NCBI GenBank assembly: GCA_015065545.1
Contig: SVQA01000001.1
Location: 62,001-126,000 of the forward strand
Origin: Oscillospiraceae bacterium
GTDB lineage: Bacteria > Bacillota > Clostridia > Oscillospirales > Acutalibacteraceae
DNA: 64,000 nt
Direction of reading: 5' to 3'
Shown one piece after another: positions 1 to 64,000 of this stretch (position 1 is its first letter; each line of letters starts with the position of its first letter). The translations under genes and the position numbers were made by a program. A model generated the notes under the pieces. It ran no database searches. It saw only the letters and a list, made by a program, of their open reading frames with translations, and was not told the DNA's origin.

Positions 1-557
1 TTCTTATGAAGATGAACGGAGCAGAGGGCATCGCTTTTGACCTTATTACAGTAACAGGTAAGAAAACTTCTCTTCCTCATGGTGTACCCGGTGATGTAAA
101 AGTTCAGGAGGGTGATTTCTTTACATTCGACATTGGTGCTGTATTTGACGGTTATCACAGCGATATGACCCGCACTGTTGCAGTTGGTTCTGTATCTGAT
201 GAGCAAAGAAGAATTTACGATATTGTACTCAAAGCACATCTCGCAGGTTTAGCTGCTACAAAAGCAGGTGTTACCGGCTTTGATGTTGATAAGGTTTGCC
301 GTGATATAATCAAAGCTGAAGGCTACGGAGATTTCTTTGGCCATGGCACAGGTCACGGTGTAGGTCTTGAAATTCACGAAGCACCCTATGCTAATACAAG
401 ATATAATGAAGTTTTAAAAGAGAATATGACTTTAACAGTAGAGCCCGGAATCTATCTGCCTGATAAATTCGGTGTAAGAATAGAAGACACTGTTTTGGTA
501 ACAACAGAAGGCTTCGAGTCCTTTGCTACTTTACCTAAAGATTTAATTATTCTTTAA
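1..557 (+). CDS. pepP: Xaa-Pro aminopeptidase, M24 family (5' partial)
   Basis: C-terminal catalytic half of a cytosolic metallopeptidase that removes N-terminal residues in front of proline. The reading frame is open to the window edge, so the creatinase-like N-terminal domain lies outside; the ATG at position 6 is an internal methionine. The pita-bread fold ligands are visible: Asp in FDIGAVFDG, Asp in SDMTRT, His in the GTGHGVG block, Glu in VEPGIY and Glu in RIEDT, which together bind the two metal ions. The SLPHGVP substrate-pocket motif is also present. It lies directly upstream of efp, the usual order in clostridia and bacilli, but efp has its own promoter. PepP versus PepQ cannot be settled from this half alone. 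Confidence 0.9.
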   Translation, partial: LMKMNGAEGIAFDLITVTGKKTSLPHGVPGDVKVQEGDFFTFDIGAVFDGYHSDMTRTVAVGSVSDEQRRIYDIVLKAHLAGLAATKAGVTGFDVDKVCRDIIKAEGYGDFFGHGTGHGVGLEIHEAPYANTRYNEVLKENMTLTVEPGIYLPDKFGVRIEDTVLVTTEGFESFATLPKDLIIL

Positions 558-563
558 TACCTA

Positions 564-593
564 TTGACAATATATTGGTTTTTTATGTATAAT
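564..593 (+). promoter_or_regulatory. Consensus sigma-A promoter for efp
   Basis: Perfect TTGACA at 564-569 and perfect TATAAT at 588-593 with an 18-bp spacer. It starts 7 bases after the peptidase stop codon and about 55 bases before the efp start. The perfect hexamers fit a highly expressed translation factor. Confidence 0.85.
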
Positions 594-648
594 ATTTAAG
601 GAAATTTGCGGTTTATCCGTATAAACAATAATTTTGGAGGAATCATTT

Positions 649-1206
649 ATGATATCTGCAGGCGATTTTAGAAACGGCGTTACTTTCGAAATGGACGGTC
701 AGGTAGTTTCTATCGTTGAGTTCCAGCATGTTAAGCCCGGTAAAGGTGCGGCATTCGTTAGAACAAAGATCAGAAACGTTATCACCGGCTCCGTAGTTGA
801 AAAGACTTTCAATCCCAACGATAAGTATCCCACAGCTTTCATTGAGAGAAGAGATATGGAGTACAGCTACAACGATGGCGACCTCTATTATTTTATGGAC
901 ACAGAGACTTGGGAGCAGGTTCCTATCAACAAGGACATCCTCTCCGACTCTTTCAAGTTTGTTAAAGAGAACATGGTTTGTAAGGTTCTTTCTTACAAGG
1001 GCAATGTTTTCGGTGTAGAGCCTCCCAACTTTGTTGAGCTTGTAGTTGCTCAGACCGACCCCGGTTTTGCAGGCAACACAGCTACCAATGCTCTTAAACC
1101 CGCTACTCTCGAAACAGGCGCAGAAATTAAAGTTCCCCTCTTCATTGAAGAAGGCGAGCTTCTTCAGATCGATACTCGTACAGGCGAGTACATCGGTCGT
1201 GCATAA
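649..1206 (+). CDS. efp: Translation elongation factor P
   Basis: EF-P binds ribosomes stalled at polyproline stretches and stimulates peptide-bond formation. The product is 185 residues, the normal family length, with the KOW-like domain I, an OB domain in the middle and the C-terminal OB domain ending in [11 protein letters not shown]. The start is ATG 649, eight bases behind GGAGG at 636-640; a TTG at 634 is in frame but lies on the ribosome binding site itself. The domain I loop reads [10 protein letters not shown] with Lys32 at the tip, the residue modified in Bacillus (5-aminopentanol) and in gammaproteobacteria (lysylation). No modifying enzyme is nearby, so its modification state is unknown. 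It is probably co-transcribed with the Cys-rich gene 18 bases downstream. Confidence 0.97.
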
Positions 1207-1224
1207 TAAGTGAGGTAGTTAATT

Positions 1225-1695
1225 ATGACATTAACTGAGAGAATTTCTTACATCCGTGGTCTCGCTGAGGGTCTTAACCTTGACGAGAGCAAGGCTGAAG
1301 TTAAAGTTCTTAATGCTATTATGGAGCTTCTTGATGATATGGCAGAGACTGTAACAGACCTCGGCGAGCTCTATGATGAGATGGCAGACGTTGTAGACGA
1401 AATCGACGAGGATCTTTCTTTACTCGAAGAAGACGTGTATGACGACGATTGCGATTGCTGCTGTGATTGCGACTGTGGTGACGATGAGTGCACTTGCGGT
1501 TGCCATGATGATGATTGCGATTGTGAATGCGTTTATTATGAAGTTGTTTGTCCCACATGCAATAAGGAAATCAACGTTGAAGAGGACATTCTCCTCGAAG
1601 GCGAAATTATCTGTCCTTCCTGCGGCGAAACTCTCGAGTTTGATTTTAGTGATCTCGATTGCTGCTGTGATTGTGGTTGCGAAGACGAAGAGTAA
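1225..1695 (+). CDS. CD1247-type protein with Cys/Asp-rich centre and zinc ribbon
   Basis: A 156-residue acidic cytoplasmic protein that commonly follows efp in Clostridia and carries the CD1247 N-terminal domain (residues 1 to about 70, helical, MTLTERISYIRGLAEGL start). Residues about 73-105 are almost entirely Cys and Asp in patterns such as CDCCCDCDC. A CPTC/CPSC zinc ribbon follows, and then a Cys-rich tail CCCDCGC. I count 21 cysteines. Inference: the centre binds metal (zinc, or an iron-sulfur or metallothionein-like site). Function is unknown even for the family. No promoter is visible in the 18-base gap to efp, so it is probably in the efp transcript, which ends at the hairpin at 1725. 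Confidence 0.85.
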   Translation: MTLTERISYIRGLAEGLNLDESKAEVKVLNAIMELLDDMAETVTDLGELYDEMADVVDEIDEDLSLLEEDVYDDDCDCCCDCDCGDDECTCGCHDDDCDCECVYYEVVCPTCNKEINVEEDILLEGEIICPSCGETLEFDFSDLDCCCDCGCEDEE

Positions 1696-1724
1696 TTATT
1701 AAGCTCAAAATTTTATCAAGGACA

Positions 1725-1761
1725 ACACCTCTTGTGTATGATACACAGGAGGTGTTTTTTT
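1725..1761 (+). terminator. Terminator hairpin that also contains the yunB ribosome binding site
   Basis: A 15-bp inverted repeat (left arm starts ACACCTC, right arm ends GGAGGTGT, one G-U pair, minimal loop around 1740) followed by seven T residues. It should end the efp operon. The right arm holds AGGAGGTG, placed 5 bases before the TTG start of yunB, so the folded hairpin would hide that site. Confidence 0.8.
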
Positions 1762-2398
1762 GTTTAAAAAGATTATAAGAAATAAATTTATCTTAATTCT
1801 GATTCGTATTTTATGCTTAAACTTTATTGTTATTATTATGTTTTTTATTTTATTTGAGTGCAAAGCAAGAGATTTAGTACATAATCTGGTAGATAATGAA
1901 CTGGAAATTCACGCAATGAACGCAATTGATGAGGCTGTATATGACGTTTTATCAGAATATCCTGTAGAGTATACAAGTCTGATTAAATCCGAAAAGAGTG
2001 AAAATGGTAGTGTTAATGCACTTTATACAAACACTATATCAATGAATCGTCTTAAATCTCAGATGTCTTTAATGATTAATGAAAATATCAGCAATACTCA
2101 TAATGCGAGGGTAGGAGTGCCAGCAGGTGCATTTACAGGTCTTGTTTTGTTATCAAATTTCGGGCCTGATATTTATGTCGCATTAACACTTGATGGAAGT
2201 GTTAATACTACTATTAAATCAGAATTCATATCGGCAGGCATCAATCAGACAATGCACAGGGTTTATATGGAAGTAGAGGCAAATGTCAGTCTAACATGTC
2301 CCATAATAAATTACGAAACGGAATTCACATCTGAATATGAACTTTGTCAGACCGTAATTGTTGGTAATACACCTCAACTTTTTGCGTCAATGAATTAG
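1760..2398 (+). CDS. yunB: Sporulation protein YunB
   Basis: YunB is a conserved sporulation membrane protein under sigma-E control in Bacillus; its biochemical role is not known. The 212-residue product has a basic N-terminus, one membrane helix (about residues 10-32) and an extracytoplasmic part with family blocks: VPAGAFTGL near the centre, a hydrophobic VALTLDGSV strand, and ISAGINQTMHRVYMEV, which matches the FEEAGINQTRHRIYLEV region of characterised homologues. The start is TTG 1760, chosen because AGGAGGTG at 1747-1754 is ideally spaced and no other start is supported. That ribosome binding site lies inside the upstream terminator stem. It is a single gene, followed by the miaB promoter. 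Confidence 0.88.
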   Translation: MFKKIIRNKFILILIRILCLNFIVIIMFFILFECKARDLVHNLVDNELEIHAMNAIDEAVYDVLSEYPVEYTSLIKSEKSENGSVNALYTNTISMNRLKSQMSLMINENISNTHNARVGVPAGAFTGLVLLSNFGPDIYVALTLDGSVNTTIKSEFISAGINQTMHRVYMEVEANVSLTCPIINYETEFTSEYELCQTVIVGNTPQLFASMN

Positions 2399-2430
2399 GC
2401 CATATATTGTATAAAACTTAAAGTATATAC

Positions 2431-2459
2431 TTGAAATTTGTAATATGTTGTGGTATATT
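2431..2459 (+). promoter_or_regulatory. Extended -10 promoter for miaB
   Basis: TTGAAA at 2431-2436, a 17-bp spacer, and TATATT at 2454-2459 preceded by TG at 2451-2452 (TGn extended -10). Transcription would begin near 2466, downstream of the first in-frame ATG at 2445, which argues for a later miaB start. Confidence 0.6.
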
Positions 2460-2495
2460 ATAAAGAACGATACTATAACATTGGGGGAGTATGCC

Positions 2496-3902
2496 CTGTC
2501 AAATTTCTATCAGTATAAAGAAATGCCTCAAAAGAGGCTTGAATACCTTAACATAATAAGTGATATTATGAATGTCAGAAAAAGAGGCGACAAGCCAATG
2601 GCATTCATAAATACCTACGGCTGTCAGCAAAATGTAGCCGATAGCGAGAAAATCAAAGGTATGCTTAGTGTTGCCGGTTTTGATTTTACCGAAAAGGCTG
2701 AGGATGCGGATTTTATCCTCTTTAATACCTGTGCTATCCGTGAGCATGCCGAAGACAGAGTTTTCGGCAATGTTGGAGCTCTTAAGAATATTAAACGCAG
2801 ACATCCGTCGGTTATTATTGCTCTTTGCGGATGTATGATGGAGCAAAAGGCGGTTGCAGACAGAATCTATAAAAGCTATCCTTTTGTAAATCTTGTCTTT
2901 GGTACTCACTCAATTGCTCGTTTTCCTGAGCTGTTTTATAATTTACTCGTTAATTCAAAGCGAGTATTTGGCTCCTGCGATGATAATACTATCTACGAGG
3001 ATATTCCTATTCTTAGAGATAAAGATTTCAAGGGCTGGCTCTCTATAATGTATGGTTGCGACAATTTCTGTTCCTATTGTATTGTACCTTATGTAAGAGG
3101 CAGAGAACGTTCAAGAAGCAGTGATGCCATTATTGCTGAAGCAAAAGCAATGATAGAAGCTGGTTATAAGGAAATCACTTTGCTCGGTCAGAATGTCAAT
3201 TCTTACGGCAAAGGACTTAAGGAGGATATTTCTTTTTCAGAGCTCTTGCGTCGTATAGATGCGATAGAGGGTGATTATCTTATCCGTTTTATGACTTCAC
3301 ATCCCAAGGATTGCACCCGAGAGCTCATTGATACAATTGCAGAGTCTACTCATATCTCTAAGCATCTTCATCTGCCTTGCCAGTCGGGAAGCAGTAAGAT
3401 TCTTAAAGCTATGAATCGAAGATACACTCGTGAAAAATATCTGGATATTATAAATTATGCTAAAGAACGTATACCGGATGTTTCAATCACAAGCGACATA
3501 ATCGTAGGTTTCCCCGGAGAAACTTATGAGGATTTCTGCGAGACTGTGTCACTTATAAGGGAAGTCGGATTCACCTCTCTATTCACCTTTATTTATTCAC
3601 GCAGACCCGGCACACCTGCCGCTAAAATGCCAGATGTAGCAACAGAAGAAGAGAAGGGTAAGTGGTTTACCGAACTTCTTAAAGTGCAAGAAGAAATTGC
3701 CGCAAGCAGATGCAAATCTATGGTTGGCACTACAGAGCGTGTACTTGTAGAAGAAGTAAACAAAAAAAACGGCTTACTTTCAGCAAGGACTTCAGGAAAC
3801 ATTATTGTTGAAGTACCCGGCGATGAATCAATGATTGGTTCATTCAGAGAAGTTAAAATAACAGAAGCTCGTAACTGGATACTCAGAGGCGAGTTTATAT
3901 AA
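2496..3902 (+). CDS. miaB: tRNA-2-methylthio-N6-dimethylallyladenosine synthase
   Basis: Radical SAM methylthiotransferase that adds a methylthio group to i6A37 of tRNAs reading UNN codons; its substrate is made by MiaA, encoded at 9.0 kb. The N-terminal UPF0004 domain carries three cluster cysteines (NTYGCQQN, NTCAIRE, ALCGCM), the radical SAM domain has YGCDNFCSYC (CxxxCxxC, about residues 188-195), and a TRAM RNA-binding domain closes the protein. The start is uncertain. ATG 2445 lacks a ribosome binding site and lies upstream of the predicted transcription start; CTG 2496, six bases after GGGGGAG (2483-2489), fits better and gives 468 residues. ATG 2523 is a further option. The family assignment is not affected. 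Confidence 0.95.
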   Translation: MSNFYQYKEMPQKRLEYLNIISDIMNVRKRGDKPMAFINTYGCQQNVADSEKIKGMLSVAGFDFTEKAEDADFILFNTCAIREHAEDRVFGNVGALKNIKRRHPSVIIALCGCMMEQKAVADRIYKSYPFVNLVFGTHSIARFPELFYNLLVNSKRVFGSCDDNTIYEDIPILRDKDFKGWLSIMYGCDNFCSYCIVPYVRGRERSRSSDAIIAEAKAMIEAGYKEITLLGQNVNSYGKGLKEDISFSELLRRIDAIEGDYLIRFMTSHPKDCTRELIDTIAESTHISKHLHLPCQSGSSKILKAMNRRYTREKYLDIINYAKERIPDVSITSDIIVGFPGETYEDFCETVSLIREVGFTSLFTFIYSRRPGTPAAKMPDVATEEEKGKWFTELLKVQEEIAASRCKSMVGTTERVLVEEVNKKNGLLSARTSGNIIVEVPGDESMIGSFREVKITEARNWILRGEFI

Positions 3903-3929
3903 ATTAAAATTTTTAAGGAGATTTAAATT

Positions 3930-4331
3930 ATGGATATTATCGAACTTTCAAGAGAACTTGGCAGAAAAATTCAGCAGGAAGAATCTTATGTTGCAATGAT
4001 GGATGCAAACAAAGCTGTAGAAGCAGACGAGGCTCTTCAGGCACTTATCGGTGAGTTTAACCTTTATAAGCTTCAGCTCAACGAAAAGCTCACAGCAGCA
4101 GAGCGTGATGAAGAAGCTATCAAAGAGGTTAATACAAAGATGCGTACTCTTTATGCAGATATTATGGTTAACCCCTCTATGATTAAGCTCAATGAATCCA
4201 AAAATGCATTTGATGCTTTGATGAATCGTGTAATGGCAATTATTTCCAACAGTGCAAATGGTGAGGACCCCAACACAACAGATTATCATGCTTGCACAGG
4301 TTCTTGCAGCACTTGCGGTGGATGCCACTAA
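3930..4331 (+). CDS. YlbF/YmcA family regulator with Cys-rich tail
   Basis: A 133-residue all-helical protein of the Com_YlbF (YlbF/YmcA) family. In Bacillus YmcA, YlbF and YaaT form the Ric complex, which carries two [4Fe-4S] clusters and affects RNase Y-dependent mRNA processing, sporulation and biofilm formation. Location between miaB and mutS matches Bacillus ymcA, which also follows miaB. The C-terminus has CxxxCxxCxxC followed by His (cysteines 122, 126, 129 and 132), a plausible iron-sulfur or zinc ligand set. A good ribosome binding site (AAGGAG) lies before ATG 3930. Which of RicA or RicF it replaces cannot be decided here. Confidence 0.85.
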   Translation: MDIIELSRELGRKIQQEESYVAMMDANKAVEADEALQALIGEFNLYKLQLNEKLTAAERDEEAIKEVNTKMRTLYADIMVNPSMIKLNESKNAFDALMNRVMAIISNSANGEDPNTTDYHACTGSCSTCGGCH

Positions 4332-4367
4332 TTATTTAATTTTAAAAATAGGCGAGGAGTGTAATCA

Positions 4368-6962
4368 ATGGCCGAGCTGTCTCCTATGATGAAGCAGTAT
4401 TTAGAAATAAAAGATAATAACAAGGACAGTATCCTCTTCTTCAGATTGGGCGACTTTTACGAAATGTTCTTTGATGATGCAAAGCTTGCATCCAAAGAGC
4501 TCGGTCTTACTCTGACAGGCCGTGATTGCGGACAGGAAGAAAGAGCACCCATGTGCGGTGTTCCTTTTCACTCCTGCGATACATACATCGCAAAGCTTGT
4601 AGCAAAAGGATACAAGGTTGCAATTTGCGAACAAACTGAAGATCCCTCAAAGGCAAAGGGTATAGTAAGGCGAGATGTAGTCAGAGTTATTACATCAGGC
4701 ACACTTGTTGAAGAAACAATGCTTGACGAAAGCAGAAATAATTACATTTGCTCGGCTTACTCTCAGGATTCTTCTGTTGGAGTCAGCTTTTGCGATATTT
4801 CAACAGGACAACTTTATGTAAGCGAAATTGATGCAGATAATCTCAAAGACCAGCTCGTATCTTTTTCTCCCAAAGAAATTCTCTTGGGCGGAGACCTCGC
4901 TACCAAAAATGAATTTATTTCTTTTATTAAAGAACGACTTAATTCCAGCATTGAAGTGTTGGGAGTAGCGGATTTTGATTACTTTGATTGTTTAGAATCC
5001 GTTGCTACTCAATTTTCTTCAGATCAAGTTGTTTCGATTAAAGAAAAAACCTCTGTTATCGGCTCTTTAGGTGCTCTTTTGAAATACCTCAAAAGGACCC
5101 AGATGACAGGTCTTGAGCGTATTCGTACAATTGATTTTTATAAAAATGACCAGTATATGCGTCTTGATTTTAATACAAGACGCAATCTTGAGCTCACACA
5201 AACAATGATTACAAAAGAGAAAAAAGGTTCTCTATTGTGGGTTCTTGATCACACAAAAACTGCAATGGGTAAACGAATGCTTCGCTCCTGGATAGAGAAG
5301 CCCTTGCTCAATTTAGCCGCTATTCAACGTCGTCAGTCTGCTGTTGCAGAGCTTGTTGATAATACTGTTAAGCGGCTGGAGCTTACCGCAATGCTTAGCG
5401 GTGTGCTTGACGTACAGCGTATTATGACAAAAATTGTTTACGGCTCAGCAAACGCAAGAGAACTTCGTTCACTTTGCAGTGCTACTATAAACCTTCCACA
5501 GATTAAAGATATTCTTAAAGATAGTACCAGCTCTTATCTTAAGGATTTATATAATTCAATCGACACATTGCAGGATATTCAATTGCTTATCGATGCATCT
5601 ATTATAGATGACCCGCCTTTCAGCACAAAGGAGGGCGGAATGATCAGGCAAGGATATAATGCAGAACTTGATGAGATTAATCTTATTATGACTGATTCAA
5701 CCTCGCTCCTTGCTCAGATTGAATCTTCTCAAAGAGAAGCTACAGGTATTCCAAAGCTTAAAGTCGGCTATAGCCGTGTGTTTGGTTATTTTATTGAGGT
5801 TACCAATTCCTATAAGGAGCTTGTACCTGATACTTATGTAAGAAAACAAACCCTTGCAAATTGCGAAAGATACATTACCCAGGAGCTTAAAGAGCTTGAG
5901 GGTAAAATACTCGGTGCAAAAGACAAGGCTGTAGCTCTTGAATATGAGATTTTTACTGCCGTCAGACTAAAAATTGCCGAGAACCTACAGAGGATTGAAG
6001 CAACAACAGACGCCCTTTCACAGCTTGATGTACTTTGTTCCTTGGCTACAGTTGCATCGGATAACAGATATACAAGACCCGAAATGGATATGTCGTCTGT
6101 TATAAGTCTTAAGGCTTCCCGTCATCCTGTTGTTGAAACACTTATCGATAACCCTCGTTTTGTTTCAAACGATGTATATCTTGATGATAGAGAGAACAGA
6201 GTCGCTATTATCACAGGTCCCAATATGGCAGGTAAATCCACATATATGCGTCAGACCGCTCTCATTGTGTTAATGGCACAAATAGGCAGCTTTGTTCCTT
6301 GCGATTATGCAAGAATCGGCATTGTTGATGCAGTATTTACAAGAGTAGGTGCTTCCGATGACTTAGCGTCTGGTCAGTCTACTTTTATGGTTGAAATGAG
6401 CGAGGTTGCCAATATTGTAAAGAGTGCCACCTCAAAAAGCCTTCTCATCTTTGATGAAATCGGCAGAGGCACTTCAACCTACGATGGTATGAGTATTGCT
6501 CGTGCTGTACTTGAGTTTATAGCGGATAAAAAGAAGCTGGGGGCTAAATCCCTTTTTGCTACTCATTATCACGAGCTTACTGTTCTTGAGGAACTTTTAG
6601 ACGGAGTTCGGAACTATAATGTAGCTGTAAAAAAACGTGGAGATGATATTACCTTTCTTCGCAGAATCGTTCCCGGAGGAGCAGATGACAGCTATGGTAT
6701 TGAGGTAGCAAAGCTTGCAGGTGTACCTGATTGGATAATAAACAGAGCTAAACAGATACTCAAAGAGCTTTCATCCAATCCTCATTCAGAATCTATAAAT
6801 AATCAGCGTAAAATATCTGTTTCTGAAACAGATGATCTTCAGCTTTCAATGATTCCTGCAGGCGATAACGCAGTTTCAGAGAAACTGAGAAACACAGATA
6901 TTGATACACTCACACCAATCGAGGCTATCAATTTGCTTTACGAATTAAAGAAATTATTATAA
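4368..6962 (+). CDS. mutS: DNA mismatch repair protein MutS
   Basis: Mismatch-recognition ATPase of 864 residues, full length for the MutS1 family. The mismatch-wedge motif FYE is at residues 30-32 in the N-terminal domain. The connector, lever and clamp regions follow, and then the ABC-type ATPase with Walker A GPNMAGKST (about residue 617), a Walker B LLIFDEIGRGTST, and the helix-turn-helix C-terminus. The ribosome binding site GAGGAG precedes ATG 4368. It is 16 bases from mutL and presumably co-transcribed with it. No unusual residue was seen. Confidence 0.98.
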   Translation: MAELSPMMKQYLEIKDNNKDSILFFRLGDFYEMFFDDAKLASKELGLTLTGRDCGQEERAPMCGVPFHSCDTYIAKLVAKGYKVAICEQTEDPSKAKGIVRRDVVRVITSGTLVEETMLDESRNNYICSAYSQDSSVGVSFCDISTGQLYVSEIDADNLKDQLVSFSPKEILLGGDLATKNEFISFIKERLNSSIEVLGVADFDYFDCLESVATQFSSDQVVSIKEKTSVIGSLGALLKYLKRTQMTGLERIRTIDFYKNDQYMRLDFNTRRNLELTQTMITKEKKGSLLWVLDHTKTAMGKRMLRSWIEKPLLNLAAIQRRQSAVAELVDNTVKRLELTAMLSGVLDVQRIMTKIVYGSANARELRSLCSATINLPQIKDILKDSTSSYLKDLYNSIDTLQDIQLLIDASIIDDPPFSTKEGGMIRQGYNAELDEINLIMTDSTSLLAQIESSQREATGIPKLKVGYSRVFGYFIEVTNSYKELVPDTYVRKQTLANCERYITQELKELEGKILGAKDKAVALEYEIFTAVRLKIAENLQRIEATTDALSQLDVLCSLATVASDNRYTRPEMDMSSVISLKASRHPVVETLIDNPRFVSNDVYLDDRENRVAIITGPNMAGKSTYMRQTALIVLMAQIGSFVPCDYARIGIVDAVFTRVGASDDLASGQSTFMVEMSEVANIVKSATSKSLLIFDEIGRGTSTYDGMSIARAVLEFIADKKKLGAKSLFATHYHELTVLEELLDGVRNYNVAVKKRGDDITFLRRIVPGGADDSYGIEVAKLAGVPDWIINRAKQILKELSSNPHSESINNQRKISVSETDDLQLSMIPAGDNAVSEKLRNTDIDTLTPIEAINLLYELKKLL

Positions 6963-6977
6963 TAGGGAGGTGACACA

Positions 6978-9011
6978 ATGGGTAGAATCAATGTACTTGA
7001 GAAGCATGTAGCGGAACTTATTGCCGCAGGTGAGGTAGTTGAAAGACCTTCTTCTGTTATTAAGGAATTGGTCGAGAATGCGATAGATGCAGGTGCAACA
7101 ACTATAACTGTTGAGATAAAAAACGGCGGTACTACCTTTATGCGTGTCACCGATAACGGTCACGGAATAATGCGTGAGGATATTCGTAACGCTTTTCTTC
7201 GTCACGCTACAAGTAAGGTTGCAAACGAAAACGACCTTGACAGTATTTCTACCTTGGGCTTCCGAGGTGAAGCTCTTGCTTCCGTTTCTGCAGTTGCCAA
7301 GGTTGAGCTTATTACCTGCTCCGACAATGAGGAGGTAGGCTCCTGCTATGTTATCGAAGGCGGGGATGAGATTTCTTTTAACGATGCGGGCTGTCCTGTA
7401 GGTACAACTATAATCGTAAGAGATTTATTCTATAATATTCCCGCAAGACAAAAGTTTCTAAAAAAAGATGTAGCCGAGGGTAACGCTGTTTCTTTAGTTA
7501 TTGACCGTATTGCACTCTCTCATCCCGAGATTTCTTTTACATTTATCCGTGACTCTAAACAAACACTTAAAACCGCAGGCGATTCACAGCTTCGCTCTGC
7601 TATATATGCAGTTTACGGAAGAGATTTTTCAAGTTCTCTTATCGAGGTTGACTATGAATTAGAGGGCATTTCTGTTAAAGGCTATATTTCACAGCCTATC
7701 AACGCTAGACCCAATAGAAATATGCAGACCTTCTTTGTTAACAACAGATATGTTAAAAGCCGCACAGCAGGTGCCGCTGTTGATGAAGCAGCAAAAGGCT
7801 CGGTGATGGTTGGCAAGTTTCTCTCTTGTGTTCTTAATATTTCAATGTCCTTCAATGCAGTAGACGTCAATGTTCATCCTGCAAAGATTGAAGTTCGCTT
7901 TGTAAACGAGCGTCCTTTGTTCAATGCAGTTTATCATGCTGTTAAATCTGCACTTATTAAGGGCGATAAACGAAAAGAAGCTTTATTTAATACTCCTGCA
8001 AGGAATGCAAGCGAGAATCCTTTTGCTCAGTTTGATTTACGCTCAAAAGCTGAATCAAAAAAAGAAGATACCAAGGCTCCTGCAGCCGCTGCTGTTCAAA
8101 AGGCACAGCCGGTATCTTATGTACCTGATGCTGTATCAAATCCTTCATCAGCTTCTAAACCTAAAATAACTCCTTTATTCAATCGAAACATTTCTGTTTC
8201 TGACAGTAAGTCTGTCGATGATTATTTGAAAGGATTAAATATAATTAAAGAAACTCAAGAAGAAGCTTCTTTTGCTACCCCTCAGATAATTGAGAACACT
8301 TCTATTATTGAAACAACAACAGAAGAGTCAAAAAAAATTGAAGATACTGTAGAAATAACTGAGGAGATTTCAACTGGTCCAAACACTAAAATGAATATAA
8401 CAGAGCCTCAAGAACCTGTATCTTTGTTTAAAAACGAAAATACAGAGCCTGAATTTAAATTTATCGGTGAGGCTTTCCGTACATATATTATAATCGAATT
8501 TGATAAAGAACTTATTTTTATTGATAAGCACGCATTACACGAAAGAATTATTTACGAAAAACTTAAAGAAAATGCTGAGAACTTCTCTCAATTGCTCTTG
8601 GTACCCAAAACCATTGTTTTGGATAAGACAATCTATGCATCTGTTATAGAGAATCTTGATATGTTTAAAGATTGCGGTTTTGATGTAGAAGATTTTGGTT
8701 TTCCAACTCTTTTAGTCAGATCAGCTCCTCAGTATATTACCGATGAAGATATTGAGGATACCATTCTTGAAATGGCTGATTATATTTCACAGAATAAGAA
8801 GGACATACGTACCGATAAAATGGATTGGATTTTTCATAACATTGCCTGCAGAGCCGCTGTTAAAGCGGGTAATAAAAGCACAGTGCCTGAACTTAAGAAC
8901 TTGGCTCTCAAGCTTTTAAAGGATGATTCACTTCGTTATTGTCCTCATGGCAGACCGGTATGTATTGTATTTAAAAAATCAGAAATAGAGAAACAGTTTG
9001 GCAGGATGTGA
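6978..9011 (+). CDS. mutL: DNA mismatch repair endonuclease MutL
   Basis: Matchmaker and nicking endonuclease of mismatch repair, 677 residues. The N-terminal GHKL ATPase shows ENAIDAGA (residues 33-40), DNGHGI and GFRGEAL. A low-complexity linker rich in Glu, Thr, Ala and Pro spans about residues 345-490. The C-terminal dimerisation domain has DKHALHER, ACRAAVKAG and CPHGRP, which correspond to the metal-binding DQHAxxER, ACR/HxAV(R/K)xG and CPHGRP motifs of nicking MutL proteins. This organism should therefore use the endonuclease route rather than MutH. The stop codon overlaps the miaA start by 4 bases, so translation is probably coupled. Confidence 0.98.
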   Translation: MGRINVLEKHVAELIAAGEVVERPSSVIKELVENAIDAGATTITVEIKNGGTTFMRVTDNGHGIMREDIRNAFLRHATSKVANENDLDSISTLGFRGEALASVSAVAKVELITCSDNEEVGSCYVIEGGDEISFNDAGCPVGTTIIVRDLFYNIPARQKFLKKDVAEGNAVSLVIDRIALSHPEISFTFIRDSKQTLKTAGDSQLRSAIYAVYGRDFSSSLIEVDYELEGISVKGYISQPINARPNRNMQTFFVNNRYVKSRTAGAAVDEAAKGSVMVGKFLSCVLNISMSFNAVDVNVHPAKIEVRFVNERPLFNAVYHAVKSALIKGDKRKEALFNTPARNASENPFAQFDLRSKAESKKEDTKAPAAAAVQKAQPVSYVPDAVSNPSSASKPKITPLFNRNISVSDSKSVDDYLKGLNIIKETQEEASFATPQIIENTSIIETTTEESKKIEDTVEITEEISTGPNTKMNITEPQEPVSLFKNENTEPEFKFIGEAFRTYIIIEFDKELIFIDKHALHERIIYEKLKENAENFSQLLLVPKTIVLDKTIYASVIENLDMFKDCGFDVEDFGFPTLLVRSAPQYITDEDIEDTILEMADYISQNKKDIRTDKMDWIFHNIACRAAVKAGNKSTVPELKNLALKLLKDDSLRYCPHGRPVCIVFKKSEIEKQFGRM

Positions 9012-9982
9012 TACCTTTGGTTGACAACAAAATTAAAGTTTTGTCTATAGCCGGGCCTACCGCTTCAGGCAAAACCGCACTGTCGGTATCTTTAGCAATG
9101 CAATACGATGGTGAAATTGTTTCTGCCGATTCAATGCAAATATACAAGGGTATGAATATTGCCACAGCCAAACCTTCTTTGGAAGAAAGATGTAATATTC
9201 CGCATCATCTTATGGATTTCCTCGAAGTTGACGAAATCTACAGTGTAGCCCGATATATAAATGATGCCTCTTTTGCAATTAAAGATATTTTCGCAAGGGG
9301 AAAGCTTCCGATATTAGTCGGCGGTACAGGTTTATATATAGACAGCCTTCTGAATGGTTTGACATTTACAGAAGGTGAGGTTGACCTTGAACTCAGAAAA
9401 ACACTTATGCAGCAACTCGACGATAAGGGTCTTGACTATTTGCTTGATGTATTAGCTTCTGTTGATCCTAAAAGTGCAGAAAAAATGAAATTAGAAAGAA
9501 ATCCCAAGAGAATAATCAGAGCACTCGAGATTTTTTACACAACGGGTATTACAATGACCGAACAGAACCTTAGGTCAAAAAGTACCGAATCGATATTTAA
9601 CCCAGTTAAAATAGCTCTGAATTTTCGCAATAGAGAAAAACTTTACGAGAGAATAAATCTTCGTGTGGATTTAATGTTGGAAATGGGACTTCTCAAGGAA
9701 GCTGAAGATTATTTTAAAATGAATCAGGGGGATACATCAAAACAAGCAATTGGATATAAGGAGCTTAAACCTTATTTTGATAATGAGAAAACTCTTGATG
9801 AATGCATCGAAACCTTGAAACGTTCAACCAGAAGATATGCAAAAAGACAGCTTACCTGGTTTTCTCGTGACCCTGATATCCGGTGGTTTTTTGTTGATGA
9901 CTACAGCAGTTCTGAAGAACTGCTTACTTCTGTAAGATCCTACTTAAATACTAAAGGATTTGATAAAAATGAAAGAACCTGA
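9008..9982 (+). CDS. miaA: tRNA dimethylallyltransferase
   Basis: Transfers the dimethylallyl group from DMAPP to A37 of UNN-reading tRNAs and so makes the substrate of MiaB encoded upstream. The product is 324 residues with a P-loop GPTASGKT near the N-terminus, the DSMQIY motif, VGGTGLY and RRYAKRQLTWFSRD at the C-terminal end, all typical of the family. The start is taken as GTG 9008, overlapping the mutL stop (GTGA); a TTG at 9017 is a less likely alternative. The coupling places both halves of ms2i6A synthesis and mismatch repair in one expression unit, as in many Firmicutes. Confidence 0.96.
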   Translation: MIPLVDNKIKVLSIAGPTASGKTALSVSLAMQYDGEIVSADSMQIYKGMNIATAKPSLEERCNIPHHLMDFLEVDEIYSVARYINDASFAIKDIFARGKLPILVGGTGLYIDSLLNGLTFTEGEVDLELRKTLMQQLDDKGLDYLLDVLASVDPKSAEKMKLERNPKRIIRALEIFYTTGITMTEQNLRSKSTESIFNPVKIALNFRNREKLYERINLRVDLMLEMGLLKEAEDYFKMNQGDTSKQAIGYKELKPYFDNEKTLDECIETLKRSTRRYAKRQLTWFSRDPDIRWFFVDDYSSSEELLTSVRSYLNTKGFDKNERT

Positions 9983-11279
9983 AAAAAAGCAAAAGAATAA
10001 GAACTGGAAGAAATACATTATCATTATTGTTTGTGTTTTACTTGTGGGTTATTTCTTATTCGCTTTTATCAATTCAAATATTAATAACTCTAACGTAGTA
10101 AGCACAGAAATTGCCCAGAAGTATTCATATAATGAAGAAATCACAGCCGATGCTTTTATAGTCAGAGATGAAACTCTCTTGAATTACAATGGCAGTAAAG
10201 TGCTTTATTACACTGTTAACGATGGCGATATTGTTGCATCAGGCTCTGATGTTGCTCTTGTGTTTTCTAATGAAGAAGATGCACTCAATTTTAATAAATA
10301 CAACGAAATTCAAAACCAAATCAAAGTTCTGGAAAGCATCAACACCTCACATGAGAGTGTTACTATAGATTATACAGCAGTAGATAAACAAATCGAGCTT
10401 GATCTTTTAAATATTATTTCTTCTGTTAACACAAACTCTCACTCGAAAATAAGCGAATCAGCTGATGACCTTATTTATTCTATCAATCAAAGGCACATAA
10501 TCACTGGTAAGGTTACAAACTTTGATAAGCGTATAGCTGAGCTTAAAGCAGAAGCTGAAGAATATATGAGAGCTCAGTATTCTTATGTCGATACAGTTAC
10601 TTTAAACAGCAGTACTCCCGGAGGCTATTTTGTAGCAAGTGCAGACGGATACGAGAAAAGCTTTGATTATGATAATATAAATAATCTTACAATAGATTCT
10701 TTTGATTTTGATATTAAGCCCGACGCTGTCAGCGATAATACAATCGGTAAGATTGTAAGCGGACTTGATTGGTATATTGTTTGTAAAATTTCTGCCGATG
10801 ATGCATTGACCCTTTCTCATGCCACATCCTCTTCAACCGCGACCTTTCTCAATACAACCTGCAGAAATTTACCCATATCCTTGGTTACTTTGAATCAGCA
10901 AACAAAGCAGTCGGATGCAATTGCTGTTTTTAAATGTAATTATATGAATGCGGCAATAAGCCACCTTCGTAACGAGACTGTTCAGATTACAGTAAATAAT
11001 TACGACGGTATTAAAATCAGCAAGGATGCAATTCATAATGATTATGTTGTAAATTCTAAGACTGAAGAAAAAGAAAAAGTACTTGGTGTTTATGTAACCT
11101 ACGGAAGCAAGCTGGAATTCCGAGAAATCTCAATTCTTTATTCTGATGACGATTTTGTTATTGTTGACGATAATCCTGCAGAGGGCGTTCTTGTCAGCGG
11201 AGAAACCATTGAGTTTAATGATGAAATTGTTGTAAAAGGTGATAACTTATATGCAGGAAAAAACATTAAAAAGCGTTAA
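9969..11279 (+). CDS. HlyD-like membrane-anchored protein of the division cluster
   Basis: A 436-residue protein with a Lys-rich N-terminus, one membrane helix (about residues 17-38), a biotinyl-lipoyl-like beta segment around YYTVNDGDIVASGSDVALV, a long central helical region, and a C-terminal beta-rich part, the layout of HlyD/RND-type adaptor proteins. Clostridia often carry such a protein just upstream of yggS-sepF, so it is annotated as HlyD family even though no export pump is nearby; a scaffold role in the envelope is equally possible. The start is ATG 9969 behind AAAGGA (9953-9958); TTG 9960 sits too close to that site. It overlaps the end of miaA by 14 bases. Confidence 0.75.
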   Translation: MKEPEKKQKNKNWKKYIIIIVCVLLVGYFLFAFINSNINNSNVVSTEIAQKYSYNEEITADAFIVRDETLLNYNGSKVLYYTVNDGDIVASGSDVALVFSNEEDALNFNKYNEIQNQIKVLESINTSHESVTIDYTAVDKQIELDLLNIISSVNTNSHSKISESADDLIYSINQRHIITGKVTNFDKRIAELKAEAEEYMRAQYSYVDTVTLNSSTPGGYFVASADGYEKSFDYDNINNLTIDSFDFDIKPDAVSDNTIGKIVSGLDWYIVCKISADDALTLSHATSSSTATFLNTTCRNLPISLVTLNQQTKQSDAIAVFKCNYMNAAISHLRNETVQITVNNYDGIKISKDAIHNDYVVNSKTEEKEKVLGVYVTYGSKLEFREISILYSDDDFVIVDDNPAEGVLVSGETIEFNDEIVVKGDNLYAGKNIKKR

Positions 11280-11964
11280 AGAAAACTACGAGGAAATTGT
11301 TGCTAGAATTGCCGAAGCCGCAATCAAAAGTGGCAGAAGACCCGAGGATATAACTTTTCTTGCTGCAACAAAAACAGTAGATGCTGAAATAATAAACTAC
11401 GCAATCTCTCTCGGACTTAAATATATAGGTGAAAACAAAGTACAGGAGCTTCTTTCTAAATATGAACAATATGATTTAAAAAACTCCCGGCTTCATTTTA
11501 TCGGTCATTTGCAAACCAATAAGGTCAGACAGATTGTAGGCAAGGTAAGTATGATTCAGTCGGTAGATTCCTTTAAGCTTGCCAATGAAATTTCTAAACA
11601 AAGTTTAAAGCACGGACTTAAAACCGATATTTTAGTTGAAGTTAACATCGGAAGGGAAGAAAACAAGTCTGGTGTTATGCCTGAGGAACTTGAAAATTTA
11701 CTCAGAGAAATATCAGTTTTAGAGGGTATTTCTGTCAAAGGACTAATGGCAATACCTCCGATTTGTGAAAATGAACAGAAAATTCGCGGATATTTTGCAA
11801 ATATGCGTAATCTGTTTCTTGACATATCGGAGAAAAAGATAGATAATATTAAAATGGGTATTCTTTCTATGGGAATGTCCTCTGATTATTACGAAGCTAT
11901 TTTAGAGGGTGCAAACCTTGTCCGTATAGGATCTTCGTTATTCGGTGCAAGAAATTATAATTAA
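11251..11964 (+). CDS. yggS: YggS family pyridoxal phosphate homeostasis protein
   Basis: PLP-binding protein (YlmE in Bacillus) with a single alanine-racemase-like TIM barrel and no known catalytic turnover; it keeps free PLP and amino or keto acid pools balanced. The 237-residue product has the PLP-lysine motif FLAATKTV, GENKVQE, HFIGHLQTNK, and the phosphate-binding GMSSDYYEAI and VRIGSSLFG near the end. The start is ATG 11251, eight bases after AAAAGGTGA, which lies inside the end of the HlyD-like gene, so the two overlap by 29 bases. An upstream in-frame GTG at 11239 overlaps that ribosome binding site and is rejected. Confidence 0.95.
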   Translation: MQEKTLKSVKENYEEIVARIAEAAIKSGRRPEDITFLAATKTVDAEIINYAISLGLKYIGENKVQELLSKYEQYDLKNSRLHFIGHLQTNKVRQIVGKVSMIQSVDSFKLANEISKQSLKHGLKTDILVEVNIGREENKSGVMPEELENLLREISVLEGISVKGLMAIPPICENEQKIRGYFANMRNLFLDISEKKIDNIKMGILSMGMSSDYYEAILEGANLVRIGSSLFGARNYN

Positions 11965-11985
11965 CATATTGTGGAGGTAATTAAA

Positions 11986-12435
11986 ATGGCAGGATTTGTT
12001 GATAAGTTTAAGCGTATGTGGGATGCTCCTGATGATGAGTATCAGTACGATGAGTATGGTTACGGCGAAGATCAAAATGACGATTTTGATGAAGATGTAA
12101 CCGTAAGAGATAATACATCCAGAAAGAGCAAGGTTGTTAATATCAACGCAACTGCTAAGCTCGCTGTTGCACTCTTTAAGCCCGAGCGTTTTGGCGAGGA
12201 AACAAGAGCAATTGCTGATGAACTTATTAAGACACATACTGTTGTTCTTAATCTTGAGAACACAAACAAGGATATGTCAAGAAGAATCATCGACTTCCTT
12301 TCCGGTGTTGCTTATGCAAACCGCGGTAAAATCAAGAAGGTTGCTTCCAGCACCTTTATTATCATTCCCAATCACGTTGACCTTACAGGTGATGATCTTC
12401 TTGACGAGCTTGAGAACAGCGGCGTTTATTTCTAA
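11986..12435 (+). CDS. sepF: Cell division protein SepF
   Basis: Cytoplasmic protein that tethers FtsZ filaments to the membrane and shapes the septal ring. The product is 149 residues: an N-terminal amphipathic membrane-targeting helix (MAGFVDKFKRMW), an acidic linker rich in Asp, Glu and Tyr, and the SepF core with VVLNLEN, RIIDFLSGVAYA and a FIIIPNHVDL strand. The start is ATG 11986 behind GTGGAGGT; the in-frame GTG 11971 overlaps the ribosome binding site. Between yggS and ylmH, as in Bacillus and clostridial dcw-proximal clusters. Confidence 0.96.
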   Translation: MAGFVDKFKRMWDAPDDEYQYDEYGYGEDQNDDFDEDVTVRDNTSRKSKVVNINATAKLAVALFKPERFGEETRAIADELIKTHTVVLNLENTNKDMSRRIIDFLSGVAYANRGKIKKVASSTFIIIPNHVDLTGDDLLDELENSGVYF

Positions 12436-12438
12436 GCA

Positions 12439-13173
12439 GTGGACGAATCACAACTTTTGATTTCCAGACTCGAAGATCTTATATACAGTAGCGAATTTAA
12501 CATTAGCAGCTTTCTTGGGTTTCTTAACGAAAAGGAAGCTGCCTTGGCATGTTCATATCTTTCTAACAAGAATATCAGCTATAATGTATATGGCGGATAT
12601 GATAACGCAGACAGAGTATATATTTGCTTATCTTCAGATTGTTCCGAGTCCTCGTATCCCATAACCGCTATATCTGTTCGTTCAAAAGGCAAGAAAGCCC
12701 TTTCTCATAGGGATTATCTCGGCTCTTTAATGGGAATTGGTTTAAAGCGTGAATGTATTGGTGATATAATAATTTTAAATGATACAAATGCAGTTGTATT
12801 TGTCAGGGATGAAATTTCGTCTTATGTTATAAGTGAACTTACAAAGGTAGGAAATGAATCGGTAGTGGTTTCTGAGTTTTATGGAAATACCGATGAATTT
12901 TCAAACCGAATAATTGAGGAGCAGTGTATTGTAACTTCTATGAGGGTCGATAATATCATAAGCTCAATAGTTAACTGTTCTCGTTCACAAGCTACAGATT
13001 TAATTAGTAATAAAATGGTTTTTGTAAATCATTGTCAGGTTATTAAACCATCTCTTATTCTTGCCGATTCAGACATTGTCAGTATTAGGGGAAAGGGTAA
13101 GTTTATCATTGGAAATATATTAGGAAAGACTAAACGAGAAAGACTTATTTTAAGTATATCTCGTTATGTTTAA
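12439..13173 (+). CDS. ylmH: YlmH family RNA-binding protein, S4 domain
   Basis: Cytoplasmic protein of 244 residues with a RRM-like N-terminal part and an S4 RNA-binding domain at about residues 175-240 (the SQATDLISNKMVFVN segment). Bacillus YlmH binds ribosomes and has been tied to rescue of stalled nascent chains and to division-cluster function. The start is GTG 12439, three bases after the sepF stop with no clear ribosome binding site, which suggests translational coupling. The mid-region SVRSKGKKALSHRDYLG is the usual family signature. Confidence 0.92.
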   Translation: MDESQLLISRLEDLIYSSEFNISSFLGFLNEKEAALACSYLSNKNISYNVYGGYDNADRVYICLSSDCSESSYPITAISVRSKGKKALSHRDYLGSLMGIGLKRECIGDIIILNDTNAVVFVRDEISSYVISELTKVGNESVVVSEFYGNTDEFSNRIIEEQCIVTSMRVDNIISSIVNCSRSQATDLISNKMVFVNHCQVIKPSLILADSDIVSIRGKGKFIIGNILGKTKRERLILSISRYV

Positions 13174-13184
13174 GGGGGATTAAT

Positions 13185-13985
13185 ATGCTTTCTATCGAAG
13201 AAATCAAGAATATCAGCTTCAGAAAGGCCAGCCTTGGCGGCTACAGACCCGAAGATGTAGATAACTTTATTGATCAGGTTCTCATCACTATGGAGCAGCT
13301 CCGTAAAGAGAAATCTGATCTTATCAAAAAAATGGATATTCTTGCAACGAGAGTTGAGGAGTATAGGGCAGACGAGGATGCTGTCAGAAACGCTATGCTT
13401 TCAGCTCAAAGAGTTGCTGATACAACAATCAAAGAAGCTCGTGCAAAAGCAGCAAAAATTTTAGAAGAAGCTGAAAATATTGCTAAAGCAAAACTTTATG
13501 ATCTTAACGTACAGATCAAACAGCAAAAAAAGCAGTATGCTTTGTTGCTTGCGGAGTATAATCACACACGTGACGATATTATAAATCATTGTAATAAACA
13601 TATTGCTCTTCTTAAAGAGATTCCCTCTGAAGACCGAATCAAGCAGATGGAAAAATCTATTAACGATAGATTTCCTACAGAGAAAACAGACGATTATGAA
13701 AGAGCAGAGGAAATAGCAGCTCCTTCTTTGACTGCAGATAAACCTGCAGAAAAACAGGAGGTTTTAAAGGCTGCAGATGAACCTGCTGCAACACACACAG
13801 AGTCTTTTGCGGACGTTGTTGACACTATTGATGTTTATGATGATATTAATCTTGTAAACGACATCAGCGGTATGGATGCAAAGCCTTATCAGAAAAAGAC
13901 TGACAATTCATTCACATCTCTCAGACTTGGAGAGGATGCAGATTCAGACGATCCAAACGGCGATGCCGATTCAGATAAACTTTAA
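13185..13985 (+). CDS. divIVA: DivIVA-like cell division/polarity protein
   Basis: Membrane-curvature-sensing coiled-coil protein that marks poles and division sites. The N-terminal domain carries the expected FRKASLGGYRPEDVDNFIDQV lipid-binding and Gly-Tyr turn region (residues 12-32), followed by a long coiled coil to about residue 150. The C-terminal third is an acidic, probably disordered tail with repeated Asp-Ser-Asp units. The product is 266 residues, longer than Bacillus DivIVA because of this tail. A strong ribosome binding site (AAGGGGGAT) precedes ATG 13185. It is followed by ileS after 14 bases. Confidence 0.93.
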   Translation: MLSIEEIKNISFRKASLGGYRPEDVDNFIDQVLITMEQLRKEKSDLIKKMDILATRVEEYRADEDAVRNAMLSAQRVADTTIKEARAKAAKILEEAENIAKAKLYDLNVQIKQQKKQYALLLAEYNHTRDDIINHCNKHIALLKEIPSEDRIKQMEKSINDRFPTEKTDDYERAEEIAAPSLTADKPAEKQEVLKAADEPAATHTESFADVVDTIDVYDDINLVNDISGMDAKPYQKKTDNSFTSLRLGEDADSDDPNGDADSDKL

Positions 13986-13999
13986 TTGGAGTGAAAAAC

Positions 14000-16765
14000 A
14001 TGGCTCAGGATTACAACAAAACTTTAAATTTACCAAATACCGAATTCCCTATGAGAGCAGGACTTCCTCAGAGTGAACCTGTTACTCTTAAGAAATGGGA
14101 AGAAAATGATATTTATGGAAAGCTTATGGAGAAAAATGCAGGCAAACCTATGTTTATTCTCCACGATGGCCCTCCTTATGCAAACGGCAATATCCATCTT
14201 GGCACCGCTCTTAACAAAGTGCTCAAGGATTTCATTGTTAAGTATAAGAATATGGCAGGCTTCTGTGCTCCCTTTGTACCCGGCTGGGATACACACGGTC
14301 TTCCCACAGAGCTTAAGGCTCGTGCAAAGGCAGGCGTTTCCAGCTCAGATGCAATCTCTGATGTAGAGCTTCGTCAGATTTGCCGTGACTTTGCTCTTGG
14401 TTATCTCGATGACCAGCGTAATCAGTTCAGACGTCTTGGTGCTATTGGTGATTGGGAGAATCCTTATATTACTCTTACAAAAGATTTCGAGGCAACTCAG
14501 ATTGAAATTTTCTCCGAAATGGCACAGAAGGGCTATATCTATAAGGGGCTCAAGCCTGTTTATTGGTGTCCCGAGTGTAAGACTGCTCTTGCTGAAGCAG
14601 AGATTGAGTATGCAGAGGATCCTTGTTTCTCAATCTACGTAAAATTCCCTGTATGTGATGATCTTGGTAAGATTTCTGCTCTCGGTGTTGATCCTGCGAA
14701 GACTTACTTTGTAATCTGGACAACTACAACATGGACACTGCCCGGTAACGTTGCGGTTTGTGTTGGTCCCGAATTCAACTATTGCATCATTAAATCCGGC
14801 GAAGAGTTCTATATAATGGCAGAAGAACTCTACAAGAGTGCTTTTGAAGCAGCAGGTATTACCGATTATGAAGTTGTTGCCGAAATCAAGGGAAGCGAGC
14901 TTGAATATATCAAGACAAGACACCCCTTCCTCCAGCGTGAATCTCTTGTTATCGTTGGTGATCACGTTACACTTGAGAGCGGTACAGGTTGTGTTCATAC
15001 AGCTCCCGGTCACGGTGTTGAGGACTATGACGTATGTCGTAATTATCCTGAAATTCCCATCATCGTTCCTGTTGATGCTGACGGCAGACTTACAGAAGAA
15101 GCAGGTCAGTTTGCAGGTCTTCTTACAGATGATGCTAATAAACCCATTGCACAGCATCTTGACAGCATCGGTCTTCTCTTTGGCCTTAAAAAAATTATTC
15201 ACCAATATCCTCATTGCTGGAGATGTAAACAGCCCGTTCTCTTCAGAGCAACAAACCAGTGGTTCTGTTCTGTTGATGACTTTAAAGATACAGCTGTAGA
15301 TGCCATCAATGATGTTGAGTGGATTCCCGGTTGGGGTAAAGACCGCATCACATCAATGGTAAAAGACCGTAAAGATTGGTGTATCTCTCGTCAGAGAAGA
15401 TGGGGAGTTCCTATTCCGATCTTCTTCTGCAAGGATTGCGGTGAGCCTTACATCGATAAGGATGCTATGGCAGCTGTTGCTGCCCTCTTCAGAGAAGAAG
15501 GTGCAGATGCTTGGTTTGCACGTTCTGCAGAGGAAATTCTGCCTGAGGGTGCAAAGTGTGCAAAGTGTGGCAACACATCCTTCGAAAAAGAAAGAGACAT
15601 TATGGACGTATGGTTTGACAGCGGTGTAACTCATGCTGCTGTTTGCAAAGCAAGACCTAACCTTACTTGGCCTGCTGACCTTTATCTTGAAGGTGCAGAC
15701 CAGTACAGAGGTTGGTTCCAGTCTTCACTTCTTACATCTGTAGCTGTTTTCGGCACAGCACCCTATAAGAGTGTTCTTACTCACGGCTGGGTTGTTGACG
15801 GTGAAGGCAAAAAGATGAGTAAATCTCTCGGTAATGGTATCGATCCTCAGGAAGTAGTCGATCAGTATGGTGCAGATGTGCTTCGTCTTTGGGTAGCTTC
15901 CTCCGATTATCATGTTGACATCCGAATTTCCAAGGAGATTCTTAAGCAGCTTTCCGAAGCATACAGAAAGATTCGTAACACAGCAAGATACATTCTCGGC
16001 TGTATCAATGATTTTAATCCTGATACAGACTCAGTTGCAATCAATGACCTTATGCCTATTGATAAATGGGCAATCAATAAACTCAATGAGCTCATCGTAA
16101 AGGTTAAAGCAGGCTACGATTCTTACGAATTCCATCAGGTTTATCATGCAATCCACAATTTCTGTGTTGTTGATATGTCTAACTTCTACCTCGATGTACT
16201 CAAAGACAGACTATACACAGAAAAGGCTGATTCTCATACACGCCGTGCAGCTCAGACTGCTATCTATATCATTCTTGACGCTATGACAAGAATGATCGCT
16301 CCTATCCTTGCGTACACATCTGATGAAATCTGGAAATATATGCCTCATCGTGCAGACCACGATGCAGAGTGCGTACTCTTTAACAGTATGCCCGAGGTAA
16401 TTGATATTGCTTTAGACGAGAATTTTATCAGCAATTGGGATAAGATTCACGAGCTTCGTGATACCGTTAAGAAGCACCTTGAGGTTGCGGTTAAAGATAA
16501 GATGATCAAAGCATCTCTTGAAGCATCCGTAACCCTTAAAGCAACTGGTACAGAGCTTGAATTTATCCGCTCTGTTGAAAATGAACTTGCAGCAGCATTC
16601 ATTGTTTCCGAAGTTGTAATTGAAGAGGCTGAAGGTGAGCTTCAGGTAGAAGTTCAGAAAGCAGGCGGCGAAAAGTGTGAGCGTTGCTGGTGCTACAGTA
16701 AGACTGTAGGCGAAAACGCAGAGCATCCCACACTTTGTGCAAGATGTGCTGAAGTAATTAAATAA
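14000..16765 (+). CDS. ileS: Isoleucyl-tRNA synthetase
   Basis: Class I aminoacyl-tRNA synthetase of 921 residues that charges tRNA-Ile and edits valine. Visible motifs are GPPYANGNIHLG (HIGH region), the CP1 editing domain with TTTTWTLPGN and GTGCVHTAPGHG, KMSKSLGN, and a C-terminal zinc finger with CERCWC and CARC. The zinc finger marks the bacterial, mupirocin-sensitive type of IleRS. The start is ATG 14000 behind TTGGAGTG; the in-frame GTG at 13991 overlaps the binding site. Many Firmicutes ileS genes have a T-box leader, but here only 14 bases separate it from divIVA, so it depends on the upstream promoter. It is the last gene before a hairpin at 16777. Confidence 0.98.
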   Translation: MAQDYNKTLNLPNTEFPMRAGLPQSEPVTLKKWEENDIYGKLMEKNAGKPMFILHDGPPYANGNIHLGTALNKVLKDFIVKYKNMAGFCAPFVPGWDTHGLPTELKARAKAGVSSSDAISDVELRQICRDFALGYLDDQRNQFRRLGAIGDWENPYITLTKDFEATQIEIFSEMAQKGYIYKGLKPVYWCPECKTALAEAEIEYAEDPCFSIYVKFPVCDDLGKISALGVDPAKTYFVIWTTTTWTLPGNVAVCVGPEFNYCIIKSGEEFYIMAEELYKSAFEAAGITDYEVVAEIKGSELEYIKTRHPFLQRESLVIVGDHVTLESGTGCVHTAPGHGVEDYDVCRNYPEIPIIVPVDADGRLTEEAGQFAGLLTDDANKPIAQHLDSIGLLFGLKKIIHQYPHCWRCKQPVLFRATNQWFCSVDDFKDTAVDAINDVEWIPGWGKDRITSMVKDRKDWCISRQRRWGVPIPIFFCKDCGEPYIDKDAMAAVAALFREEGADAWFARSAEEILPEGAKCAKCGNTSFEKERDIMDVWFDSGVTHAAVCKARPNLTWPADLYLEGADQYRGWFQSSLLTSVAVFGTAPYKSVLTHGWVVDGEGKKMSKSLGNGIDPQEVVDQYGADVLRLWVASSDYHVDIRISKEILKQLSEAYRKIRNTARYILGCINDFNPDTDSVAINDLMPIDKWAINKLNELIVKVKAGYDSYEFHQVYHAIHNFCVVDMSNFYLDVLKDRLYTEKADSHTRRAAQTAIYIILDAMTRMIAPILAYTSDEIWKYMPHRADHDAECVLFNSMPEVIDIALDENFISNWDKIHELRDTVKKHLEVAVKDKMIKASLEASVTLKATGTELEFIRSVENELAAAFIVSEVVIEEAEGELQVEVQKAGGEKCERCWCYSKTVGENAEHPTLCARCAEVIK

Positions 16766-16776
16766 TTATATAACAT

Positions 16777-16803
16777 AAGCGGTGTATAGTTTATGCACCG
16801 CTT
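16777..16803 (+). terminator. Hairpin after ileS (weak terminator)
   Basis: AAGCGGTG (16777-16784) pairs with CACCGCTT around an 11-base loop; flanking ACAT/ATGT can extend the stem. The downstream tract is interrupted (TTAATGTTTCTTTT), so termination would be partial and lspA may still be read through. Confidence 0.5.
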
Positions 16804-16827
16804 AATGTTTCTTTTGGAGGGTAAGCT

Positions 16828-17295
16828 ATGGTATTAGCTTTAATACTTGCTGTTGTTTTCATAATTATAGATCAGGTATCAAAATATCTTATTGCCTCAA
16901 ATATGAAGTTAGGGGAGAGCACAACTATAATTCCAGGTATACTTGATTTTACCTATACTCACAACGATGGTATGGCATTTGGAATCGGGTCTGAAGCATT
17001 TCGCTGGATTTTTATTTTTATAACCTTGGTTGTTTGTGCAATTCTTGTTTACCTAATGTTCAAAAAAGATTTTAATCATAAGCTGTATTTTATGGCGGTT
17101 TCCTGTATTGTAAGCGGTGGCATAGGCAACCTCATAGACAGATTGTTTAATGGTTATGTGGTCGACTTTCTTGCACTTTCGTTCTTTCCTCCTATTTGCA
17201 ACTTTGCAGATTATTGCATAACTGCAGGTACAATTATGCTTGTTGTTTATATTCTTTTTTATTTTAATACAAAACCCCAAAAACAAAAAAACTAA
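16828..17295 (+). CDS. lspA: Lipoprotein signal peptidase (signal peptidase II)
   Basis: Inner-membrane aspartyl protease that cleaves lipoprotein signal peptides ahead of the lipidated cysteine. The product is 155 residues with four membrane helices. The catalytic aspartates are in GNLIDRLFNGYVVDF and in CNFADYCI, and the conserved NDGMAFG loop is a variant of the usual N-x-GAAFG. A GGAGG site precedes ATG 16828. The window encodes likely substrates, namely three lipoproteins at 47.5, 50.1 and 56.3 kb. ileS-lspA-rluD is a common order. Confidence 0.96.
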   Translation: MVLALILAVVFIIIDQVSKYLIASNMKLGESTTIIPGILDFTYTHNDGMAFGIGSEAFRWIFIFITLVVCAILVYLMFKKDFNHKLYFMAVSCIVSGGIGNLIDRLFNGYVVDFLALSFFPPICNFADYCITAGTIMLVVYILFYFNTKPQKQKN

Positions 17296-17315
17296 AAATA
17301 TAACCGAAGATTGAT

Positions 17316-18239
17316 ATGGAATATTTATTTACTGTTTCAGACGATTCAAAAGGCAAGAGAATAGATAAATTTCTCTCTGAGAATATCGAGGATATTTCTC
17401 GAAGCCAGCTTGCAACACTTATAGAAGAAAAATCAATATTTGTAAACAATAACCCTGTTTCTAAAAGTTATAAACTTAATATTAACGATTATATTATGGT
17501 TTCTGTTCCTGAACCTGTTGAGCTGGAAGCTTTGCCTGAGGATATCCCTCTTGATATAATTTTTGAAGATGAGGATATTATTGTTATCAATAAGCCAAAA
17601 GGGATGGTCGTTCATCCTGCTGCAGGAAACTACACCGGCACTTTGGTGAATGCTTTACTATTTCATTGCAAAGGCAATCTTTCCGGAATCAATGGTGTTC
17701 TGCGCCCCGGCATTGTACATCGTATTGATAAAAACACAAGCGGGCTGCTTGTTATTGCAAAAACAGATTTAGCACACAAATCGCTTTCTGAACAAATTAA
17801 AGAACACAGTATGACCAGAGAATACCGTGCTATTATCTACGGTCATCTTAAAGATATCGAAGGAATGGTTGATGCACCGATTGGCAGATCTTCCATTGAC
17901 AGAAAGAAAATGTGTGTTACCGATAAGAACTCAAAGCATGCTGTAACCCATTACACCGTACTGGAAGAATTTAAAGATTATTCTTATGTAAGCTGTAAGC
18001 TTGAAACCGGCAGAACACATCAGATAAGAGTCCACATGGCATATATAGGACATCCCTTGGCAGGGGATGATGTATACGGACCCAAAAAGGTTATAACTGA
18101 GCTTTCCGGTCAGTGCTTACACGCAATTAAACTCGGATTTCTGCATCCTAAAACTCAGGAGTATATGGAGTTTAACTCTGAATTGCCGGAATATTTTAAA
18201 AAATTTTTAAATAAAATCAAAAAAACATATAATTATTAA
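17316..18239 (+). CDS. rluD: RluA/RluD-family 23S rRNA pseudouridine synthase
   Basis: Isomerises uridine to pseudouridine in 23S rRNA. The 307-residue product has an N-terminal S4 domain (about residues 13-75), the INKPKGMVVHPA motif, the catalytic block GIVHRIDKNTSGLLV with its invariant Asp, and the CKLETGRTHQIRVH motif near residue 235. The family has several paralogues, so target positions cannot be assigned, and YlyB would be the Bacillus counterpart by gene order after lspA. No strong ribosome binding site precedes ATG 17316, 20 bases after lspA. Confidence 0.93.
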   Translation: MEYLFTVSDDSKGKRIDKFLSENIEDISRSQLATLIEEKSIFVNNNPVSKSYKLNINDYIMVSVPEPVELEALPEDIPLDIIFEDEDIIVINKPKGMVVHPAAGNYTGTLVNALLFHCKGNLSGINGVLRPGIVHRIDKNTSGLLVIAKTDLAHKSLSEQIKEHSMTREYRAIIYGHLKDIEGMVDAPIGRSSIDRKKMCVTDKNSKHAVTHYTVLEEFKDYSYVSCKLETGRTHQIRVHMAYIGHPLAGDDVYGPKKVITELSGQCLHAIKLGFLHPKTQEYMEFNSELPEYFKKFLNKIKKTYNY

Positions 18240-18258
18240 ATATTATAGTAAAAAACTC

Positions 18259-18287
18259 TTGCAAAATAAAATTTTATATGTTATTAT
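18259..18287 (+). promoter_or_regulatory. rplS promoter
   Basis: TTGCAA at 18259-18264, a 17-bp spacer, and TATTAT at 18282-18287 preceded by TG at 18279-18280 (extended -10). Transcription would start near 18294, leaving a leader of about 120 bases before rplS. Confidence 0.65.
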
Positions 18288-18293
18288 ACTGTA

Positions 18294-18400
18294 GTATTTG
18301 AATTTCCGTCGTACTCTGCGACGAGTTCAATTAGCGGTAAAACCGCACATTGATATGGATAGTCCTCTGCCGAAAGGTATGAATTTCCGAAAAAATATTT
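18294..18400 (+). promoter_or_regulatory. Structured leader of rplS (candidate L19 autoregulatory leader)
   Basis: Holds two clean hairpins, CGTCG/CGACG (18307-18323) and GCGGT/ACCGC (18334-18346), and a third small GNRA-type hairpin GCC-GAAA-GGT near 18369-18378. The sequence GAATTTCCG occurs at both ends of the leader. Ribosomal protein leaders for L19 are known in Firmicutes; this one has the right place and size, but I cannot match it to the Rfam model by eye. Confidence 0.5.
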
Positions 18401-18413
18401 GGAGGTCATAAAA

Positions 18414-18761
18414 ATGGACGCATTAAAAACAATTTCCGCAAGTTCGGTAAAGGCTGAAAAGCCCCAGTTCTCTGTTGGTGATACAGTAAGAGTTGCTGTT
18501 AACATCCGTGAAGGTGACAGAGAGAGAATTCAGATGTTTGAAGGTACTGTTATTGCAAAGCGCGGAAGCGGTGTTTCCGAGACATTTACAGTTAGACGTG
18601 TTTCCTACGGCGTAGGCGTAGAGAGAGTTTTCCCTGTAAATTCCCCCAACGTAACAGATGTTAAGATCATCAGATACGGTAAGGTTCGCAGAAGCAAGCT
18701 CTACTATCTCCGTGATAGAGTTGGTAAGGCTGCTAAGGTTAAGGAAGCTATCAAAAAGTAA
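18414..18761 (+). CDS. rplS: 50S ribosomal protein L19
   Basis: Component of the large subunit at the 30S-50S interface. The 115-residue product has the family blocks [50 protein letters not shown] and the basic C-terminus with [17 protein letters not shown]. The start is ATG 18414 behind TTTGGAGG; the upstream TTG 18399 overlaps the ribosome binding site. It is monocistronic, with its own promoter and leader before it and a strong terminator behind it. Here it is followed by lepB and rbgA, as in Bacillus. Confidence 0.98.
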
Positions 18762-18776
18762 TTAACTAATATCTTC

Positions 18777-18804
18777 AAAAAAGGGACCTTTCGTCCCTTT
18801 TTTT
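18777..18804 (+). terminator. Intrinsic terminator of rplS
   Basis: Stem AAAAAAGGGAC/GTCCCTTTTTT with a five-base loop and a T tract, ending at 18804. Confidence 0.9.
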
Positions 18805-18824
18805 ACTATCATTCAGGTGATAAT

Positions 18825-19448
18825 ATGAGAAAAATTGATCTTGATGAATATGATGTAGACATATACGACGAAAATTTTGGACTCGATGAAGAGGAAGTTA
18901 CCAAAGTCGAGCCCAATAAATCTTCTTTCGTTACAAATGTTTACGAGTGGACTCACTCAATTATTGTTGCTGTTGTTATCGTTGTATTACTTTTGACTTT
19001 TGTTTTCAGACTTATCAATATCAAAGGTACTTCAATGGAGAACACCTTGCTTGACAGTGATAAGGTGATCATTACAAATTTTATGTATGAACCTGCTGTG
19101 GGGGATATTGTAGTTATTCCTGAAGACAATAAGTACCACAACGAACCAATTATCAAGAGGATTATTGCTCTTGAGGGACAAGAAGTTTATATTAACTATT
19201 CAACTCGTGAAGTTTACGTAGATGGTATTCTTCTTGAGGAAGATTACATTTCTTCAGATACAATTAACAATGCCAATACAGATAAGGAGCTTTCTCTTAC
19301 TGTTGGTGATGGAGAAGTTTTTGTACTCGGTGATAATCGTAGCGTATCCCTTGATAGCCGTGCGTTCGGCTGTGTAAAAGTAGAAGATATTATCGGTAAA
19401 GCACAGTTTGTTGTTTTCCCCTTTAGTAATTTCGGTTACTTGTATTAA
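18825..19448 (+). CDS. lepB: Signal peptidase I
   Basis: Membrane serine protease that removes Sec/Tat signal peptides. The product is 207 residues with an acidic cytoplasmic N-terminus, one membrane helix (about 44-66), the catalytic Ser70 in KGTSM, the general-base Lys111 in IIKRIIA, and the GDNRSVSLDSR motif. The single N-terminal anchor makes it the Gram-positive SipS type. The ribosome binding site AGGTGAT precedes ATG 18825. Its substrates here would include the two large dockerin proteins at 45-50 kb. Confidence 0.97.
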   Translation: MRKIDLDEYDVDIYDENFGLDEEEVTKVEPNKSSFVTNVYEWTHSIIVAVVIVVLLLTFVFRLINIKGTSMENTLLDSDKVIITNFMYEPAVGDIVVIPEDNKYHNEPIIKRIIALEGQEVYINYSTREVYVDGILLEEDYISSDTINNANTDKELSLTVGDGEVFVLGDNRSVSLDSRAFGCVKVEDIIGKAQFVVFPFSNFGYLY

Positions 19449-19457
19449 ATTCGGCTT

Positions 19458-19488
19458 AAAGTCTGCATCTTTTTGATGTGGACTTTTT
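19458..19488 (+). terminator. Intrinsic terminator of lepB
   Basis: Stem AAAGTCTGCATC/GATGTGGACTTT, 12 bp including two G-U pairs, loop of five T, and a following T tract. Confidence 0.8.
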
Positions 19489-19506
19489 GTTTTATGAGGT
19501 GATTTT

Positions 19507-20376
19507 ATGAGTGCTAACCAGAACATTCAATGGTTTCCGGGGCACATGACCAAAACTAAACGTATGATTGAAGCGTCACTTAAACTGGTTGATGCAGTTA
19601 TAGAAATTAAGGATGCAAGAATACCTGTGTCGTCTACAAATCCAGATATTGATGGCATTATCGGTGCAAAGCCCAGACTTATCCTTCTTAATAAATGTGA
19701 TGTTGCTGATAAAAATTCTACTAATCGATGGATAGATTATTATAAGCAAAAAGGTATAAAAGCTCTTGCCATTGATTGCAGAAGCGGCAAAGGTCTCAAT
19801 CTTGTTGTACCCGAATGCCGTAAGCTACTTAAAAGCTATATTGAAAAAAAGCAAGCAAGAGGTATCAAAAATCCTTCGATCAGAGTTATGATTGTAGGTA
19901 TTCCCAATGTTGGTAAATCTTCATTCATCAATAAAGTCGTAAAGCAAAACAGAGCAAAGGTTGAAGATAGACCTGGTGTTACAAGGGGTAACCAGTGGTT
20001 CACTCTCGACAGAGGTTTTGAGCTTTTAGATACTCCCGGTGTACTATGGCCTAAGTTTGAAGATCAGACAGTGGGTGAGAGGCTTGCATTCACCGGTGCA
20101 GTTAAAGATCAGATTCTTGACACAGAGCTTCTTGCTGTAAGACTTCTTGACTTGCTTAAAGAACTTAAACCTCCTATGTTTCTTGAACGTTTTTCTTTGA
20201 ACGCAGACACAGTTGCAGATATGGAGTCATTTGAATTATTAGAGCTCATTGGCAGAAAAAGAGGTATGCTTATAAGCGGCGGAGAGGTCAATACAGAGCG
20301 AGCTTCCGCTATGCTTCTGGATGAATTCAGAGCGGCTAAACTTGGCAAAATTACTCTTGAACTTCCTGAAGAATAA
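19507..20376 (+). CDS. rbgA: Ribosome biogenesis GTPase RbgA (YlqF)
   Basis: Circularly permuted GTPase needed for a late step of 50S assembly, namely incorporation of L16 and related proteins. The 289-residue product shows the permuted order: G4 NKCD (about residue 62) first, then G1 GIPNVGKSS (about 135), G2 PGVTRG, and G3 DTPG. The N-terminal WFPGHMTKTKR motif is diagnostic. The C-terminal ANTAR-like helical domain follows. The ribosome binding site GAGGTGAT precedes ATG 19507. rbgA-rnhB is a conserved Firmicutes pair. Confidence 0.97.
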   Translation: MSANQNIQWFPGHMTKTKRMIEASLKLVDAVIEIKDARIPVSSTNPDIDGIIGAKPRLILLNKCDVADKNSTNRWIDYYKQKGIKALAIDCRSGKGLNLVVPECRKLLKSYIEKKQARGIKNPSIRVMIVGIPNVGKSSFINKVVKQNRAKVEDRPGVTRGNQWFTLDRGFELLDTPGVLWPKFEDQTVGERLAFTGAVKDQILDTELLAVRLLDLLKELKPPMFLERFSLNADTVADMESFELLELIGRKRGMLISGGEVNTERASAMLLDEFRAAKLGKITLELPEE

Positions 20377-20388
20377 GAGGTGAATTAA

Positions 20389-20985
20389 ATGGATTGGTTA
20401 GAATTTGAAAACGTAGCATATTTAAATGGTTATCAAAATGTCTGCGGTGTTGATGAAGCAGGCAGAGGTCCTCTTGCCGGTCCTGTGTGTGCGGCTGCCG
20501 TCATACTGCCAAAGGGTATGATTATAGAAGGTGTTAACGATTCAAAGAAACTCTCTGAAAAAAAGAGAGAAGCATTATTTGATGTTGTAAAAGAATCTGC
20601 TGTTGCATATAATATTGCATTTGCAACTGTTGAAGAAATAGAAGAATACAATATTTTAAACGCAACAATGCTTGCCATGAAGCGTGCTGTTGAGGGTCTT
20701 TCTATAGCAGCTGATTTTGCATATATTGACGGCAATAGAACACCGACTCTCAATATTCCTGCTGAATATATTATTAAAGGTGATGCCAGATGTATGTCTG
20801 TTGCAGCTGCGTCCATTCTTGCAAAAGTTGCCAGAGACCGACTTATGCTTCAGTTTGCAGATGAATATCCTCAGTATTTTTTTGAAAAACACAAGGGATA
20901 TGGTACGAAAGTTCATATTGATGCTATTCGCGAATTTGGACCTTGTCCTATTCACAGACCCAGTTTCTTAACAAAAATCAAGTGA
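20389..20985 (+). CDS. rnhB: Ribonuclease HII
   Basis: Removes single ribonucleotides and RNA-DNA hybrids from the chromosome. The 198-residue product has the active-site block [14 protein letters not shown] near residue 20 (Asp and Glu), Asp in AYIDGNR, and Asp in the AKVARDR region, which completes the DEDD set. The glycine-rich GRGPLAGP loop contacts the ribonucleotide. The gene is separated by one base from yraN downstream. Confidence 0.97.
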
Positions 20986-20986
20986 T

Positions 20987-21379
20987 ATGAGTTTATTTTC
21001 AACGGTATCAAAAGGTAAAGCAGGTGAAAAATTCGTCTGCAAATTCCTTAAAAAAAAGAGATATAAAATAATCCAAGTTAATATGAGAAATAAATATTCG
21101 GAAATTGATATAATCGCAGAAAATAGAGATTATATTGTTTTTGTTGAAGTAAAAACCCGCACATCTGATTTTCCGATAAGACCTCTTGAAGCAGTAAATT
21201 CACAGAAGCAACAGAAGATTATGCTTGCTGCGAATTACTTTTTGACTTGCTGTTATAATACTTCGAAGCAACCAAGATTTGATGTTGCCGAAGTTTTTAT
21301 GACGCAGAAGGGAAAGCTTAAAAGTATAAATTATATTGAAAACGCTTTCATCCAAGGAGGTAATTATGCAGTACTTTGA
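20987..21379 (+). CDS. yraN: YraN family endonuclease-like protein (UPF0102)
   Basis: A small 130-residue protein with the PD-(D/E)xK nuclease-like core: SEIDIIAENRDYIVFVEVKTR holds Asp, Glu and the Lys of the EVK motif. The family sits next to rnhB across bacteria and is thought to act on DNA, but its substrate is not established. It starts one base after the rnhB stop and overlaps the dipeptidase gene by 14 bases, so the three genes are likely coupled. Confidence 0.9.
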   Translation: MSLFSTVSKGKAGEKFVCKFLKKKRYKIIQVNMRNKYSEIDIIAENRDYIVFVEVKTRTSDFPIRPLEAVNSQKQQKIMLAANYFLTCCYNTSKQPRFDVAEVFMTQKGKLKSINYIENAFIQGGNYAVL

Positions 21380-22268
21380 TCTGCATTGCGATACTTTATA
21401 CGAAGCTGTTACTAAGAAAACCGACATTAGTAATCTATTTTTAGAAGCTAATGTCAGTAGCGGAAAAAAGTTTGATAAATGGTGTCAATGTATGGCAATC
21501 TGGATTCCTGATGGAATCCGTCAGTCTGCTCGATTATCCTTATTTAAAAAGGCTTATAATCAATTAAAAACTGATGCTGAGCGTTTCAGATTAAAACAGT
21601 TTAACAGCATAGGAAATAATGATAACTACAACTATATTTTCACCATAGAAAATGCTTCAATATTAGATGGCAATATTGATAATATCAAACTTTTAACAGA
21701 GTACGGTATTAAAATGGCTACTCTTACTTGGAATGATAAAAATTCTATCGGCGGCGGTGCTGATACCCAAGAGTTGGGATTATCTGATTTTGGAAGAATA
21801 TGCGTAAAGGAGTTCGAAAAAAACGGCATAATCATCGATATTTCTCACGCTTCAGATAAAACCTTTTTTGACGTCTTAGAATGTAGCTCCTTACCTTTTT
21901 GTGCATCACACTCAAATTCTCGTTTTCTTTGCTCTCACAGACGTAATATTACTGATGAACAGTTCCTTGAGATTGCAAGAAGAAAAGGTGTTGTAGGTAT
22001 TAATTTCCACAAGGATTTTCTGAATGATAATAGAGAAAGAGCTTCTATAACCGATGTACTTAAACACATAGAACATTTCTTATCTTTAGGCGGAGAAGAT
22101 ACCGTATGTTTCGGTTCTGATTTTGATGGAGCTGACCCTGTTGACGAGCTTTCAAATTTAGATAAAATCTCAAATTTATACGAATCCTTGCTTAAACTCG
22201 GATATAATGAGCAACTTGTACAAAAAATCATGTATAATAACGCCTATAATTTCTTTAGCAGATTTTGA
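21366..22268 (+). CDS. Membrane-type dipeptidase, peptidase M19
   Basis: Zinc metallopeptidase that hydrolyses dipeptides, in some family members including D-amino acid residues. The 300-residue product starts MQYFDLHCDTL, with the HxD zinc site at the very N-terminus. Further ligands are probable in FTIENAS, DISHASDK and ASHSNSR, and GSDFDGAD is near the end; the TIM barrel is complete. No signal peptide is present, so it is cytosolic. The start is ATG 21366 behind AAGGAGG; a longer in-frame ATG at 21336 lies within yraN and has no binding site. Its stop codon lies inside the -35 box of the thrC promoter. Confidence 0.9.
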   Translation: MQYFDLHCDTLYEAVTKKTDISNLFLEANVSSGKKFDKWCQCMAIWIPDGIRQSARLSLFKKAYNQLKTDAERFRLKQFNSIGNNDNYNYIFTIENASILDGNIDNIKLLTEYGIKMATLTWNDKNSIGGGADTQELGLSDFGRICVKEFEKNGIIIDISHASDKTFFDVLECSSLPFCASHSNSRFLCSHRRNITDEQFLEIARRKGVVGINFHKDFLNDNRERASITDVLKHIEHFLSLGGEDTVCFGSDFDGADPVDELSNLDKISNLYESLLKLGYNEQLVQKIMYNNAYNFFSRF

Positions 22269-22293
22269 CTTTTTAAATAAAATAGTGTACAAT
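22265..22293 (+). promoter_or_regulatory. thrC promoter
   Basis: TTGACT at 22265-22270, a 17-bp spacer, TACAAT at 22288-22293. The -35 box overlaps the TGA stop of the dipeptidase gene. Confidence 0.75.
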
Positions 22294-22321
22294 AATATAT
22301 TATTCGATATGAAAGGTTGGT

Positions 22322-23836
22322 TTGGTTAAAGTGTTATATACCAGCACACAGAATAATAACGAAGCTGTTTCATCAGCACAGGCTATTGCACAGGGAATTT
22401 CTCGCGACGGCGGTCTTTTTGTGCCCGAGTCGTTTCCTCAGTATGATGGCGTAACTTTTGAAGCTTTACTTCGTCTTGACTACAGAGAGAGAGCAAAAAA
22501 AATCCTCTCAGATTATCTTACTGATTTCACACAAGAAGAGATCAACGATTGCGTTGATAAGGCATACACATCCGAGAAGTTCGGCGGTGAAAATCCTGCA
22601 CCAATTGCTTCTGTAAAGCATAGTGACGCAGAACTTAATCTTCTGGAGCTTTGGCATGGTCCTACATGTGCTTTTAAAGATATGGCTCTGCAGATTCTTC
22701 CTCATCTGCTTACAAAATCATTAAAGAAAACAGCAGATGGTAAAAAAGCAGTAATTCTTGTTGCAACATCCGGTGATACAGGTAAAGCTGCACTTGAAGG
22801 ATTTAAAGATGTTGACAACACAAGTATTATCGTTTTTTATCCCAGCGATGGTGTAAGCCCTATGCAGAAGCATCAGATGAACACCACAACAGGTGAAAAC
22901 GTAGGTGTTTGCGCAATCAAGGGCAACTTTGACGATGCTCAGACAGGTGTTAAAAAAATATTTACCACAGATGAAGTTATCAAGGCTTTAGAGAATAACG
23001 GCTTAATGTTCTCCAGTGCTAACTCTATCAACTGGGGCAGACTTCTTCCTCAGATTGTTTACTATGTATCTGCTTACTGCGATATGGTGAACGCAGGCAA
23101 GATTAACCTTGGCGATAAAATTAACATTGTTGTTCCTACCGGAAACTTCGGTAATATCCTTGCTGCATACTTTGCTTATAAAATGGGTATGCCTGTAAAT
23201 AAGCTTATCTGTGCATCCAACTCAAACAATGTTCTTACAGATTTTATTAAAACAGGTACATACGATAAAAACAGAAGCTTTATTACAACAGTTTCTCCTT
23301 CAATGGATATTCTTGTTTCCAGCAATCTTGAGAGACTTCTTTATATCCTTTCTGACAGAAATGATGTACTCACAAGAGAGTATATGACAGACCTTAAGAC
23401 AAAGGGTGTTTATACTGTAAATGACAGCATCAAGAAAGTTGTTTCCAATATGTTCAGCGGAGGTTTCTGCAGCGAAGAAGAAACAATAGAAACAATTGCT
23501 TCACTTTACAACAAGAGCGGATATCTTTGCGATACACATACAGCGGTTGCTGTTAATGTATATGAAAAATATCTTAAAGAAACAGGGGATAGCACTCCTG
23601 CTGTTATTGCTTCAACAGCAAGTCCTTATAAATTCTCCCGTGCAGTTCTCTCTGCTATTGAAGGCAAAGAGATCGAAACAGAGGATGAATTTGAAATCGT
23701 AGATACAATGACAGCTAAAACAGGCGTAGAGATTCCTGCACCTTTGGAGGCTACAAGAACAATGCAGGATAGATTCAGTGATGTTATAAGTCCTGATGAT
23801 ATGCCTCAGTATGTTCTCAAATCCCTAGGGCTTTAA
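22322..23836 (+). CDS. thrC: Threonine synthase
   Basis: PLP enzyme that converts O-phosphohomoserine to threonine, the last step of that pathway. The 504-residue product starts with the ThrC N-terminal domain (GISRDGGLFVPES), carries the PLP lysine in the FKDMALQ motif (about residue 118), the phosphate-binding ATSGDTGKAA and PTGNFGN, and ends at the normal length for the long, fungal-like class of ThrC. The start is TTG 22322 behind AAAGG; GTG 22331 is possible. It has its own promoter and stands alone as the only threonine pathway gene in the window. Confidence 0.95.
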   Translation: MVKVLYTSTQNNNEAVSSAQAIAQGISRDGGLFVPESFPQYDGVTFEALLRLDYRERAKKILSDYLTDFTQEEINDCVDKAYTSEKFGGENPAPIASVKHSDAELNLLELWHGPTCAFKDMALQILPHLLTKSLKKTADGKKAVILVATSGDTGKAALEGFKDVDNTSIIVFYPSDGVSPMQKHQMNTTTGENVGVCAIKGNFDDAQTGVKKIFTTDEVIKALENNGLMFSSANSINWGRLLPQIVYYVSAYCDMVNAGKINLGDKINIVVPTGNFGNILAAYFAYKMGMPVNKLICASNSNNVLTDFIKTGTYDKNRSFITTVSPSMDILVSSNLERLLYILSDRNDVLTREYMTDLKTKGVYTVNDSIKKVVSNMFSGGFCSEEETIETIASLYNKSGYLCDTHTAVAVNVYEKYLKETGDSTPAVIASTASPYKFSRAVLSAIEGKEIETEDEFEIVDTMTAKTGVEIPAPLEATRTMQDRFSDVISPDDMPQYVLKSLGL

Positions 23837-23838
23837 TT

Positions 23839-24528
23839 ATGGCTGTTTTTGCTATTGCTGACCTGCATCTTTCACTTGGCACCGACAAACCTATGGATAT
23901 ATTCTCAGGGTGGACTGATTATGTGTCCAAGCTTGAAACCAACTGGCGTAAAATCATTACTGATGAGGATACAGTCGTAATTGCAGGGGATATTTCATGG
24001 GCAATGAAACTCGAAGAATGCGATAACGATTTTGCATTCATCAATTCATTGCCGGGCAAGAAACTTTTTATCAAGGGCAATCATGATTATTGGTGGGCAA
24101 CCAAAAAGAAGATTGACGAGTATCTTGAAGAAAAAGGTTTTAATACAATAAAAATCATCTTCAACAATGCCTACATAGCCGATGGAATAGCTATATGCGG
24201 TACTCGCGGCTGGAACTATGAATCATCAGGCGACAAGGATATGCGTATTCTCAATAGAGAAGTAGGCAGGCTTCAAATGTCTATTAACGAAGCTAAGAAA
24301 ACCGAGCTTGAGCCTGTGGTCTTTCTTCATTATCCTCCGGTCTATGATACAATAGTCTGTGAGGAAATAATCGAAGCCCTCAAATCTAACGGTGTCAAAC
24401 GCTGTTATTATGGTCATTTGCACGGCAGTGCAACTCATAAACATGCCTACATCGGAGATTATGAAGGAATTAAACTTAATTTGATTTCATGCGATTACAC
24501 AGGATTTTTTCCTGTACCAATCGTTTGA
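23839..24528 (+). CDS. Metallophosphoesterase
   Basis: A 229-residue calcineurin-like phosphoesterase with all five metal-site blocks: AIADLHLS, VIAGDISWA, IKGNHDYWW, VFLHYPP and YGHLHG. No signal peptide or membrane helix is present, so it is cytosolic. It begins two bases after thrC and is probably in the same transcript. The substrate (phosphoprotein, nucleotide or nuclease target) cannot be inferred. Confidence 0.88.
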   Translation: MAVFAIADLHLSLGTDKPMDIFSGWTDYVSKLETNWRKIITDEDTVVIAGDISWAMKLEECDNDFAFINSLPGKKLFIKGNHDYWWATKKKIDEYLEEKGFNTIKIIFNNAYIADGIAICGTRGWNYESSGDKDMRILNREVGRLQMSINEAKKTELEPVVFLHYPPVYDTIVCEEIIEALKSNGVKRCYYGHLHGSATHKHAYIGDYEGIKLNLISCDYTGFFPVPIV

Positions 24529-24566
24529 ATATACCAAAAAACTATCTAATTTTGGAGGAATTTAAA

Positions 24567-25844
24567 ATGGCACTTAAATCATCTACACTCAAAGAGACAA
24601 ACAAGTACGAGCTGGAAGTTACAGTTGATGCTGAAACTTTTGAGAAAGCAGTTCAGAAATCCTACAACAAGAACAAGGGTCAGGTTCGTCTTCAGGGCTT
24701 CCGTCCCGGAAAAGCTCCCAGACAGATGATCGAAAAAATGTATGGCAAAGATGTATTTTATCCCGATGCAATCGAGTTTTGCTATCCTGACGCACTTGAT
24801 GCTGCTATCAAAGAAGCAGGTCTCAAAGTTGTTGGTGTTGAGTCTGTTGAAGAAGTTAGTGCAGACAGCAACGGCTTTGAGTTTAAAGCAATCGTTATTG
24901 TTGAGCCTGAACTTGAAATTGAAGGCTACAAGGGTCTTGAAATTAAGTCCAAGGGCGTTCGTGTAACAGAAAAAATGATTGGTGAAGAAATCGATAAAAT
25001 CCGTGACAGAAACAGCAGAATGGTTACTGTTGAGGATAGACCTGCAGCTGACGGCGATACAGCAGTTATCGATTTCGAAGGATTCCTCGGCGAAGTTGCT
25101 TTTGAGGGCGGTAAGGCTGAGAATTATAACCTTGCTCTTGGTAGCGGTTCTTTCATCCCCGGCTTTGAGGAGCAGATTGTAGGTCATAATGCCGGCGAAG
25201 AGTTTACAATCACTGTTAAGTTCCCTGAGGATTACCAGGCAGAAGAACTTAAGGGTCAGGATGCACAGTTCAAGATAAAGCTCCATGAAATCAAGGCAAA
25301 AGAGCTCCCCGAGCTTGACGATGAATTTGTTAAGGATGTAAGCGATAAGGAAACTGTAGACGAGTACAAGGCTGAAATCAAGGAAACTATTACAAAGAGA
25401 CTCAAGGAAGAAAGAGAAAACGACATCAACACACAGATTACAGATAAACTTATTGAACTTGTACAGGGTGATATTCCCGAGGTTATGTTTGATAACGAGG
25501 TAAATTCCATGGTTCGTGATTTTGACGCACGTCTTCGTTCACAGGGTATGGAAATGAATATGTATCTCGGATATATGGGTATGGATATTGATGCTCTCAA
25601 GAATATGTATCGTAAGGATGCAGAGAAGAGAGTTAAGCTTCGCCTTGCTCTTAAGAAGATAGCAAAGCTTGAGAACATCGTTGTTACCGACGAAGATGTT
25701 GAAGCTGAGTTTGCTAGACTTGCTGAAACCTACAAGGTAGAGGTTGATCATGTAAAAACTATTGTTGATGCAGAAGATCAGCGCGATGACATTGCTGTAC
25801 AGCGTGCAATGGATATTGTAAAAAAAGAAGCAGCTGTTAAATAA
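24567..25844 (+). CDS. tig: Trigger factor
   Basis: Ribosome-bound chaperone and prolyl isomerase that meets nascent chains at the exit tunnel. The 425-residue product has the ribosome-docking signature GFRPGKAPRQMIEKMYG (about residues 42-58), the central FKBP-type isomerase domain (about 155-240, DGDTAVIDFEGF) and the helical C-terminal cradle. The start is ATG 24567 behind TTTGGAGGAA; in-frame codons upstream lie in the phosphoesterase gene. It precedes clpP and clpX, the classical tig-clpPX order. Confidence 0.97.
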   Translation: MALKSSTLKETNKYELEVTVDAETFEKAVQKSYNKNKGQVRLQGFRPGKAPRQMIEKMYGKDVFYPDAIEFCYPDALDAAIKEAGLKVVGVESVEEVSADSNGFEFKAIVIVEPELEIEGYKGLEIKSKGVRVTEKMIGEEIDKIRDRNSRMVTVEDRPAADGDTAVIDFEGFLGEVAFEGGKAENYNLALGSGSFIPGFEEQIVGHNAGEEFTITVKFPEDYQAEELKGQDAQFKIKLHEIKAKELPELDDEFVKDVSDKETVDEYKAEIKETITKRLKEERENDINTQITDKLIELVQGDIPEVMFDNEVNSMVRDFDARLRSQGMEMNMYLGYMGMDIDALKNMYRKDAEKRVKLRLALKKIAKLENIVVTDEDVEAEFARLAETYKVEVDHVKTIVDAEDQRDDIAVQRAMDIVKKEAAVK

Positions 25845-25908
25845 TTTAATAAAGAATTGAATAACCCTCATATTTTTTGTTAAGTATTTATTCTGAAAGG
25901 ATGATTTT

Positions 25909-26490
25909 ATGAGCTTAGTACCTTATGTTATTGAGCAGACCAGCAGAGGAGAAAGATCTTACGATATTTTCTCAAGACTTCTTAATGATAGAATTATCAT
26001 TTTAAACGAAGAGGTTAACTCCGTATCTGCAGGTATTGTTGTTGCACAGCTTTTATATCTTGAAGGACAGGATCCTTCCAAGGATATCAGCCTTTATATC
26101 AACAGCCCCGGCGGTTCTGTTACTGACGGCTTGTCTATTTACGATACTATGCAGTATATTAAGTGTGATGTTTCAACAATATGTATGGGTATGGCGGCAT
26201 CTATGGGTGCATTCCTTCTTGCAGCAGGTACACCCGGCAAGAGATATGCTCTTCCTAATGCAGATATTATGATTCATCAGCCCAGCGGCGGTGCTCAGGG
26301 TCAGGCTACTGACATTGAGATTCACACCAAGCATATTCTTCACACAAAGCAGAAGCTTAACGAGATTCTTGCAAAGAACACCGGTAAGCCCATTGATGTT
26401 ATTGCAAGAGACACAGAAAGAGATAACTTTATGACTGCACAGCAGGCTCTTGAGTACGGTCTCATTGATAAGGTAATTGAAAGAAGATAA
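25909..26490 (+). CDS. clpP: ATP-dependent Clp protease proteolytic subunit
   Basis: Serine protease that forms the two-ring chamber of Clp proteases and works with ClpX encoded immediately downstream. The 193-residue product has the catalytic triad Ser98 (GMAASMG), His123 (MIHQPSGG) and Asp172 (DTERDN), matching the Bacillus numbering. The N-terminal [17 protein letters not shown] axial-loop segment is complete. A ribosome binding site GAAAGGATGA precedes ATG 25909. No CtsR operator was seen upstream. Confidence 0.98.
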
Positions 26491-26500
26491 GAGGAACCTT

Positions 26501-27736
26501 ATGCCTAACAACAAAGATACCAATGATGTAGTTTGTTCATTTTGCGGTAAACCTCAGGGGATGGTCGGAAAGCTTATCGCCGGTAACGGCGTATATATCT
26601 GTGACGCTTGTGTTGAGCTTTGTATGTCTATTCTTGAAGAAGGCGATTTTGTAAAATCTCCCGATACTGAGCCTATAGATGCTTCTTTACTTTTAAAGCC
26701 TCACGAAATAAAAGCTATACTTGACGAGTATGTCATCGGTCAGGATGCCGCAAAAATCACTTTGAGTGTTGCTGTTTACAATCATTATAAACGTGTTTTC
26801 AACGAGGATGATGACGTTGAGTTTTCAAAAAGTAACGTCCTTCTTCTCGGTCCTACCGGTGTGGGTAAGACTCTCCTTGCACAAACTCTTGCAAAAGCTC
26901 TGGATGTTCCCTTTGCTATTGCTGACGCAACCACTCTTACCGAAGCAGGATACGTAGGCGAAGATGTTGAGAACATTCTTCTTAAGCTTATTCAAGCTGC
27001 AGACTACGATATAGAAAAAGCGCAGAATGGTATTATCTACATCGATGAAATTGATAAAATTTCCAGGAAATCCGAAAATCCTTCAATTACCCGTGACGTA
27101 AGCGGTGAAGGCGTACAGCAAGCACTACTTAAAATGATTGAGGGTACCGTTGCTAACGTCCCACCTCAGGGAGGCAGAAAGCACCCTCAGCAAGAATTTA
27201 TAAGTATTGATACTAAGAATATCCTTTTTATTTGCGGCGGTGCTTTTGATGGATTAGAAAAGGCAGTTGAAAAGCGAATCGGCTCATCTGCAATGGGGTT
27301 TGAAGCTAACGTTGTTGATAAAAAAACTCTCAACGAGACCTATTGGATGGAAAAGGTTGTGTCTCACGATCTGGTCAGGTTTGGTCTGATTCCTGAGCTT
27401 GTAGGCAGACTTCCTGTTATTACTGCTCTTTCCGGTCTTGATGAGGACGCTCTTGTTAAAATACTCACAGAGCCGAAGAATTCGCTCTATAAGCAGTATG
27501 TCAAGCTTTTTGCATTTGATAATGTTAAGCTTGAATTTACAGACAATGCCCTGCGTGCTGTAGCCAAAAAGGCTCTTGAACAGCAAACAGGTGCAAGAGG
27601 ACTCAGAGGCATTATGGAAAACACACTTTCACAGCTTATGTTTGATGTTCCCTCTGATTCTTCAATTAACAAAGTTGTTATCGATACAAATGGCGATAAT
27701 GAATTGATACCTACAGTATATCGTGACAATGATTGA
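26501..27736 (+). CDS. clpX: ATP-dependent Clp protease ATPase subunit ClpX
   Basis: AAA+ unfoldase that feeds substrates into ClpP. The 411-residue product has an N-terminal four-Cys zinc-binding domain (CSFCGKP and CDACVELC), Walker A GPTGVGKT, Walker [11 protein letters not shown], the pore loop GYVG, and sensor motifs in [10 protein letters not shown]. The start is ATG 26501 behind AGAGGA, ten bases after the clpP stop; an in-frame TTG within clpP is rejected. It is followed by a hairpin and then lon. Confidence 0.98.
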
Positions 27737-27760
27737 TTAAGTGTTTACTTTATAAATTAT

Positions 27761-27788
27761 GCCGTACGCTTAAAACACAGCGTACGGC
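27761..27788 (+). terminator. Strong hairpin between clpX and lon
   Basis: Perfect 10-bp stem GCCGTACGCT/AGCGTACGGC with an 8-base loop. The following bases (AATTGCAATTTT) give only a short T tract, so it may be a partial terminator or an mRNA-end stabiliser. Confidence 0.55.
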
Positions 27789-27817
27789 AATTGCAATTTT
27801 ATGTAAGAGGTATTTTT

Positions 27818-30202
27818 ATGGTGGAAAATAATACCCTTGTTTCAAATATTCCCGTACTGCCTTTACGCGGTGTGGTTTTATTTCCTAAAATGATGCTGCA
27901 TCTCGATGTAGCAAGAAAAAAATCTGTTAATGCCATAAACTATGCAATGAATAATGAGCAATATATTTTTGTTTCAGCTCAGTTTGATGCATCAGTAAGC
28001 AATCCGACAGTTAATGATTTATACCAAATGGGTACAGTTGCACGAGTTGTTCAGGTGGTAAAACAACCCGATAACTCCTTGCGTATACTTTTAGAGGGTG
28101 TATATAGAGCAGAAATAAAATTCATTGTTGAGAATAAAAGCTTTCTTATGGCTGATGTTATGAAGGCAGAAACAGAACCCTGTGATGATGAAATTGCACA
28201 GCAGGCTCTTATCAGATCCCTCAAATCAACTTTTGAAAATTATATGGAGATAAATCCTAAACTCCCTTCAGATATAATGTTCAAGGTAGGTCTCTGTAAC
28301 AAATGTGATGAATTAAGTGACTACATAGCAGGTCATATTCCGCTTGATTACAGAAACAAACAGATTATCCTTGAAATTACTGATGCGCAGGAACGTACAG
28401 AGAACCTTATAAATCTTATCAACAATGACCTTGCTGTTATTGAAATGGAAAGAGAAATTGTTGAAAGAACCAAGGTTAATATTGAACGCAGCCAGCGCGA
28501 AATCTTCCTACGTGAAGAATTAAGAGCAATTCAGGAAGAGCTTGGCGATAAAGAAGATCCCGATATGGAAGGGGACAACCTTCGAGCAGCAATTCTTGAA
28601 AAGAATATGGATAAAGATGCAGAAGAGCTTTTGCTTAAAGAATGCAGCAAGCTTGAAAGACTTCCCTTTGGCAGTCAGGAAGCTGCCCTCATAAGATCTT
28701 ACATAGAAACCTGCGTTGAACTTCCTTGGAATATTTATACAGAAGAAATCATCGATTTAAAGAAGGTTCGTAACGCTCTTGACAAAAAACATTACGGTCT
28801 TGATAAAGTTAAGGATAGAATCATAGAATCCCTCGCTGTCAGAAAACTCAACCCTGATTCCAAGGGCAATATTATATGTCTTGTAGGACCTCCGGGTGTG
28901 GGAAAAACATCAATTGCGCTTTCTATAGCAGAAGATATCAATAGGAAATCTGTGCGTATTTCTCTTGGTGGCGTAAAGGACGAAGCTGAAATCCGAGGAC
29001 ATCGAAAGACCTATCTCGGCTCTATGCCCGGCAGAATCATTTCAGGTATGAAGCGAGCAGGCTCTATGAATCCTCTTATGGTGCTTGATGAGATTGATAA
29101 ACTCTCAAACGACTATAAAGGTGATCCCACATCTGCACTTTTAGAGGTTCTTGACAGTGAACAAAACTTTGCTTTTGTTGACCATTTTCTTGATATACCT
29201 TTCGACCTTTCGTCTGTAATGTTCATAACAACCGCCAATGATTTAAATTCTATTTCTGAACCCTTGAGAGATAGAATGGATGTTATAGAGCTTTCCAGCT
29301 ATACAAGAGAGGAAAAATTCAATATTGCAAAGCGTCATCTTGTAAAGAAACAACTCATAAACAATGGTTTAAATACAAAGAACTTTAAAATTACCGACAG
29401 TGCACTTTATGCCCTAATTGACAGTTATACCAAGGAAGCAGGTGTTCGTTCATTAGAACGCATTATTGCAAAACTTATGCGTAAAGCTGCTGTTATGATA
29501 ATCAACGACGATGTCACTGTGCGTATTTCTGCAAAAGATTTGCCTAATTATCTGGGACCTGCAAAGTTTTGCGGAGAATATTTTTCCGAAAAGGATCAGG
29601 TTGGTGTAGCAAATGGTCTTGCTTGGACTTCTGTAGGCGGTGAGATTCTTCCTATTGAAGTTGCTGTTATGGACGGCACAGGTAAAATCGAGCTTACAGG
29701 CTCTCTCGGTGATGTAATGCAGGAATCCGCAAAAACTGCCATTACTTGTATCCGTAGCAGGTGCAAGGAGTTTAATATCGAACCTGATTTTTACAAAAAC
29801 AAGGATATACATATCCACGCACCCGAAGGTGCAATTCCAAAGGATGGACCTTCTGCAGGTATAACTATGGCAACAGCTATATGCTCCGCCTTAACAGGAA
29901 TAAAAGTCAAGCATAGCATTGCTATGACAGGTGAAATTACTCTCAGAGGCAGGGTGCTTCCTATAGGCGGACTTAAAGAGAAATCCATTGCTGCCTATAA
30001 AAACGGTATTAAAACCGTTCTGATTCCGTCAAAAAGTGTTCCCGATATAAACGAAGTTGATCCTGTTGTTCGAAATAATGTACAGTTTATTTCTGTTGAT
30101 ACAATTGACGAGGTTTTAAAATACGCTTTGGTAAATAGCGAAAAACTCAAGAAATTAAAAGCTAAAGCCTCAAATATCAAAAGAGTTAACCAAACGGTAT
30201 AA
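27818..30202 (+). CDS. lon: ATP-dependent protease La (Lon)
   Basis: Hexameric AAA+ serine protease that degrades misfolded and regulatory proteins. The 794-residue product has the Lon substrate-binding N-domain (from [12 protein letters not shown]), a long coiled coil, Walker [10 protein letters not shown], and the C-terminal protease domain with Ser679 in PKDGPSAG and the partner Lys in [14 protein letters not shown]. The start is ATG 27818 behind AAGAGG; upstream in-frame codons run into the hairpin. lonA-ysxC is a conserved Firmicutes pair, and the gap here is 10 bases. Confidence 0.98.
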
Positions 30203-30212
30203 TGGTGAAGCT

Positions 30213-30800
30213 ATGGATATAAATAATGTTAAATTTGAGATGTCCTGTGGAATATCCTCGCAGCTTCCTGAATCTTCACTCCCTGAAGTTGTTTTTTCTG
30301 GAAGATCCAATGTAGGAAAATCATCTCTAATAAATAAAATAACCAATCGAAAAAACCTTGCAAGAGTCAGTGCAACTCCCGGAAAAACTGCAACTATCAA
30401 TTTCTTTTCCTTAAAGGATTTTATGCTTGTCGATTTACCGGGTTACGGCTATGCAAAGGTTTCTCCTACGGAAAAAGAAAGATGGGCAGAGCTCGTTGAA
30501 GGATATTTTGCAGCGGATAGAAATTTTGCCCTTGTTATTCAAATCTGTGATATTCGCCATAAACCTATTGCAGACGATTTACAGATGATCAATTTCTTAT
30601 CTGAACTTGGTTTTCCTTTTGTTGTGGTGCTTACTAAGAAAGACAAGCTCAATAAATCTGAGCTTGCAAAACAACTGCAATATTACAGCGAACTGTTAGC
30701 TGATTATAATACAGAATTCGTTGCGTTTTCTGCTCTCAACGGTGACGGAGTAGAGGATGTACGAGCTATTATCGATAAATATTTAGAAAGGGGAGAGTAA
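30213..30800 (+). CDS. ysxC: Ribosome biogenesis GTP-binding protein YsxC/EngB
   Basis: GTPase required for 50S subunit assembly. The 195-residue product has G1 GRSNVGKSSL, G2 ATPGKTATIN, G3 DLPGYGYAK and G4 TKKDKL in normal order. It overlaps no neighbour but is only 10 bases behind lon and 5 bases before lysA, so all three are likely one transcript that ends at 32102. Confidence 0.97.
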   Translation: MDINNVKFEMSCGISSQLPESSLPEVVFSGRSNVGKSSLINKITNRKNLARVSATPGKTATINFFSLKDFMLVDLPGYGYAKVSPTEKERWAELVEGYFAADRNFALVIQICDIRHKPIADDLQMINFLSELGFPFVVVLTKKDKLNKSELAKQLQYYSELLADYNTEFVAFSALNGDGVEDVRAIIDKYLERGE

Positions 30801-30805
30801 AACTT

Positions 30806-32101
30806 ATGCTTACTCCCGGACTTGAATTCGGTACAAACGAACATCTCTTTATTGAAGGCTGTGATGTAGCAGAGCTTGTAAAAGAGTACTCCACACCTCT
30901 TTATGTAATGAATGAAAATCTCATCAGAAGTAACTGCAAGAGATACACCAAATTTATCTCTGAAAATTTCAAAGACGGAAGCTTTCCTTGCTTTGCAAGC
31001 AAAGCACTATCCTGTCTTGAAATATACAGAATTATGAAAGAAGAGGGAATGGGTGTAGATGTTGTGTCAGGCGGAGAGCTTTACACAGCACTTAAAGCAG
31101 GTTTTCCGGCTGATAGAATATTCTTCCACGGCAATAATAAGACATCTGACGAACTTGAATTTGCCCTCAAAAACGGCATAGGTCGAATTATTGTTGATAA
31201 CCTTACAGAGCTTCATACACTTAACAAAATCGCAACAGAGAATAATTTAAAGGTCAAAATCGGTCTTCGTATCAAGCCCGGCATAGATGCACACACACAC
31301 GACTACATCCGCACAGGCCAGATTGACTCAAAGTTTGGTTTTGCTATAGAAAATGGCGAGGCTATGGAGGCTGTTAAGATAGCTTTGACTTATAACAATC
31401 TGGTACTTACACAGCTTCATTGTCACATTGGTTCTCAGATCTTTGATAAAACTCCCTTCTGCGATGCTGTAAAAGTAATGTTGGGCTTCATTTCTGATAT
31501 TCACAATGAAACAGGTATGTGGATTTCTGAACTTAATATAGGTGGGGGACTTGGAGCAAAATACACTGATGCAGACACTCCTTTAGAAATTGAGGATTAT
31601 CTTGCACCGGTAGCAGATACTCTTCATAATTTCTGCAAAGAAAACAATATTCCAGAGCCTGATTTTCATATTGAGCCGGGTCGTTCAATTGTTGGCGAAG
31701 CAGGCACCACGCTTTATACCTTGGGTGCAATTAAAGATATAAAGGATGTAAGAACATACATTTCTGTTGATGGAGGTATGGCTGATAACATCAGATATGC
31801 CTTGTATAATGCTGAATATACTGTTATCAACGCATCAAGGAACACCGGAAAAGTAATGGATAACATCACCATCGCAGGCAAATGCTGTGAAAGCGGTGAT
31901 TTAATTCAAGAGGGAATATCTTTAGTAAATCCTCAAGTAGGCGATATATTGGCTGTACTTACTACAGGTGCATATAATTATTCTATGGCTTCCAACTATA
32001 ATAGAATAACAAAACCCGCTATGATAATGGTTAAAGACAACACACACAGACTTGTTATCAAAAGAGAAAGCTACGATGATTTAATTAAAAATGATATTTA
32101 A
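30806..32101 (+). CDS. lysA: Diaminopimelate decarboxylase
   Basis: PLP enzyme (fold type III) that converts meso-diaminopimelate to lysine. The 431-residue product has the PLP lysine in CFASKALS near residue 70, HCHIGSQI, the GGGLG phosphate loop, EPGRSIVGEAG, and the catalytic CCESGD near the end, all diagnostic. A ribosome binding site GGGGAG lies 12 bases before ATG 30806. It ends the lon-ysxC-lysA transcript at a strong bidirectional terminator. Confidence 0.97.
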   Translation: MLTPGLEFGTNEHLFIEGCDVAELVKEYSTPLYVMNENLIRSNCKRYTKFISENFKDGSFPCFASKALSCLEIYRIMKEEGMGVDVVSGGELYTALKAGFPADRIFFHGNNKTSDELEFALKNGIGRIIVDNLTELHTLNKIATENNLKVKIGLRIKPGIDAHTHDYIRTGQIDSKFGFAIENGEAMEAVKIALTYNNLVLTQLHCHIGSQIFDKTPFCDAVKVMLGFISDIHNETGMWISELNIGGGLGAKYTDADTPLEIEDYLAPVADTLHNFCKENNIPEPDFHIEPGRSIVGEAGTTLYTLGAIKDIKDVRTYISVDGGMADNIRYALYNAEYTVINASRNTGKVMDNITIAGKCCESGDLIQEGISLVNPQVGDILAVLTTGAYNYSMASNYNRITKPAMIMVKDNTHRLVIKRESYDDLIKNDI

Positions 32102-32146
32102 AGTAAAAAGCAAGCGTGAAAAAATACGCTTGCTTTTACTATTTTA
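32102..32146. terminator. Bidirectional terminator between lysA and the Xer gene
   Basis: Stem AGTAAAAAGCAAGCGT (32102-32117) pairs with ACGCTTGCTTTTACT (32126-32140), one bulge, loop of 8, with T-rich flank on the plus strand and a moderate one on the minus strand. Confidence 0.85.
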
Positions 32147-33127
32147 TACGTTCTTCTTTTTTATTTTAGATAAAGGGTTTGCCTTCGCAGCATCTTCCTT
32201 TTGCTTTGTGTTAAGGTGTGTATATATCTGTGTTGTACCAAGATTGGCATGTCCCAAAATATCCTGCAGAACAAGCACATCAACATTACCATGCTGATAC
32301 ATAAGAGTAGCAGCTGTATGTCGTAGTTTATGGCAGGAATATCCTTGTGCACTTAAACCAATCTTTTCTATGTATTTATAAACAAGTTTCTGTACCATAC
32401 TTGTGCTCATTCGCTTTTTATGAGCACTTATAAAGAGCGCGTTTCTATCCTCAAGTCCTTCAGCAGGTCTAACTCGCAGGTAATCATTTATAGCAGAAAC
32501 GCACGCTTCATTAAGATATATTATTCGTTCTTTATTACCTTTTCCAAGCACTCTTATGAAATTATCGGGGTTTATATCAGTAACATTAAGTCCAACCAGT
32601 TCAGATAATCGTAATCCGCAATTTAAGAATAGAGTAATAATACAATAATCTCTTTCTCTGTGTTTACCGTCAACAGCTTCCAACAACTGAACAGATTGCT
32701 CAAGAGTTAAAAATTTTGGCTTTGATTTCTTTTGCTGGGGTGTTTCCAGTTCTTTGAGAGGGTTTTCATCAAGAATATGTTTCTTTAGTGTGAGAAAGTT
32801 AAAGAAGCCACGCAGGGAAGAGGTCTTACGGAGTCGGGTAGAGCTGTTGTTATTTCGCTCATCAACAAGATATGTCATAAACTCGTATGCATCCGCAAGA
32901 GACACAGATTTAATAAGGTCCGTACCAATATCATCAATGGGTATCTCATCAAAAGGAAGCTCGGAAGAAACTAAATCTCTATGAATTTTAAGAAATCTGA
33001 AGAAGGTACGTATATCTATAAAATATTCTTCGATAGTTTTTTCAGATTTTGATTTAATAACACGCAAGTGAATAAGATACTCGCGAAGCAAAGGAAATGC
33101 TAAATCCTTATAATCCTTTGATAGCAT
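32144..33127 (-). CDS. xerD: Tyrosine recombinase XerC/XerD type
   Basis: Site-specific recombinase, probably for chromosome dimer resolution. The 327-residue product has the SAM-like N-terminal DNA-binding domain and the catalytic domain with Arg in CGLRLSELVGL, Lys in GKGNKER, HxxR in CHKLRHTAATL, His in LGHANLGTTQ and the nucleophilic Tyr in IYTH. It stands alone with no excisionase, phage genes or flanking repeats, which favours a housekeeping Xer over an integrase. The start is ATG 33127, 11 bases after AAAGGTG; ATG 33163 lacks a binding site. An extended -10 (TGATATAAT) lies at 33201-33193. Confidence 0.88.
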   Translation of the reverse strand: MLSKDYKDLAFPLLREYLIHLRVIKSKSEKTIEEYFIDIRTFFRFLKIHRDLVSSELPFDEIPIDDIGTDLIKSVSLADAYEFMTYLVDERNNNSSTRLRKTSSLRGFFNFLTLKKHILDENPLKELETPQQKKSKPKFLTLEQSVQLLEAVDGKHRERDYCIITLFLNCGLRLSELVGLNVTDINPDNFIRVLGKGNKERIIYLNEACVSAINDYLRVRPAEGLEDRNALFISAHKKRMSTSMVQKLVYKYIEKIGLSAQGYSCHKLRHTAATLMYQHGNVDVLVLQDILGHANLGTTQIYTHLNTKQKEDAAKANPLSKIKKKNV

Positions 33128-33192
33128 ACCACAAATCACACCTTTAAAAGAAATTAAATACATAAGAAATAATAGGGGAATTCTTTATATGT

Positions 33193-33201
33193 ATTATATC
33201 A
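33193..33201 (-). promoter_or_regulatory. Extended -10 element upstream of the Xer gene
   Basis: TGATATAAT on the minus strand, about 66 bases before the gene start. No good -35 box lies upstream of it, so strength may depend on the TGn extension or on an activator. Confidence 0.4.
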
Positions 33202-33233
33202 TATTATTTTGTGCTGTATATTCCTATATAGAA

Positions 33234-33263
33234 AATTACGCAAAATGAATATTTTGTGTAATT
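33234..33263. repeat. 13-bp inverted repeat in the 33.2-33.8 kb gap
   Basis: AATTACGCAAAAT (33234-33246) pairs with ATTTTGTGTAATT (33251-33263) around GAAT, one G-U pair. It sits upstream of the Xer promoter region. No T tract; role unknown. Confidence 0.6.
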
Positions 33264-33768
33264 AAGGGGAGGCTTCAAATTAACTTTATACAGTCTGTAT
33301 ATATACAAATTGTAATATTTCGAACATATTTAGTTATTCGATTTATTATCATATCTTTATAAACCTATAATTATACTCATAATACTCAACTTAAAGTTTT
33401 TAAAATTTTTATATTCTTATTAAAACTATAAATTGATTTATTTGTCATTCTATTTTGTCTATAGTCTATCTATACAAAATAATTAAAATTATTCTGAGAG
33501 TTTTTTCTGATTAATATCTTTCTGCAAAATACTAATTAAATATTTATGTATTCATATATAATGTATTGACTGCAAAAAACAATATAGAATTCTTTTTGAT
33601 TCTATATTGTTTACTTATGAATTATAGTATATACATAAAATAATTAGCTTTTTAATATGATTTTTGCCTTTCAAATGTCACACGCTTTATAACCATAATA
33701 ATATAAATAATAGATTCATTTAATTTAATAATTTCAACCTACGCTTATTTGTTAATTATTTAACAAAT
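33264..33768. other. Long AT-rich intergenic region without a gene
   Basis: The whole gap from the Xer start to the DUF6873 gene is about 650 bp and very AT-rich. I see no open reading frame with a ribosome binding site. It holds the inverted repeat above, a 14-bp perfect hairpin at 33577-33612, a TTTGTTAA/TTAACAAA dyad at 33749-33767 and the minus-strand terminator at 33769-33792. Both flanking genes are on the minus strand, so this is the 3' region of one and the 5' region of the other. Confidence 0.7.
33577..33612. repeat. Perfect 14-bp hairpin in the AT-rich gap
   Basis: AAACAATATAGAAT (33577-33590) pairs perfectly with ATTCTATATTGTTT (33599-33612), loop of 8. A TATAAT lies just upstream at 33557-33562 on the plus strand, so a short hairpin RNA or a terminator of an unseen transcript is possible. 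Confidence 0.65.
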
Positions 33769-33792
33769 AAAAAAGGAGCGATTCTTCGCTCC
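33769..33792 (-). terminator. Intrinsic terminator of the cwlD-radA-DUF6873 unit
   Basis: On the minus strand GGAGCGA/TCGCTCC with a 4-base loop is followed by six T residues, about 22 bases after the stop codon. Confidence 0.9.
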
Positions 33793-33813
33793 TAAATTGC
33801 TATATTTTCTACA

Positions 33814-34515
33814 TTATATTGCCACAAAACCGCCAATATCCCTCAAAATCCCGTCACACAACGAATGATACTCCATTCCTTCGCATTTTATAAAATCGAT
33901 TATTACTTTATAATCCGGATGTGTTTTTATATCTCCGAAAAAAAGTACTGTATCCCCTATCACTCCGCTTGCACCGCCTATAAACCCGTAATTCTTCTCA
34001 TCAAGATAAATGCTTCCTGACGAAATGAGAAGCGTTTTTAATCCTATAGACGTTGCCGATTTATATATTGATGGATCTGATGTAATAATTGCACCTGAGT
34101 TTAATGGCAAAGCAGAACATCTGCTGTAACCTTGTTTTGTATTTACTATTTTAATGTCATTATCCAAAGCATATTTAATTATCTGCGGTGCGGTGGAATC
34201 TTCTTTACATATAAGCTTACCTGATATATACAGAGCATTAAGTAATACGTTACCGGGATATTCTTTATAAAGATAATTAACAACCACTACATTATACTTA
34301 TCCTTCAGATAAGGCTGTAAATATATAGAATCTCGAGAAATAAAAGCTGTATCATCAATAGTCAACAGTTGCATATCTGCGTGATTTTTTTCATATTCAA
34401 TCAGATGTTCGATCGGGTTGCACCTGATTATATCAACATCAAGCTCTCGAAGTTTATCTATTAGTATCTCATCAATTGGAGAAATCAATACTTTGTTACC
34501 TTTAAGTGAGTGCAT
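33814..34515 (-). CDS. DUF6873 family protein, guanidino-modifying-enzyme-like fold
   Basis: A 233-residue cytosolic protein that resembles the DUF6873 family, predicted to share the fold of amidinotransferases and arginine/agmatine deiminases. Visible blocks are QGYSRCSALPL (about residue 128), a repeated beta-strand pattern, NYGFIGGASGVIGD, a THPD motif and a C-terminal CDGILRDIGGF with a cysteine where the enzymes of this fold carry the nucleophile. Function is unknown; the assignment is from recall of family patterns. It overlaps the end of radA by 14 bases and is the last gene of the cwlD-radA unit. Confidence 0.65.
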   Translation of the reverse strand: MHSLKGNKVLISPIDEILIDKLRELDVDIIRCNPIEHLIEYEKNHADMQLLTIDDTAFISRDSIYLQPYLKDKYNVVVVNYLYKEYPGNVLLNALYISGKLICKEDSTAPQIIKYALDNDIKIVNTKQGYSRCSALPLNSGAIITSDPSIYKSATSIGLKTLLISSGSIYLDEKNYGFIGGASGVIGDTVLFFGDIKTHPDYKVIIDFIKCEGMEYHSLCDGILRDIGGFVAI

Positions 34516-35863
34516 CGAGAGCCTCTCTTACATTTCTAACGCCATAAAGTTTAACCCCATCAGGTGCTGTTACATTTTTAAGATTATGATACGGGAGAAC
34601 AATTTTTGTAAACCCAAGTCTTGAAGCTTCGTTTATGCGTTCCTGAGCATGTGATACACTACGGATTTCACCTGCTAATCCAATTTCACCAAATGCTATT
34701 GCATCCTCAGAAACAGATACATCCTTAAGGCTTGAGACAAGCGACATAGCAACTGCCAGATCAGTAGCAGGCTCGTCCAATCTTAAACCGCCTATAACAT
34801 TTACATATACATCGGTATTAGAGAAAAAGTAGCCAGCTCTTTTTTCGAGAACTGCAACAATTAGTGACATTCTGCTATAGTCAAATCCTGTACACATTCT
34901 CCTTGGATTTCCGAAGGCAGTGGCAGATGCAAGTCCCTGCACTTCTGCAAGAATGGGTCTTGTGCCTTCCATAGTGCAAGCAACACAGGTACCTGACACA
35001 TTTTTCGGTCTGCCAGAAAGCAACATCAGCGAAGGATTTTCTACTTCAGAGAGGCCTTTTTCTGTCATCTGGAACACACCGATTTCGTTAGTAGATCCAA
35101 ATCTGTTTTTTACTGCTCGTAAAATCCTATACGACATTTGCTTGTCGCCCTCAAAATAAAGAACAGCATCAACAATATGCTCAAGTACCTTGGGACCGGC
35201 AATAGAGCCCTCTTTGTTCACGTGGCCTACAACAAACATTGGAATGTCCAGTCCCTTGGCAACACGCATAAGGAAATTAGTACACTCTCTTACCTGTGTC
35301 ACACTTCCGGGAGATGAATTAAGTTCAGATATAGCCATGGTCTGTATTGAGTCAATCATAACCAAATCAGGCTTTTCTGTGTTAATAACCTCTGCTACAA
35401 CCTGAGCATCAGTTTCTGTGAGCACAAGTAAATTCTCACTTTCAGCATCAAGCCTTGCAGCACGAAGTTTGATCTGACGTTTTGATTCTTCGCCCGATAC
35501 ATAAAGTACCTTAAGGCTTCGGCAAAGCTGACGGCAAATCTGCAAAAGGATTGTTGATTTACCTATACCGGGATCACCGCCAAGAAGTATAAGACTGCCT
35601 TTTACGATACCTCCGCCAAGCACTCTGTCAAGCTCAGATATTTCTGTCACATATCGATGTTCATCTTTTGTAGATATTTCTGTAACACTTATAGGCTTTG
35701 TGTAAACAGCAGATTTCTTTGCAGACGAAGATGTATTATCAGATTTACTGATAATTTCTTCATTCATTGTATTCCATTCACCGCAAGACGGACATTTACC
35801 GTACCACTTAGGTGATTCATAACCGCACTCACTGCATATAAAAGCACTTTTAACTTTAGCCAT
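34502..35863 (-). CDS. radA: DNA repair protein RadA (Sms)
   Basis: RecA-like helicase that helps branch migration during recombinational repair. The 453-residue product begins with a C4 zinc finger (CSECGYESPKWYGKCPSCG), then the RecA core with Walker A GGDPGIGKST, the RadA signature KNRFGSTNEIGVF, and a Lon-protease-like C-terminal domain (from about residue 290) without the catalytic serine context. It is 20 bases downstream of cwlD. Confidence 0.97.
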   Translation of the reverse strand: MAKVKSAFICSECGYESPKWYGKCPSCGEWNTMNEEIISKSDNTSSSAKKSAVYTKPISVTEISTKDEHRYVTEISELDRVLGGGIVKGSLILLGGDPGIGKSTILLQICRQLCRSLKVLYVSGEESKRQIKLRAARLDAESENLLVLTETDAQVVAEVINTEKPDLVMIDSIQTMAISELNSSPGSVTQVRECTNFLMRVAKGLDIPMFVVGHVNKEGSIAGPKVLEHIVDAVLYFEGDKQMSYRILRAVKNRFGSTNEIGVFQMTEKGLSEVENPSLMLLSGRPKNVSGTCVACTMEGTRPILAEVQGLASATAFGNPRRMCTGFDYSRMSLIVAVLEKRAGYFFSNTDVYVNVIGGLRLDEPATDLAVAMSLVSSLKDVSVSEDAIAFGEIGLAGEIRSVSHAQERINEASRLGFTKIVLPYHNLKNVTAPDGVKLYGVRNVREALDALT

Positions 35864-35883
35864 TATCTCACATCCTTAATTTT

Positions 35884-36597
35884 CTATAACGCATAATAAT
35901 ATTCAAGAAAGCCTGAATATATTGAATAAGCAAGCTGATTTCTATATTCATCTGTTAACAATTTCTGCGTTTCTTCATAATTTGAAAGAAAGCCGCATTC
36001 TACAATCACTGCAGGAACCTGAGCATTATCAAGCACGTAAATATCCTTTGTAGCTTCTTTACACTTTCTTTCGTTTTCATTCTGCAGTAATCCTTTAACA
36101 GCTGCTCTGATGCATTCTGCAAGCTCTTTGCTTTCAGGATTATTCTTTGAATAAAACACTTGTGTTCCATAATACTTGCTATCTTCAAATTTATTCTGAT
36201 GGATACTTATATATATATTACGAGAATCACTATTGCAGATTTCTGCTCGCTTATGCAAATCAGAAACCTTCTTTTCGCGCAATGTTTCGGCACTATCATC
36301 GTAAACAGAAATATCTTCTCTTCTGATCATTCTAACCTTAAATCCACCTTGAAGAAAGAACTTTTCAAGCACAAGACCAATCTTTAAATTAATATCCTTT
36401 TCCAATACGCCATCACTCGATACCGCTCCGCCATCCTCCCCTCCGTGTCCACAGTCAATCACAATAACAGGTTTAGCATCAAGAGTTGCGTCAACAGCAA
36501 GGGGTTTACTATTTTTTCCATTAGAAAGCGGAATCGAAAAGCATAAGAACAAAATTAAACATAAAGATAGAAAAACCACATAAGTTCGTTTTTGCAT
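35884..36597 (-). CDS. cwlD: N-acetylmuramoyl-L-alanine amidase CwlD, sporulation type
   Basis: Zinc amidase (Amidase_3) that starts muramic-delta-lactam formation in spore cortex. The 237-residue product has an N-terminal membrane or signal helix (about residues 5-24), zinc ligands in IDCGHGGEDGG, VLEKDIN and SIHQNKF, and the catalytic Glu in VIVECGFLSN, a complete active site. No cell-wall-binding repeats are present, as expected for CwlD. The start is ATG 36597 behind GGTGG; TTG 36609 is the upstream alternative. It heads a minus-strand unit with radA and the DUF6873 gene. Confidence 0.88.
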   Translation of the reverse strand: MQKRTYVVFLSLCLILFLCFSIPLSNGKNSKPLAVDATLDAKPVIVIDCGHGGEDGGAVSSDGVLEKDINLKIGLVLEKFFLQGGFKVRMIRREDISVYDDSAETLREKKVSDLHKRAEICNSDSRNIYISIHQNKFEDSKYYGTQVFYSKNNPESKELAECIRAAVKGLLQNENERKCKEATKDIYVLDNAQVPAVIVECGFLSNYEETQKLLTDEYRNQLAYSIYSGFLEYYYAL

Positions 36598-36703
36598 ATA
36601 TACCACCAATGATATATATGTTTTTGTTTACTTAATTATAATATCACAATTTGTAAAAAAATAAAAGATAATTATTTTCAGCAAAAGCAGAATGTCAGCA
36701 TAG

Positions 36704-36709
36704 TATAAT
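36704..36709 (+). promoter_or_regulatory. -10 element of feoAB
   Basis: TATAAT 30 bases before feoA. I see no convincing -35 at 17 bp, so an activator or a weak promoter is likely. No recognisable Fur or DtxR box was found. Confidence 0.4.
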
Positions 36710-36738
36710 TAACGAATACAGCAAAGTGAGATTCCATT

Positions 36739-36972
36739 ATGAAACACAAAACTCTCGATAATATTCCTTTAGGTAAACCTGCAGTAATCGTAGATATTTC
36801 CGATAGTTCAAAATGTAAGTTAAGACTTTACGAAATAGGAATTACACCTGAATCTAAAATAATCGGTTTATTTGAAAGTCCTCTCAAAAACCCGAAAGCT
36901 TATTTAATCAACGGAACAGTAATTGCAATAAGAAATGAAGAAGCAAAAAATATCAAAGTGATTATTGAATAG
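36739..36972 (+). CDS. feoA: Ferrous iron transport protein A
   Basis: A 77-residue SH3-like protein that assists FeoB. The fold is visible as the strand pattern around LGKPAVIVDI, CKLRLYEIGITPESKI and the C-terminal VIAIRNEEAKNIKVI. Length is normal for stand-alone FeoA. It ends three bases before feoB. Confidence 0.9.
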   Translation: MKHKTLDNIPLGKPAVIVDISDSSKCKLRLYEIGITPESKIIGLFESPLKNPKAYLINGTVIAIRNEEAKNIKVIIE

Positions 36973-36975
36973 GTT

Positions 36976-38865
36976 GTGATTCAAACGAAAGAAACCAACA
37001 GCAAACACTATAAAGTAGCCCTTGCAGGTAATCCGAATGTAGGCAAAAGTACTTTATTTAATGTTCTTACGAATCAACAGCAACACACAGGCAACTGGAG
37101 CGGGAAAACCGTAGCCTTGGCAAACGGCACCTGCAAACATAAAGATGATATATTAGAAATCATTGATTTACCGGGCACCTATTCTCTGCATTCTGACTCA
37201 GAAGAAGAATCAGTAACGACAGAACATATACTAAATAAGGATTTTGATGTACTGATAATTGTAGTAAATACATTGCTGTTAAGCAGAAATCTTCTTCTAA
37301 CATTACAGATACTAATGCATACACAAAAGACTGTTCTATGCCTCAATATGAAAGATGAAGCGGAAAATCAAAACATCTTAATTGATTACGATGAACTTAG
37401 TTTACAGCTTGGAATACCTGTTGTCGGTATTTCTGCAAGAAATAATACTAATCTTCAGAAACTTTTAGATACGGCTGTTTCCGTCGCTGATAAAAAAATA
37501 AAAACGTTTTCACTTTCTTCACTCGATAAAATTAAGAATGATAATCTTTCTGTAGAAGATGAAACGATAGAACTAAACAAATTAAAAGATAATATAGTGA
37601 AACATTCAATAATTTCAACCACAGTACCTTACTCAAAAAAAGATAGAATATTAGACAAAATATTCACTTCAAGAGTAAGCGGTATTCCCTTAACCATTTT
37701 ATTTTTTGCTATAATATTTTGGCTTACAGCATTCGGGGCAAATTATCCAAGTGAACTTTTATCCCGCTTATCCTCGTATATTGTTACGAAAACAAAGATT
37801 ATTTTGACCGAATTAAATCTAAGCAATATGTTTATTAGTATAATTACGGATGGAATCATGACAACAGTAGGTTGGGTTGTTTCGGTTATGCTTCCTCCTG
37901 CACTTATTTTCTTTCCTCTGTTTGCTTTACTTGAAGAATCCGGTTATTTACCAAGAATCGCTTTTAATCTGGATAGAATTTTTAGATTTGCCGGTGTTAA
38001 CGGAAAATTATCGATAACTATGCTAATGGGTTTCGGATGTAATTCCTGCGGAGTAATGGGCTGCAGGATAATGAGGTCAAAAAACGAAAGACTTATTGGC
38101 ATATTAACCAACAGCTTCATACCCTGCAACGGAAGATTACCAACGCTTATAGCTATTTCATCCTTGCTATTCGCAACAAATGTCAAAGGAATAATGAAAT
38201 CTGTTATTGTAGCAATTGTATTATTAAGTTTGTTATTTGTTTCTTTTGCAGTAACATTGCTGGTCACTTGTTTTTTATCAAGAACCGGATTAAAAACAAC
38301 AGACTCTTCCTTTGTTTTTGAATTACCATCATATAGAAAACCTCAGATAATCAAAACAATATATAATTCTATAAAAGAAAAAGTTATTTATGTACTATCA
38401 CGAGCTGTTTTAGTTTCTATCCCTGCAGGCATGTTAATATGGATTTTAGCAAATTTTCACATCGGAAACTCATCAGTCGTAAGTTGCTTTTCCGATTTTT
38501 TAAATCCGTTTGGAATTTTTATAGGTTTGAACGGTACGATAATTACTTCGTTTATTTTAGGCTTTCCAGCAAATGAAATAGTACTTCCTATTATTTTGAT
38601 GATATACACAGGAACAGGAACACTTGCAGAATACACCAGTCTTTCTGAACTCAACACACTGCTTCAAGCAAACGGTTGGACCATTGTTACATCTTTATGC
38701 TTTTTGATATTTACAATGTTTCATTTTCCCTGTTCAACTACCTGCCTTACTATTCATAAGGAAACAAAAAGCGTTAAATGGACTATACTCTCAATATTAC
38801 TACCCTTAGTTGTAGGAATTATTTTATGCTATATAATAAAGCTTACAGCAAGCTTTATAATTTAA
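36976..38865 (+). CDS. feoB: Ferrous iron transporter FeoB, CNGR variant
   Basis: GTPase-linked inner-membrane transporter, 629 residues. The N-terminal G domain has GNPNVGKST, the switch T in HTGNWSGKT, DLPGTYSL and G4 NMKD. The membrane part has about eight helices with two gate repeats. The first gate reads GFGCNSCGVMGCRIM and the following loop FIPCNGRLPT, unlike the CNVPAIMA/CSARLPVY motifs of Escherichia coli FeoB; this variant is common in clostridia and could differ in metal preference. The start is GTG 36976. No FeoC gene follows; the gene ends face to face with sigK, overlapping by 4 bases. Confidence 0.93.
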   Translation: MIQTKETNSKHYKVALAGNPNVGKSTLFNVLTNQQQHTGNWSGKTVALANGTCKHKDDILEIIDLPGTYSLHSDSEEESVTTEHILNKDFDVLIIVVNTLLLSRNLLLTLQILMHTQKTVLCLNMKDEAENQNILIDYDELSLQLGIPVVGISARNNTNLQKLLDTAVSVADKKIKTFSLSSLDKIKNDNLSVEDETIELNKLKDNIVKHSIISTTVPYSKKDRILDKIFTSRVSGIPLTILFFAIIFWLTAFGANYPSELLSRLSSYIVTKTKIILTELNLSNMFISIITDGIMTTVGWVVSVMLPPALIFFPLFALLEESGYLPRIAFNLDRIFRFAGVNGKLSITMLMGFGCNSCGVMGCRIMRSKNERLIGILTNSFIPCNGRLPTLIAISSLLFATNVKGIMKSVIVAIVLLSLLFVSFAVTLLVTCFLSRTGLKTTDSSFVFELPSYRKPQIIKTIYNSIKEKVIYVLSRAVLVSIPAGMLIWILANFHIGNSSVVSCFSDFLNPFGIFIGLNGTIITSFILGFPANEIVLPIILMIYTGTGTLAEYTSLSELNTLLQANGWTIVTSLCFLIFTMFHFPCSTTCLTIHKETKSVKWTILSILLPLVVGIILCYIIKLTASFII

Positions 38866-39548
38866 CTATTTTCATATTTTTTTCTTAGCTGTGAAAGTGC
38901 CTTTTTTTCTATACGAGATATGTAAGATCTTGATATTTTTAATCTTTCGGCAACTTCTCTTTGTGTCAAAGGATCGCGCCCATCAAGACCATATCTCATA
39001 ACAATAACTTTTCTTTCCCTATCATTAAGCTCACTTTTTAGATAAGCAGACAGCTTTTCGGATTTTATTTTCAAATCAAGTTCATCAGCAAAGTCAACTT
39101 CAAAGGAAAGAATATCAATTAAAGTTAACGGATTCCCATCTTTATCTGTATCTATTGCTTCATTTAAAGATACATCCTGTGCTGTTTTCTTAGAGCTTCT
39201 GAAATGCATAAGTATTTCGTTTTCAATACACCTGGAAGCATAACTTGAAAGTTTTATGTTCTTTTCACTGTCAAATGTGTTGATGGCTTTGATGAGACCG
39301 ATAGTTCCTATTGATACTAAATCATCATGATCGGTTTGTGTTGCGTAATATTTCTTGATAATATGAGCGACTAAACGGAGATTGTGCTCAACCAGTTTGT
39401 TTCTAGCCTTAATATCTCCTTCTTTAACTCTTTTGAGATATTCCGTTTCTTCCTGCTTTGTAAGAGGTTTCGGAAACGAACCGCTTTTGCAAACATGAAG
39501 AACAAAGAAATAACAGTAATTTATGAGCATCATGAGAAGTTGAAACAT
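38862..39548 (-). CDS. sigK: RNA polymerase sporulation sigma factor SigK (pro-sigma-K)
   Basis: Late mother-cell sigma factor that drives coat and lysis genes. The 228-residue product has a hydrophobic N-terminal pro-sequence (MFQLLMMLINYCYFF...), then FPKPL, region 2 with DLVSIGTIGLIKAINTF, the SigK-specific CIENEILMHFRSSKKTAQDVSLNEAI block, and the region 4 helix-turn-helix (TQREVAERLKISRSYISRIEKK). The gene is intact; no skin-like element interrupts it. The start is ATG 39548 behind GGGAGTG, a site inside the upstream terminator stem. The pro-sequence implies processing by SpoIVFB, encoded at 61.2 kb. Confidence 0.93.
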   Translation of the reverse strand: MFQLLMMLINYCYFFVLHVCKSGSFPKPLTKQEETEYLKRVKEGDIKARNKLVEHNLRLVAHIIKKYYATQTDHDDLVSIGTIGLIKAINTFDSEKNIKLSSYASRCIENEILMHFRSSKKTAQDVSLNEAIDTDKDGNPLTLIDILSFEVDFADELDLKIKSEKLSAYLKSELNDRERKVIVMRYGLDGRDPLTQREVAERLKISRSYISRIEKKALSQLRKKYENS

Positions 39549-39593
39549 AAAAAGCACTCCCTGAATGATATATATAATCATATTCGGGGAGTG
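39549..39593 (-). terminator. prfC terminator hairpin containing the sigK ribosome binding site
   Basis: On the minus strand CACTCCC at the left and GGGAGTG at the right close an imperfect 14-bp stem (one mismatch, one 2-base bulge, AT-rich loop), followed by C and five T residues and then the sigK ATG. It should end prfC transcription and, when folded, hide the sigK ribosome binding site. Confidence 0.7.
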
Positions 39594-39623
39594 TTTAATA
39601 TTTGCGTGTCCTATTATATTTTA

Positions 39624-41213
39624 TCAGGAGTTTCTGCCAAATTCTTCAAGAATCAAGCCTTTGTTGTGGTCAAGTGCCCAATCTATACTCCATTCGCTTG
39701 TAAAGAGTAAAAGATGATTTCCTTTTAAATCCTGAATTCTCTTTGTATCAGAAGCAAGATCAAGAGTTTTAGGATCTAAATCTTCATTCCCAATCCAACG
39801 AATAAACTGATAAGGAAGAGATGTCATAATAATATCTACATTGTATTCAGTTTCAAGCCTATGCTTAAGAACATCAAACTGAAGTGTACCAACAACACCA
39901 ACAATCACTTCTTCCATACCTGCGTCAAGTTCCTGAAATATCTGAATTGCACCTTCTTGAGCAATCTGAGAAGTACCTTTGATGAATTGTTTACGCTTCA
40001 TTGTATCCTTTTGTCTTACAAGAGCAAAATGCTCTGGCGCAAAGGTAGGAATACCTTTGAATTTCACCTTATGTCCAAGTGAGCATATAGTATCGCCGAT
40101 TGAAAAAATACCGGGATCAAAGATACCGATAATATCACCTGCACAGGCTTCTTCAATCATCTCTCGGTCAGAAGCCATCATCTGCTGAGGCTGAGAAAGT
40201 TTAATTTTTCTGCCTGCCTGCACATGAGAAACTTCCATATCTCTTGTAAACTTACCGGAACAAATACGCATAAATGCGATTCTGTCTCGGTGCATCTTAT
40301 TCATATTCGCCTGAATTTTAAACACAAATGCCGACATAAAATCCGAATCAGGCTCAACAATGCCATCCTCAGTTTCTCTGGGAAGAGGCGGAGTTGTAAA
40401 TTCAAGGAAGTCTTTAAGGAAAGGTTCGACACCAAAGTTATTGAGAGCAGAGCCAAAGAATACGGGTGTAAGTTTACCTGCTCTTACTAAATCAAGATTA
40501 AGCTCATCGCCCGCACCTTCAAGAAGCTCGATTTCAGAAAGAAAATCATCAATCATATACTTGCCGACAGTATCAACGAGTTCAGGACTGTCAATGGGAA
40601 TTACCTTTTCCTCAACTTCTCTCTGACCATTATTGGCAGTATAAGCAAGAACACTTTTACTTGCTCTGTCATAAACACCTTTAAAGTCTCTGCCTGCACC
40701 GATAGGCCAGTTTACAGGACAAGTGTTAATTCCGAGCACCTGCTCGATTTCATCAAGAAGATCAAAAGGGTTCTTTGACTCGTGGTCCATCTTATTAATA
40801 AAAGTGATAATCGGGATGTTGCGCATTACACAAACTTTAAAAAGTTTGATTGTCTGACGTTCAACACCCTTCGAAGCATCAATTACCATTACCGCCGAGT
40901 CAGCAGCCATAAGTGTACGGTAAGTATCTTCTGAGAAATCCTGGTGACCGGGAGTATCAAGAATATTGATACAATAGCCATTGTATTTAAACTGCATTAC
41001 AGAGGATGTAACAGAAATACCCCTCTGCTTTTCAATTTCCATCCAGTCAGAAACTGCATGTTTAGCGGTTCTTTTTCCTTTAACAGAACCGGCAAGATTA
41101 ATTGCTCCGCCGTAAAGAAGGAGCTTTTCGGTAAGTGTTGTTTTACCTGCGTCAGGGTGAGAGATAATCGCAAAGGTTCTGCGCTTACTAATTTCTTCCT
41201 TAAAATTACTCAC
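39624..41213 (-). CDS. prfC: Peptide chain release factor 3
   Basis: GTPase that recycles RF1/RF2 after termination. The 529-residue product has G1 HPDAGKTT, the switch-I block with RGISVTSSVMQF, G3 DTPGHQDF, G4 NKMD, and the RF3-specific domains II and III (from GIPTFAPEHFALVR onward). It differs from EF-G by the SDWMEIEKQRGISVT motif. The start is GTG 41213 behind GGAGAT, with a consensus promoter upstream. Not all clostridia carry RF3. Confidence 0.95.
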   Translation of the reverse strand: MSNFKEEISKRRTFAIISHPDAGKTTLTEKLLLYGGAINLAGSVKGKRTAKHAVSDWMEIEKQRGISVTSSVMQFKYNGYCINILDTPGHQDFSEDTYRTLMAADSAVMVIDASKGVERQTIKLFKVCVMRNIPIITFINKMDHESKNPFDLLDEIEQVLGINTCPVNWPIGAGRDFKGVYDRASKSVLAYTANNGQREVEEKVIPIDSPELVDTVGKYMIDDFLSEIELLEGAGDELNLDLVRAGKLTPVFFGSALNNFGVEPFLKDFLEFTTPPLPRETEDGIVEPDSDFMSAFVFKIQANMNKMHRDRIAFMRICSGKFTRDMEVSHVQAGRKIKLSQPQQMMASDREMIEEACAGDIIGIFDPGIFSIGDTICSLGHKVKFKGIPTFAPEHFALVRQKDTMKRKQFIKGTSQIAQEGAIQIFQELDAGMEEVIVGVVGTLQFDVLKHRLETEYNVDIIMTSLPYQFIRWIGNEDLDPKTLDLASDTKRIQDLKGNHLLLFTSEWSIDWALDHNKGLILEEFGRNS

Positions 41214-41248
41214 AAAAATATCTCCAATACATTAAATTCCAATTTATT

Positions 41249-41277
41249 ATTATACTTTTTACACTATATAATGTCAA
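41249..41277 (-). promoter_or_regulatory. Consensus promoter of prfC
   Basis: On the minus strand TTGACA (41277-41272), a 17-bp spacer, and TATAAT (41254-41249), both perfect. It is divergent from the hemW promoter. Confidence 0.85.
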
Positions 41278-41336
41278 GATTATGCTGATCTTACAATTGG
41301 GTTTATTAAAACAATGTAGAAAACTTGTTCATATAC

Positions 41337-41365
41337 TTGACATATTTTAGTTATTTTGATAAAAT
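41337..41365 (+). promoter_or_regulatory. hemW promoter, consensus with extended -10
   Basis: TTGACA at 41337-41342, a 17-bp spacer ending in TGA, TAAAAT at 41360-41365. Transcription would start near 41372. Confidence 0.75.
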
Positions 41366-41411
41366 ATCATCATAATATAAATCTTTCCTATTTTTCATAT
41401 ACCTTCCAAAT

Positions 41412-41439
41412 GAGGCAGAGACCATCGGGTTTCTGCCTC
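41412..41439 (+). promoter_or_regulatory. Leader hairpin of hemW
   Basis: GAGGCAGAGACC pairs with GGTTTCTGCCTC around an ATCG tetraloop, 12 bp with one G-U pair, in the 5' untranslated region 40 bases before the start. There is no T tract, so it is not a simple terminator. Confidence 0.6.
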
Positions 41440-41478
41440 AACCCTTATACGCATACTTATGAAAGAAAGTGAAAACCA

Positions 41479-42597
41479 TTGAAACAACTCGGACTATATA
41501 TACACATTCCATTTTGTGTAAGAAAATGCAATTATTGCGATTTTTATAGTGTAGAAATCAATCATGAATCTATAGATAAGTATATAAGCAATACCTTAAA
41601 CGCTCTCGAGTATTGGAAAAATAAAATTGATAACAATATAATAGTTGATACCATTTATTTTGGTGGCGGTACACCAAGTGTCTTAAGTGACTCTCAAATT
41701 TTAATCCTTCTTGAAGGCATCTATAACAACTTTAAAATTGCCAATAACCCTGAAATAACAATTGAAGTTAATCCAAAATCTGTTACTAAACTTAACTTAA
41801 AAAGTTTAAAACACAACGGAATTAACAGAATATCTATGGGACTGCAATCTTCAATTGATGAAGAACTAATAATACTTGGCAGACTCCACACAAAATACGA
41901 TGCACAAAAAGCAATAGATTATATAAACAAATCAGGTATATTCAATTATTCACTAGATGTGATGACAGGCATCCCTCTACAGACCATAGAATCATTAAAC
42001 AAAACTATAGACTTTTGTATAAATAACAAAGCGCCTCACATAAGCACCTATATGCTTAAAATAGAAAAAAACACACCATTCTATGAAAATAAAGATAAGT
42101 ATCCCTTTGCAAGCGAAGACACACAAGCTGATTATTACGAGTTCATATCCAAAAAGCTTTCAGATAACGGATACCGACATTACGAAATATCCAATTTTTG
42201 TAAGAATGACTTGATAAGTCGCCACAATACAAAATACTGGTTGCTGGAAGACTATCTCGGCATTGGTCCCTCTGCACATTCTATGATAAACGGTAAAAGG
42301 TTTTATTATCCTCGAAGCTTAAAAGAATTTACACCGGATAATATTATTTTCGAATCAGAAGGCAAAACAGCTTATGAATATATTATGTTATCTCTCAGAA
42401 CTGACTTCGGATTTAAGTATGATAATTATTTTAAAGAGCACAATAAAATACCGTCAAAACGTTTTATGAACACAATCAAAATTCTATCTGAAGCAGGTTT
42501 TATAATATGTAACCAAGATGGCTTTAAATTAACCGACAAAGGTTTTCTGCTTTCAAATTCCATTATATCTATTCTTTTAGATGAAGAATGTTTATAA
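41479..42597 (+). CDS. hemW: HemW-like radical SAM protein
   Basis: HemN-family radical SAM protein; current knowledge favours a heme chaperone role (HemW) over coproporphyrinogen oxidation. The 372-residue product has FCVRKCNYC (Cys13, 17, 20), FGGGTPS, GLQSS and the HemN C-terminal domain. The cluster motif CxxxCxxC is followed by Asp-Phe; the fourth cysteine seen in true HemN (CxxxCxxCxC) is absent, as in HemW. The start is TTG 41479 behind GAAAGAAAGTG. The gene carries its own promoter and ends at a strong bidirectional terminator. Confidence 0.9.
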   Translation: MKQLGLYIHIPFCVRKCNYCDFYSVEINHESIDKYISNTLNALEYWKNKIDNNIIVDTIYFGGGTPSVLSDSQILILLEGIYNNFKIANNPEITIEVNPKSVTKLNLKSLKHNGINRISMGLQSSIDEELIILGRLHTKYDAQKAIDYINKSGIFNYSLDVMTGIPLQTIESLNKTIDFCINNKAPHISTYMLKIEKNTPFYENKDKYPFASEDTQADYYEFISKKLSDNGYRHYEISNFCKNDLISRHNTKYWLLEDYLGIGPSAHSMINGKRFYYPRSLKEFTPDNIIFESEGKTAYEYIMLSLRTDFGFKYDNYFKEHNKIPSKRFMNTIKILSEAGFIICNQDGFKLTDKGFLLSNSIISILLDEECL

Positions 42598-42599
42598 CG

Positions 42600-42643
42600 A
42601 AATCACACAGGACCTCTAACTCTTCAGAGGTCCTGTGTGATTT
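42600..42643. terminator. Bidirectional terminator between hemW and gerQ
   Basis: Perfect 17-18 bp stem (AATCACACAGGACCTCT and its complement) with an 8-base loop. It overlaps the stop codon of the minus-strand gene. Confidence 0.9.
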
Positions 42644-43217
42644 AATATAAGAATCTTATAAATTTAATATTGTAAAAATCGCATACTGTTATGTCATTTG
42701 TTCCAATTTCGTTCATCAAAATATAATTGGAGCCAACACCCAGCAAATACCCATCTTTTTCTATAAGTTCTGCATTACCGATAAGAAATTCTATCTGAAC
42801 TCTTCTCCCAATCTGTGTTCTTATAAACCCGTTCATATATTGTATGCTTTCTGAAGTTACAGGAAACGGATTGCTGTAATCTGTAATTTCCTGCATTAAA
42901 GTTTGATTGTTCATAGACATTACCATATTATTCATATTATCATTTGACTGCGGCATAAGAATACCTGTAATATCAGTCGGCATATTTCCAATAGTAGTAG
43001 CAGGTGTCGAAGGTAAGTCAATGCTATTCATATTCTGATTATCAGTCTGCGTTGTATTTACAGGTCTTTGATTTGAAAGTTGCTGATTTGCCAGATTATA
43101 AGCGGCTATCTGTTCAAGAGAGGGCAAATTTTTGAGAAACAAATCATCAGGATTATCCTCGCTATATTTTGCAGGCGGTATCCCATAAATACTCATTAAA
43201 TCCAAATTGTTAGCCAT
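42642..43217 (-). CDS. gerQ: Spore coat protein GerQ-like
   Basis: A 191-residue protein. The C-terminal 70 residues match the GerQ (YwdL) coat domain pattern: IQYMNGFIRTQIGRRVQIEFLIG, then a strand-rich core with GVGSNYILM. The N-terminal 120 residues are Asn-, Gln- and Met-rich, low-complexity and probably disordered, as in Bacillus GerQ. GerQ anchors the cortex-lytic enzyme CwlJ in the spore coat. The cwlJ gene lies 14 bases upstream, which supports the assignment. Expressed late in sporulation by inference. Confidence 0.82.
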   Translation of the reverse strand: MANNLDLMSIYGIPPAKYSEDNPDDLFLKNLPSLEQIAAYNLANQQLSNQRPVNTTQTDNQNMNSIDLPSTPATTIGNMPTDITGILMPQSNDNMNNMVMSMNNQTLMQEITDYSNPFPVTSESIQYMNGFIRTQIGRRVQIEFLIGNAELIEKDGYLLGVGSNYILMNEIGTNDITVCDFYNIKFIRFLY

Positions 43218-43230
43218 AACATAACCTCGT

Positions 43231-43674
43231 TTAAGTTTTTAAATAAGCATTGGTCGGAGCGTAAAAACAATGAGCACCAACTCTGTTATATATAACACCG
43301 ACATCAGAAGGAAAGAATTTAGGGCAATTAGGACTGTATGGATTGAAGAAAAATAACGAATTACCAACAGAGCTATCTGTATTACCTGCTAAAGCCCAGT
43401 CTGCGATGTCATAATGTATTTGTTCAGGTGTAATGTTATATACGTTTTGCGAGTTGTATTCTCCACCTACAAATTCTTTAAGACAAGTAAACTGACACGT
43501 TTGTGTTATAACAGCTCGAAAATCTCCGCCATTATTAACTCGTGAAAATTCCCCATCGTTAGTTAACGCGCGATTTGCAATTACAGAAGCCACTGCTCTC
43601 ATTCCGGTATCCCCCTCGCCTCCTGCTTCGCATTTAATAAGACGCGCAAACAGTTCTCTCGTATCAAGTGCCAT
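43231..43674 (-). CDS. cwlJ: Spore cortex-lytic hydrolase CwlJ
   Basis: A 147-residue hydrolase of the SleB/CwlJ (Hydrolase_2) family that breaks down cortex peptidoglycan during germination. The family blocks ARLIKCEAGGEGDTGMRAVASVIANR (probable catalytic Glu in CEAGGEG), an aromatic NNGGDFRAVITQTCQF segment and NSLFFFNP are visible. No signal peptide or peptidoglycan-binding domain is present, as expected for CwlJ rather than SleB. Co-transcribed with gerQ. Confidence 0.9.
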   Translation of the reverse strand: MALDTRELFARLIKCEAGGEGDTGMRAVASVIANRALTNDGEFSRVNNGGDFRAVITQTCQFTCLKEFVGGEYNSQNVYNITPEQIHYDIADWALAGNTDSSVGNSLFFFNPYSPNCPKFFPSDVGVIYNRVGAHCFYAPTNAYLKT

Positions 43675-43701
43675 AAACTCACCCTTTGCTTATTTCTTAC
43701 A

Positions 43702-43733
43702 TACTATGCAAGTTTAATGCAAATTGTTATACA
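43702..43733 (-). promoter_or_regulatory. Candidate sigma-G-type promoter of cwlJ-gerQ
   Basis: On the minus strand TGTATAA (43733-43727), an 18-bp spacer, CATAGTA (43708-43702); close to the TGAATA/CATACTA consensus of sigma-F/G. A sigma-E-like ATATT with 15-bp spacer to CATTAAAC overlaps it, and sigma-E drives cwlJ in Bacillus, so the class is not settled. Confidence 0.4.
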
Positions 43734-43744
43734 AAATATCTGCA

Positions 43745-43783
43745 AACAAAAAACGTATCGATACCTAAATATCGATACGTTTT
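43745..43783 (-). terminator. Terminator of the membrane LuxR gene
   Basis: Perfect 14-bp stem AAAACGTATCGATA/TATCGATACGTTTT, loop of 6, followed on the minus strand by a T-rich run. It can also act on the plus strand. Confidence 0.85.
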
Positions 43784-43788
43784 ATCAT

Positions 43789-44865
43789 TTATATGCTGAT
43801 TTTTGCTGCAAAGGAAACTTCAATCAGTTCCTTGCGACTACTCACTCCCAGTTTTGAATATATGTTCCTGTTATGATATTTGAGGGTATTGTCTGAAATA
43901 GATAAAATTTCCTTTACTTCCTTAATTTGCTTGCCACTAACATATAATTCATAAATCTGCTTTTCAGTCGGAGTAAGAGTATGGAGTTTCGAAACAAGAT
44001 ACTCATATTTTTCTGATAATTCATCGTAGGTTTCCACGCAAGAATTCAGGTTAACTTCATTAGAAACATTTGTCTCTTGAATACTATCGTCAGCAGTAAA
44101 AGTAAAAATATTTTGTATTTTTTTATCCTGCAGCAGAAAGCTGATACCGAGTAAGAATAGCTCTGTAACAATATATGAAACAGATAATATCTCAAAGTCT
44201 ATCTTTACGAATTGCTCCATAAGCCAGACGCCGATATTCACAAACACCGACATAAGCAAAAGCACAGCATGTATGCTGGATTTAACTCTTTTTGTAAAAC
44301 GGGCATACAATATAGATGCAATCATAGCACCAAAATAGCCTAAAAGATAATATAAGTACAAGCTGTGAAGCATACCATACTTCTTATCAAGCATCGCAAC
44401 ACCGTCTGTAATAACAAGGGAAACTTCTTTATAGTAAATGTTCAGGTATCCGGGACTTGCCGCTATCAAAAACATAGAGCAGCTCAATCCAATCAATATG
44501 CCAATAAACCATTTCGGAGGATTAATTCCACAAGCAGTTAAAATAAGTATTAGCATAGAAAGAGGTAAAATAACAGATCCCAGATATGCTACCCGATTAG
44601 CAAATAGTGCTTCTTTAAGAGATGAAGATACCGATAGCGAAAGGTAGCCAATATTAACCACCACTACCGCAGAAAACAGAATTACAAACCAAGGTTCTTT
44701 TTTCTTAATAAGGAAACAGTATCCTGCAAGCAATATAATCGCCAACAAAGATGTAACAAAATATATACCCGACATTGTGGCAGATTTTTCACCTATCGCC
44801 GAACAGCCTGACATAGCGAGAAGCAAAAATATGCTGTCTACCAATATGATATTTTTCTTGAACAT
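43789..44865 (-). CDS. Membrane LuxR-family regulator with seven-helix sensor
   Basis: A 358-residue protein. The N-terminal 260 residues hold eight hydrophobic segments, probably an N-terminal signal helix plus a seven-helix sensor like the histidine-kinase N-terminal 7TM domain. A linker of about 45 residues follows. The C-terminal 60 residues are a LuxR (GerE) helix-turn-helix: LTPTEKQIYELYVSGKQIKEV and DNTLKYHNRNIYSKLGV. No kinase or receiver domain is present, so this would be a one-component membrane transcription factor. It is transcribed away from the dockerin locus across a repeat-rich control region, which makes that locus its most likely target (inference). Confidence 0.85.
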   Translation of the reverse strand: MFKKNIILVDSIFLLLAMSGCSAIGEKSATMSGIYFVTSLLAIILLAGYCFLIKKKEPWFVILFSAVVVVNIGYLSLSVSSSLKEALFANRVAYLGSVILPLSMLILILTACGINPPKWFIGILIGLSCSMFLIAASPGYLNIYYKEVSLVITDGVAMLDKKYGMLHSLYLYYLLGYFGAMIASILYARFTKRVKSSIHAVLLLMSVFVNIGVWLMEQFVKIDFEILSVSYIVTELFLLGISFLLQDKKIQNIFTFTADDSIQETNVSNEVNLNSCVETYDELSEKYEYLVSKLHTLTPTEKQIYELYVSGKQIKEVKEILSISDNTLKYHNRNIYSKLGVSSRKELIEVSFAAKISI

Positions 44866-44887
44866 AAGAGAGCTCCTTCACATGTAA

Positions 44888-45000
44888 AGCTTATCGTATT
44901 TTGGGAGTTCCCACCCTATTTCCCACCCTTGTTGGTAAGAATTTTTCACTTTCCCACCCTTAATTTATGCGAAAGGGTGGGGACTTTTGTACGATAAACT
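44888..45000. promoter_or_regulatory. Divergent control region with nested repeats
   Basis: Outer inverted repeat AG(C/T)TTATCGTA at 44888-44898 and its complement at 44990-45000. Inside are three direct copies of TTCCCACCCT (44908, 44920, 44951) and one inverted copy AAGGGTGGG (44973-44981) that reaches the -35 position of the plus-strand promoter. Candidate binding sites for the divergent LuxR-type regulator. Confidence 0.6.
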
Positions 45001-45002
45001 AC

Positions 45003-45008
45003 TATAAT
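45003..45008 (+). promoter_or_regulatory. -10 element of the dockerin locus
   Basis: TATAAT. The position 17 bp upstream (44980-44985) reads GGGACT and lies on the inverted AAGGGTGGGGA repeat, so the -35 is poor and activator dependence is likely. Transcription would start near 45015. Confidence 0.55.
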
Positions 45009-45014
45009 ATATAT

Positions 45015-45255
45015 GCAAGTGTTTGAAGGAGGGTATGAGCCTTGTGCTTTATAAAGCGTTAAGGGTACCCTACTCATACAATTCCCCTTTGTATGAAGTA
45101 TTTGCTTTTTGTAGGAGAAAAACAAATACCGCCCTGCTTTTATAATAAAGTAATTATATTATACTTTATACACTGAGTCAAGAAGAACGCTGAGCAATAT
45201 TTATCTTTTTTCTAAGTTCTAAAAAACTATCATTTTTTAAAAGGAGTCGATCACT
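45015..45255 (+). promoter_or_regulatory. Long structured leader of the dockerin locus
   Basis: About 240 bases between promoter and the first good start codon. GTATGAG (45033-45039) can pair with CTCATAC (45073-45079), enclosing a CCTT/AAGG hairpin; alternatively TCATACAA (45074-45081) can pair with TTGTATGA (45089-45096). The two options exclude each other. A third hairpin pairs GTATTTG (45098) and TTTTT with AAAAA and CAAATAC (to 45129), loop GTAGGAG. I do not recognise a known riboswitch class. A 36-codon frame from ATG 45035 has a ribosome binding site only 2 bases away and is not called. Confidence 0.5.
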
Positions 45256-45330
45256 ATGGGATATGCGGTGATTGTAATTTCTGCTATTATTATCACCACA
45301 ATCATTATTGCAGGATACAGACATTCTTAA
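45256..45330 (+). CDS. 24-residue single-helix membrane peptide
   Basis: ATG GGA TAT ... TCT TAA encodes MGYAVIVISAIIITTIIIAG followed by YRHS. AAAGGAG (45240-45246) stands 9 bases before the ATG, an ideal ribosome binding site. Seventeen of the 24 residues are hydrophobic and form one membrane helix with a short basic C-terminal tail. It is the first translatable frame of the dockerin-locus transcript, 55 bases before the first dockerin gene. No family is recognised. It could be a regulatory or signal peptide for the divergent membrane LuxR protein, or a membrane-targeting leader; both are inference. Confidence 0.6.
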   Translation: MGYAVIVISAIIITTIIIAGYRHS

Positions 45331-45385
45331 GATTTGTATTACAAAAATTACAGATTATAATTATTTAATTTCAGGAGGCAAAATT

Positions 45386-47506
45386 ATGAATAAACGAATT
45401 TTTAGTTTACTTCTATGCTTTACACTTATGCTGACACTTGTTCCTATGTATGTATTTGCGGAAAACTCCCCTAATACAAATTTAATAAAACAGGTTTCAG
45501 TTTCTGGTGTACAGACGCCATATATCGGTGAGCATCCCGATTATTACAGTAAATTGGGAAACACTACTGCTTATACATACGACGACCAGCTTGATGATGA
45601 CCCCGAAGTTTTTGAGGGCAAATGGTGGTATGATGAAACAACTCAGATGGTTATGATGCCTGACGACACATTCAAAAAGGATCATATTTACACCTTCACT
45701 CTACTGCTTGTTGCCAACGAAGGCTATGAGTTCTGGGTTGATAACTACAACACACCTGTTATCAGCGCCTATGTCAACGGTAACGAAGCAAAAGTTTATG
45801 ATGACCTTACAGGCAAGCATCAGGCTATGATTGAATACACCTTTGAGCCTTGTGACTACAATTATGAAATAAAAAAACTGAATGTAAATGTAACCGAACC
45901 TGTACCGGGCGGTTATCCTGATTATAATATTTTCATAGATACAGATGGTGTGGTTAAAGATTCCATCGATTCTCCCTACTACATTTACGGTGTAACATGG
46001 TACGACTGCAAAACCCACACATTCATGAATCCCTCCGACCCCTTTGAGGAAGGCGGTGTTTACGAGGCAACCATCGTACTGACCACAATTGGCGACTACT
46101 ACTTCGCAACCAAGAACGATAAAACCGATGTAATTCCTTACATTAACGGCAACGAGGGCGTTTCGGATGGCGCAGGCAAAAACGACAGATACCATATCCT
46201 TGTTTCATACATTTTTGGCGACGCAAGAGAAGAAGTATCCTATGTAGAAATCACAAATATCAAGGAGCCTGCTATTGGTGCAAGACCCGTCTTCACAGCA
46301 ACTCCTTCAAACAACAAATTCTTCGTAAGCGGTATTTACTGGACCGATGTTACAAATTCCTCGGCAGTCTCTCTCAAAGAAACAGATAAATTCGAGGCAG
46401 GTCACACCTACAATCTTGAGGTGTGGATAAGAGCAAACGATAAATACAAATTCTCCACAGACGAGGATGGGTATATTGACATTATGGCTCTTGTAGGCGG
46501 CCATCAGGCAGAGGTAATGCTGCCGGGCAGTGAAATTTCCGCAGAGCTTTCCCTCACCTTTACACTCTCCAGAGAAACAATTGTGTCCTTCGTTGATGTT
46601 ATGTATATCGATGCCCCTGTTGCAGGCAGAACTCCTGACTACGAAGCTTTCTGTGCCACTCGCGGCTGTAACGTATCCGCAGTTGAATGGTACGATATTA
46701 CCGAGGGCAAAAGCACACTTATGGCAGAAGATGATGTTTTTGAAGAAGGAAGAAGTTACAGAGTTGTTGTCCGTGTAGATGCCGAGGGGAACTACACCTT
46801 TGAAACAGATGATATACACGCTAACATAGCTGAGGGCAATATAAACGGACATAAGGCTGTATCTTACAGTTCCTACGATAATACATATCTTGAGTTGGGA
46901 TTTAATTTTGCAACCTGCGAAAAAGACACATCAAAAATCGTTAAGAAAATCGAGATAGAGAGTATCGACGAACCTGAAACAGGCGACACTCCTGACTATG
47001 ATGCATTATGCCTTACTCCCGGTTGTGAAATTTTAAGCATAGAATGGTGGCTCGATACTGCCGACGGCCGTACTCTTTTAGAAAGAACCGCTACCTTTGA
47101 AGAAGGCAAAGCTTACCGTGTAGTTGTTACAGTAGAAGCAACAGGCGGCTACACCTTCGTTATGTCTGACGGCTATAATGAGGCAGAAGGCTTCATTAAC
47201 AGCAAAAATGCCGTTGAATACGGATCTCACGATGATAAAGAGCTTGAGCTGGGTCTTATTTTTGAGCCCTGCGAAGGTGCTGTATCCATAGGAACATCAG
47301 GTGACGCAGACACAGACGGCAAGGTTAATGTAAAGGATGCAACCGCTATCCAGAAACACACAGCTTCACTTATCTCTCTTTCTGAAACAGGTCTTGTTCT
47401 TGCCGATGTAGACAGAAACGGCAATGTAAACGTTAAGGATGCAACAGCTATTCAGAAATGGATTGCAGGTATAGACACAGGCTTTGTTATCGGAGAAGCT
47501 GTGTAA
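45386..47506 (+). CDS. Secreted five-repeat protein with type I dockerin
   Basis: A 706-residue exported protein with a Sec signal peptide (residues 1-25, cut after VFA). Five tandem repeats of about 110-125 residues follow, starting near 35, 162, 293, 410 and 529. Each runs P-x-x-G-x-x-P-D-Y, then a W-Y-D or W-T-D turn, D-x-F-E-x-G-x-x-Y, an aromatic strand and N-G-x-x-A. A type I dockerin (residues 639-706) ends it, with two calcium-loop segments DADTDGKVNVKDA and DVDRNGNVNVKDA, each followed by AIQK. No catalytic domain is visible. The start is ATG 45386 behind CAGGAGG. The dockerin should bind a cohesin, but none is encoded in the window. Followed by a lipoprotein gene. Confidence 0.85.
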   Translation: MNKRIFSLLLCFTLMLTLVPMYVFAENSPNTNLIKQVSVSGVQTPYIGEHPDYYSKLGNTTAYTYDDQLDDDPEVFEGKWWYDETTQMVMMPDDTFKKDHIYTFTLLLVANEGYEFWVDNYNTPVISAYVNGNEAKVYDDLTGKHQAMIEYTFEPCDYNYEIKKLNVNVTEPVPGGYPDYNIFIDTDGVVKDSIDSPYYIYGVTWYDCKTHTFMNPSDPFEEGGVYEATIVLTTIGDYYFATKNDKTDVIPYINGNEGVSDGAGKNDRYHILVSYIFGDAREEVSYVEITNIKEPAIGARPVFTATPSNNKFFVSGIYWTDVTNSSAVSLKETDKFEAGHTYNLEVWIRANDKYKFSTDEDGYIDIMALVGGHQAEVMLPGSEISAELSLTFTLSRETIVSFVDVMYIDAPVAGRTPDYEAFCATRGCNVSAVEWYDITEGKSTLMAEDDVFEEGRSYRVVVRVDAEGNYTFETDDIHANIAEGNINGHKAVSYSSYDNTYLELGFNFATCEKDTSKIVKKIEIESIDEPETGDTPDYDALCLTPGCEILSIEWWLDTADGRTLLERTATFEEGKAYRVVVTVEATGGYTFVMSDGYNEAEGFINSKNAVEYGSHDDKELELGLIFEPCEGAVSIGTSGDADTDGKVNVKDATAIQKHTASLISLSETGLVLADVDRNGNVNVKDATAIQKWIAGIDTGFVIGEAV

Positions 47507-47539
47507 ATATAAATAATTTTATTTCAAGGAGAAATCATT

Positions 47540-47896
47540 ATGAAAAAAACAATCAAAATTATGGCACTTGTACTCTGTCTTATTTTCACAGCATCTCTTA
47601 TGGCTGCTTGCGGAAATGATAACAAAACAGAAATAAACAACACAACCGACGCAGTAACCACAGCACAGGTTGAAACTACCGCTGCAGCACTTACAATTGA
47701 CGAAGCACAAGCAAAAGAAATCGTATGGACTGACCTTTCTATTCAGGAAACAGCAGCAGAAAATCTCACGGTTGAGCTTAAAGATAATTCTTACATTATC
47801 GCTTTTCAGTGGAGCGGCTTTGATTATCAGTACACAGTAAACGGAGTTACCGGTGTAATTGATGAAATTCTTTTTGACGGCTCTCCCCTCTGGTAA
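47540..47896 (+). CDS. Lipoprotein with PepSY-like domain
   Basis: A 118-residue lipoprotein: signal peptide with lipobox LMAAC (Cys24), a Thr/Ala-rich linker (residues 25-50), and a compact domain starting TIDEAQAKEIVWTDLSI. Its helix-then-sheet pattern with YQYTVNGVTGVIDEI resembles the PepSY fold often found in small exported inhibitors or in metallopeptidase propeptides. It sits 33 bases behind the first dockerin gene and shares its upstream sequence and N-terminus with the lipoprotein at 50.1 kb. Anchored on the outer face of the membrane by inference. Confidence 0.8.
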   Translation: MKKTIKIMALVLCLIFTASLMAACGNDNKTEINNTTDAVTTAQVETTAAALTIDEAQAKEIVWTDLSIQETAAENLTVELKDNSYIIAFQWSGFDYQYTVNGVTGVIDEILFDGSPLW

Positions 47897-47927
47897 TCAA
47901 CCAAATACAACTTAATTTAATAAAGTT

Positions 47928-47959
47928 AAGGGTGATGATAATTCTTCTCATCACCCTTT
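47928..47959 (+). terminator. Terminator-like hairpin between the two dockerin modules
   Basis: AAGGGTGATGA/TCATCACCCTT, 11-bp stem, 9-base loop, flanked by AATTTAA/TTAAATT which can extend it. The T tract is short, so read-through to the second module is possible. Confidence 0.65.
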
Positions 47960-47995
47960 AAATTAAATAACCCTATTCTATCAGGAGGAATCCTT

Positions 47996-50056
47996 ATGAA
48001 AACCAAAAGTATAATTTCACTTTTTCTCTGCCTTATACTTTTAATAAGCTCTGTTTCCTTCGGTACATCTGCAAAGGAAGAGGAAGTAGCAGAAACAGGC
48101 AACTACACATATTACATAGAAAACTATGAACAGCTAAGAAATTTAGCTAAAACTTCTCAATCAGATTGCAGATACATCCTAAGTACCGATATTGAACAGG
48201 TTGATAATCTGAATGATCTGGAGGTTATAATACCTTCAGGTTCAATCTTTAATCTTGACCTTAATGGTTACAGTATCAAGAGAAGCACCAGTGGTAATGA
48301 CCTTACACTCTTCCGTATTAAATCCGACGGAGTGATGACCATAAAAGACACCTCCGCTTCTCAGACAGGCTACTGCGCTTTTTCCGAAGGTTATGGCAAC
48401 CATAACAAGTCGGTTTTTCTCAACGAGGGCGGTGAGCTTGAAATCTTTAACGGCTACTACGAGATTTTCTCACCCTATGAGCAAGGCGACTGCTGTGTAG
48501 TTCGCACCAGCAGCGGATACACAAATATCTATGACGGCACCTTCGATTCAAGCTCTTCCAATGGTGGTGACACAATAAAAGCTAACCACGATGCATATCT
48601 GTACGATACACCCCATGTTACTATATTCGGTGGTGACTTCTACGGTAAATACCAGAGTATAGATGCCTCTGCTTTTGGAAACTACCTTAATTACGCCAAA
48701 GATTATCCCAACGGTGCTCTTCATCCCGCAGTATATGTACTGGGCGGAAACTTTTATATTACCAATGGTGGTAAAGATGGTAAAGATGCAAGCTTTGCCT
48801 ACTGCAACAACGGCTGGGGCAGGGTTATCGTGGCAGAGGGTACAGTCCTTTACAAATGCCTGAACAGCGGAGATCAGAGATTCTTAAACGGTGTTTCCAA
48901 AAAACTCTTCACCGAAACCATAGACGATTATACCGGCGGATACTATGAGGTGACAGCACCTCCTCTTATAATATCTGAGGGTCTTGACTACTATTACAGA
49001 CTAATCGGACTCTGCCAAAAGGCAGAAGTAAATTCCTACGGTGAATCCATATATAACGTTCTCAAAGAGCAGTTTGACTACATTAACAATCAAATCGACA
49101 CAATCTATGTACCTGCAGAGGAGAAAATTTCTCCTGAAATTAAACTTGTAAACCGTACAATTGACCATCAGTATATTAACTGGTATATATGCAACGAGTT
49201 CTCTTACAACGGCGAAGATACCCAGTGGACTCATCTCGGCGATTACCAAAATGTGAGCCAATGGCAATTTGATGATCGTCCTGAAGAAGGCGGGAATTAT
49301 CTTATCCGTTGTGTTGTAACAAACTCCGACCTTACAACCTATGAGGATATTGTTCGTCTTGTATACGAGCCTCTCAAAAGTGATACAATTGTTTCTTCTG
49401 TTGAGGTTAACGATGTAACCATTCCCGCCTGCGGTGAGAAGGTTGACTTCACTCTCGCTCCTGCTGATGACAGCTTCTATATTAATGCCGTTTACTGGAC
49501 AGATGTTACAGATTCTAAAAACAGAGTATATCTCAAAGAAAACGACACCTTTGAAGCAGGTCATAAATACGAATTAGAGGTATGGATAAGGGCCAACGAA
49601 TATTACAAGTTCCAGACCGACTCTGACGGCTGGCTTGAGATTTCGGCAGTTGTAGGAGGGAAAGAAGCTGAGGTTATACTACCCGGCTCATCAATTTCTG
49701 CAGAGCTTCTGGTTACATTTGCGGTAGAGGAAAACGAAATTCCCACTCAGTCTTCAAGCTCTGAAAACACCACTCCCTCTAATCTTACCACCCCTTCCTC
49801 ACCTTCCTATCCTTCCGGTTCGGATAATCCTAATCCAAAAGGAATTTTAGGTGACGCAGACTGCAGCGGCAAGGTAAACGTTAAGGATGCTACCGCTATT
49901 CAAAAACACACAGCTTCTCTTATCACTCTTTCTGAAACAGGTCTAATCCTTGCAGATGTTGATGCAAACACAAATGTAAATGTTAAGGACGCTACCGCCA
50001 TTCAGAAATGGATTGCAGGTATTCCCACATCCTTTCCCATTGGCGAGGCTGTGTAA
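47996..50056 (+). CDS. Secreted beta-helix-like protein with repeat and dockerin
   Basis: A 686-residue exported protein with a Sec signal peptide (residues 1-26). Residues about 35-330 look like a right-handed parallel beta-helix (runs such as FNLDLNGYSI, GVMTIKDTS, GELEIFNGYY and VTIFGGDFYG), the fold of pectate-lyase-like and adhesin domains; no catalytic signature is evident. A region rich in aromatic residues follows, then one repeat (about 466-580) closely similar to repeat 3 of the first dockerin protein, a Ser/Thr/Pro linker (581-618) and a type I dockerin (619-686). Its second calcium loop has Thr in place of Gly (DVDANTNVNV) and may bind calcium less well. A ribosome binding site CAGGAGGAAT precedes ATG 47996. 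Confidence 0.82.
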   Translation: MKTKSIISLFLCLILLISSVSFGTSAKEEEVAETGNYTYYIENYEQLRNLAKTSQSDCRYILSTDIEQVDNLNDLEVIIPSGSIFNLDLNGYSIKRSTSGNDLTLFRIKSDGVMTIKDTSASQTGYCAFSEGYGNHNKSVFLNEGGELEIFNGYYEIFSPYEQGDCCVVRTSSGYTNIYDGTFDSSSSNGGDTIKANHDAYLYDTPHVTIFGGDFYGKYQSIDASAFGNYLNYAKDYPNGALHPAVYVLGGNFYITNGGKDGKDASFAYCNNGWGRVIVAEGTVLYKCLNSGDQRFLNGVSKKLFTETIDDYTGGYYEVTAPPLIISEGLDYYYRLIGLCQKAEVNSYGESIYNVLKEQFDYINNQIDTIYVPAEEKISPEIKLVNRTIDHQYINWYICNEFSYNGEDTQWTHLGDYQNVSQWQFDDRPEEGGNYLIRCVVTNSDLTTYEDIVRLVYEPLKSDTIVSSVEVNDVTIPACGEKVDFTLAPADDSFYINAVYWTDVTDSKNRVYLKENDTFEAGHKYELEVWIRANEYYKFQTDSDGWLEISAVVGGKEAEVILPGSSISAELLVTFAVEENEIPTQSSSSENTTPSNLTTPSSPSYPSGSDNPNPKGILGDADCSGKVNVKDATAIQKHTASLITLSETGLILADVDANTNVNVKDATAIQKWIAGIPTSFPIGEAV

Positions 50057-50090
50057 ATATAAATAATTTATTTTTAAAGGAGAAATCATT

Positions 50091-50477
50091 ATGAAAAACA
50101 CGCTCAAACTTATTGCCCTCATTCTTTGTCTGCTTTTTGTTGCATCCTTAATGGTTGCTTGCAACAAGGATAATGACAAAAAGGCTGAAACACAGGACAC
50201 AACAGCAATAGTAGAAACCACCACAGAAACACCTAAGGAAGCAGGTCTTGTAGGTTCCTGGGTAAGTGAAGATATGCCTGACTATGTTTATGTTTTCAAC
50301 GCAGACGGCACAGGTACTTACTCTGTACTCAAATTCACATACGAGGATTTAGGTGAAAAAATCAGCATTCTCTTTGACGGAAACACCGTTGCATCTGAGT
50401 TTGAATACACAATCGAAGGCAACAAGCTGACACTTATTGATAGTTTTGGCGAACCCGTAGTTTACATTAAAAAGTAA
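50091..50477 (+). CDS. Lipoprotein with small beta-sheet domain (DUF5640-like)
   Basis: A 128-residue lipoprotein with lipobox LMVAC (Cys24), a Thr/Glu-rich linker and a domain that begins LVGSWVSEDMPDYVYVFNADGTGTYS, a pattern seen in DUF5640 and related lipocalin-like lipoproteins of clostridia. Its N-terminal signal region and the 35 bases before it are nearly the same as for the lipoprotein at 47.5 kb, while the mature domains are unrelated. Second half of the duplicated dockerin-lipoprotein module. Confidence 0.78.
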   Translation: MKNTLKLIALILCLLFVASLMVACNKDNDKKAETQDTTAIVETTTETPKEAGLVGSWVSEDMPDYVYVFNADGTGTYSVLKFTYEDLGEKISILFDGNTVASEFEYTIEGNKLTLIDSFGEPVVYIKK

Positions 50478-50505
50478 ATTTACATAGTAATAAGCAATAA
50501 CTTTT

Positions 50506-50550
50506 AAGCACCGCAATTATTGTAAAACAAAATAGTTGCGGTGCTTTTTA
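50506..50550 (+). terminator. Terminator ending the dockerin locus
   Basis: A 15-bp stem starting AAGCACCGCAA and closing TTGCGGTGCTT, one G-U pair, 11-base loop, five T residues. Confidence 0.9.
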
Positions 50551-50562
50551 TATGATGTGGTA

Positions 50563-50591
50563 TTGACTTTTAGTAAATTTATTAGTAAAAT
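50563..50591 (+). promoter_or_regulatory. Promoter of tRNA-Ser(CGA)
   Basis: TTGACT at 50563-50568, a 17-bp spacer, TAAAAT at 50586-50591, 16 bases before the tRNA. Confidence 0.8.
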
Positions 50592-50607
50592 TATTATCAA
50601 TGTGTAT

Positions 50608-50695
50608 GGAGAGTTGTCCGAGTGGTCGAAGGTGCAGCACTCGAAATGCTGTGTCCCGAAAGGGACCTAGGGTTCGAATCCCTAACTCTCCGCCA
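50608..50695 (+). tRNA. tRNA-Ser(CGA)
   Basis: Acceptor stem GGAGAGT/ACTCTCC, D arm with TCCGAGTGGTCGAA, anticodon stem CAGCA/TGCTG with loop CTCGAAA (anticodon CGA, reads UCG), a long class II variable arm (TCCCGAAAGGGA), T arm GGTTCGAATCC, and encoded CCA at 50693-50695. All features of a serine tRNA are present. Confidence 0.95.
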
Positions 50696-50697
50696 AC

Positions 50698-50736
50698 GGG
50701 TTGCCTTACTTAATGTTAGTGAGGTAGCCCTTTTTT
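50698..50736 (+). terminator. Terminator of tRNA-Ser(CGA)
   Basis: GGGTTGCCTTACT pairs with AGTGAGGTAGCCC (13 bp with several G-U pairs), loop of 7, then six T residues. Confidence 0.85.
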
Positions 50737-50754
50737 GTTTGCAAAATCATATCA

Positions 50755-50783
50755 TTGACTAAAATATGGTTATTTAGTATAAT
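50755..50783 (+). promoter_or_regulatory. Promoter of the zinc-ribbon/WG-repeat pair
   Basis: TTGACT at 50755-50760, a 17-bp spacer, TATAAT at 50778-50783. It places the transcription start before ATG 50806 and rules out the longer in-frame start. Confidence 0.8.
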
Positions 50784-50805
50784 GAAAACAAAAGGAGGTT
50801 TTATT

Positions 50806-51708
50806 ATGATTTGTAAAAATTGCGGAAACACACTACCTGACACCGCACTTTTCTGTGGAGCTTGCGGTGAAAAGGTAGCAAATGAAACTTCAACTGAAAA
50901 CATGACAGATGTTAAAGTTGAAAAGAAAAACAGCAAGGAATCTTTAAAGACCGATATTCACACTGAATATTTGGTAGGCAAACAAAAGTTTCTTCTAAAA
51001 TATTCAAGCAAAAGCACAAAAATTCTTATGTTCATTTCATGGGGCTTAGCCTTCTTATGCACAGCTTTATTAGTGCTCAGTTATTTTGTAACACTAAATA
51101 AACCGATTCCAGAAATTTCAGGAGTAAGTTATGCTCTAAATATTGATGAACTGCAAACAGAATATGATGAACTGATAGCAGATTTTCTTGACAGTAGAAA
51201 TGATTTTAGTATATACAAAGATGTCAACTCAAGCGATAATCCTGTTAACGATGTTGTAAACTCCATGGATAAAGTTATTGATAATCCTTCAATAAAAAAC
51301 ATCGATTCTTTTGCAGAGTCTTTCGATAATTACACATTTAAAGGAATAATACAAGCAAATTACGTTGTAGCTGGAGATCGGGGCACAGAAATATCATTTA
51401 AATGGACAGAAGATATGATAGATACAATTAGTCCTGTGCTTTCTATCGCACAGGTAGTTCTCCTTTGTCTTATGGTGCTTTGTTCGCTATTTATGGTTAT
51501 ATCAAGTGCTTTCAGAATTAATGGATTATCTATTGCAGGACTTATTTTCTCGGCTATCTATTCCCTGCTTTTCACAAGTCTGTTCTTTGCAATAATCATA
51601 AGTCTGTTTGCTCTGGCTTCATCAACAATCATTATCATTACAAACTTAAAGTACAAAAACTATAAGAAAACATTTTATATTCCTAAAAGTGCTGTAAAAG
51701 GAGTTTAA
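50806..51708 (+). CDS. Zinc-ribbon membrane protein of unknown function
   Basis: A 300-residue protein with an N-terminal zinc ribbon (Cys3, 6, 17, 20; CKNCG and CGACG), a charged linker, one membrane helix (about 84-106), an extracytoplasmic segment of about 115 residues, and three hydrophobic helices at about 218-285. Zinc-ribbon membrane proteins of this type are frequent in gut Firmicutes and often of unknown role. The start is ATG 50806 behind AAAGGAGG; codons further upstream lie before the transcription start. Four bases separate it from the WG-repeat gene, so the two products may work together. Confidence 0.75.
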   Translation: MICKNCGNTLPDTALFCGACGEKVANETSTENMTDVKVEKKNSKESLKTDIHTEYLVGKQKFLLKYSSKSTKILMFISWGLAFLCTALLVLSYFVTLNKPIPEISGVSYALNIDELQTEYDELIADFLDSRNDFSIYKDVNSSDNPVNDVVNSMDKVIDNPSIKNIDSFAESFDNYTFKGIIQANYVVAGDRGTEISFKWTEDMIDTISPVLSIAQVVLLCLMVLCSLFMVISSAFRINGLSIAGLIFSAIYSLLFTSLFFAIIISLFALASSTIIIITNLKYKNYKKTFYIPKSAVKGV

Positions 51709-51711
51709 TTT

Positions 51712-52578
51712 ATGAATGATTTTAAAACCAATCCTCAGTTAAACGAAATCACACAAGCATCAACAGAACAACCGATAGCTTCCACCTATTCTCCTTCAGA
51801 AGCAGATGCAATAAATGCAACACCCAAGGTAAACAAATCTAAAAAATCAGTCGGCGCAATGATTTTAGTTATTATACTGATAATTGTACTTTTGGCAGGT
51901 AATGCTGTGTCCGTCTTTCTTCTTACAAGAAAGAGTAAAGGCAATACACTTGCTGATATTGAATTCAACAAAGAATTTACAGATAGTCTCATAAACAGTG
52001 CAAATATGTTTGACAGCGAAGGATTATACATAATCGAAGTCGACGAAAAATACGGCTATATAAACAAAAGCGGAAGTGTTGTTATTAAACCTCAATTTGA
52101 TGATGCCGGTAGATTCTCTGACGGTTTAGCCACTGTAGGTATTGATGGGAAATATGGTGTAATAGACAATAAAGGTAAATATGTTATTTCGCCTCAGTAT
52201 GATGATATTGACTATTTTTCCTGTGGGTTATGTGCAGTTAGGGTTAATGATAAGTACGGCTATATTGACAAAACAGGAAAAGTTATAATTCCTATTATCT
52301 ATCGTGAAGCAAACACAATGAGTAACGATGGTTACGCGTCTGTTCTTACAGATAATAAAGAACGAGCAATAATCGATTCCAAGGGTAAAATAATATACTC
52401 ATTTGATTATTCCGATAACCTCTGCAGAGAGAGCGGTTGTTACAAGCACGTTTACGATGAAGATGAATACTGCTACAATCACGAACCTGCCGAAAAATGT
52501 AAGTGGACAGGCTGCGACAAAGAAGGAACTTATGGAAGCGGTTACTGTTTTAACCACTACTATGCTTTAGAGGACTAA
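51712..52578 (+). CDS. WG-repeat membrane protein with twin Cys-His fingers
   Basis: A 288-residue protein: cytoplasmic Gln/Thr-rich N-terminus, one membrane helix (about 46-72), then WG-type beta repeats (about 105-225) with units such as KYGYINKSGSVVI, KYGVIDNKGKYVI and KYGYIDKTGKVII. The C-terminal 50 residues carry two copies of C-x4-C-x10-C-x2-H, which suggests two small zinc-binding modules on the outer face, unless topology is reversed. The WG part is typical of surface proteins with unknown ligands. It forms a pair with the zinc-ribbon membrane protein upstream. Confidence 0.78.
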   Translation: MNDFKTNPQLNEITQASTEQPIASTYSPSEADAINATPKVNKSKKSVGAMILVIILIIVLLAGNAVSVFLLTRKSKGNTLADIEFNKEFTDSLINSANMFDSEGLYIIEVDEKYGYINKSGSVVIKPQFDDAGRFSDGLATVGIDGKYGVIDNKGKYVISPQYDDIDYFSCGLCAVRVNDKYGYIDKTGKVIIPIIYREANTMSNDGYASVLTDNKERAIIDSKGKIIYSFDYSDNLCRESGCYKHVYDEDEYCYNHEPAEKCKWTGCDKEGTYGSGYCFNHYYALED

Positions 52579-52649
52579 TAACCTCACAACAGAACTCCTC
52601 TTTAACATTTTTGCTAAAATCCTTAAGCAATTGATATTGATTTTTTAAC

Positions 52650-52668
52650 TAATGTCAAGTTGACATTA
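52650..52668. promoter_or_regulatory. Operator-like perfect dyad on the pfl -35 box
   Basis: TAATGTCAA-G-TTGACATTA, nine base pairs of perfect symmetry with a one-base centre. The right half contains the -35 hexamer. A repressor bound here would block the promoter. The sequence does not match Rex, FNR or PurR sites known to me. Confidence 0.6.
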
Positions 52669-52688
52669 TAAAAAAAATAAAGTATTAT
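52660..52688 (+). promoter_or_regulatory. pflBA promoter
   Basis: TTGACA at 52660-52665, a 17-bp spacer, TATTAT at 52683-52688. An overlapping TATAAT (52686-52691) is 20 bp away. Transcription would begin just before the riboswitch. Confidence 0.75.
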
Positions 52689-52696
52689 AATTATAG

Positions 52697-52768
52697 GTAG
52701 TACATGACTGACGGATTTGCGGAGCACCGCAAGGGAATGTACAACCATATATGCCGACCGTCTGGGCA
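52697..52768 (+). promoter_or_regulatory. ZTP (pfl motif) riboswitch
   Basis: Senses ZTP/ZMP, the alarmone of 10-formyl-tetrahydrofolate shortage. P1 GTACAT/ATGTAC (52700-52705 with 52737-52742), the conserved GACTGACGG strand (52706-52714), a TTGCGG/CCGCAA hairpin, GGG at 52733, and the 3' block GCCGACCGTCTGGGCA. GACGG (52710-52714) pairs with CCGTC (52758-52762) as the pseudoknot; relative to the common GGCGG/CCGCC the pair changes on both sides, which supports the assignment. It precedes pflB, where this motif was first found. Confidence 0.88.
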
Positions 52769-52799
52769 AAACAGTACTGCTGTTTTGCCCTATTTTTTA
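52764..52799 (+). terminator. Riboswitch expression-platform terminator
   Basis: GGGCAAAACAG (52764-52774) pairs perfectly with CTGTTTTGCCC (52780-52790), loop of 5, followed by TATTTTTT. Its first bases are the last bases of the aptamer, so ligand binding should prevent termination. Confidence 0.9.
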
Positions 52800-52833
52800 T
52801 GCAATCAGCAGATGAATCAAAGGAGAGATATTT

Positions 52834-55065
52834 ATGGAACACAAAAACTGGACCGGATTCAAAGGCGGAAAATGGCAGGATGAAATCAATGTTCGCGATT
52901 TTATCCAGACCAACTATAAAGAATACAAAGGGGACCACACTTTTCTTTCTGAAGCTACTCCCCGTACAAAAGATTTAATGAAAAAGGTACAGAATCTTTT
53001 TACTCTTGAAAGACAGTATGGCGGCGTTCTTGATATTGATACAACTACAGTTTCTTCACTTAACAGCTACGCACCCGGATATATTGATAAAGCAAACGAA
53101 CTTATTGTGGGATTGCAGACGAATCGTCCTTTAAAACGTGGTGTTAATCCCTTTGGCGGAATCAGAATGGCACGTCAGGCTTGCGAAGCTTACGGCTATA
53201 AGCTCAGTGATAAAATTGAGGATGAATTCCAGTACAGAACTACACACAATGATGGTGTTTTCAGAGCATACACAGACGAGATGCGTCTTGCAAGAAAGTG
53301 CCACGTTATCACAGGTTTGCCTGATGCTTACGGCAGGGGTCGTATCATTGGTGACTACAGAAGAGTTGCACTTTACGGTATAGATAAGCTTATAGAAGAG
53401 AAAAAGAAGGACAAAGCAAAACTTGCTAAATCCAACTTCAACACAGAGCAGGTTCGTCTTGATGAAGAGCTTTTCCAGCAGATTAACTTCCTTGGCTTTT
53501 TAAAGCAGATGGCATCCATGTACGGTTTCGACATAAGCCAACCTGCACAAAATACAAAAGAAGCAATCCAATGGACTTACTTTGCTTATCTTGCTGCTAT
53601 CAAAGAGCAGAATGGTGCAGCTATGTCTTTAGGCAGAGTAGCAACATTCTTCGATATTTATATTGAACGAGATATTAAAAACGGTATCCTTACCGAAGAA
53701 ACAGCACAGGAGCTTATAGACGATTTCGTTATTAAGCTCAGACTTGCAAGACACTTAAGAACTCCCGAATATAACGAGCTTTTCGGCGGTGACCCCATGT
53801 GGATTACAGAAGCTGTCGGCGGTATGGGCGAAGACGGAAGAACACTTGTTACAAAATCCAGTTTCCGTATTCTCAATACACTTTATACTCTTGGCTCATC
53901 TCCCGAGCCTAACTTGACAGTTCTTTGGTCCACTTCCCTGCCCGACGGCTTTAAAAAGTACTGTGCAAAGGTTTCGTGTGATACCGACTCAATTCAGTAC
54001 GAAAACGATGACCTTATGCGTCCAATTTATGGTGATGACTATGCCATTGCCTGCTGTGTGTCTGCTATGAAGGTCGGAAAGCAGATGCAGTTCTTCGGTG
54101 CAAGATGTAACCTTGCCAAGCTTCTTCTTATTGCTCTCAACGGTGGCTATGATGCCACAAGTAATATCCACATCGGACCTCAGATGCCTGTTATGAATGA
54201 AGATAAGCTTGACTATGAAAGTATTATGGAAAGATTCAAAATTTACATTGAATGGCTTGCAAACCTCTATGTAAACACAATGAACGTTATCCATTATATG
54301 CACGATAAATATGCTTACGAGAAAACACAGATGGCTCTTCACGACACTTATGTTGATCGTTTTATGGCTTTCGGTATCGCAGGACTTTCTGTTGTAGCTG
54401 ACTCTCTCTCTGCAATAAAGTTTGCAGATGTTAAGCCTATTGCAAACGAAGAGGGCTTTATTGTTGATTTTGAAACCATCGGCAACTTCCCCAAATATGG
54501 TAATGATGATGACAGAGTTGATCTCATCGCAAAAGATATGACTCACCTTATGATTACCGAGCTACGCAAGACTCCCACATACAGAGATGCTATCCATACA
54601 CTTTCTGTACTTACTATTACATCAAACGTTATGTATGGTAAAAATACAGGGGCTACTCCCGACGGCAGAAAGAATGCAGAACCATTTGCTCCCGGTGCTA
54701 ACCCTATGCACAACCGAGAAGAAAACGGTGCTCTTGCATCCCTCAACTCTGTTGCAAAAATTAGTTATGATGATTGCCGTGACGGTATTTCCAACACCTT
54801 CTCTATAACTCCCGAAGCACTTGGAAGAAGTGAGGACGATAGACATAGCAATCTTGTTGGTATTCTTGACGGCTATTTCACCAAAATGGCTCATCACATC
54901 AATGTTAATGTTCTTAATCGTGAAACACTTATGAAGGCTTACGAAGATCCTGATGCATATCCCAACCTCACTATCCGCGTATCAGGCTATGCTGTAAACT
55001 TCAACAAACTCTCAAAAGAGCAGCAGAAGGAAGTTATCAGCAGAACCTTCCACGAGGCAATGTAA
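52834..55065 (+). CDS. pflB: Formate acetyltransferase (pyruvate formate-lyase)
   Basis: Glycyl radical enzyme that splits pyruvate and CoA into acetyl-CoA and formate under anoxic conditions. The 743-residue product has the adjacent active-site cysteines Cys407-Cys408 (IACCVSAM) and the radical site Gly718 in RVSGYAVNF near the C-terminus, both expected of true PFL rather than glycerol or choline lyases. Formate feeds 10-formyl-THF and purine synthesis, which explains control by the ZTP riboswitch upstream. A ribosome binding site AAAGGAGAG precedes ATG 52834. The activase gene follows after 2 bases. Confidence 0.97.
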
Positions 55066-55067
55066 TT

Positions 55068-55787
55068 ATGTGCTCTTCGAATATCAGCGGTCGCATAAAT
55101 TCAATTCAATCCTTGGGCACCTTGGACGGACCCGGAATAAGATTTGTCGTATTTATGCAAGGATGTAATCTTCGTTGCGGATACTGTCACAATCCTGATA
55201 CATGGAACCTACAGGAAGGCAGTGTTACAACTCCCGAAGAGCTTATTGACAAAGTGATTCGCTTTAAAAGTTATTTTGGAAAAGACGGCGGCGTTACCGT
55301 TTCCGGCGGTGAACCTTTGCTGCAAGCTAAGTTCGTTACCGAGTTCTTTAAACTTTGTCATAAAGAAGGGATTAACACTTGTCTTGATACATCGGGCAGT
55401 ATTTTAAACTCCGATGCAAAAGAACTTCTTAACCACACTGACAGGGTCTTATTAGATATAAAATTCACAAACGATAATGATTACAAGACCTATACAGGCT
55501 GTTCACTGAACACTCCCCTGCTTTTTCTCGAAGAACTAAATTGCTTAAATATTCCAGTTACAATTCGTCAGGTTATTGTACCCACCCTTAATGATAGCAA
55601 TGAAAATATACTGAAGCTCAAGGACATAGTAAAAAAATACAATTGTATTGATAAAATTGAGCTTTTGCCTTTCAAAAAAATTTGCAAGGTAAAGTATGAT
55701 AGTTTGGGAATGGATTTTCCATTTGATAAATATGAAACCCCTGATAGCGATTGTTTTTCCAATCTTAATAAAATACTTAATATTTAA
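55068..55787 (+). CDS. pflA: Pyruvate formate-lyase activating enzyme
   Basis: Radical SAM enzyme that installs the glycyl radical on PflB. The 239-residue product has the [4Fe-4S] motif GCNLRCGYC (Cys33, 37, 40), the N-terminal SLGTLDGPGIR motif, and the SAM-binding VSGGEPLLQ. It has no extra ferredoxin insert, so it belongs to the short PFL-AE group. Co-transcribed with pflB and ended by the terminator at 55788. Confidence 0.96.
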   Translation: MCSSNISGRINSIQSLGTLDGPGIRFVVFMQGCNLRCGYCHNPDTWNLQEGSVTTPEELIDKVIRFKSYFGKDGGVTVSGGEPLLQAKFVTEFFKLCHKEGINTCLDTSGSILNSDAKELLNHTDRVLLDIKFTNDNDYKTYTGCSLNTPLLFLEELNCLNIPVTIRQVIVPTLNDSNENILKLKDIVKKYNCIDKIELLPFKKICKVKYDSLGMDFPFDKYETPDSDCFSNLNKILNI

Positions 55788-55825
55788 AGAAAACGCCCTG
55801 AGTTTTTATACTCAAGGCGTTTTCT
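55788..55825. terminator. Bidirectional terminator between pflA and mpg
   Basis: AGAAAACGCCCTGAGT pairs with ACTCAAGGCGTTTTCT, 15 of 16 pairs, short T-rich loop; T tracts on both strands. Confidence 0.85.
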
Positions 55826-55829
55826 AAAT

Positions 55830-56342
55830 TTATAGTTCAATATAAAATCTCCAAGGTTTATATCTGAATTCTTCCGATGCATAATCAATTCCGATTCTTG
55901 CAGATGTGAGAATTTTCTTTGGAACATAGCCGTCATCAGAAATCCAGATAACATCTGAGTCAATTACATTCAGATTATTAAAGGTTCTATCAATACCCAA
56001 ATGCTTTGTAAGTTTGCCGGGACCGTTATAGCCCTCAACTCCACGAATAAGCACTCCTTCAGGATGACCCTCTTCGCCGGAAATTATATTCATAAGCGAG
56101 TGAATGCCATAGCAAAGATACACGTAAACCCTGCCACCGGCGGAATATAAAATCTCTGTTCTTGGTGTTCTGCCTTTATGAGCATGACAAGCTGTGTCTT
56201 CTTCGCCAAAATATGCTTCTGTTTCTGTAATTCTGAGCACAGAAACAACACCATCTTTACTAACACAAAGAAGCTTTCCGAGCAATAAAGGCGCTAACTC
56301 AGTAGCAGGCAACTTAAAATAATCAGGATTCAATCTTTTCAT
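55830..56342 (-). CDS. mpg: 3-methyladenine DNA glycosylase (AAG/MPG family)
   Basis: Base-excision enzyme that removes alkylated purines. The 170-residue product has the N-terminal LAPLLLGKLLC block, the catalytic Glu in ITETEAYFGEEDTACHAH, VYVYLCYGIHSLMN, the loop VLIRGVEGYNGPGKLTK and a C-terminal RIGIDYA. It is a single-domain, cytosolic enzyme at the short end of the family range (usually about 180-210). Its ATG shares a base with the stop of the upstream gene, so translation is coupled. Confidence 0.93.
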   Translation of the reverse strand: MKRLNPDYFKLPATELAPLLLGKLLCVSKDGVVSVLRITETEAYFGEEDTACHAHKGRTPRTEILYSAGGRVYVYLCYGIHSLMNIISGEEGHPEGVLIRGVEGYNGPGKLTKHLGIDRTFNNLNVIDSDVIWISDDGYVPKKILTSARIGIDYASEEFRYKPWRFYIEL

Positions 56343-57547
56343 CAGTAAACAAATTTATTAACCATATAAGGTGTACCGCTGTTCACACCATCAATAAAGA
56401 TATATGAGGGTTTCATTGTGCCATCAGTTTCAAAGGTAATAGTGTCAATAGGACCGCCATAAACCTTTCCCTCTTTTGTAACAGCATCATAAACCTGTGA
56501 AGCACTAATCTCTATTGTCGTATTCTCTATGTCACTACTGTTTTTTACAGAATCAAGAGGATTTACTGTGCTATTAGGATTGAGTGAACCTAATGCTCCG
56601 TAAATAATCATATAAGCATCATAGCCGTAAGCAACAGCAGCAGATATTTCAGACTTGGAAACATTGGTAACATTTGAATAAACATTCATAAAGTCGGTTA
56701 CATAATGGTTATTCTCATCAAATTCAAATTTACTGAGAAAATATGTATCATCATAAAGTGTATCAGCAAAATCAAAGCTTCTGTACATTTCTGTTAAGAA
56801 CACAGGTAAATCAGATACAGTTTCTTTAAGAGCTTTTGTAATTTGAGAAGAAAAATCATTGTTTCCAGCCACGAATGCAAACTCCTTGTTTTCTGCAACA
56901 GAACCTATATCTGTACCCTCAGAATACTCCACAACTTCAGTTGACACTCCATAAGTATCCTTAAGAAGCGATGCAAAGCTCTCTGCAAAATCTTCATTGT
57001 AATCGTTAGTTTCAAAAATTATCGTACCATCTTTAAAGCCTTCATTTGATATATATGATGCCAGCACAGATGCTTTGTATGTAGCAGGAGCAGACAAAGT
57101 AAGCGAAGTAGAATTATCCGAAATTTTATCACTGCAAGAATCAATAAACAATAAAGATGTAGCAGAAGACTCAAAAGAATCTATAATTATATTTGTTTTT
57201 TCATAATCTGCACCATAACAGATTACTGCGGCAACTTTATCAGAAATAAGTTTTTCTGCAGTTTCTTCTAAATTCTCCTGACAATCATAAACAGATAATT
57301 TAATATTGTATCTTTTATCAATGTTAACGGAAGAAGCCATATTATTAGCGAACTCAACACCGCTTAAAACATCATTGCCAACGCTTGCGTTTTCTGAGCT
57401 TAAAGGTGCAATCACACCGATTGTAATCTCATCATTCTCATTTATAATATAATCTGTTCTCTCTTTTTCTGAATCTGCAGAATCTTGAGAGCAACCACAG
57501 AATGCCAATAAAAGAACCGCAAAAAACAAAGATAAAAATTTTTTCAT
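56342..57547 (-). CDS. Substrate-binding lipoprotein, branched-chain amino acid type (orphan)
   Basis: A 401-residue lipoprotein with signal peptide and lipobox LAFCGC (Cys19), followed by a periplasmic-binding fold of the LivJ/Peripla_BP_6 type: TIGVIAPLSSENASVGNDVLSGVEFA at the start, AVICYGADYEKTN and a second lobe with FVAGNNDFSSQI. No permease or ATPase gene is in the window, so it either serves a distant transporter or acts as a sensor. Ligand unknown. A consensus-like promoter lies upstream at 57575-57603. Confidence 0.82.
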   Translation of the reverse strand: MKKFLSLFFAVLLLAFCGCSQDSADSEKERTDYIINENDEITIGVIAPLSSENASVGNDVLSGVEFANNMASSVNIDKRYNIKLSVYDCQENLEETAEKLISDKVAAVICYGADYEKTNIIIDSFESSATSLLFIDSCSDKISDNSTSLTLSAPATYKASVLASYISNEGFKDGTIIFETNDYNEDFAESFASLLKDTYGVSTEVVEYSEGTDIGSVAENKEFAFVAGNNDFSSQITKALKETVSDLPVFLTEMYRSFDFADTLYDDTYFLSKFEFDENNHYVTDFMNVYSNVTNVSKSEISAAVAYGYDAYMIIYGALGSLNPNSTVNPLDSVKNSSDIENTTIEISASQVYDAVTKEGKVYGGPIDTITFETDGTMKPSYIFIDGVNSGTPYMVNKFVY

Positions 57548-57574
57548 CTTGCACCTCCAAGAGTTTATATTCTT

Positions 57575-57603
57575 ATTTTACAACAATCATATTATTTTTT
57601 CAA
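57575..57603 (-). promoter_or_regulatory. Promoter of the substrate-binding lipoprotein
   Basis: On the minus strand TTGAAA (57603-57598), a 17-bp spacer, TAAAAT (57580-57575). It stands back to back with the next promoter. Confidence 0.65.
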
Positions 57604-57608
57604 TAAGA

Positions 57609-57637
57609 TTGATAGAATAGATAAAATAATATATAAT
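57609..57637 (+). promoter_or_regulatory. Promoter of the YtqA-type radical SAM gene
   Basis: TTGATA at 57609-57614, a 17-bp spacer, TATAAT at 57632-57637. Confidence 0.7.
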
Positions 57638-57652
57638 GTATTTGGTGATAAA

Positions 57653-58546
57653 ATGTATATTTATATGTTATCAGATTATCTTAAAAAGAACTATAATACT
57701 AAACTATATAAATTGATGCTATCCTCAGGCTTTACTTGCCCAAACCGAGACGGAAAATGCGGTACAAAAGGCTGTATTTTTTGTAGCGAATCAGGGGCAG
57801 GAGAATTTGCACAAAGTGCTGATTTATCTTTTGAAGAGCAAATCAGAATTGCAAAATTGTCCGCACCTCAATCAAAACAATACATAGCATATTTTCAAAG
57901 CTTTACAAATACTTATGCAACACCGGATGAAATTGAAAAACTATACACTCCTGTAGTGCTACGTGATGACATTGCTGTTTTATCTATAGCAACCAGACCG
58001 GATTGCTTGTCTGAAGAAATTATTGAGGTATTAAGTAAACTTAATGCTATCAAACCAGTGTGGGTTGAGTTGGGTTTACAAACTATCCATGAGAATACAG
58101 CTAATTTTATTAGAAGAGGCTATCCTCTGGCTGTATATACAGATGCAGTGAAAAGGCTAAAATCTGCAGGAATAAAAGTCATCACCCATCTCATATTAGG
58201 TTTATCGGGTGAATGTAAAGATGATATGATAAAGTCTGCAGCTTTTGCAGGTAAATTATCAGACGGAATAAAATTTCATTCTTTATACATAACAAAGAAT
58301 ACCGACCTTGCAAAGCTTTATATAGACAGTAAAATAAAATTATTAACACAAGAGGAATATATCGATATTCTATGTGAGTGCATCAGAGTTATTCCTAAAA
58401 ACGTTGCAATACACAGATTAACCGGAGATCCCAAAAAGAGCACACTCATTGCACCAATATGGACAAGAGATAAGATTAAACTCCTTAAAGAAATAAATAA
58501 TACCTTTTACGACAGAAACATAACTCAAGGAGAAAAGCTCATATAA
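57653..58546 (+). CDS. TIGR01212 family radical SAM protein (YtqA/YhcC)
   Basis: A 297-residue radical SAM protein. The cluster region reads TCPNRDGKCGTKGCIFC (Cys29, 36, 41, 44), the extended motif of TIGR01212, followed by FQSFTNTYA, SIATRPDCL, WVELGLQTI and THLILGLSGE, all family blocks. The substrate is not firmly established; its Bacillus counterpart is YtqA. No other radical SAM partner is adjacent. A binding site GGTGAT lies only 3 bases before ATG 57653, so the start may instead be ATG 57665. Confidence 0.9.
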   Translation: MYIYMLSDYLKKNYNTKLYKLMLSSGFTCPNRDGKCGTKGCIFCSESGAGEFAQSADLSFEEQIRIAKLSAPQSKQYIAYFQSFTNTYATPDEIEKLYTPVVLRDDIAVLSIATRPDCLSEEIIEVLSKLNAIKPVWVELGLQTIHENTANFIRRGYPLAVYTDAVKRLKSAGIKVITHLILGLSGECKDDMIKSAAFAGKLSDGIKFHSLYITKNTDLAKLYIDSKIKLLTQEEYIDILCECIRVIPKNVAIHRLTGDPKKSTLIAPIWTRDKIKLLKEINNTFYDRNITQGEKLI

Positions 58547-58552
58547 AAATTA

Positions 58553-58582
58553 AAGCACCAAAGTAAAAATACCTTGGTGCTT
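58553..58582. terminator. Bidirectional terminator between the radical SAM gene and tRNA-Ser(GGA)
   Basis: AAGCACCAA/TTGGTGCTT closes the stem; on the minus strand it extends to 13 bp with a TTTT loop and is followed by a T tract, so it mainly ends the tRNA transcript. Confidence 0.8.
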
Positions 58583-58583
58583 A

Positions 58584-58676
58584 TGGCGGAGAGAAGGGGA
58601 TTCGAACCCCTGGTACGGTTTTAGCCGTACACACGATTTCCAATCGTGCTCCTTCGGCCAGCTCGGACATCTCTCC
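58584..58676 (-). tRNA. tRNA-Ser(GGA)
   Basis: On the minus strand acceptor stem GGAGAGA/TCTCTCC, anticodon stem CACGA/TCGTG with loop TTGGAAA (anticodon GGA, reads UCC and UCU), class II variable arm GTACGG/CCGTAC, T arm GGTTCGAATCC and encoded CCA. Confidence 0.95.
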
Positions 58677-58683
58677 AAACGAC

Positions 58684-58731
58684 GACTTGATTATTATAAC
58701 TTATATGTTATAAAAAATCAAGTCTTTTTTT
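58684..58731 (+). terminator. Large palindrome: plus-strand terminator and minus-strand tRNA promoter region
   Basis: GACTTGATT (58684-58692) with AATCAAGTC (58716-58724), plus inner TTATAAC/GTTATAA, then TTTTTTT on the plus strand. The same bases hold the minus-strand tRNA promoter. Confidence 0.7.
58693..58721 (-). promoter_or_regulatory. Promoter of tRNA-Ser(GGA)
   Basis: On the minus strand TTGATT (58721-58716), a 17-bp spacer, TATAAT (58698-58693), 17 bases before the tRNA. Fully embedded in the palindrome. Confidence 0.75.
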
Positions 58732-58744
58732 ATATTTTTTTATT

Positions 58745-59404
58745 TTATTTGAACTGTTCCATACTTTCTGTAAACATATCAAGTTTAATAATATTATAAT
58801 TGATTTCAGCATTCAAATGATTCTCAATAGCTTTAAAAAGCAAGGGCAAACCAATATTTTTTGTATTACCTGCAGGCAGAGTGACCGAGACAGTACAAAC
58901 ATCACCCAATATACCCAATGCCATTTCTTTTACATAAGGAAGCATATCCACTTCCTTCATACCTGCTTTGGATTTTTTAAGAATGGTAAGTTTGTCAAGC
59001 ATGCATAGCTTTTTAATTTCATCCTGAAGCTGTAAGGCGGTCATACCGTCAACTTCAATTTCTGCATAATAACTTGCAAAGCAAATATACTTAGGGTCAT
59101 ACTGAGGGTAGGTCGCATCAAACACCCTGATACCTTCAGGCAAATACTTGTTCATTGCCTCTGCAATAAGAGTAATATCATAAGAATCATCGATGATTCT
59201 TACATCCATACATTCACGCTTACCTGCAATACCCAAAGAAATCGGCAAAGGGAATGTTACAAAAGGATGAGGATTAAATCCTTCTGTATACCAAATAGGC
59301 AATTGAGCTCTTCTGACAGCTCTGAGCATACATCTGTTTAAATCAAGATGAGAAATATACTTGCATTCTTTTTCTTTTGTAAACCAAATTCTAACGTTTT
59401 TCAA
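58745..59404 (-). CDS. TIGR03936 radical SAM-associated protein (DUF2344)
   Basis: A 219-residue protein always found beside, or fused to, the TIGR03960 radical SAM protein, as here. It opens KNVRIWFTKEKECKYISHLDLNRCMLRA and continues WYTEGFNPHPFVTFP, both DUF2344 hallmarks. Function is unknown; the pair is near ribosomal genes (rplU, obg) in many clostridia and may act in RNA modification. The start is TTG 59404 six bases behind GGAGGAG; it overlaps the end of the TIGR03960 gene by 14 bases. Confidence 0.88.
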   Translation of the reverse strand: MKNVRIWFTKEKECKYISHLDLNRCMLRAVRRAQLPIWYTEGFNPHPFVTFPLPISLGIAGKRECMDVRIIDDSYDITLIAEAMNKYLPEGIRVFDATYPQYDPKYICFASYYAEIEVDGMTALQLQDEIKKLCMLDKLTILKKSKAGMKEVDMLPYVKEMALGILGDVCTVSVTLPAGNTKNIGLPLLFKAIENHLNAEINYNIIKLDMFTESMEQFK

Positions 59405-61247
59405 AGCATACTCCTCCTTTGTAGCAAGCAGCACCGCAATTAGAACATTTTTCTCGGCAATTGGGTGTTGTTTGGCTATTATATGCTTTCTCACATTCTC
59501 TTTTTAGAAACTCTTTGCTCACACCGTAAGACAGAAAATCCCACGGAAGGATCTCATCAAATTCACGCTTTCTGCTTGTATAGAAATCGGGGTCTATATT
59601 GCATTCTTTGAAGATTTCCATCCATGCATCAAAGTCAAAGCAATCATTCCAGCCATCAAAACGGAAACCCTTTTCTGCCGCCTTGAGCATAACCCTGCAA
59701 AGTTTTCTGTCACCTCTGGCAAATACACCCTCAAGATAGCTTGTTTTTGAATCGTGATAATTAAATGTAATCTTCTTTGTAGTTATAGATTCTTTAAGAT
59801 GATTCTGCTTCAAAAGAATCTGCTCAATAGAATCCTGTGCTTCCCACTGGAAAGGAGTATGGGGCTTGGGCACAAAGGAGGAAGCAGATACAGTAACATT
59901 AACTCCCCTGCCCTTTGTTCTGGTTTCGCATCTGTAATACTCATTTACAACAGCTTGTCCGAGTTTGGCTATACCCTCTACATCCTCTAAGGTTTCGGTA
60001 GGTAAACCAATCATAAAGTAAAGCTTTACATTTGTCCAACCGCCCGAAAAAGCAACGTGACAGGTGTTGAGGAGCTCCTCTTCTTTTACATTCTTATTTA
60101 TTGCATCTCTTAGTCTTTGAGTACCTGCTTCGGGAGCAAATGTGAGACCGCTTTTTCTTACAGTCTTAATCTTACTCATAATATCATCGGTAAAGCCGTC
60201 AACACGAAGAGAGGGCAAAGAAAGACTTACTCCATCCTTATCAGACCACTCAGTAAGAGTGTTAAGAAGACCAACTATATCGCTGTAATCACTTGAAGAT
60301 AAAGAAGAAAGAGAAACTTCATCGTAGCCTGTATTATCACAAAGAAGCTTACACTGAGAAAGAATAGTATCCTTAGATTTTTCTCTCACAGGTCTGGTCA
60401 TAAAACCTGCCTGACAAAAACGACATCCTCGTATACAACCTCTGAAGATTTCAGAAACAGCTCTGTCGTGCACAATCTCAACCATCGGCACAACAAAGTT
60501 TTCAGGATAAAAGCTTTTATCCATATCCAGCATAATTCTCTTTTTAACGGTCTGAGGAGCGTTAACTTTTGCAGTGAAAGATTTAATCGTACCATCTTCG
60601 TTATATTCTACATCATAAAGAGCAGGTACATAAACACCTTCAATCTGTGATGCAAGACGTAAAAACTCATCTTTTGATTTGCTGTTCTTTTTGCACTCGC
60701 GATAAAGCTCAATAACCTCTAAATCCACCTCTTCGCCTTCGCCGATAAAGAAAATATCGATAAAATCCGCTAATGGCTCGGGGTTACTTGTGCACGCTCC
60801 GCCTGCAACAACGATATTATTAAGGTCTTTTCTCTCTTTTGAAAGCAAAGGAATACCGCCGAGAGAAAGCATATTAAGCACATTGGTATAAGATAACTCG
60901 TACTGGAGTGTAAAGCCAATAAAATCAAATTCGCTGATAGGATCCCCGCTTTCCAATCCATAGAGAGGAATATTATTCTTACGCATAAGTTCTTCCATAT
61001 CAACCCAAGGAGCAAAAACTCGCTCACACCAGATATGGTCATAAGAATTAAACTGACTATAAAGTATCTTCATACCAAGATGTGACATTCCTATCTCGTA
61101 TGTATCAGGAAAACAGAAGGCGAATCTCACATCAACTTTATCCTTATCTTTTATTATACTTCCAAGTTCACCGCCGGTATACCTTCCCGGCTTCTGAACC
61201 TTCAGTAATAACTTTTCAACTTCCCTTTTAATCAATTGAGTCACCAC
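59391..61247 (-). CDS. TIGR03960 family B12-binding radical SAM protein
   Basis: A 618-residue protein with an N-terminal B12-binding-like domain (about residues 20-200: FPDTYEIGMSHLGMKILY, VVAGGACTSNPEPLADFID), a radical SAM core with the cluster motif FRGCIRGCRFCQAG near residue 275, and a C-terminal domain that ends in a Cys-rich CREKCSNCGAAC segment. Substrate is unknown. It is flanked by spoIVFB and the TIGR03936 gene, a conserved clostridial block. Confidence 0.93.
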   Translation of the reverse strand: MVTQLIKREVEKLLLKVQKPGRYTGGELGSIIKDKDKVDVRFAFCFPDTYEIGMSHLGMKILYSQFNSYDHIWCERVFAPWVDMEELMRKNNIPLYGLESGDPISEFDFIGFTLQYELSYTNVLNMLSLGGIPLLSKERKDLNNIVVAGGACTSNPEPLADFIDIFFIGEGEEVDLEVIELYRECKKNSKSKDEFLRLASQIEGVYVPALYDVEYNEDGTIKSFTAKVNAPQTVKKRIMLDMDKSFYPENFVVPMVEIVHDRAVSEIFRGCIRGCRFCQAGFMTRPVREKSKDTILSQCKLLCDNTGYDEVSLSSLSSSDYSDIVGLLNTLTEWSDKDGVSLSLPSLRVDGFTDDIMSKIKTVRKSGLTFAPEAGTQRLRDAINKNVKEEELLNTCHVAFSGGWTNVKLYFMIGLPTETLEDVEGIAKLGQAVVNEYYRCETRTKGRGVNVTVSASSFVPKPHTPFQWEAQDSIEQILLKQNHLKESITTKKITFNYHDSKTSYLEGVFARGDRKLCRVMLKAAEKGFRFDGWNDCFDFDAWMEIFKECNIDPDFYTSRKREFDEILPWDFLSYGVSKEFLKRECEKAYNSQTTPNCREKCSNCGAACYKGGVCFEKR

Positions 61248-61851
61248 AATTTCTTTTAAAATAAATAGATAAAATATATATTGCTATAAATAATAGCGAA
61301 AAATTATACTTTGATACAAACAAAACACCAATGCCAAAATAAGCTATGGGTATAACAAATAAAATACTAACAACAAAGGATACTATTGACGATAATTTCT
61401 CAGATAAAAAATGAACTAAGAATATTCTCAGCAGTTGCCCGCCATCAAAGGATTCAACAGGAAGAATATTAATAAATCCTATTGCAAGGCTCGCCAAACA
61501 TATAATCAGCAAAACTTCATAACAAAAGAGCAAATAAAACATATATGCAAATAAACCAAGAATAAGGTTAGCAACTACCCCAAAACAAGTAATCAATACA
61601 TCTTGTGAAACAGTCAATTCTGATAAGTCTGCATATATCTTAAATTCAAAAGGCTTTAAAATAATCCTTTCGGGTCTGCCACGAAATTTGTAAATCATTA
61701 TTATATGCCCTGCTTCATGAACAACAGTGCAAAACAAACAAATCAGCAATACCCTTTGTCCTGAAACAGAAGAAACAGTTGCATAAGCCAGAAAAACAAA
61801 TATCCAAAAAGAAATATAAACATCAATAGAAAAAAGCTTTAACTTTATCAT
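61228..61851 (-). CDS. spoIVFB: Site-2 protease, SpoIVFB type
   Basis: Intramembrane zinc protease of 207 residues with about five membrane helices, the HEAGH motif (about residues 45-49) and the second zinc site NILPVESFDGG near residue 128. SpoIVFB of Bacillus cleaves pro-sigma-K; a sigK gene with a pro-sequence lies at 38.9 kb, which makes this the likely substrate. No CBS domain follows, unlike Bacillus SpoIVFB. It overlaps the SpoIVFA-like gene by 4 bases and the TIGR03960 gene by 20 bases. Other S2P substrates cannot be excluded. Confidence 0.85.
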   Translation of the reverse strand: MIKLKLFSIDVYISFWIFVFLAYATVSSVSGQRVLLICLFCTVVHEAGHIIMIYKFRGRPERIILKPFEFKIYADLSELTVSQDVLITCFGVVANLILGLFAYMFYLLFCYEVLLIICLASLAIGFINILPVESFDGGQLLRIFLVHFLSEKLSSIVSFVVSILFVIPIAYFGIGVLFVSKYNFSLLFIAIYILSIYFKRNCGDSID

Positions 61852-62204
61852 TCATCGAGTTTGAGAACTTCTGAATAATCAATATCTTTAAACTTACCGT
61901 CAAAAAACATTGATGCAAATAGTTCATTATCAAAAGCATCTTTTACAGCAGTAAATTTGTCTGTATAAAAAGCATTTGCAAGATAAGAAAATATCAGGAC
62001 TATTAAGCAAACGATAAGTTGTAGTGTAGCAATGGGACTTAAGACCTTAACTCTAATCTTGTTTGATACAGATTCGTTTGCTTCCATCTCATCCTTATAA
62101 TCTTCTTTCATATCCACATTTTCATCAAATGATTTTTTATACATAGGAGATGTAAGAGATGTCCAGTTTTCTTCGCTTATGTTATTGTAAGAGAAATCCT
62201 CCAT
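61848..62204 (-). CDS. Short single-helix protein in the SpoIVFA position
   Basis: A 118-residue protein: acidic cytoplasmic N-terminus (about 50 residues), one membrane helix (about residues 60-80), and a short extracytoplasmic tail (DKFTAVKDAFDNELF...). SpoIVFA, the inhibitor and scaffold of SpoIVFB, has the same order but also a LytM/M23 domain, which is missing here. No M23 gene or remnant is visible before the MATE gene. Inference from position, topology and the ATGA overlap with spoIVFB; no sequence motif proves it. Confidence 0.55.
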   Translation of the reverse strand: MEDFSYNNISEENWTSLTSPMYKKSFDENVDMKEDYKDEMEANESVSNKIRVKVLSPIATLQLIVCLIVLIFSYLANAFYTDKFTAVKDAFDNELFASMFFDGKFKDIDYSEVLKLDE

Positions 62205-62245
62205 AATATCACCCGATTAAATATATGAAGTAAAATATCAAAAGA

Positions 62246-63625
62246 TTAGTTAAGCTTAGAAAAATCTTTTTTCTTGAGATCAAAAAAGAATATCAAAGCA
62301 AGAATGGTACAAAAGATTTCTGCAATCGGGAACGCAAACCACATAACATCTATGCTGATTTTAGAAAGGACAAAAGCAACAGGTAAAATTAAAACAAGCT
62401 GCCTGAGCACTGACATAAGTAAGCTTCGTATTCCTTTGCCTACAGACTGGAACAATGCCGTCATAATAACGCCAATGGAAGCAGGTAAGAAACAAAGACT
62501 AATCTTTCTTATAGCATCAACACCAAGCTCTGTAAGCTCAGGTGATGTGTTGAACATCCCAAGAATTGTTCTTGGGAAAACCTGAAAGACTAAGGTACCG
62601 ATTCCCATAATAGTCGCAGAAATAAGCAATGCATATTTAAGAGTTGTCATCATTCTCTTTCTGTTTTTTGCACCATAATTATAGCCGATTATAGGTGAAA
62701 CTCCCTGATTAAGTCCAAACACAGGCATAAAAACAAAGCTCTGAATCTTATAATAAATACCGAAGATTGTTTGTGCGGCAGAGTTCATAGCATCCGGTGC
62801 AGGAGAAACAGAAAGAATAATGTTGATACCTGCAACCAAAACAGAACCTATTGCCTGCATAACAATTCCCGATAAACCAACAACATAAATATCTTTGATT
62901 CTTCTGAGTCTCAGCTTAAAGCCCTTGAATGAAAATTTAATATCGAACTTTTTAACAAGAATTGTAATAATAAGAAAAATCATCGCAAACCACTGTCCGA
63001 GAACAGTAGCAACAGCGGCACCCTTTGCACCAAGTTCCGGAAAAGGTCCAACACCGAAGATAAACAAAGGATCAAGAATAATATTACTTATTGCACCGAT
63101 AAGATGAGAAATCATTGGGAAAATCATATTACCTGTTGCCTGAATACACTTTTCAAGCATAACCTGAACAAATGCACCAAGAGAGAAAATGAGCACAACA
63201 GAAATGTAGTCGACTCCATATTCGATAATTCTCGGATTGCTTGAACCTGCCATTAAACTAATGAAGGGACGCGAAAAGAAGATGCCGATAAAGGCAAAAA
63301 TTATCCAAGTAAAAAAAGCCAGTATGATTCCTGTAACCGCAACCTTAGAGGCTTCCCTATGTTCTTTTTCGCCTAATCTTCTTGCAATAAGAGAATTAAC
63401 ACCCACACCTGTTCCGACAATAAATGCTATAAGTAAAAGCTGTAATGGATAAACAAGGGATACAGCCGTCAAAGCCTCACTGTTCTCGCCGTAATTGGCA
63501 AGAAATACACTGTCAACAACATTATATAGAGCCTGAATAATCATAGAAAACATAGCAGGCAGGCTCATACTCATAATAAGAGGAAAAATCTTCTGAGTTC
63601 CCATCTTATTCATTTTAGTATTCAA
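62246..63625 (-). CDS. MATE family efflux transporter
   Basis: Sodium- or proton-coupled multidrug exporter of 459 residues with 12 predicted membrane helices in two similar halves. Family hallmarks are the N-terminal PLIMSMSLPAMFSMIIQALYNVVDSVF, the LEKCIQATGNMIFPM segment in the middle and FGLNQGVSPIIGYNYGAKN in the second half. It belongs to the NorM/DinF-like branch typical of gut clostridia. Substrate unknown. Two bases separate it from the VanZ-like gene, so it is second in that unit. Confidence 0.93.
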   Translation of the reverse strand: MNTKMNKMGTQKIFPLIMSMSLPAMFSMIIQALYNVVDSVFLANYGENSEALTAVSLVYPLQLLLIAFIVGTGVGVNSLIARRLGEKEHREASKVAVTGIILAFFTWIIFAFIGIFFSRPFISLMAGSSNPRIIEYGVDYISVVLIFSLGAFVQVMLEKCIQATGNMIFPMISHLIGAISNIILDPLFIFGVGPFPELGAKGAAVATVLGQWFAMIFLIITILVKKFDIKFSFKGFKLRLRRIKDIYVVGLSGIVMQAIGSVLVAGINIILSVSPAPDAMNSAAQTIFGIYYKIQSFVFMPVFGLNQGVSPIIGYNYGAKNRKRMMTTLKYALLISATIMGIGTLVFQVFPRTILGMFNTSPELTELGVDAIRKISLCFLPASIGVIMTALFQSVGKGIRSLLMSVLRQLVLILPVAFVLSKISIDVMWFAFPIAEIFCTILALIFFFDLKKKDFSKLN

Positions 63626-63627
63626 AT

Positions 63628-64000
63628 CTAAGCACCCCTTTTAAATATTCCTTTACTTTTCAAAAAACAAAATATAATAGCTAATACAAAACCAAATGTT
63701 GCACCGCAAATATCGAGCAACATATCCGAAAAACTACAGGCTCGTCCGCTTGAGATAAGCTGAAAGCACTCATCTGATACAGCAACTGCGATATATAGCA
63801 AAGGTGTAAAAATACAAGTTATCAAAGTCTTAGGCTCATATCTGATTAAAGCAGAATGCAAAGCAAAGCCCAGAACAGCAAATTCAAAGAAATGTGCAGA
63901 TTTACGCACAAAATGGCTTGAAAAAGAAAAATCAAAACCAATACTACGGCAAATTAAATTCAAAAATTCAACAATCTTTCCGCTCTCTGCACTTGAAGCT
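63628..64000 (-). CDS. VanZ family membrane protein (5' partial)
   Basis: The frame is open to the window edge: codons upstream of position 63963 read ...SSAESGKIVEFLN with no stop, so the first helix lies outside. The visible part has the VanZ block HFVRKSAHFFEFAVLGFAL, SDECFQL, RACSFSDMLLDICG and a C-terminal helix. VanZ proteins affect teicoplanin susceptibility in vanA elements but are also common chromosomal proteins of unclear role. No van genes are nearby. Confidence 0.85.
   Translation of the reverse strand, partial: ASSAESGKIVEFLNLICRSIGFDFSFSSHFVRKSAHFFEFAVLGFALHSALIRYEPKTLITCIFTPLLYIAVAVSDECFQLISSGRACSFSDMLLDICGATFGFVLAIIFCFLKSKGIFKRGA

What the first reader, a model, noticed from the sequence alone, without database searches (positions are those of the whole stretch)
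43789..50550. Membrane LuxR regulator facing a duplicated dockerin-lipoprotein locus
Seen: a seven-helix LuxR-type gene diverges from a unit with a long leader, a 24-residue membrane peptide, and two modules of secreted repeat/dockerin protein plus lipoprotein. No catalytic glycoside hydrolase, cohesin or sortase is encoded here. Known: dockerins normally attach enzymes to cohesin scaffolds, and one-component membrane LuxR proteins sense outside signals. Inference: a sensor-controlled surface assembly of non-catalytic dockerin proteins, possibly adhesive or substrate-binding. I do not know a described system with this layout.
Basis: partly seen in the sequence, partly recalled or inferred. Interest (0 to 1): 0.75.

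Follow-up and report, generated by a model that had tools for sequence, protein, structure and literature searches.

The report
Membrane sensor switch for surface coat
In dozens of gut bacteria a gene for a predicted membrane sensor with its own DNA-binding domain lies beside an operon of mostly export-predicted proteins, with the same repeated DNA boxes and often a conserved, predicted-to-fold RNA leader between them, so it likely works as a one-protein switch for the cell's outer coat, of which the dockerin proteins here would be one local version.

Summary
A HisKA_7TM+LuxR regulator diverges from an operon of two dockerin proteins and two lipoproteins. Among 84 regulator loci, 58 have [GT]GTGGG boxes 10-13 or 28-32 bp apart upstream (shuffled mean 0.1), and in 40 an inverted box overlaps a poor -35 of the divergent promoter (the window narrowly misses that pattern). 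The operon transcript would begin with a three-hairpin leader RNA, found in 12 of 161 genomes of the genus and 37 of 80 further regulator loci, with strong covariation and no Rfam match. It travels with the operon, not the regulator. The 24-residue peptide is most simply a lipoprotein signal-peptide relic. Dockerins are one anchor among several: elsewhere SLH proteins, lipoproteins or YdjGHI-like envelope genes stand under the same control. This genome has six cohesin and four sortase matches outside the window. Best reading: the regulator likely senses an outside or envelope signal and activates a surface-coat operon. Binding, signal and leader function are untested. New variant of a known kind (membrane LuxR regulators).

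The parts
43789..44865 (-). One-component regulator: N-terminal hydrophobic segment ending in Cys21 (lipobox-like), HisKA_7TM sensor, C-terminal LuxR/GerE HTH
   Evidence: Pfam, model, Cys21 invariant in 35 of 35 aligned homologs
44908..44959 (-). Three direct boxes GGGTGGGAA (at 44908-44916, 44920-44928, 44951-44959, read on the - strand), spacing 12 and 31
   Evidence: spacing conserved over 84 loci
44975..44984 (+). Inverted box GGGTGGGGAC overlapping the -35 (GGGACT, 44980-44985) of the divergent promoter
   Evidence: sequence; same layout with GACA in 40 of 84 loci, 0 in 100 shuffles
45003..45008 (+). -10 TATAAT of the divergent promoter, 17 nt after the -35
   Evidence: sequence; TATAAT in all 10 rows of A1; TATAAT (5 or 6 of 6) 2-3 nt before the leader model start in 33 of 37 matches
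45011..45137 (+). Conserved three-hairpin leader RNA (P1, P2, P3) with SD-like AAGGAGG near its 5' end
   Evidence: covariation, model search, no Rfam family
45153..45181 (-). Near-consensus promoter TTGACT-17-TATAAT toward the regulator
   Evidence: 11 of 12; such a promoter in 42 of 84 loci, shuffled mean 1.3
45256..45330 (+). 24-codon ORF, most simply a remnant of the F3 lipoprotein signal peptide
45386..47506 (+). Secreted repeat protein with C-terminal dockerin
   Evidence: Pfam PF00404 30.3 bits
47540..47896 (+). Lipoprotein-like protein, 118 aa
   Evidence: ORF with ...AACG lipobox-like start
47928..47958 (+). Hairpin between the two modules (weak T-tract; possible partial terminator or processing site)
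   Evidence: z -5.5 for 47915-47972
47996..50056 (+). Second secreted protein (strand-rich N-terminal part, one repeat domain, dockerin)
   Evidence: Pfam PF00404 24.1 bits; model pLDDT 86; 69 of 81 listed homologs have PF00404 precomputed
50091..50477 (+). Lipoprotein-like protein with DUF5640 domain, 128 aa
   Evidence: PF18692 37.3 bits
50506..50546 (+). Terminator-like hairpin at the operon end
   Evidence: z -7.3, 0 of 200 shuffles as stable

Best explanation
The locus encodes a predicted one-protein membrane switch: a LuxR-type regulator with a seven-helix sensor domain and a lipobox-like N-terminus that likely binds the GTGGG boxes beside its gene and would activate the divergent operon of dockerin proteins and lipoproteins. 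Likely steps: (1) the sensor, predicted to have its N-terminus outside and its HTH inside, detects an unknown outside or envelope signal; (2) the regulator occupies the direct boxes and the inverted box that overlaps the poor -35 and recruits RNA polymerase (class II activation); (3) the mRNA starts with the conserved three-hairpin leader, whose SD-like AAGGAGG near the 5' end may stabilise or gate the message; (4) the exported proteins join the surface, here presumably by dockerin binding to single-cohesin membrane-anchored proteins encoded elsewhere in the genome. The regulator would be made from a near-consensus promoter that faces the operon promoter, so its transcript crosses the leader (antisense) and the boxes, which could limit its own synthesis. 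Shown: genes, boxes and spacing, promoter-like sequences, covariation, linkage, separate copies without an adjacent regulator. Inferred: binding, activation, signal, roadblock, leader function, attachment.
For: Box array: 186 boxes upstream of 84 regulators against a shuffled mean of 17; 52 pairs at spacing 12 and 38 at 29-31; 58 of 84 loci with a pair against 0.1. Same array at the own-genome paralog facing another lipoprotein; 12-spaced pair only at these two loci in the genome, control pattern 2 hits. Inverted box over a -35 ending in GACA, 16-17 nt from TATAAT: 40 of 84, 0 in 100 shuffles. Leader covariation: 19 of 23 pairs changed on both sides against 10.4 shuffled (fitted alignment); 5 pairs on an unfitted one, 1 of 500 shuffles. 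Leader keeps to the operon side in L137, L165, L166. Operon with array and leader but no adjacent regulator in G124 and G304. First divergent gene export-like in 46 of 63. Dockerins over cut-off in operons of 8 of 12 leader-bearing loci of the genus. Seven-helix model with HTH.
Against: No expression or binding data. 26 of 84 loci lack a box pair at these spacings and 44 of 84 the strict inverted-box promoter, the window among them (GACT for GACA). 43 of 80 loci show no leader match at E<=1. The regulator is absent at E<=1e-30 from 102 of 118 relatives. G-U against A-C counts favour the operon strand only 50:30, and helices P1a (4:18) and P3 (4:7) go the other way. Leader folding is not always better than shuffles (window z -2.2, L200 z -0.6). 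The model is poor over residues 1-28. Many loci are related, so counts are not independent.
Confidence: 0.6

Rival explanations
1. Repressor: the regulator covers the -35 of the divergent promoter and keeps the operon off until a signal releases it.
For: The inverted box overlaps the -35, a place where repressors also sit.
Against: The -35 is poor (GGGACT here), and the regulator's promoter is near consensus, the usual pattern of an activated promoter (established knowledge); TM-LuxR regulators tested in Eggerthella activate (PMC9734109, passages).
Confidence: 0.2
2. Envelope-stress response: the operon is one arm of a Psp/YdjGHI-like membrane-protection regulon, and the signal is membrane or wall damage.
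For: SPFH, zinc-ribbon and TPM proteins, the set of B. subtilis ydjGHI (PMC8581546, PMC11237479, passages), stand in operons of several relatives (L075, L079, L115, L117, L119 and others). This refines rather than excludes the best explanation.
Against: The window operon has none of these genes; in this genome they lie at C9 without the array. PspA was not searched. Only 18 of 67 further loci hold any of the module's proteins or the zinc-ribbon families within 8 kb by my BLAST labels.
Confidence: 0.3
3. Fibre or glycan use: the dockerin proteins bind plant or host glycans, and the sensor detects them.
For: 53 dockerin and 6 cohesin matches in the genome; solute-binding proteins are the first divergent gene in L159 and L197.
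Against: No carbohydrate-active domain reaches its cut-off in the two proteins (CBM_4_9 at 22.3 bits against 25.9 is below it); SLH proteins take their place elsewhere.
Confidence: 0.2
4. The conserved RNA is the regulator's own leader, and only incidentally antisense to the operon.
For: A near-consensus promoter toward the regulator lies just beyond it; helices P1a and P3 favour that strand by G-U counts.
Against: In L137, L165 and L166 the regulator promoter lies on the other side of the boxes and the RNA remains with the operon (leader E-values 3e-4, 1e-6, 3e-3); G124 and G304 have it without an adjacent regulator; four loci have it beside other regulators.
Confidence: 0.12

Closest known systems
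10-12-TM LuxR regulators of Coriobacteriia (DadR, HcdR, CadR; PMC9734109, abstract, section 13 and passages seen)
   Same: Membrane-spanning N-terminal domain joined to a C-terminal LuxR HTH; one-component; encoded near its target; gut bacteria
   Different: 7 helices of HisKA_7TM type plus a lipobox-like start instead of 10-12; exported proteins instead of catechol-type enzymes; shared box array; leader RNA
HisKA_7TM histidine kinases (PF16927) and other bacterial 7TM receptors such as BtsS (PMC10653868, passages seen)
   Same: Seven-helix sensor domain
   Different: No kinase domain found; the sensor is joined directly to a DNA-binding domain. BtsS is of another family (LytS)
B. subtilis pspA-ydjGHI (PMC8581546, PMC11237479, passages seen)
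   Same: SPFH, zinc-ribbon and TPM proteins recur in operons of relatives
   Different: Absent from the window operon; regulator is a 7TM-LuxR rather than sigma-W; 'luxr' does not occur in PMC11237479
Cellulosomes
   Same: Type I dockerins, cohesins elsewhere in the genome
   Different: No catalytic module over cut-off; the cohesin ORFs read carry one Pfam cohesin and a C-terminal hydrophobic segment rather than a cohesin array
STAB-SD 5' mRNA stabilisers (cry3A; PMC4113751, passages seen)
   Same: SD-like sequence near the 5' end not directly before the gene
   Different: Embedded in a conserved three-hairpin structure; effect on stability untested

Membership tests
10-12-TM LuxR family (Coriobacteriia) | C-terminal LuxR/GerE HTH | tested here: met
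   49.1 bits; 24 of 24 homologs in A4
10-12-TM LuxR family (Coriobacteriia) | 10-12 transmembrane helices | tested here: not met
   HisKA_7TM in 24 of 24; seven long helices plus an N-terminal hydrophobic segment
10-12-TM LuxR family (Coriobacteriia) | Activates the neighbouring promoter on a signal | not testable with these tools
   Needs reporter or deletion
HisKA_7TM histidine kinase | 7TM N-terminal domain | tested here: met
   45.5 bits, cut-off 28.6
HisKA_7TM histidine kinase | HisKA/HATPase kinase core | tested here: not met
   No kinase family among Pfam matches at E<=1
Lipoprotein (signal peptidase II substrate) | Hydrophobic start ending in a lipobox Cys | tested here: inconclusive
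   Cys21 invariant in 35 of 35 but Met at -3 here; loose pattern in 65 of 67 loci and 115 of 120 proteins; lipidation untested
Cellulosomal enzyme | Dockerin | tested here: met
   Both proteins over cut-off
Cellulosomal enzyme | Catalytic module | tested here: not met
   None over cut-off
Psp/YdjGHI envelope-stress module | SPFH, zinc-ribbon, TPM genes in the operon | tested here: not met
   Not in the window operon; present in operons of several relatives
Psp/YdjGHI envelope-stress module | PspA | not tested
   No PspA search was run
Known Rfam RNA family | Score over a family's gathering cut-off | tested here: not met
   No match at the leader in the window or nine other loci; only sub-threshold matches at E>=0.9
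STAB-SD stabiliser | SD-like sequence near the 5' end | tested here: met
   AAGGAGG, 6 of 7 or better, at offset 10-17 in 39 of 40; the 5' end itself is predicted
STAB-SD stabiliser | Ribosome binding that lengthens mRNA life | not testable with these tools
   Needs half-life assay
GPCR-like 7TM fold | Fold match of the sensor to solved GPCRs well above background | tested here: inconclusive

The most novel reading that the evidence does not exclude
A family of lipid-anchored, GPCR-fold transcription factors: a seven-helix receptor fused directly to a LuxR DNA-binding domain, widespread in gut Clostridia, commands a surface-coat and envelope-maintenance regulon through a GTGGG box code and a new class of structured leader RNA, each species plugging its own surface anchor (dockerin, SLH or lipobox) into the same control cassette.
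Probability: 0.35. Interest if true: 0.88.

Novelty: new variant of a known kind. Interest (0 to 1): 0.7.

Why it matters
Gut Clostridia carry this regulator widely: 523 of 581 candidate stretches in one genome collection encode a relative, and 2414 of 8000 scored proteins match at E<=0.001 (some perhaps by the HTH alone), yet the five of the 120 listed that have a name are all 'hypothetical protein'. The box array and leader give a sequence handle for finding its regulon and for asking what these bacteria sense at their surface. It also offers a reason why some dockerin proteins carry no enzyme: they may be coat parts whose anchor is interchangeable with SLH domains. The leader is a candidate new RNA family, and a seven-helix receptor wired straight to DNA would be a very short signalling path.

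Tried and rejected
Rejected or led nowhere: (1) The 24-residue peptide as a signal or holin-like peptide: apart from the window's own copies the best tblastn matches in fetched loci were starts of F3 lipoproteins (output cut at its head), confirmed. (2) A short uORF starting at UUG after AAGGAGG: by eye the frames stop at varied places among the sequences; no formal test. (3) TTTCCCACCC elsewhere in this genome: the C12 and C15 hits lie at single sites without an array by eye (control pattern 2 hits). (4) Phage defence: PADLOC gave only weak matches (best 19.2 bits); DUF4428 occurs at the N-terminus of some SNIPE homologs (PMC13190303, passages), not followed. (5) NCBIfam: regulator matches are HTH-level and far below cut-offs. 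(6) PDB by sequence: the 44 matches to A4 centre on the HTH. No microbial rhodopsin is among the 50 rows, which proves nothing. (7) Fold search of the second dockerin protein: weak Ig, FN3 and cadherin-type matches, TM 0.08-0.13 in the rows shown. (8) genome-contig scan with the single regulator found nothing; the alignment query found 523, of which the best 80 were fetched; 13 of the 80 repeat earlier loci. (9) Left out: L081, L082, L083, L085 (distant homologs; in A4, not in operator counts; their starts were chosen by ribosome-binding sites) and L084 (partial). (10) Of 63 first divergent genes found among 67 loci, 53 went to Pfam; the other ten, mostly short or doubtful ORFs, did not. (11) The exported-protein and lipobox tests are crude scripts, not SignalP. 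(12) Ten paper searches showed no paper on a HisKA_7TM-LuxR protein, on dockerin with LuxR, cohesin and Ruminococcus together, or on DUF6935; the library lacks most subscription papers.
Full report
Source. Genus-mates that could be named through the duplicate check (L121, L124, L125) are MAGs titled Ruminococcus sp., Oscillospiraceae bacterium and Clostridia bacterium, two of them from goat gut.

Regulator. 43789-44865(-) carries HisKA_7TM and GerE. The predicted model (pLDDT 77, poor over residues 1-28) has helices at 28-52, 58-79, 83-111, 118-136, 167-190, 197-220 and 224-246, a beta hairpin at 145-163 and the HTH. Before the first of these lies a hydrophobic segment ending in Cys21, which is invariant in 35 of 35 aligned homologs. 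A loose lipobox pattern is met in 65 of 67 further loci, and the two misses also show a Gly-Cys there. The four distant homologs in A4 lack the segment. A cleaved signal would leave the N-terminus outside and, after seven helices, the HTH inside; this is inference.

Operator. Three GGGTGGGAA boxes 12 and 31 bp apart and one inverted box lie between regulator and operon. The own-genome paralog (61% identity) has a like array although it faces another lipoprotein. I counted 84 loci: the 80 plus window, L047, L073 and L079. In 450 nt upstream there are 186 [GT]GTGGG boxes (shuffled mean 17, maximum 28). Distances peak at 12 (52 pairs), 29-31 (38) and 41-43 (36). 58 of 84 loci have a pair 10-13 or 28-32 apart (shuffled mean 0.1, maximum 2) and 34 have both kinds (shuffled 0). 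The inverted box followed by GACA and, 16-17 nt on, TATAAT occurs in 40 of 84 (0 in 100 shuffles); the window has GACT and is not among the 40. A promoter of at least 10.5 of 12 toward the regulator occurs in 42 of 84 (shuffled mean 1.3, maximum 3; other strand 5). Related loci are not independent, so these are not probabilities.

Leader. The first ~125 nt of the predicted operon transcript are conserved. On an unfitted alignment of 8 sequences 96.6% of cells pair, 5 pairs change on both sides (1 of 500 shuffles), and sliding lowers pairing to 31-50%. The covariance model finds 12 of 161 genomes of the genus, one copy each but two here, 8 of 394 of the order, own genome included, and 37 of 80 regulator loci at E<=1; 36 of those 37 lie divergent and within 340 nt of the regulator match, one is 6 kb away. 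On 40 matches at E<=1e-5 (of 93 sources) 93.6% of cells pair (79.5 shuffled) and 19 of 23 pairs change on both sides (10.4 shuffled); that alignment is fitted and leans to the model. The model start follows TATAAT (5 or 6 of 6) by 2-3 nt in 33 of 37. AAGGAGG (6 of 7 or better) stands at offset 10-17 in 39 of 40. Single-sequence folding is better than shuffles for the window (z -2.2) but not for L200 (z -0.6). Rfam gives no match over gathering scores at the leader and only sub-threshold ones at E>=0.9.

Which strand. G-U against A-C cells are 50 to 30 for the operon strand, but helices differ: P1b 30:1, P2 12:4, P1a 4:18, P3 4:7. Arrangement speaks more clearly. In L137, L165 and L166 the regulator promoter lies on the regulator side of the boxes while the RNA stays on the operon side (these leader matches are weak to moderate, E 3e-4, 1e-6 and 3e-3). 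In G124 (C30) and G304 (C50) boxes, leader and operon stand without an adjacent regulator, whose gene lies on another contig. At the G124 regulator itself the boxes face a dockerin protein (41.1 bits) and the model finds no leader (L131). In G274 (two loci), G427 and G250 weaker leader matches (E 5e-8 to 2e-4) precede operons while no full-length 7TM-LuxR is found, and a solute-binding-type lipoprotein gene (PF13416 shown for L116; the others by like sequence) plus a 535-571 aa LuxR-HTH protein stand in its place. So the leader follows the operon.

What is controlled. In 8 of the 12 leader-bearing loci of the genus the operon region (7.5 kb) has dockerin proteins; all 12 such proteins scanned pass Pfam's cut-off (window two; L070 and L072; L102; L072, L073, L074 twice, L079, L100 and L102). 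Of the other four loci, L071 has only 1 kb of contig and L080 4 kb. Recurring partners are DUF4428, SPFH (PF13421), zinc-ribbon, TPM (PF04536), DUF6935, DUF5067 and other lipoproteins. In 67 further loci a first divergent gene was found in 63; 46 of 63 look exported and 15 of those have a lipobox by a crude script. Of 53 scanned, 10 have SLH, 5 fn3, 3 SprB, 3 dockerin, 3 zinc ribbons, 2 a solute-binding domain, 1 DUF6935 and 1 DUF5067. SPFH, zinc-ribbon and TPM proteins make up B. subtilis ydjGHI (PMC8581546 and PMC11237479, passages). In this genome such genes lie at C9 before a further dockerin protein, without the array. Of 81 homologs of the second dockerin protein, 69 have PF00404 precomputed, and 11 of the 81 share the exact longest-contig length with one of the 120 listed regulators, which suggests linkage; this is my comparison of the two tables.

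Peptide. Among 118 N-termini of operon-region proteins the seven F3 lipoproteins take ranks 1-6 and a tie for 7; shuffled peptides reach the best score in 1 of 500 and the mean in 0 of 500. F3 is the first gene after the leader in L072 and L100, and the gap between leader and first long gene is 249 nt here. The 24-codon ORF is most simply a remnant of F3; a working short peptide is not excluded.

Attachment. Five of the six cohesin ORFs were read: all end in a hydrophobic segment, three preceded by PPTG, a sortase-like motif by recall. With 4 sortase matches, attachment of the window's dockerin proteins to the surface is plausible and untested.

Verdict. A real, conserved but patchy control cassette. 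The regulator is a variant of the membrane LuxR regulators known from Coriobacteriia (PMC9734109: abstract, section 13, passages). I found no description of the box array, leader RNA or interchangeable anchors in ten paper searches of a partial library. Function remains inferred.

Noticed in passing
window 52694-52774: ZMP/ZTP riboswitch (RF01750, 65.1 bits) just upstream of a 743-aa ORF at 52834-55065 that reads like pyruvate formate-lyase (by recall), followed by an activating-enzyme-like ORF.
   Followed up: no
L070 and L102 (L127) against L071-L073 and L079, leader hairpin P3 loop: The P3 loop reads GCGCCAAC in 25 of 40 leaders but as its reverse complement in 2, as if the loop had flipped inside its inverted repeat. 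Unexplained.
   Followed up: partly
L114, L115, L116, L120: A solute-binding-type lipoprotein plus a large membrane LuxR-HTH protein appears to replace the 7TM-LuxR in front of the same kind of leader; operator letters differ.
   Followed up: partly
L217 3386-9718 (C9 of this genome): SPFH, zinc-ribbon, a third ORF read as TPM-like by position, then a 969-aa protein at the site of a dockerin match, without the box array.
   Followed up: partly
L047 (C4:198000-212000): Paralog regulator with box array, decayed leader (36 bits) and a lipoprotein that clusters with DUF5067 proteins of relatives' operons.
   Followed up: partly
window 43231-43674 and 51712-52578: Cell-wall hydrolase (PF07486) next to the regulator, and a WG-repeat protein beyond the operon.
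   Followed up: no
window 50608-50695 and 58584-58676: Two tRNA-Ser genes (CGA, GGA), the first directly after the operon terminator.
   Followed up: no
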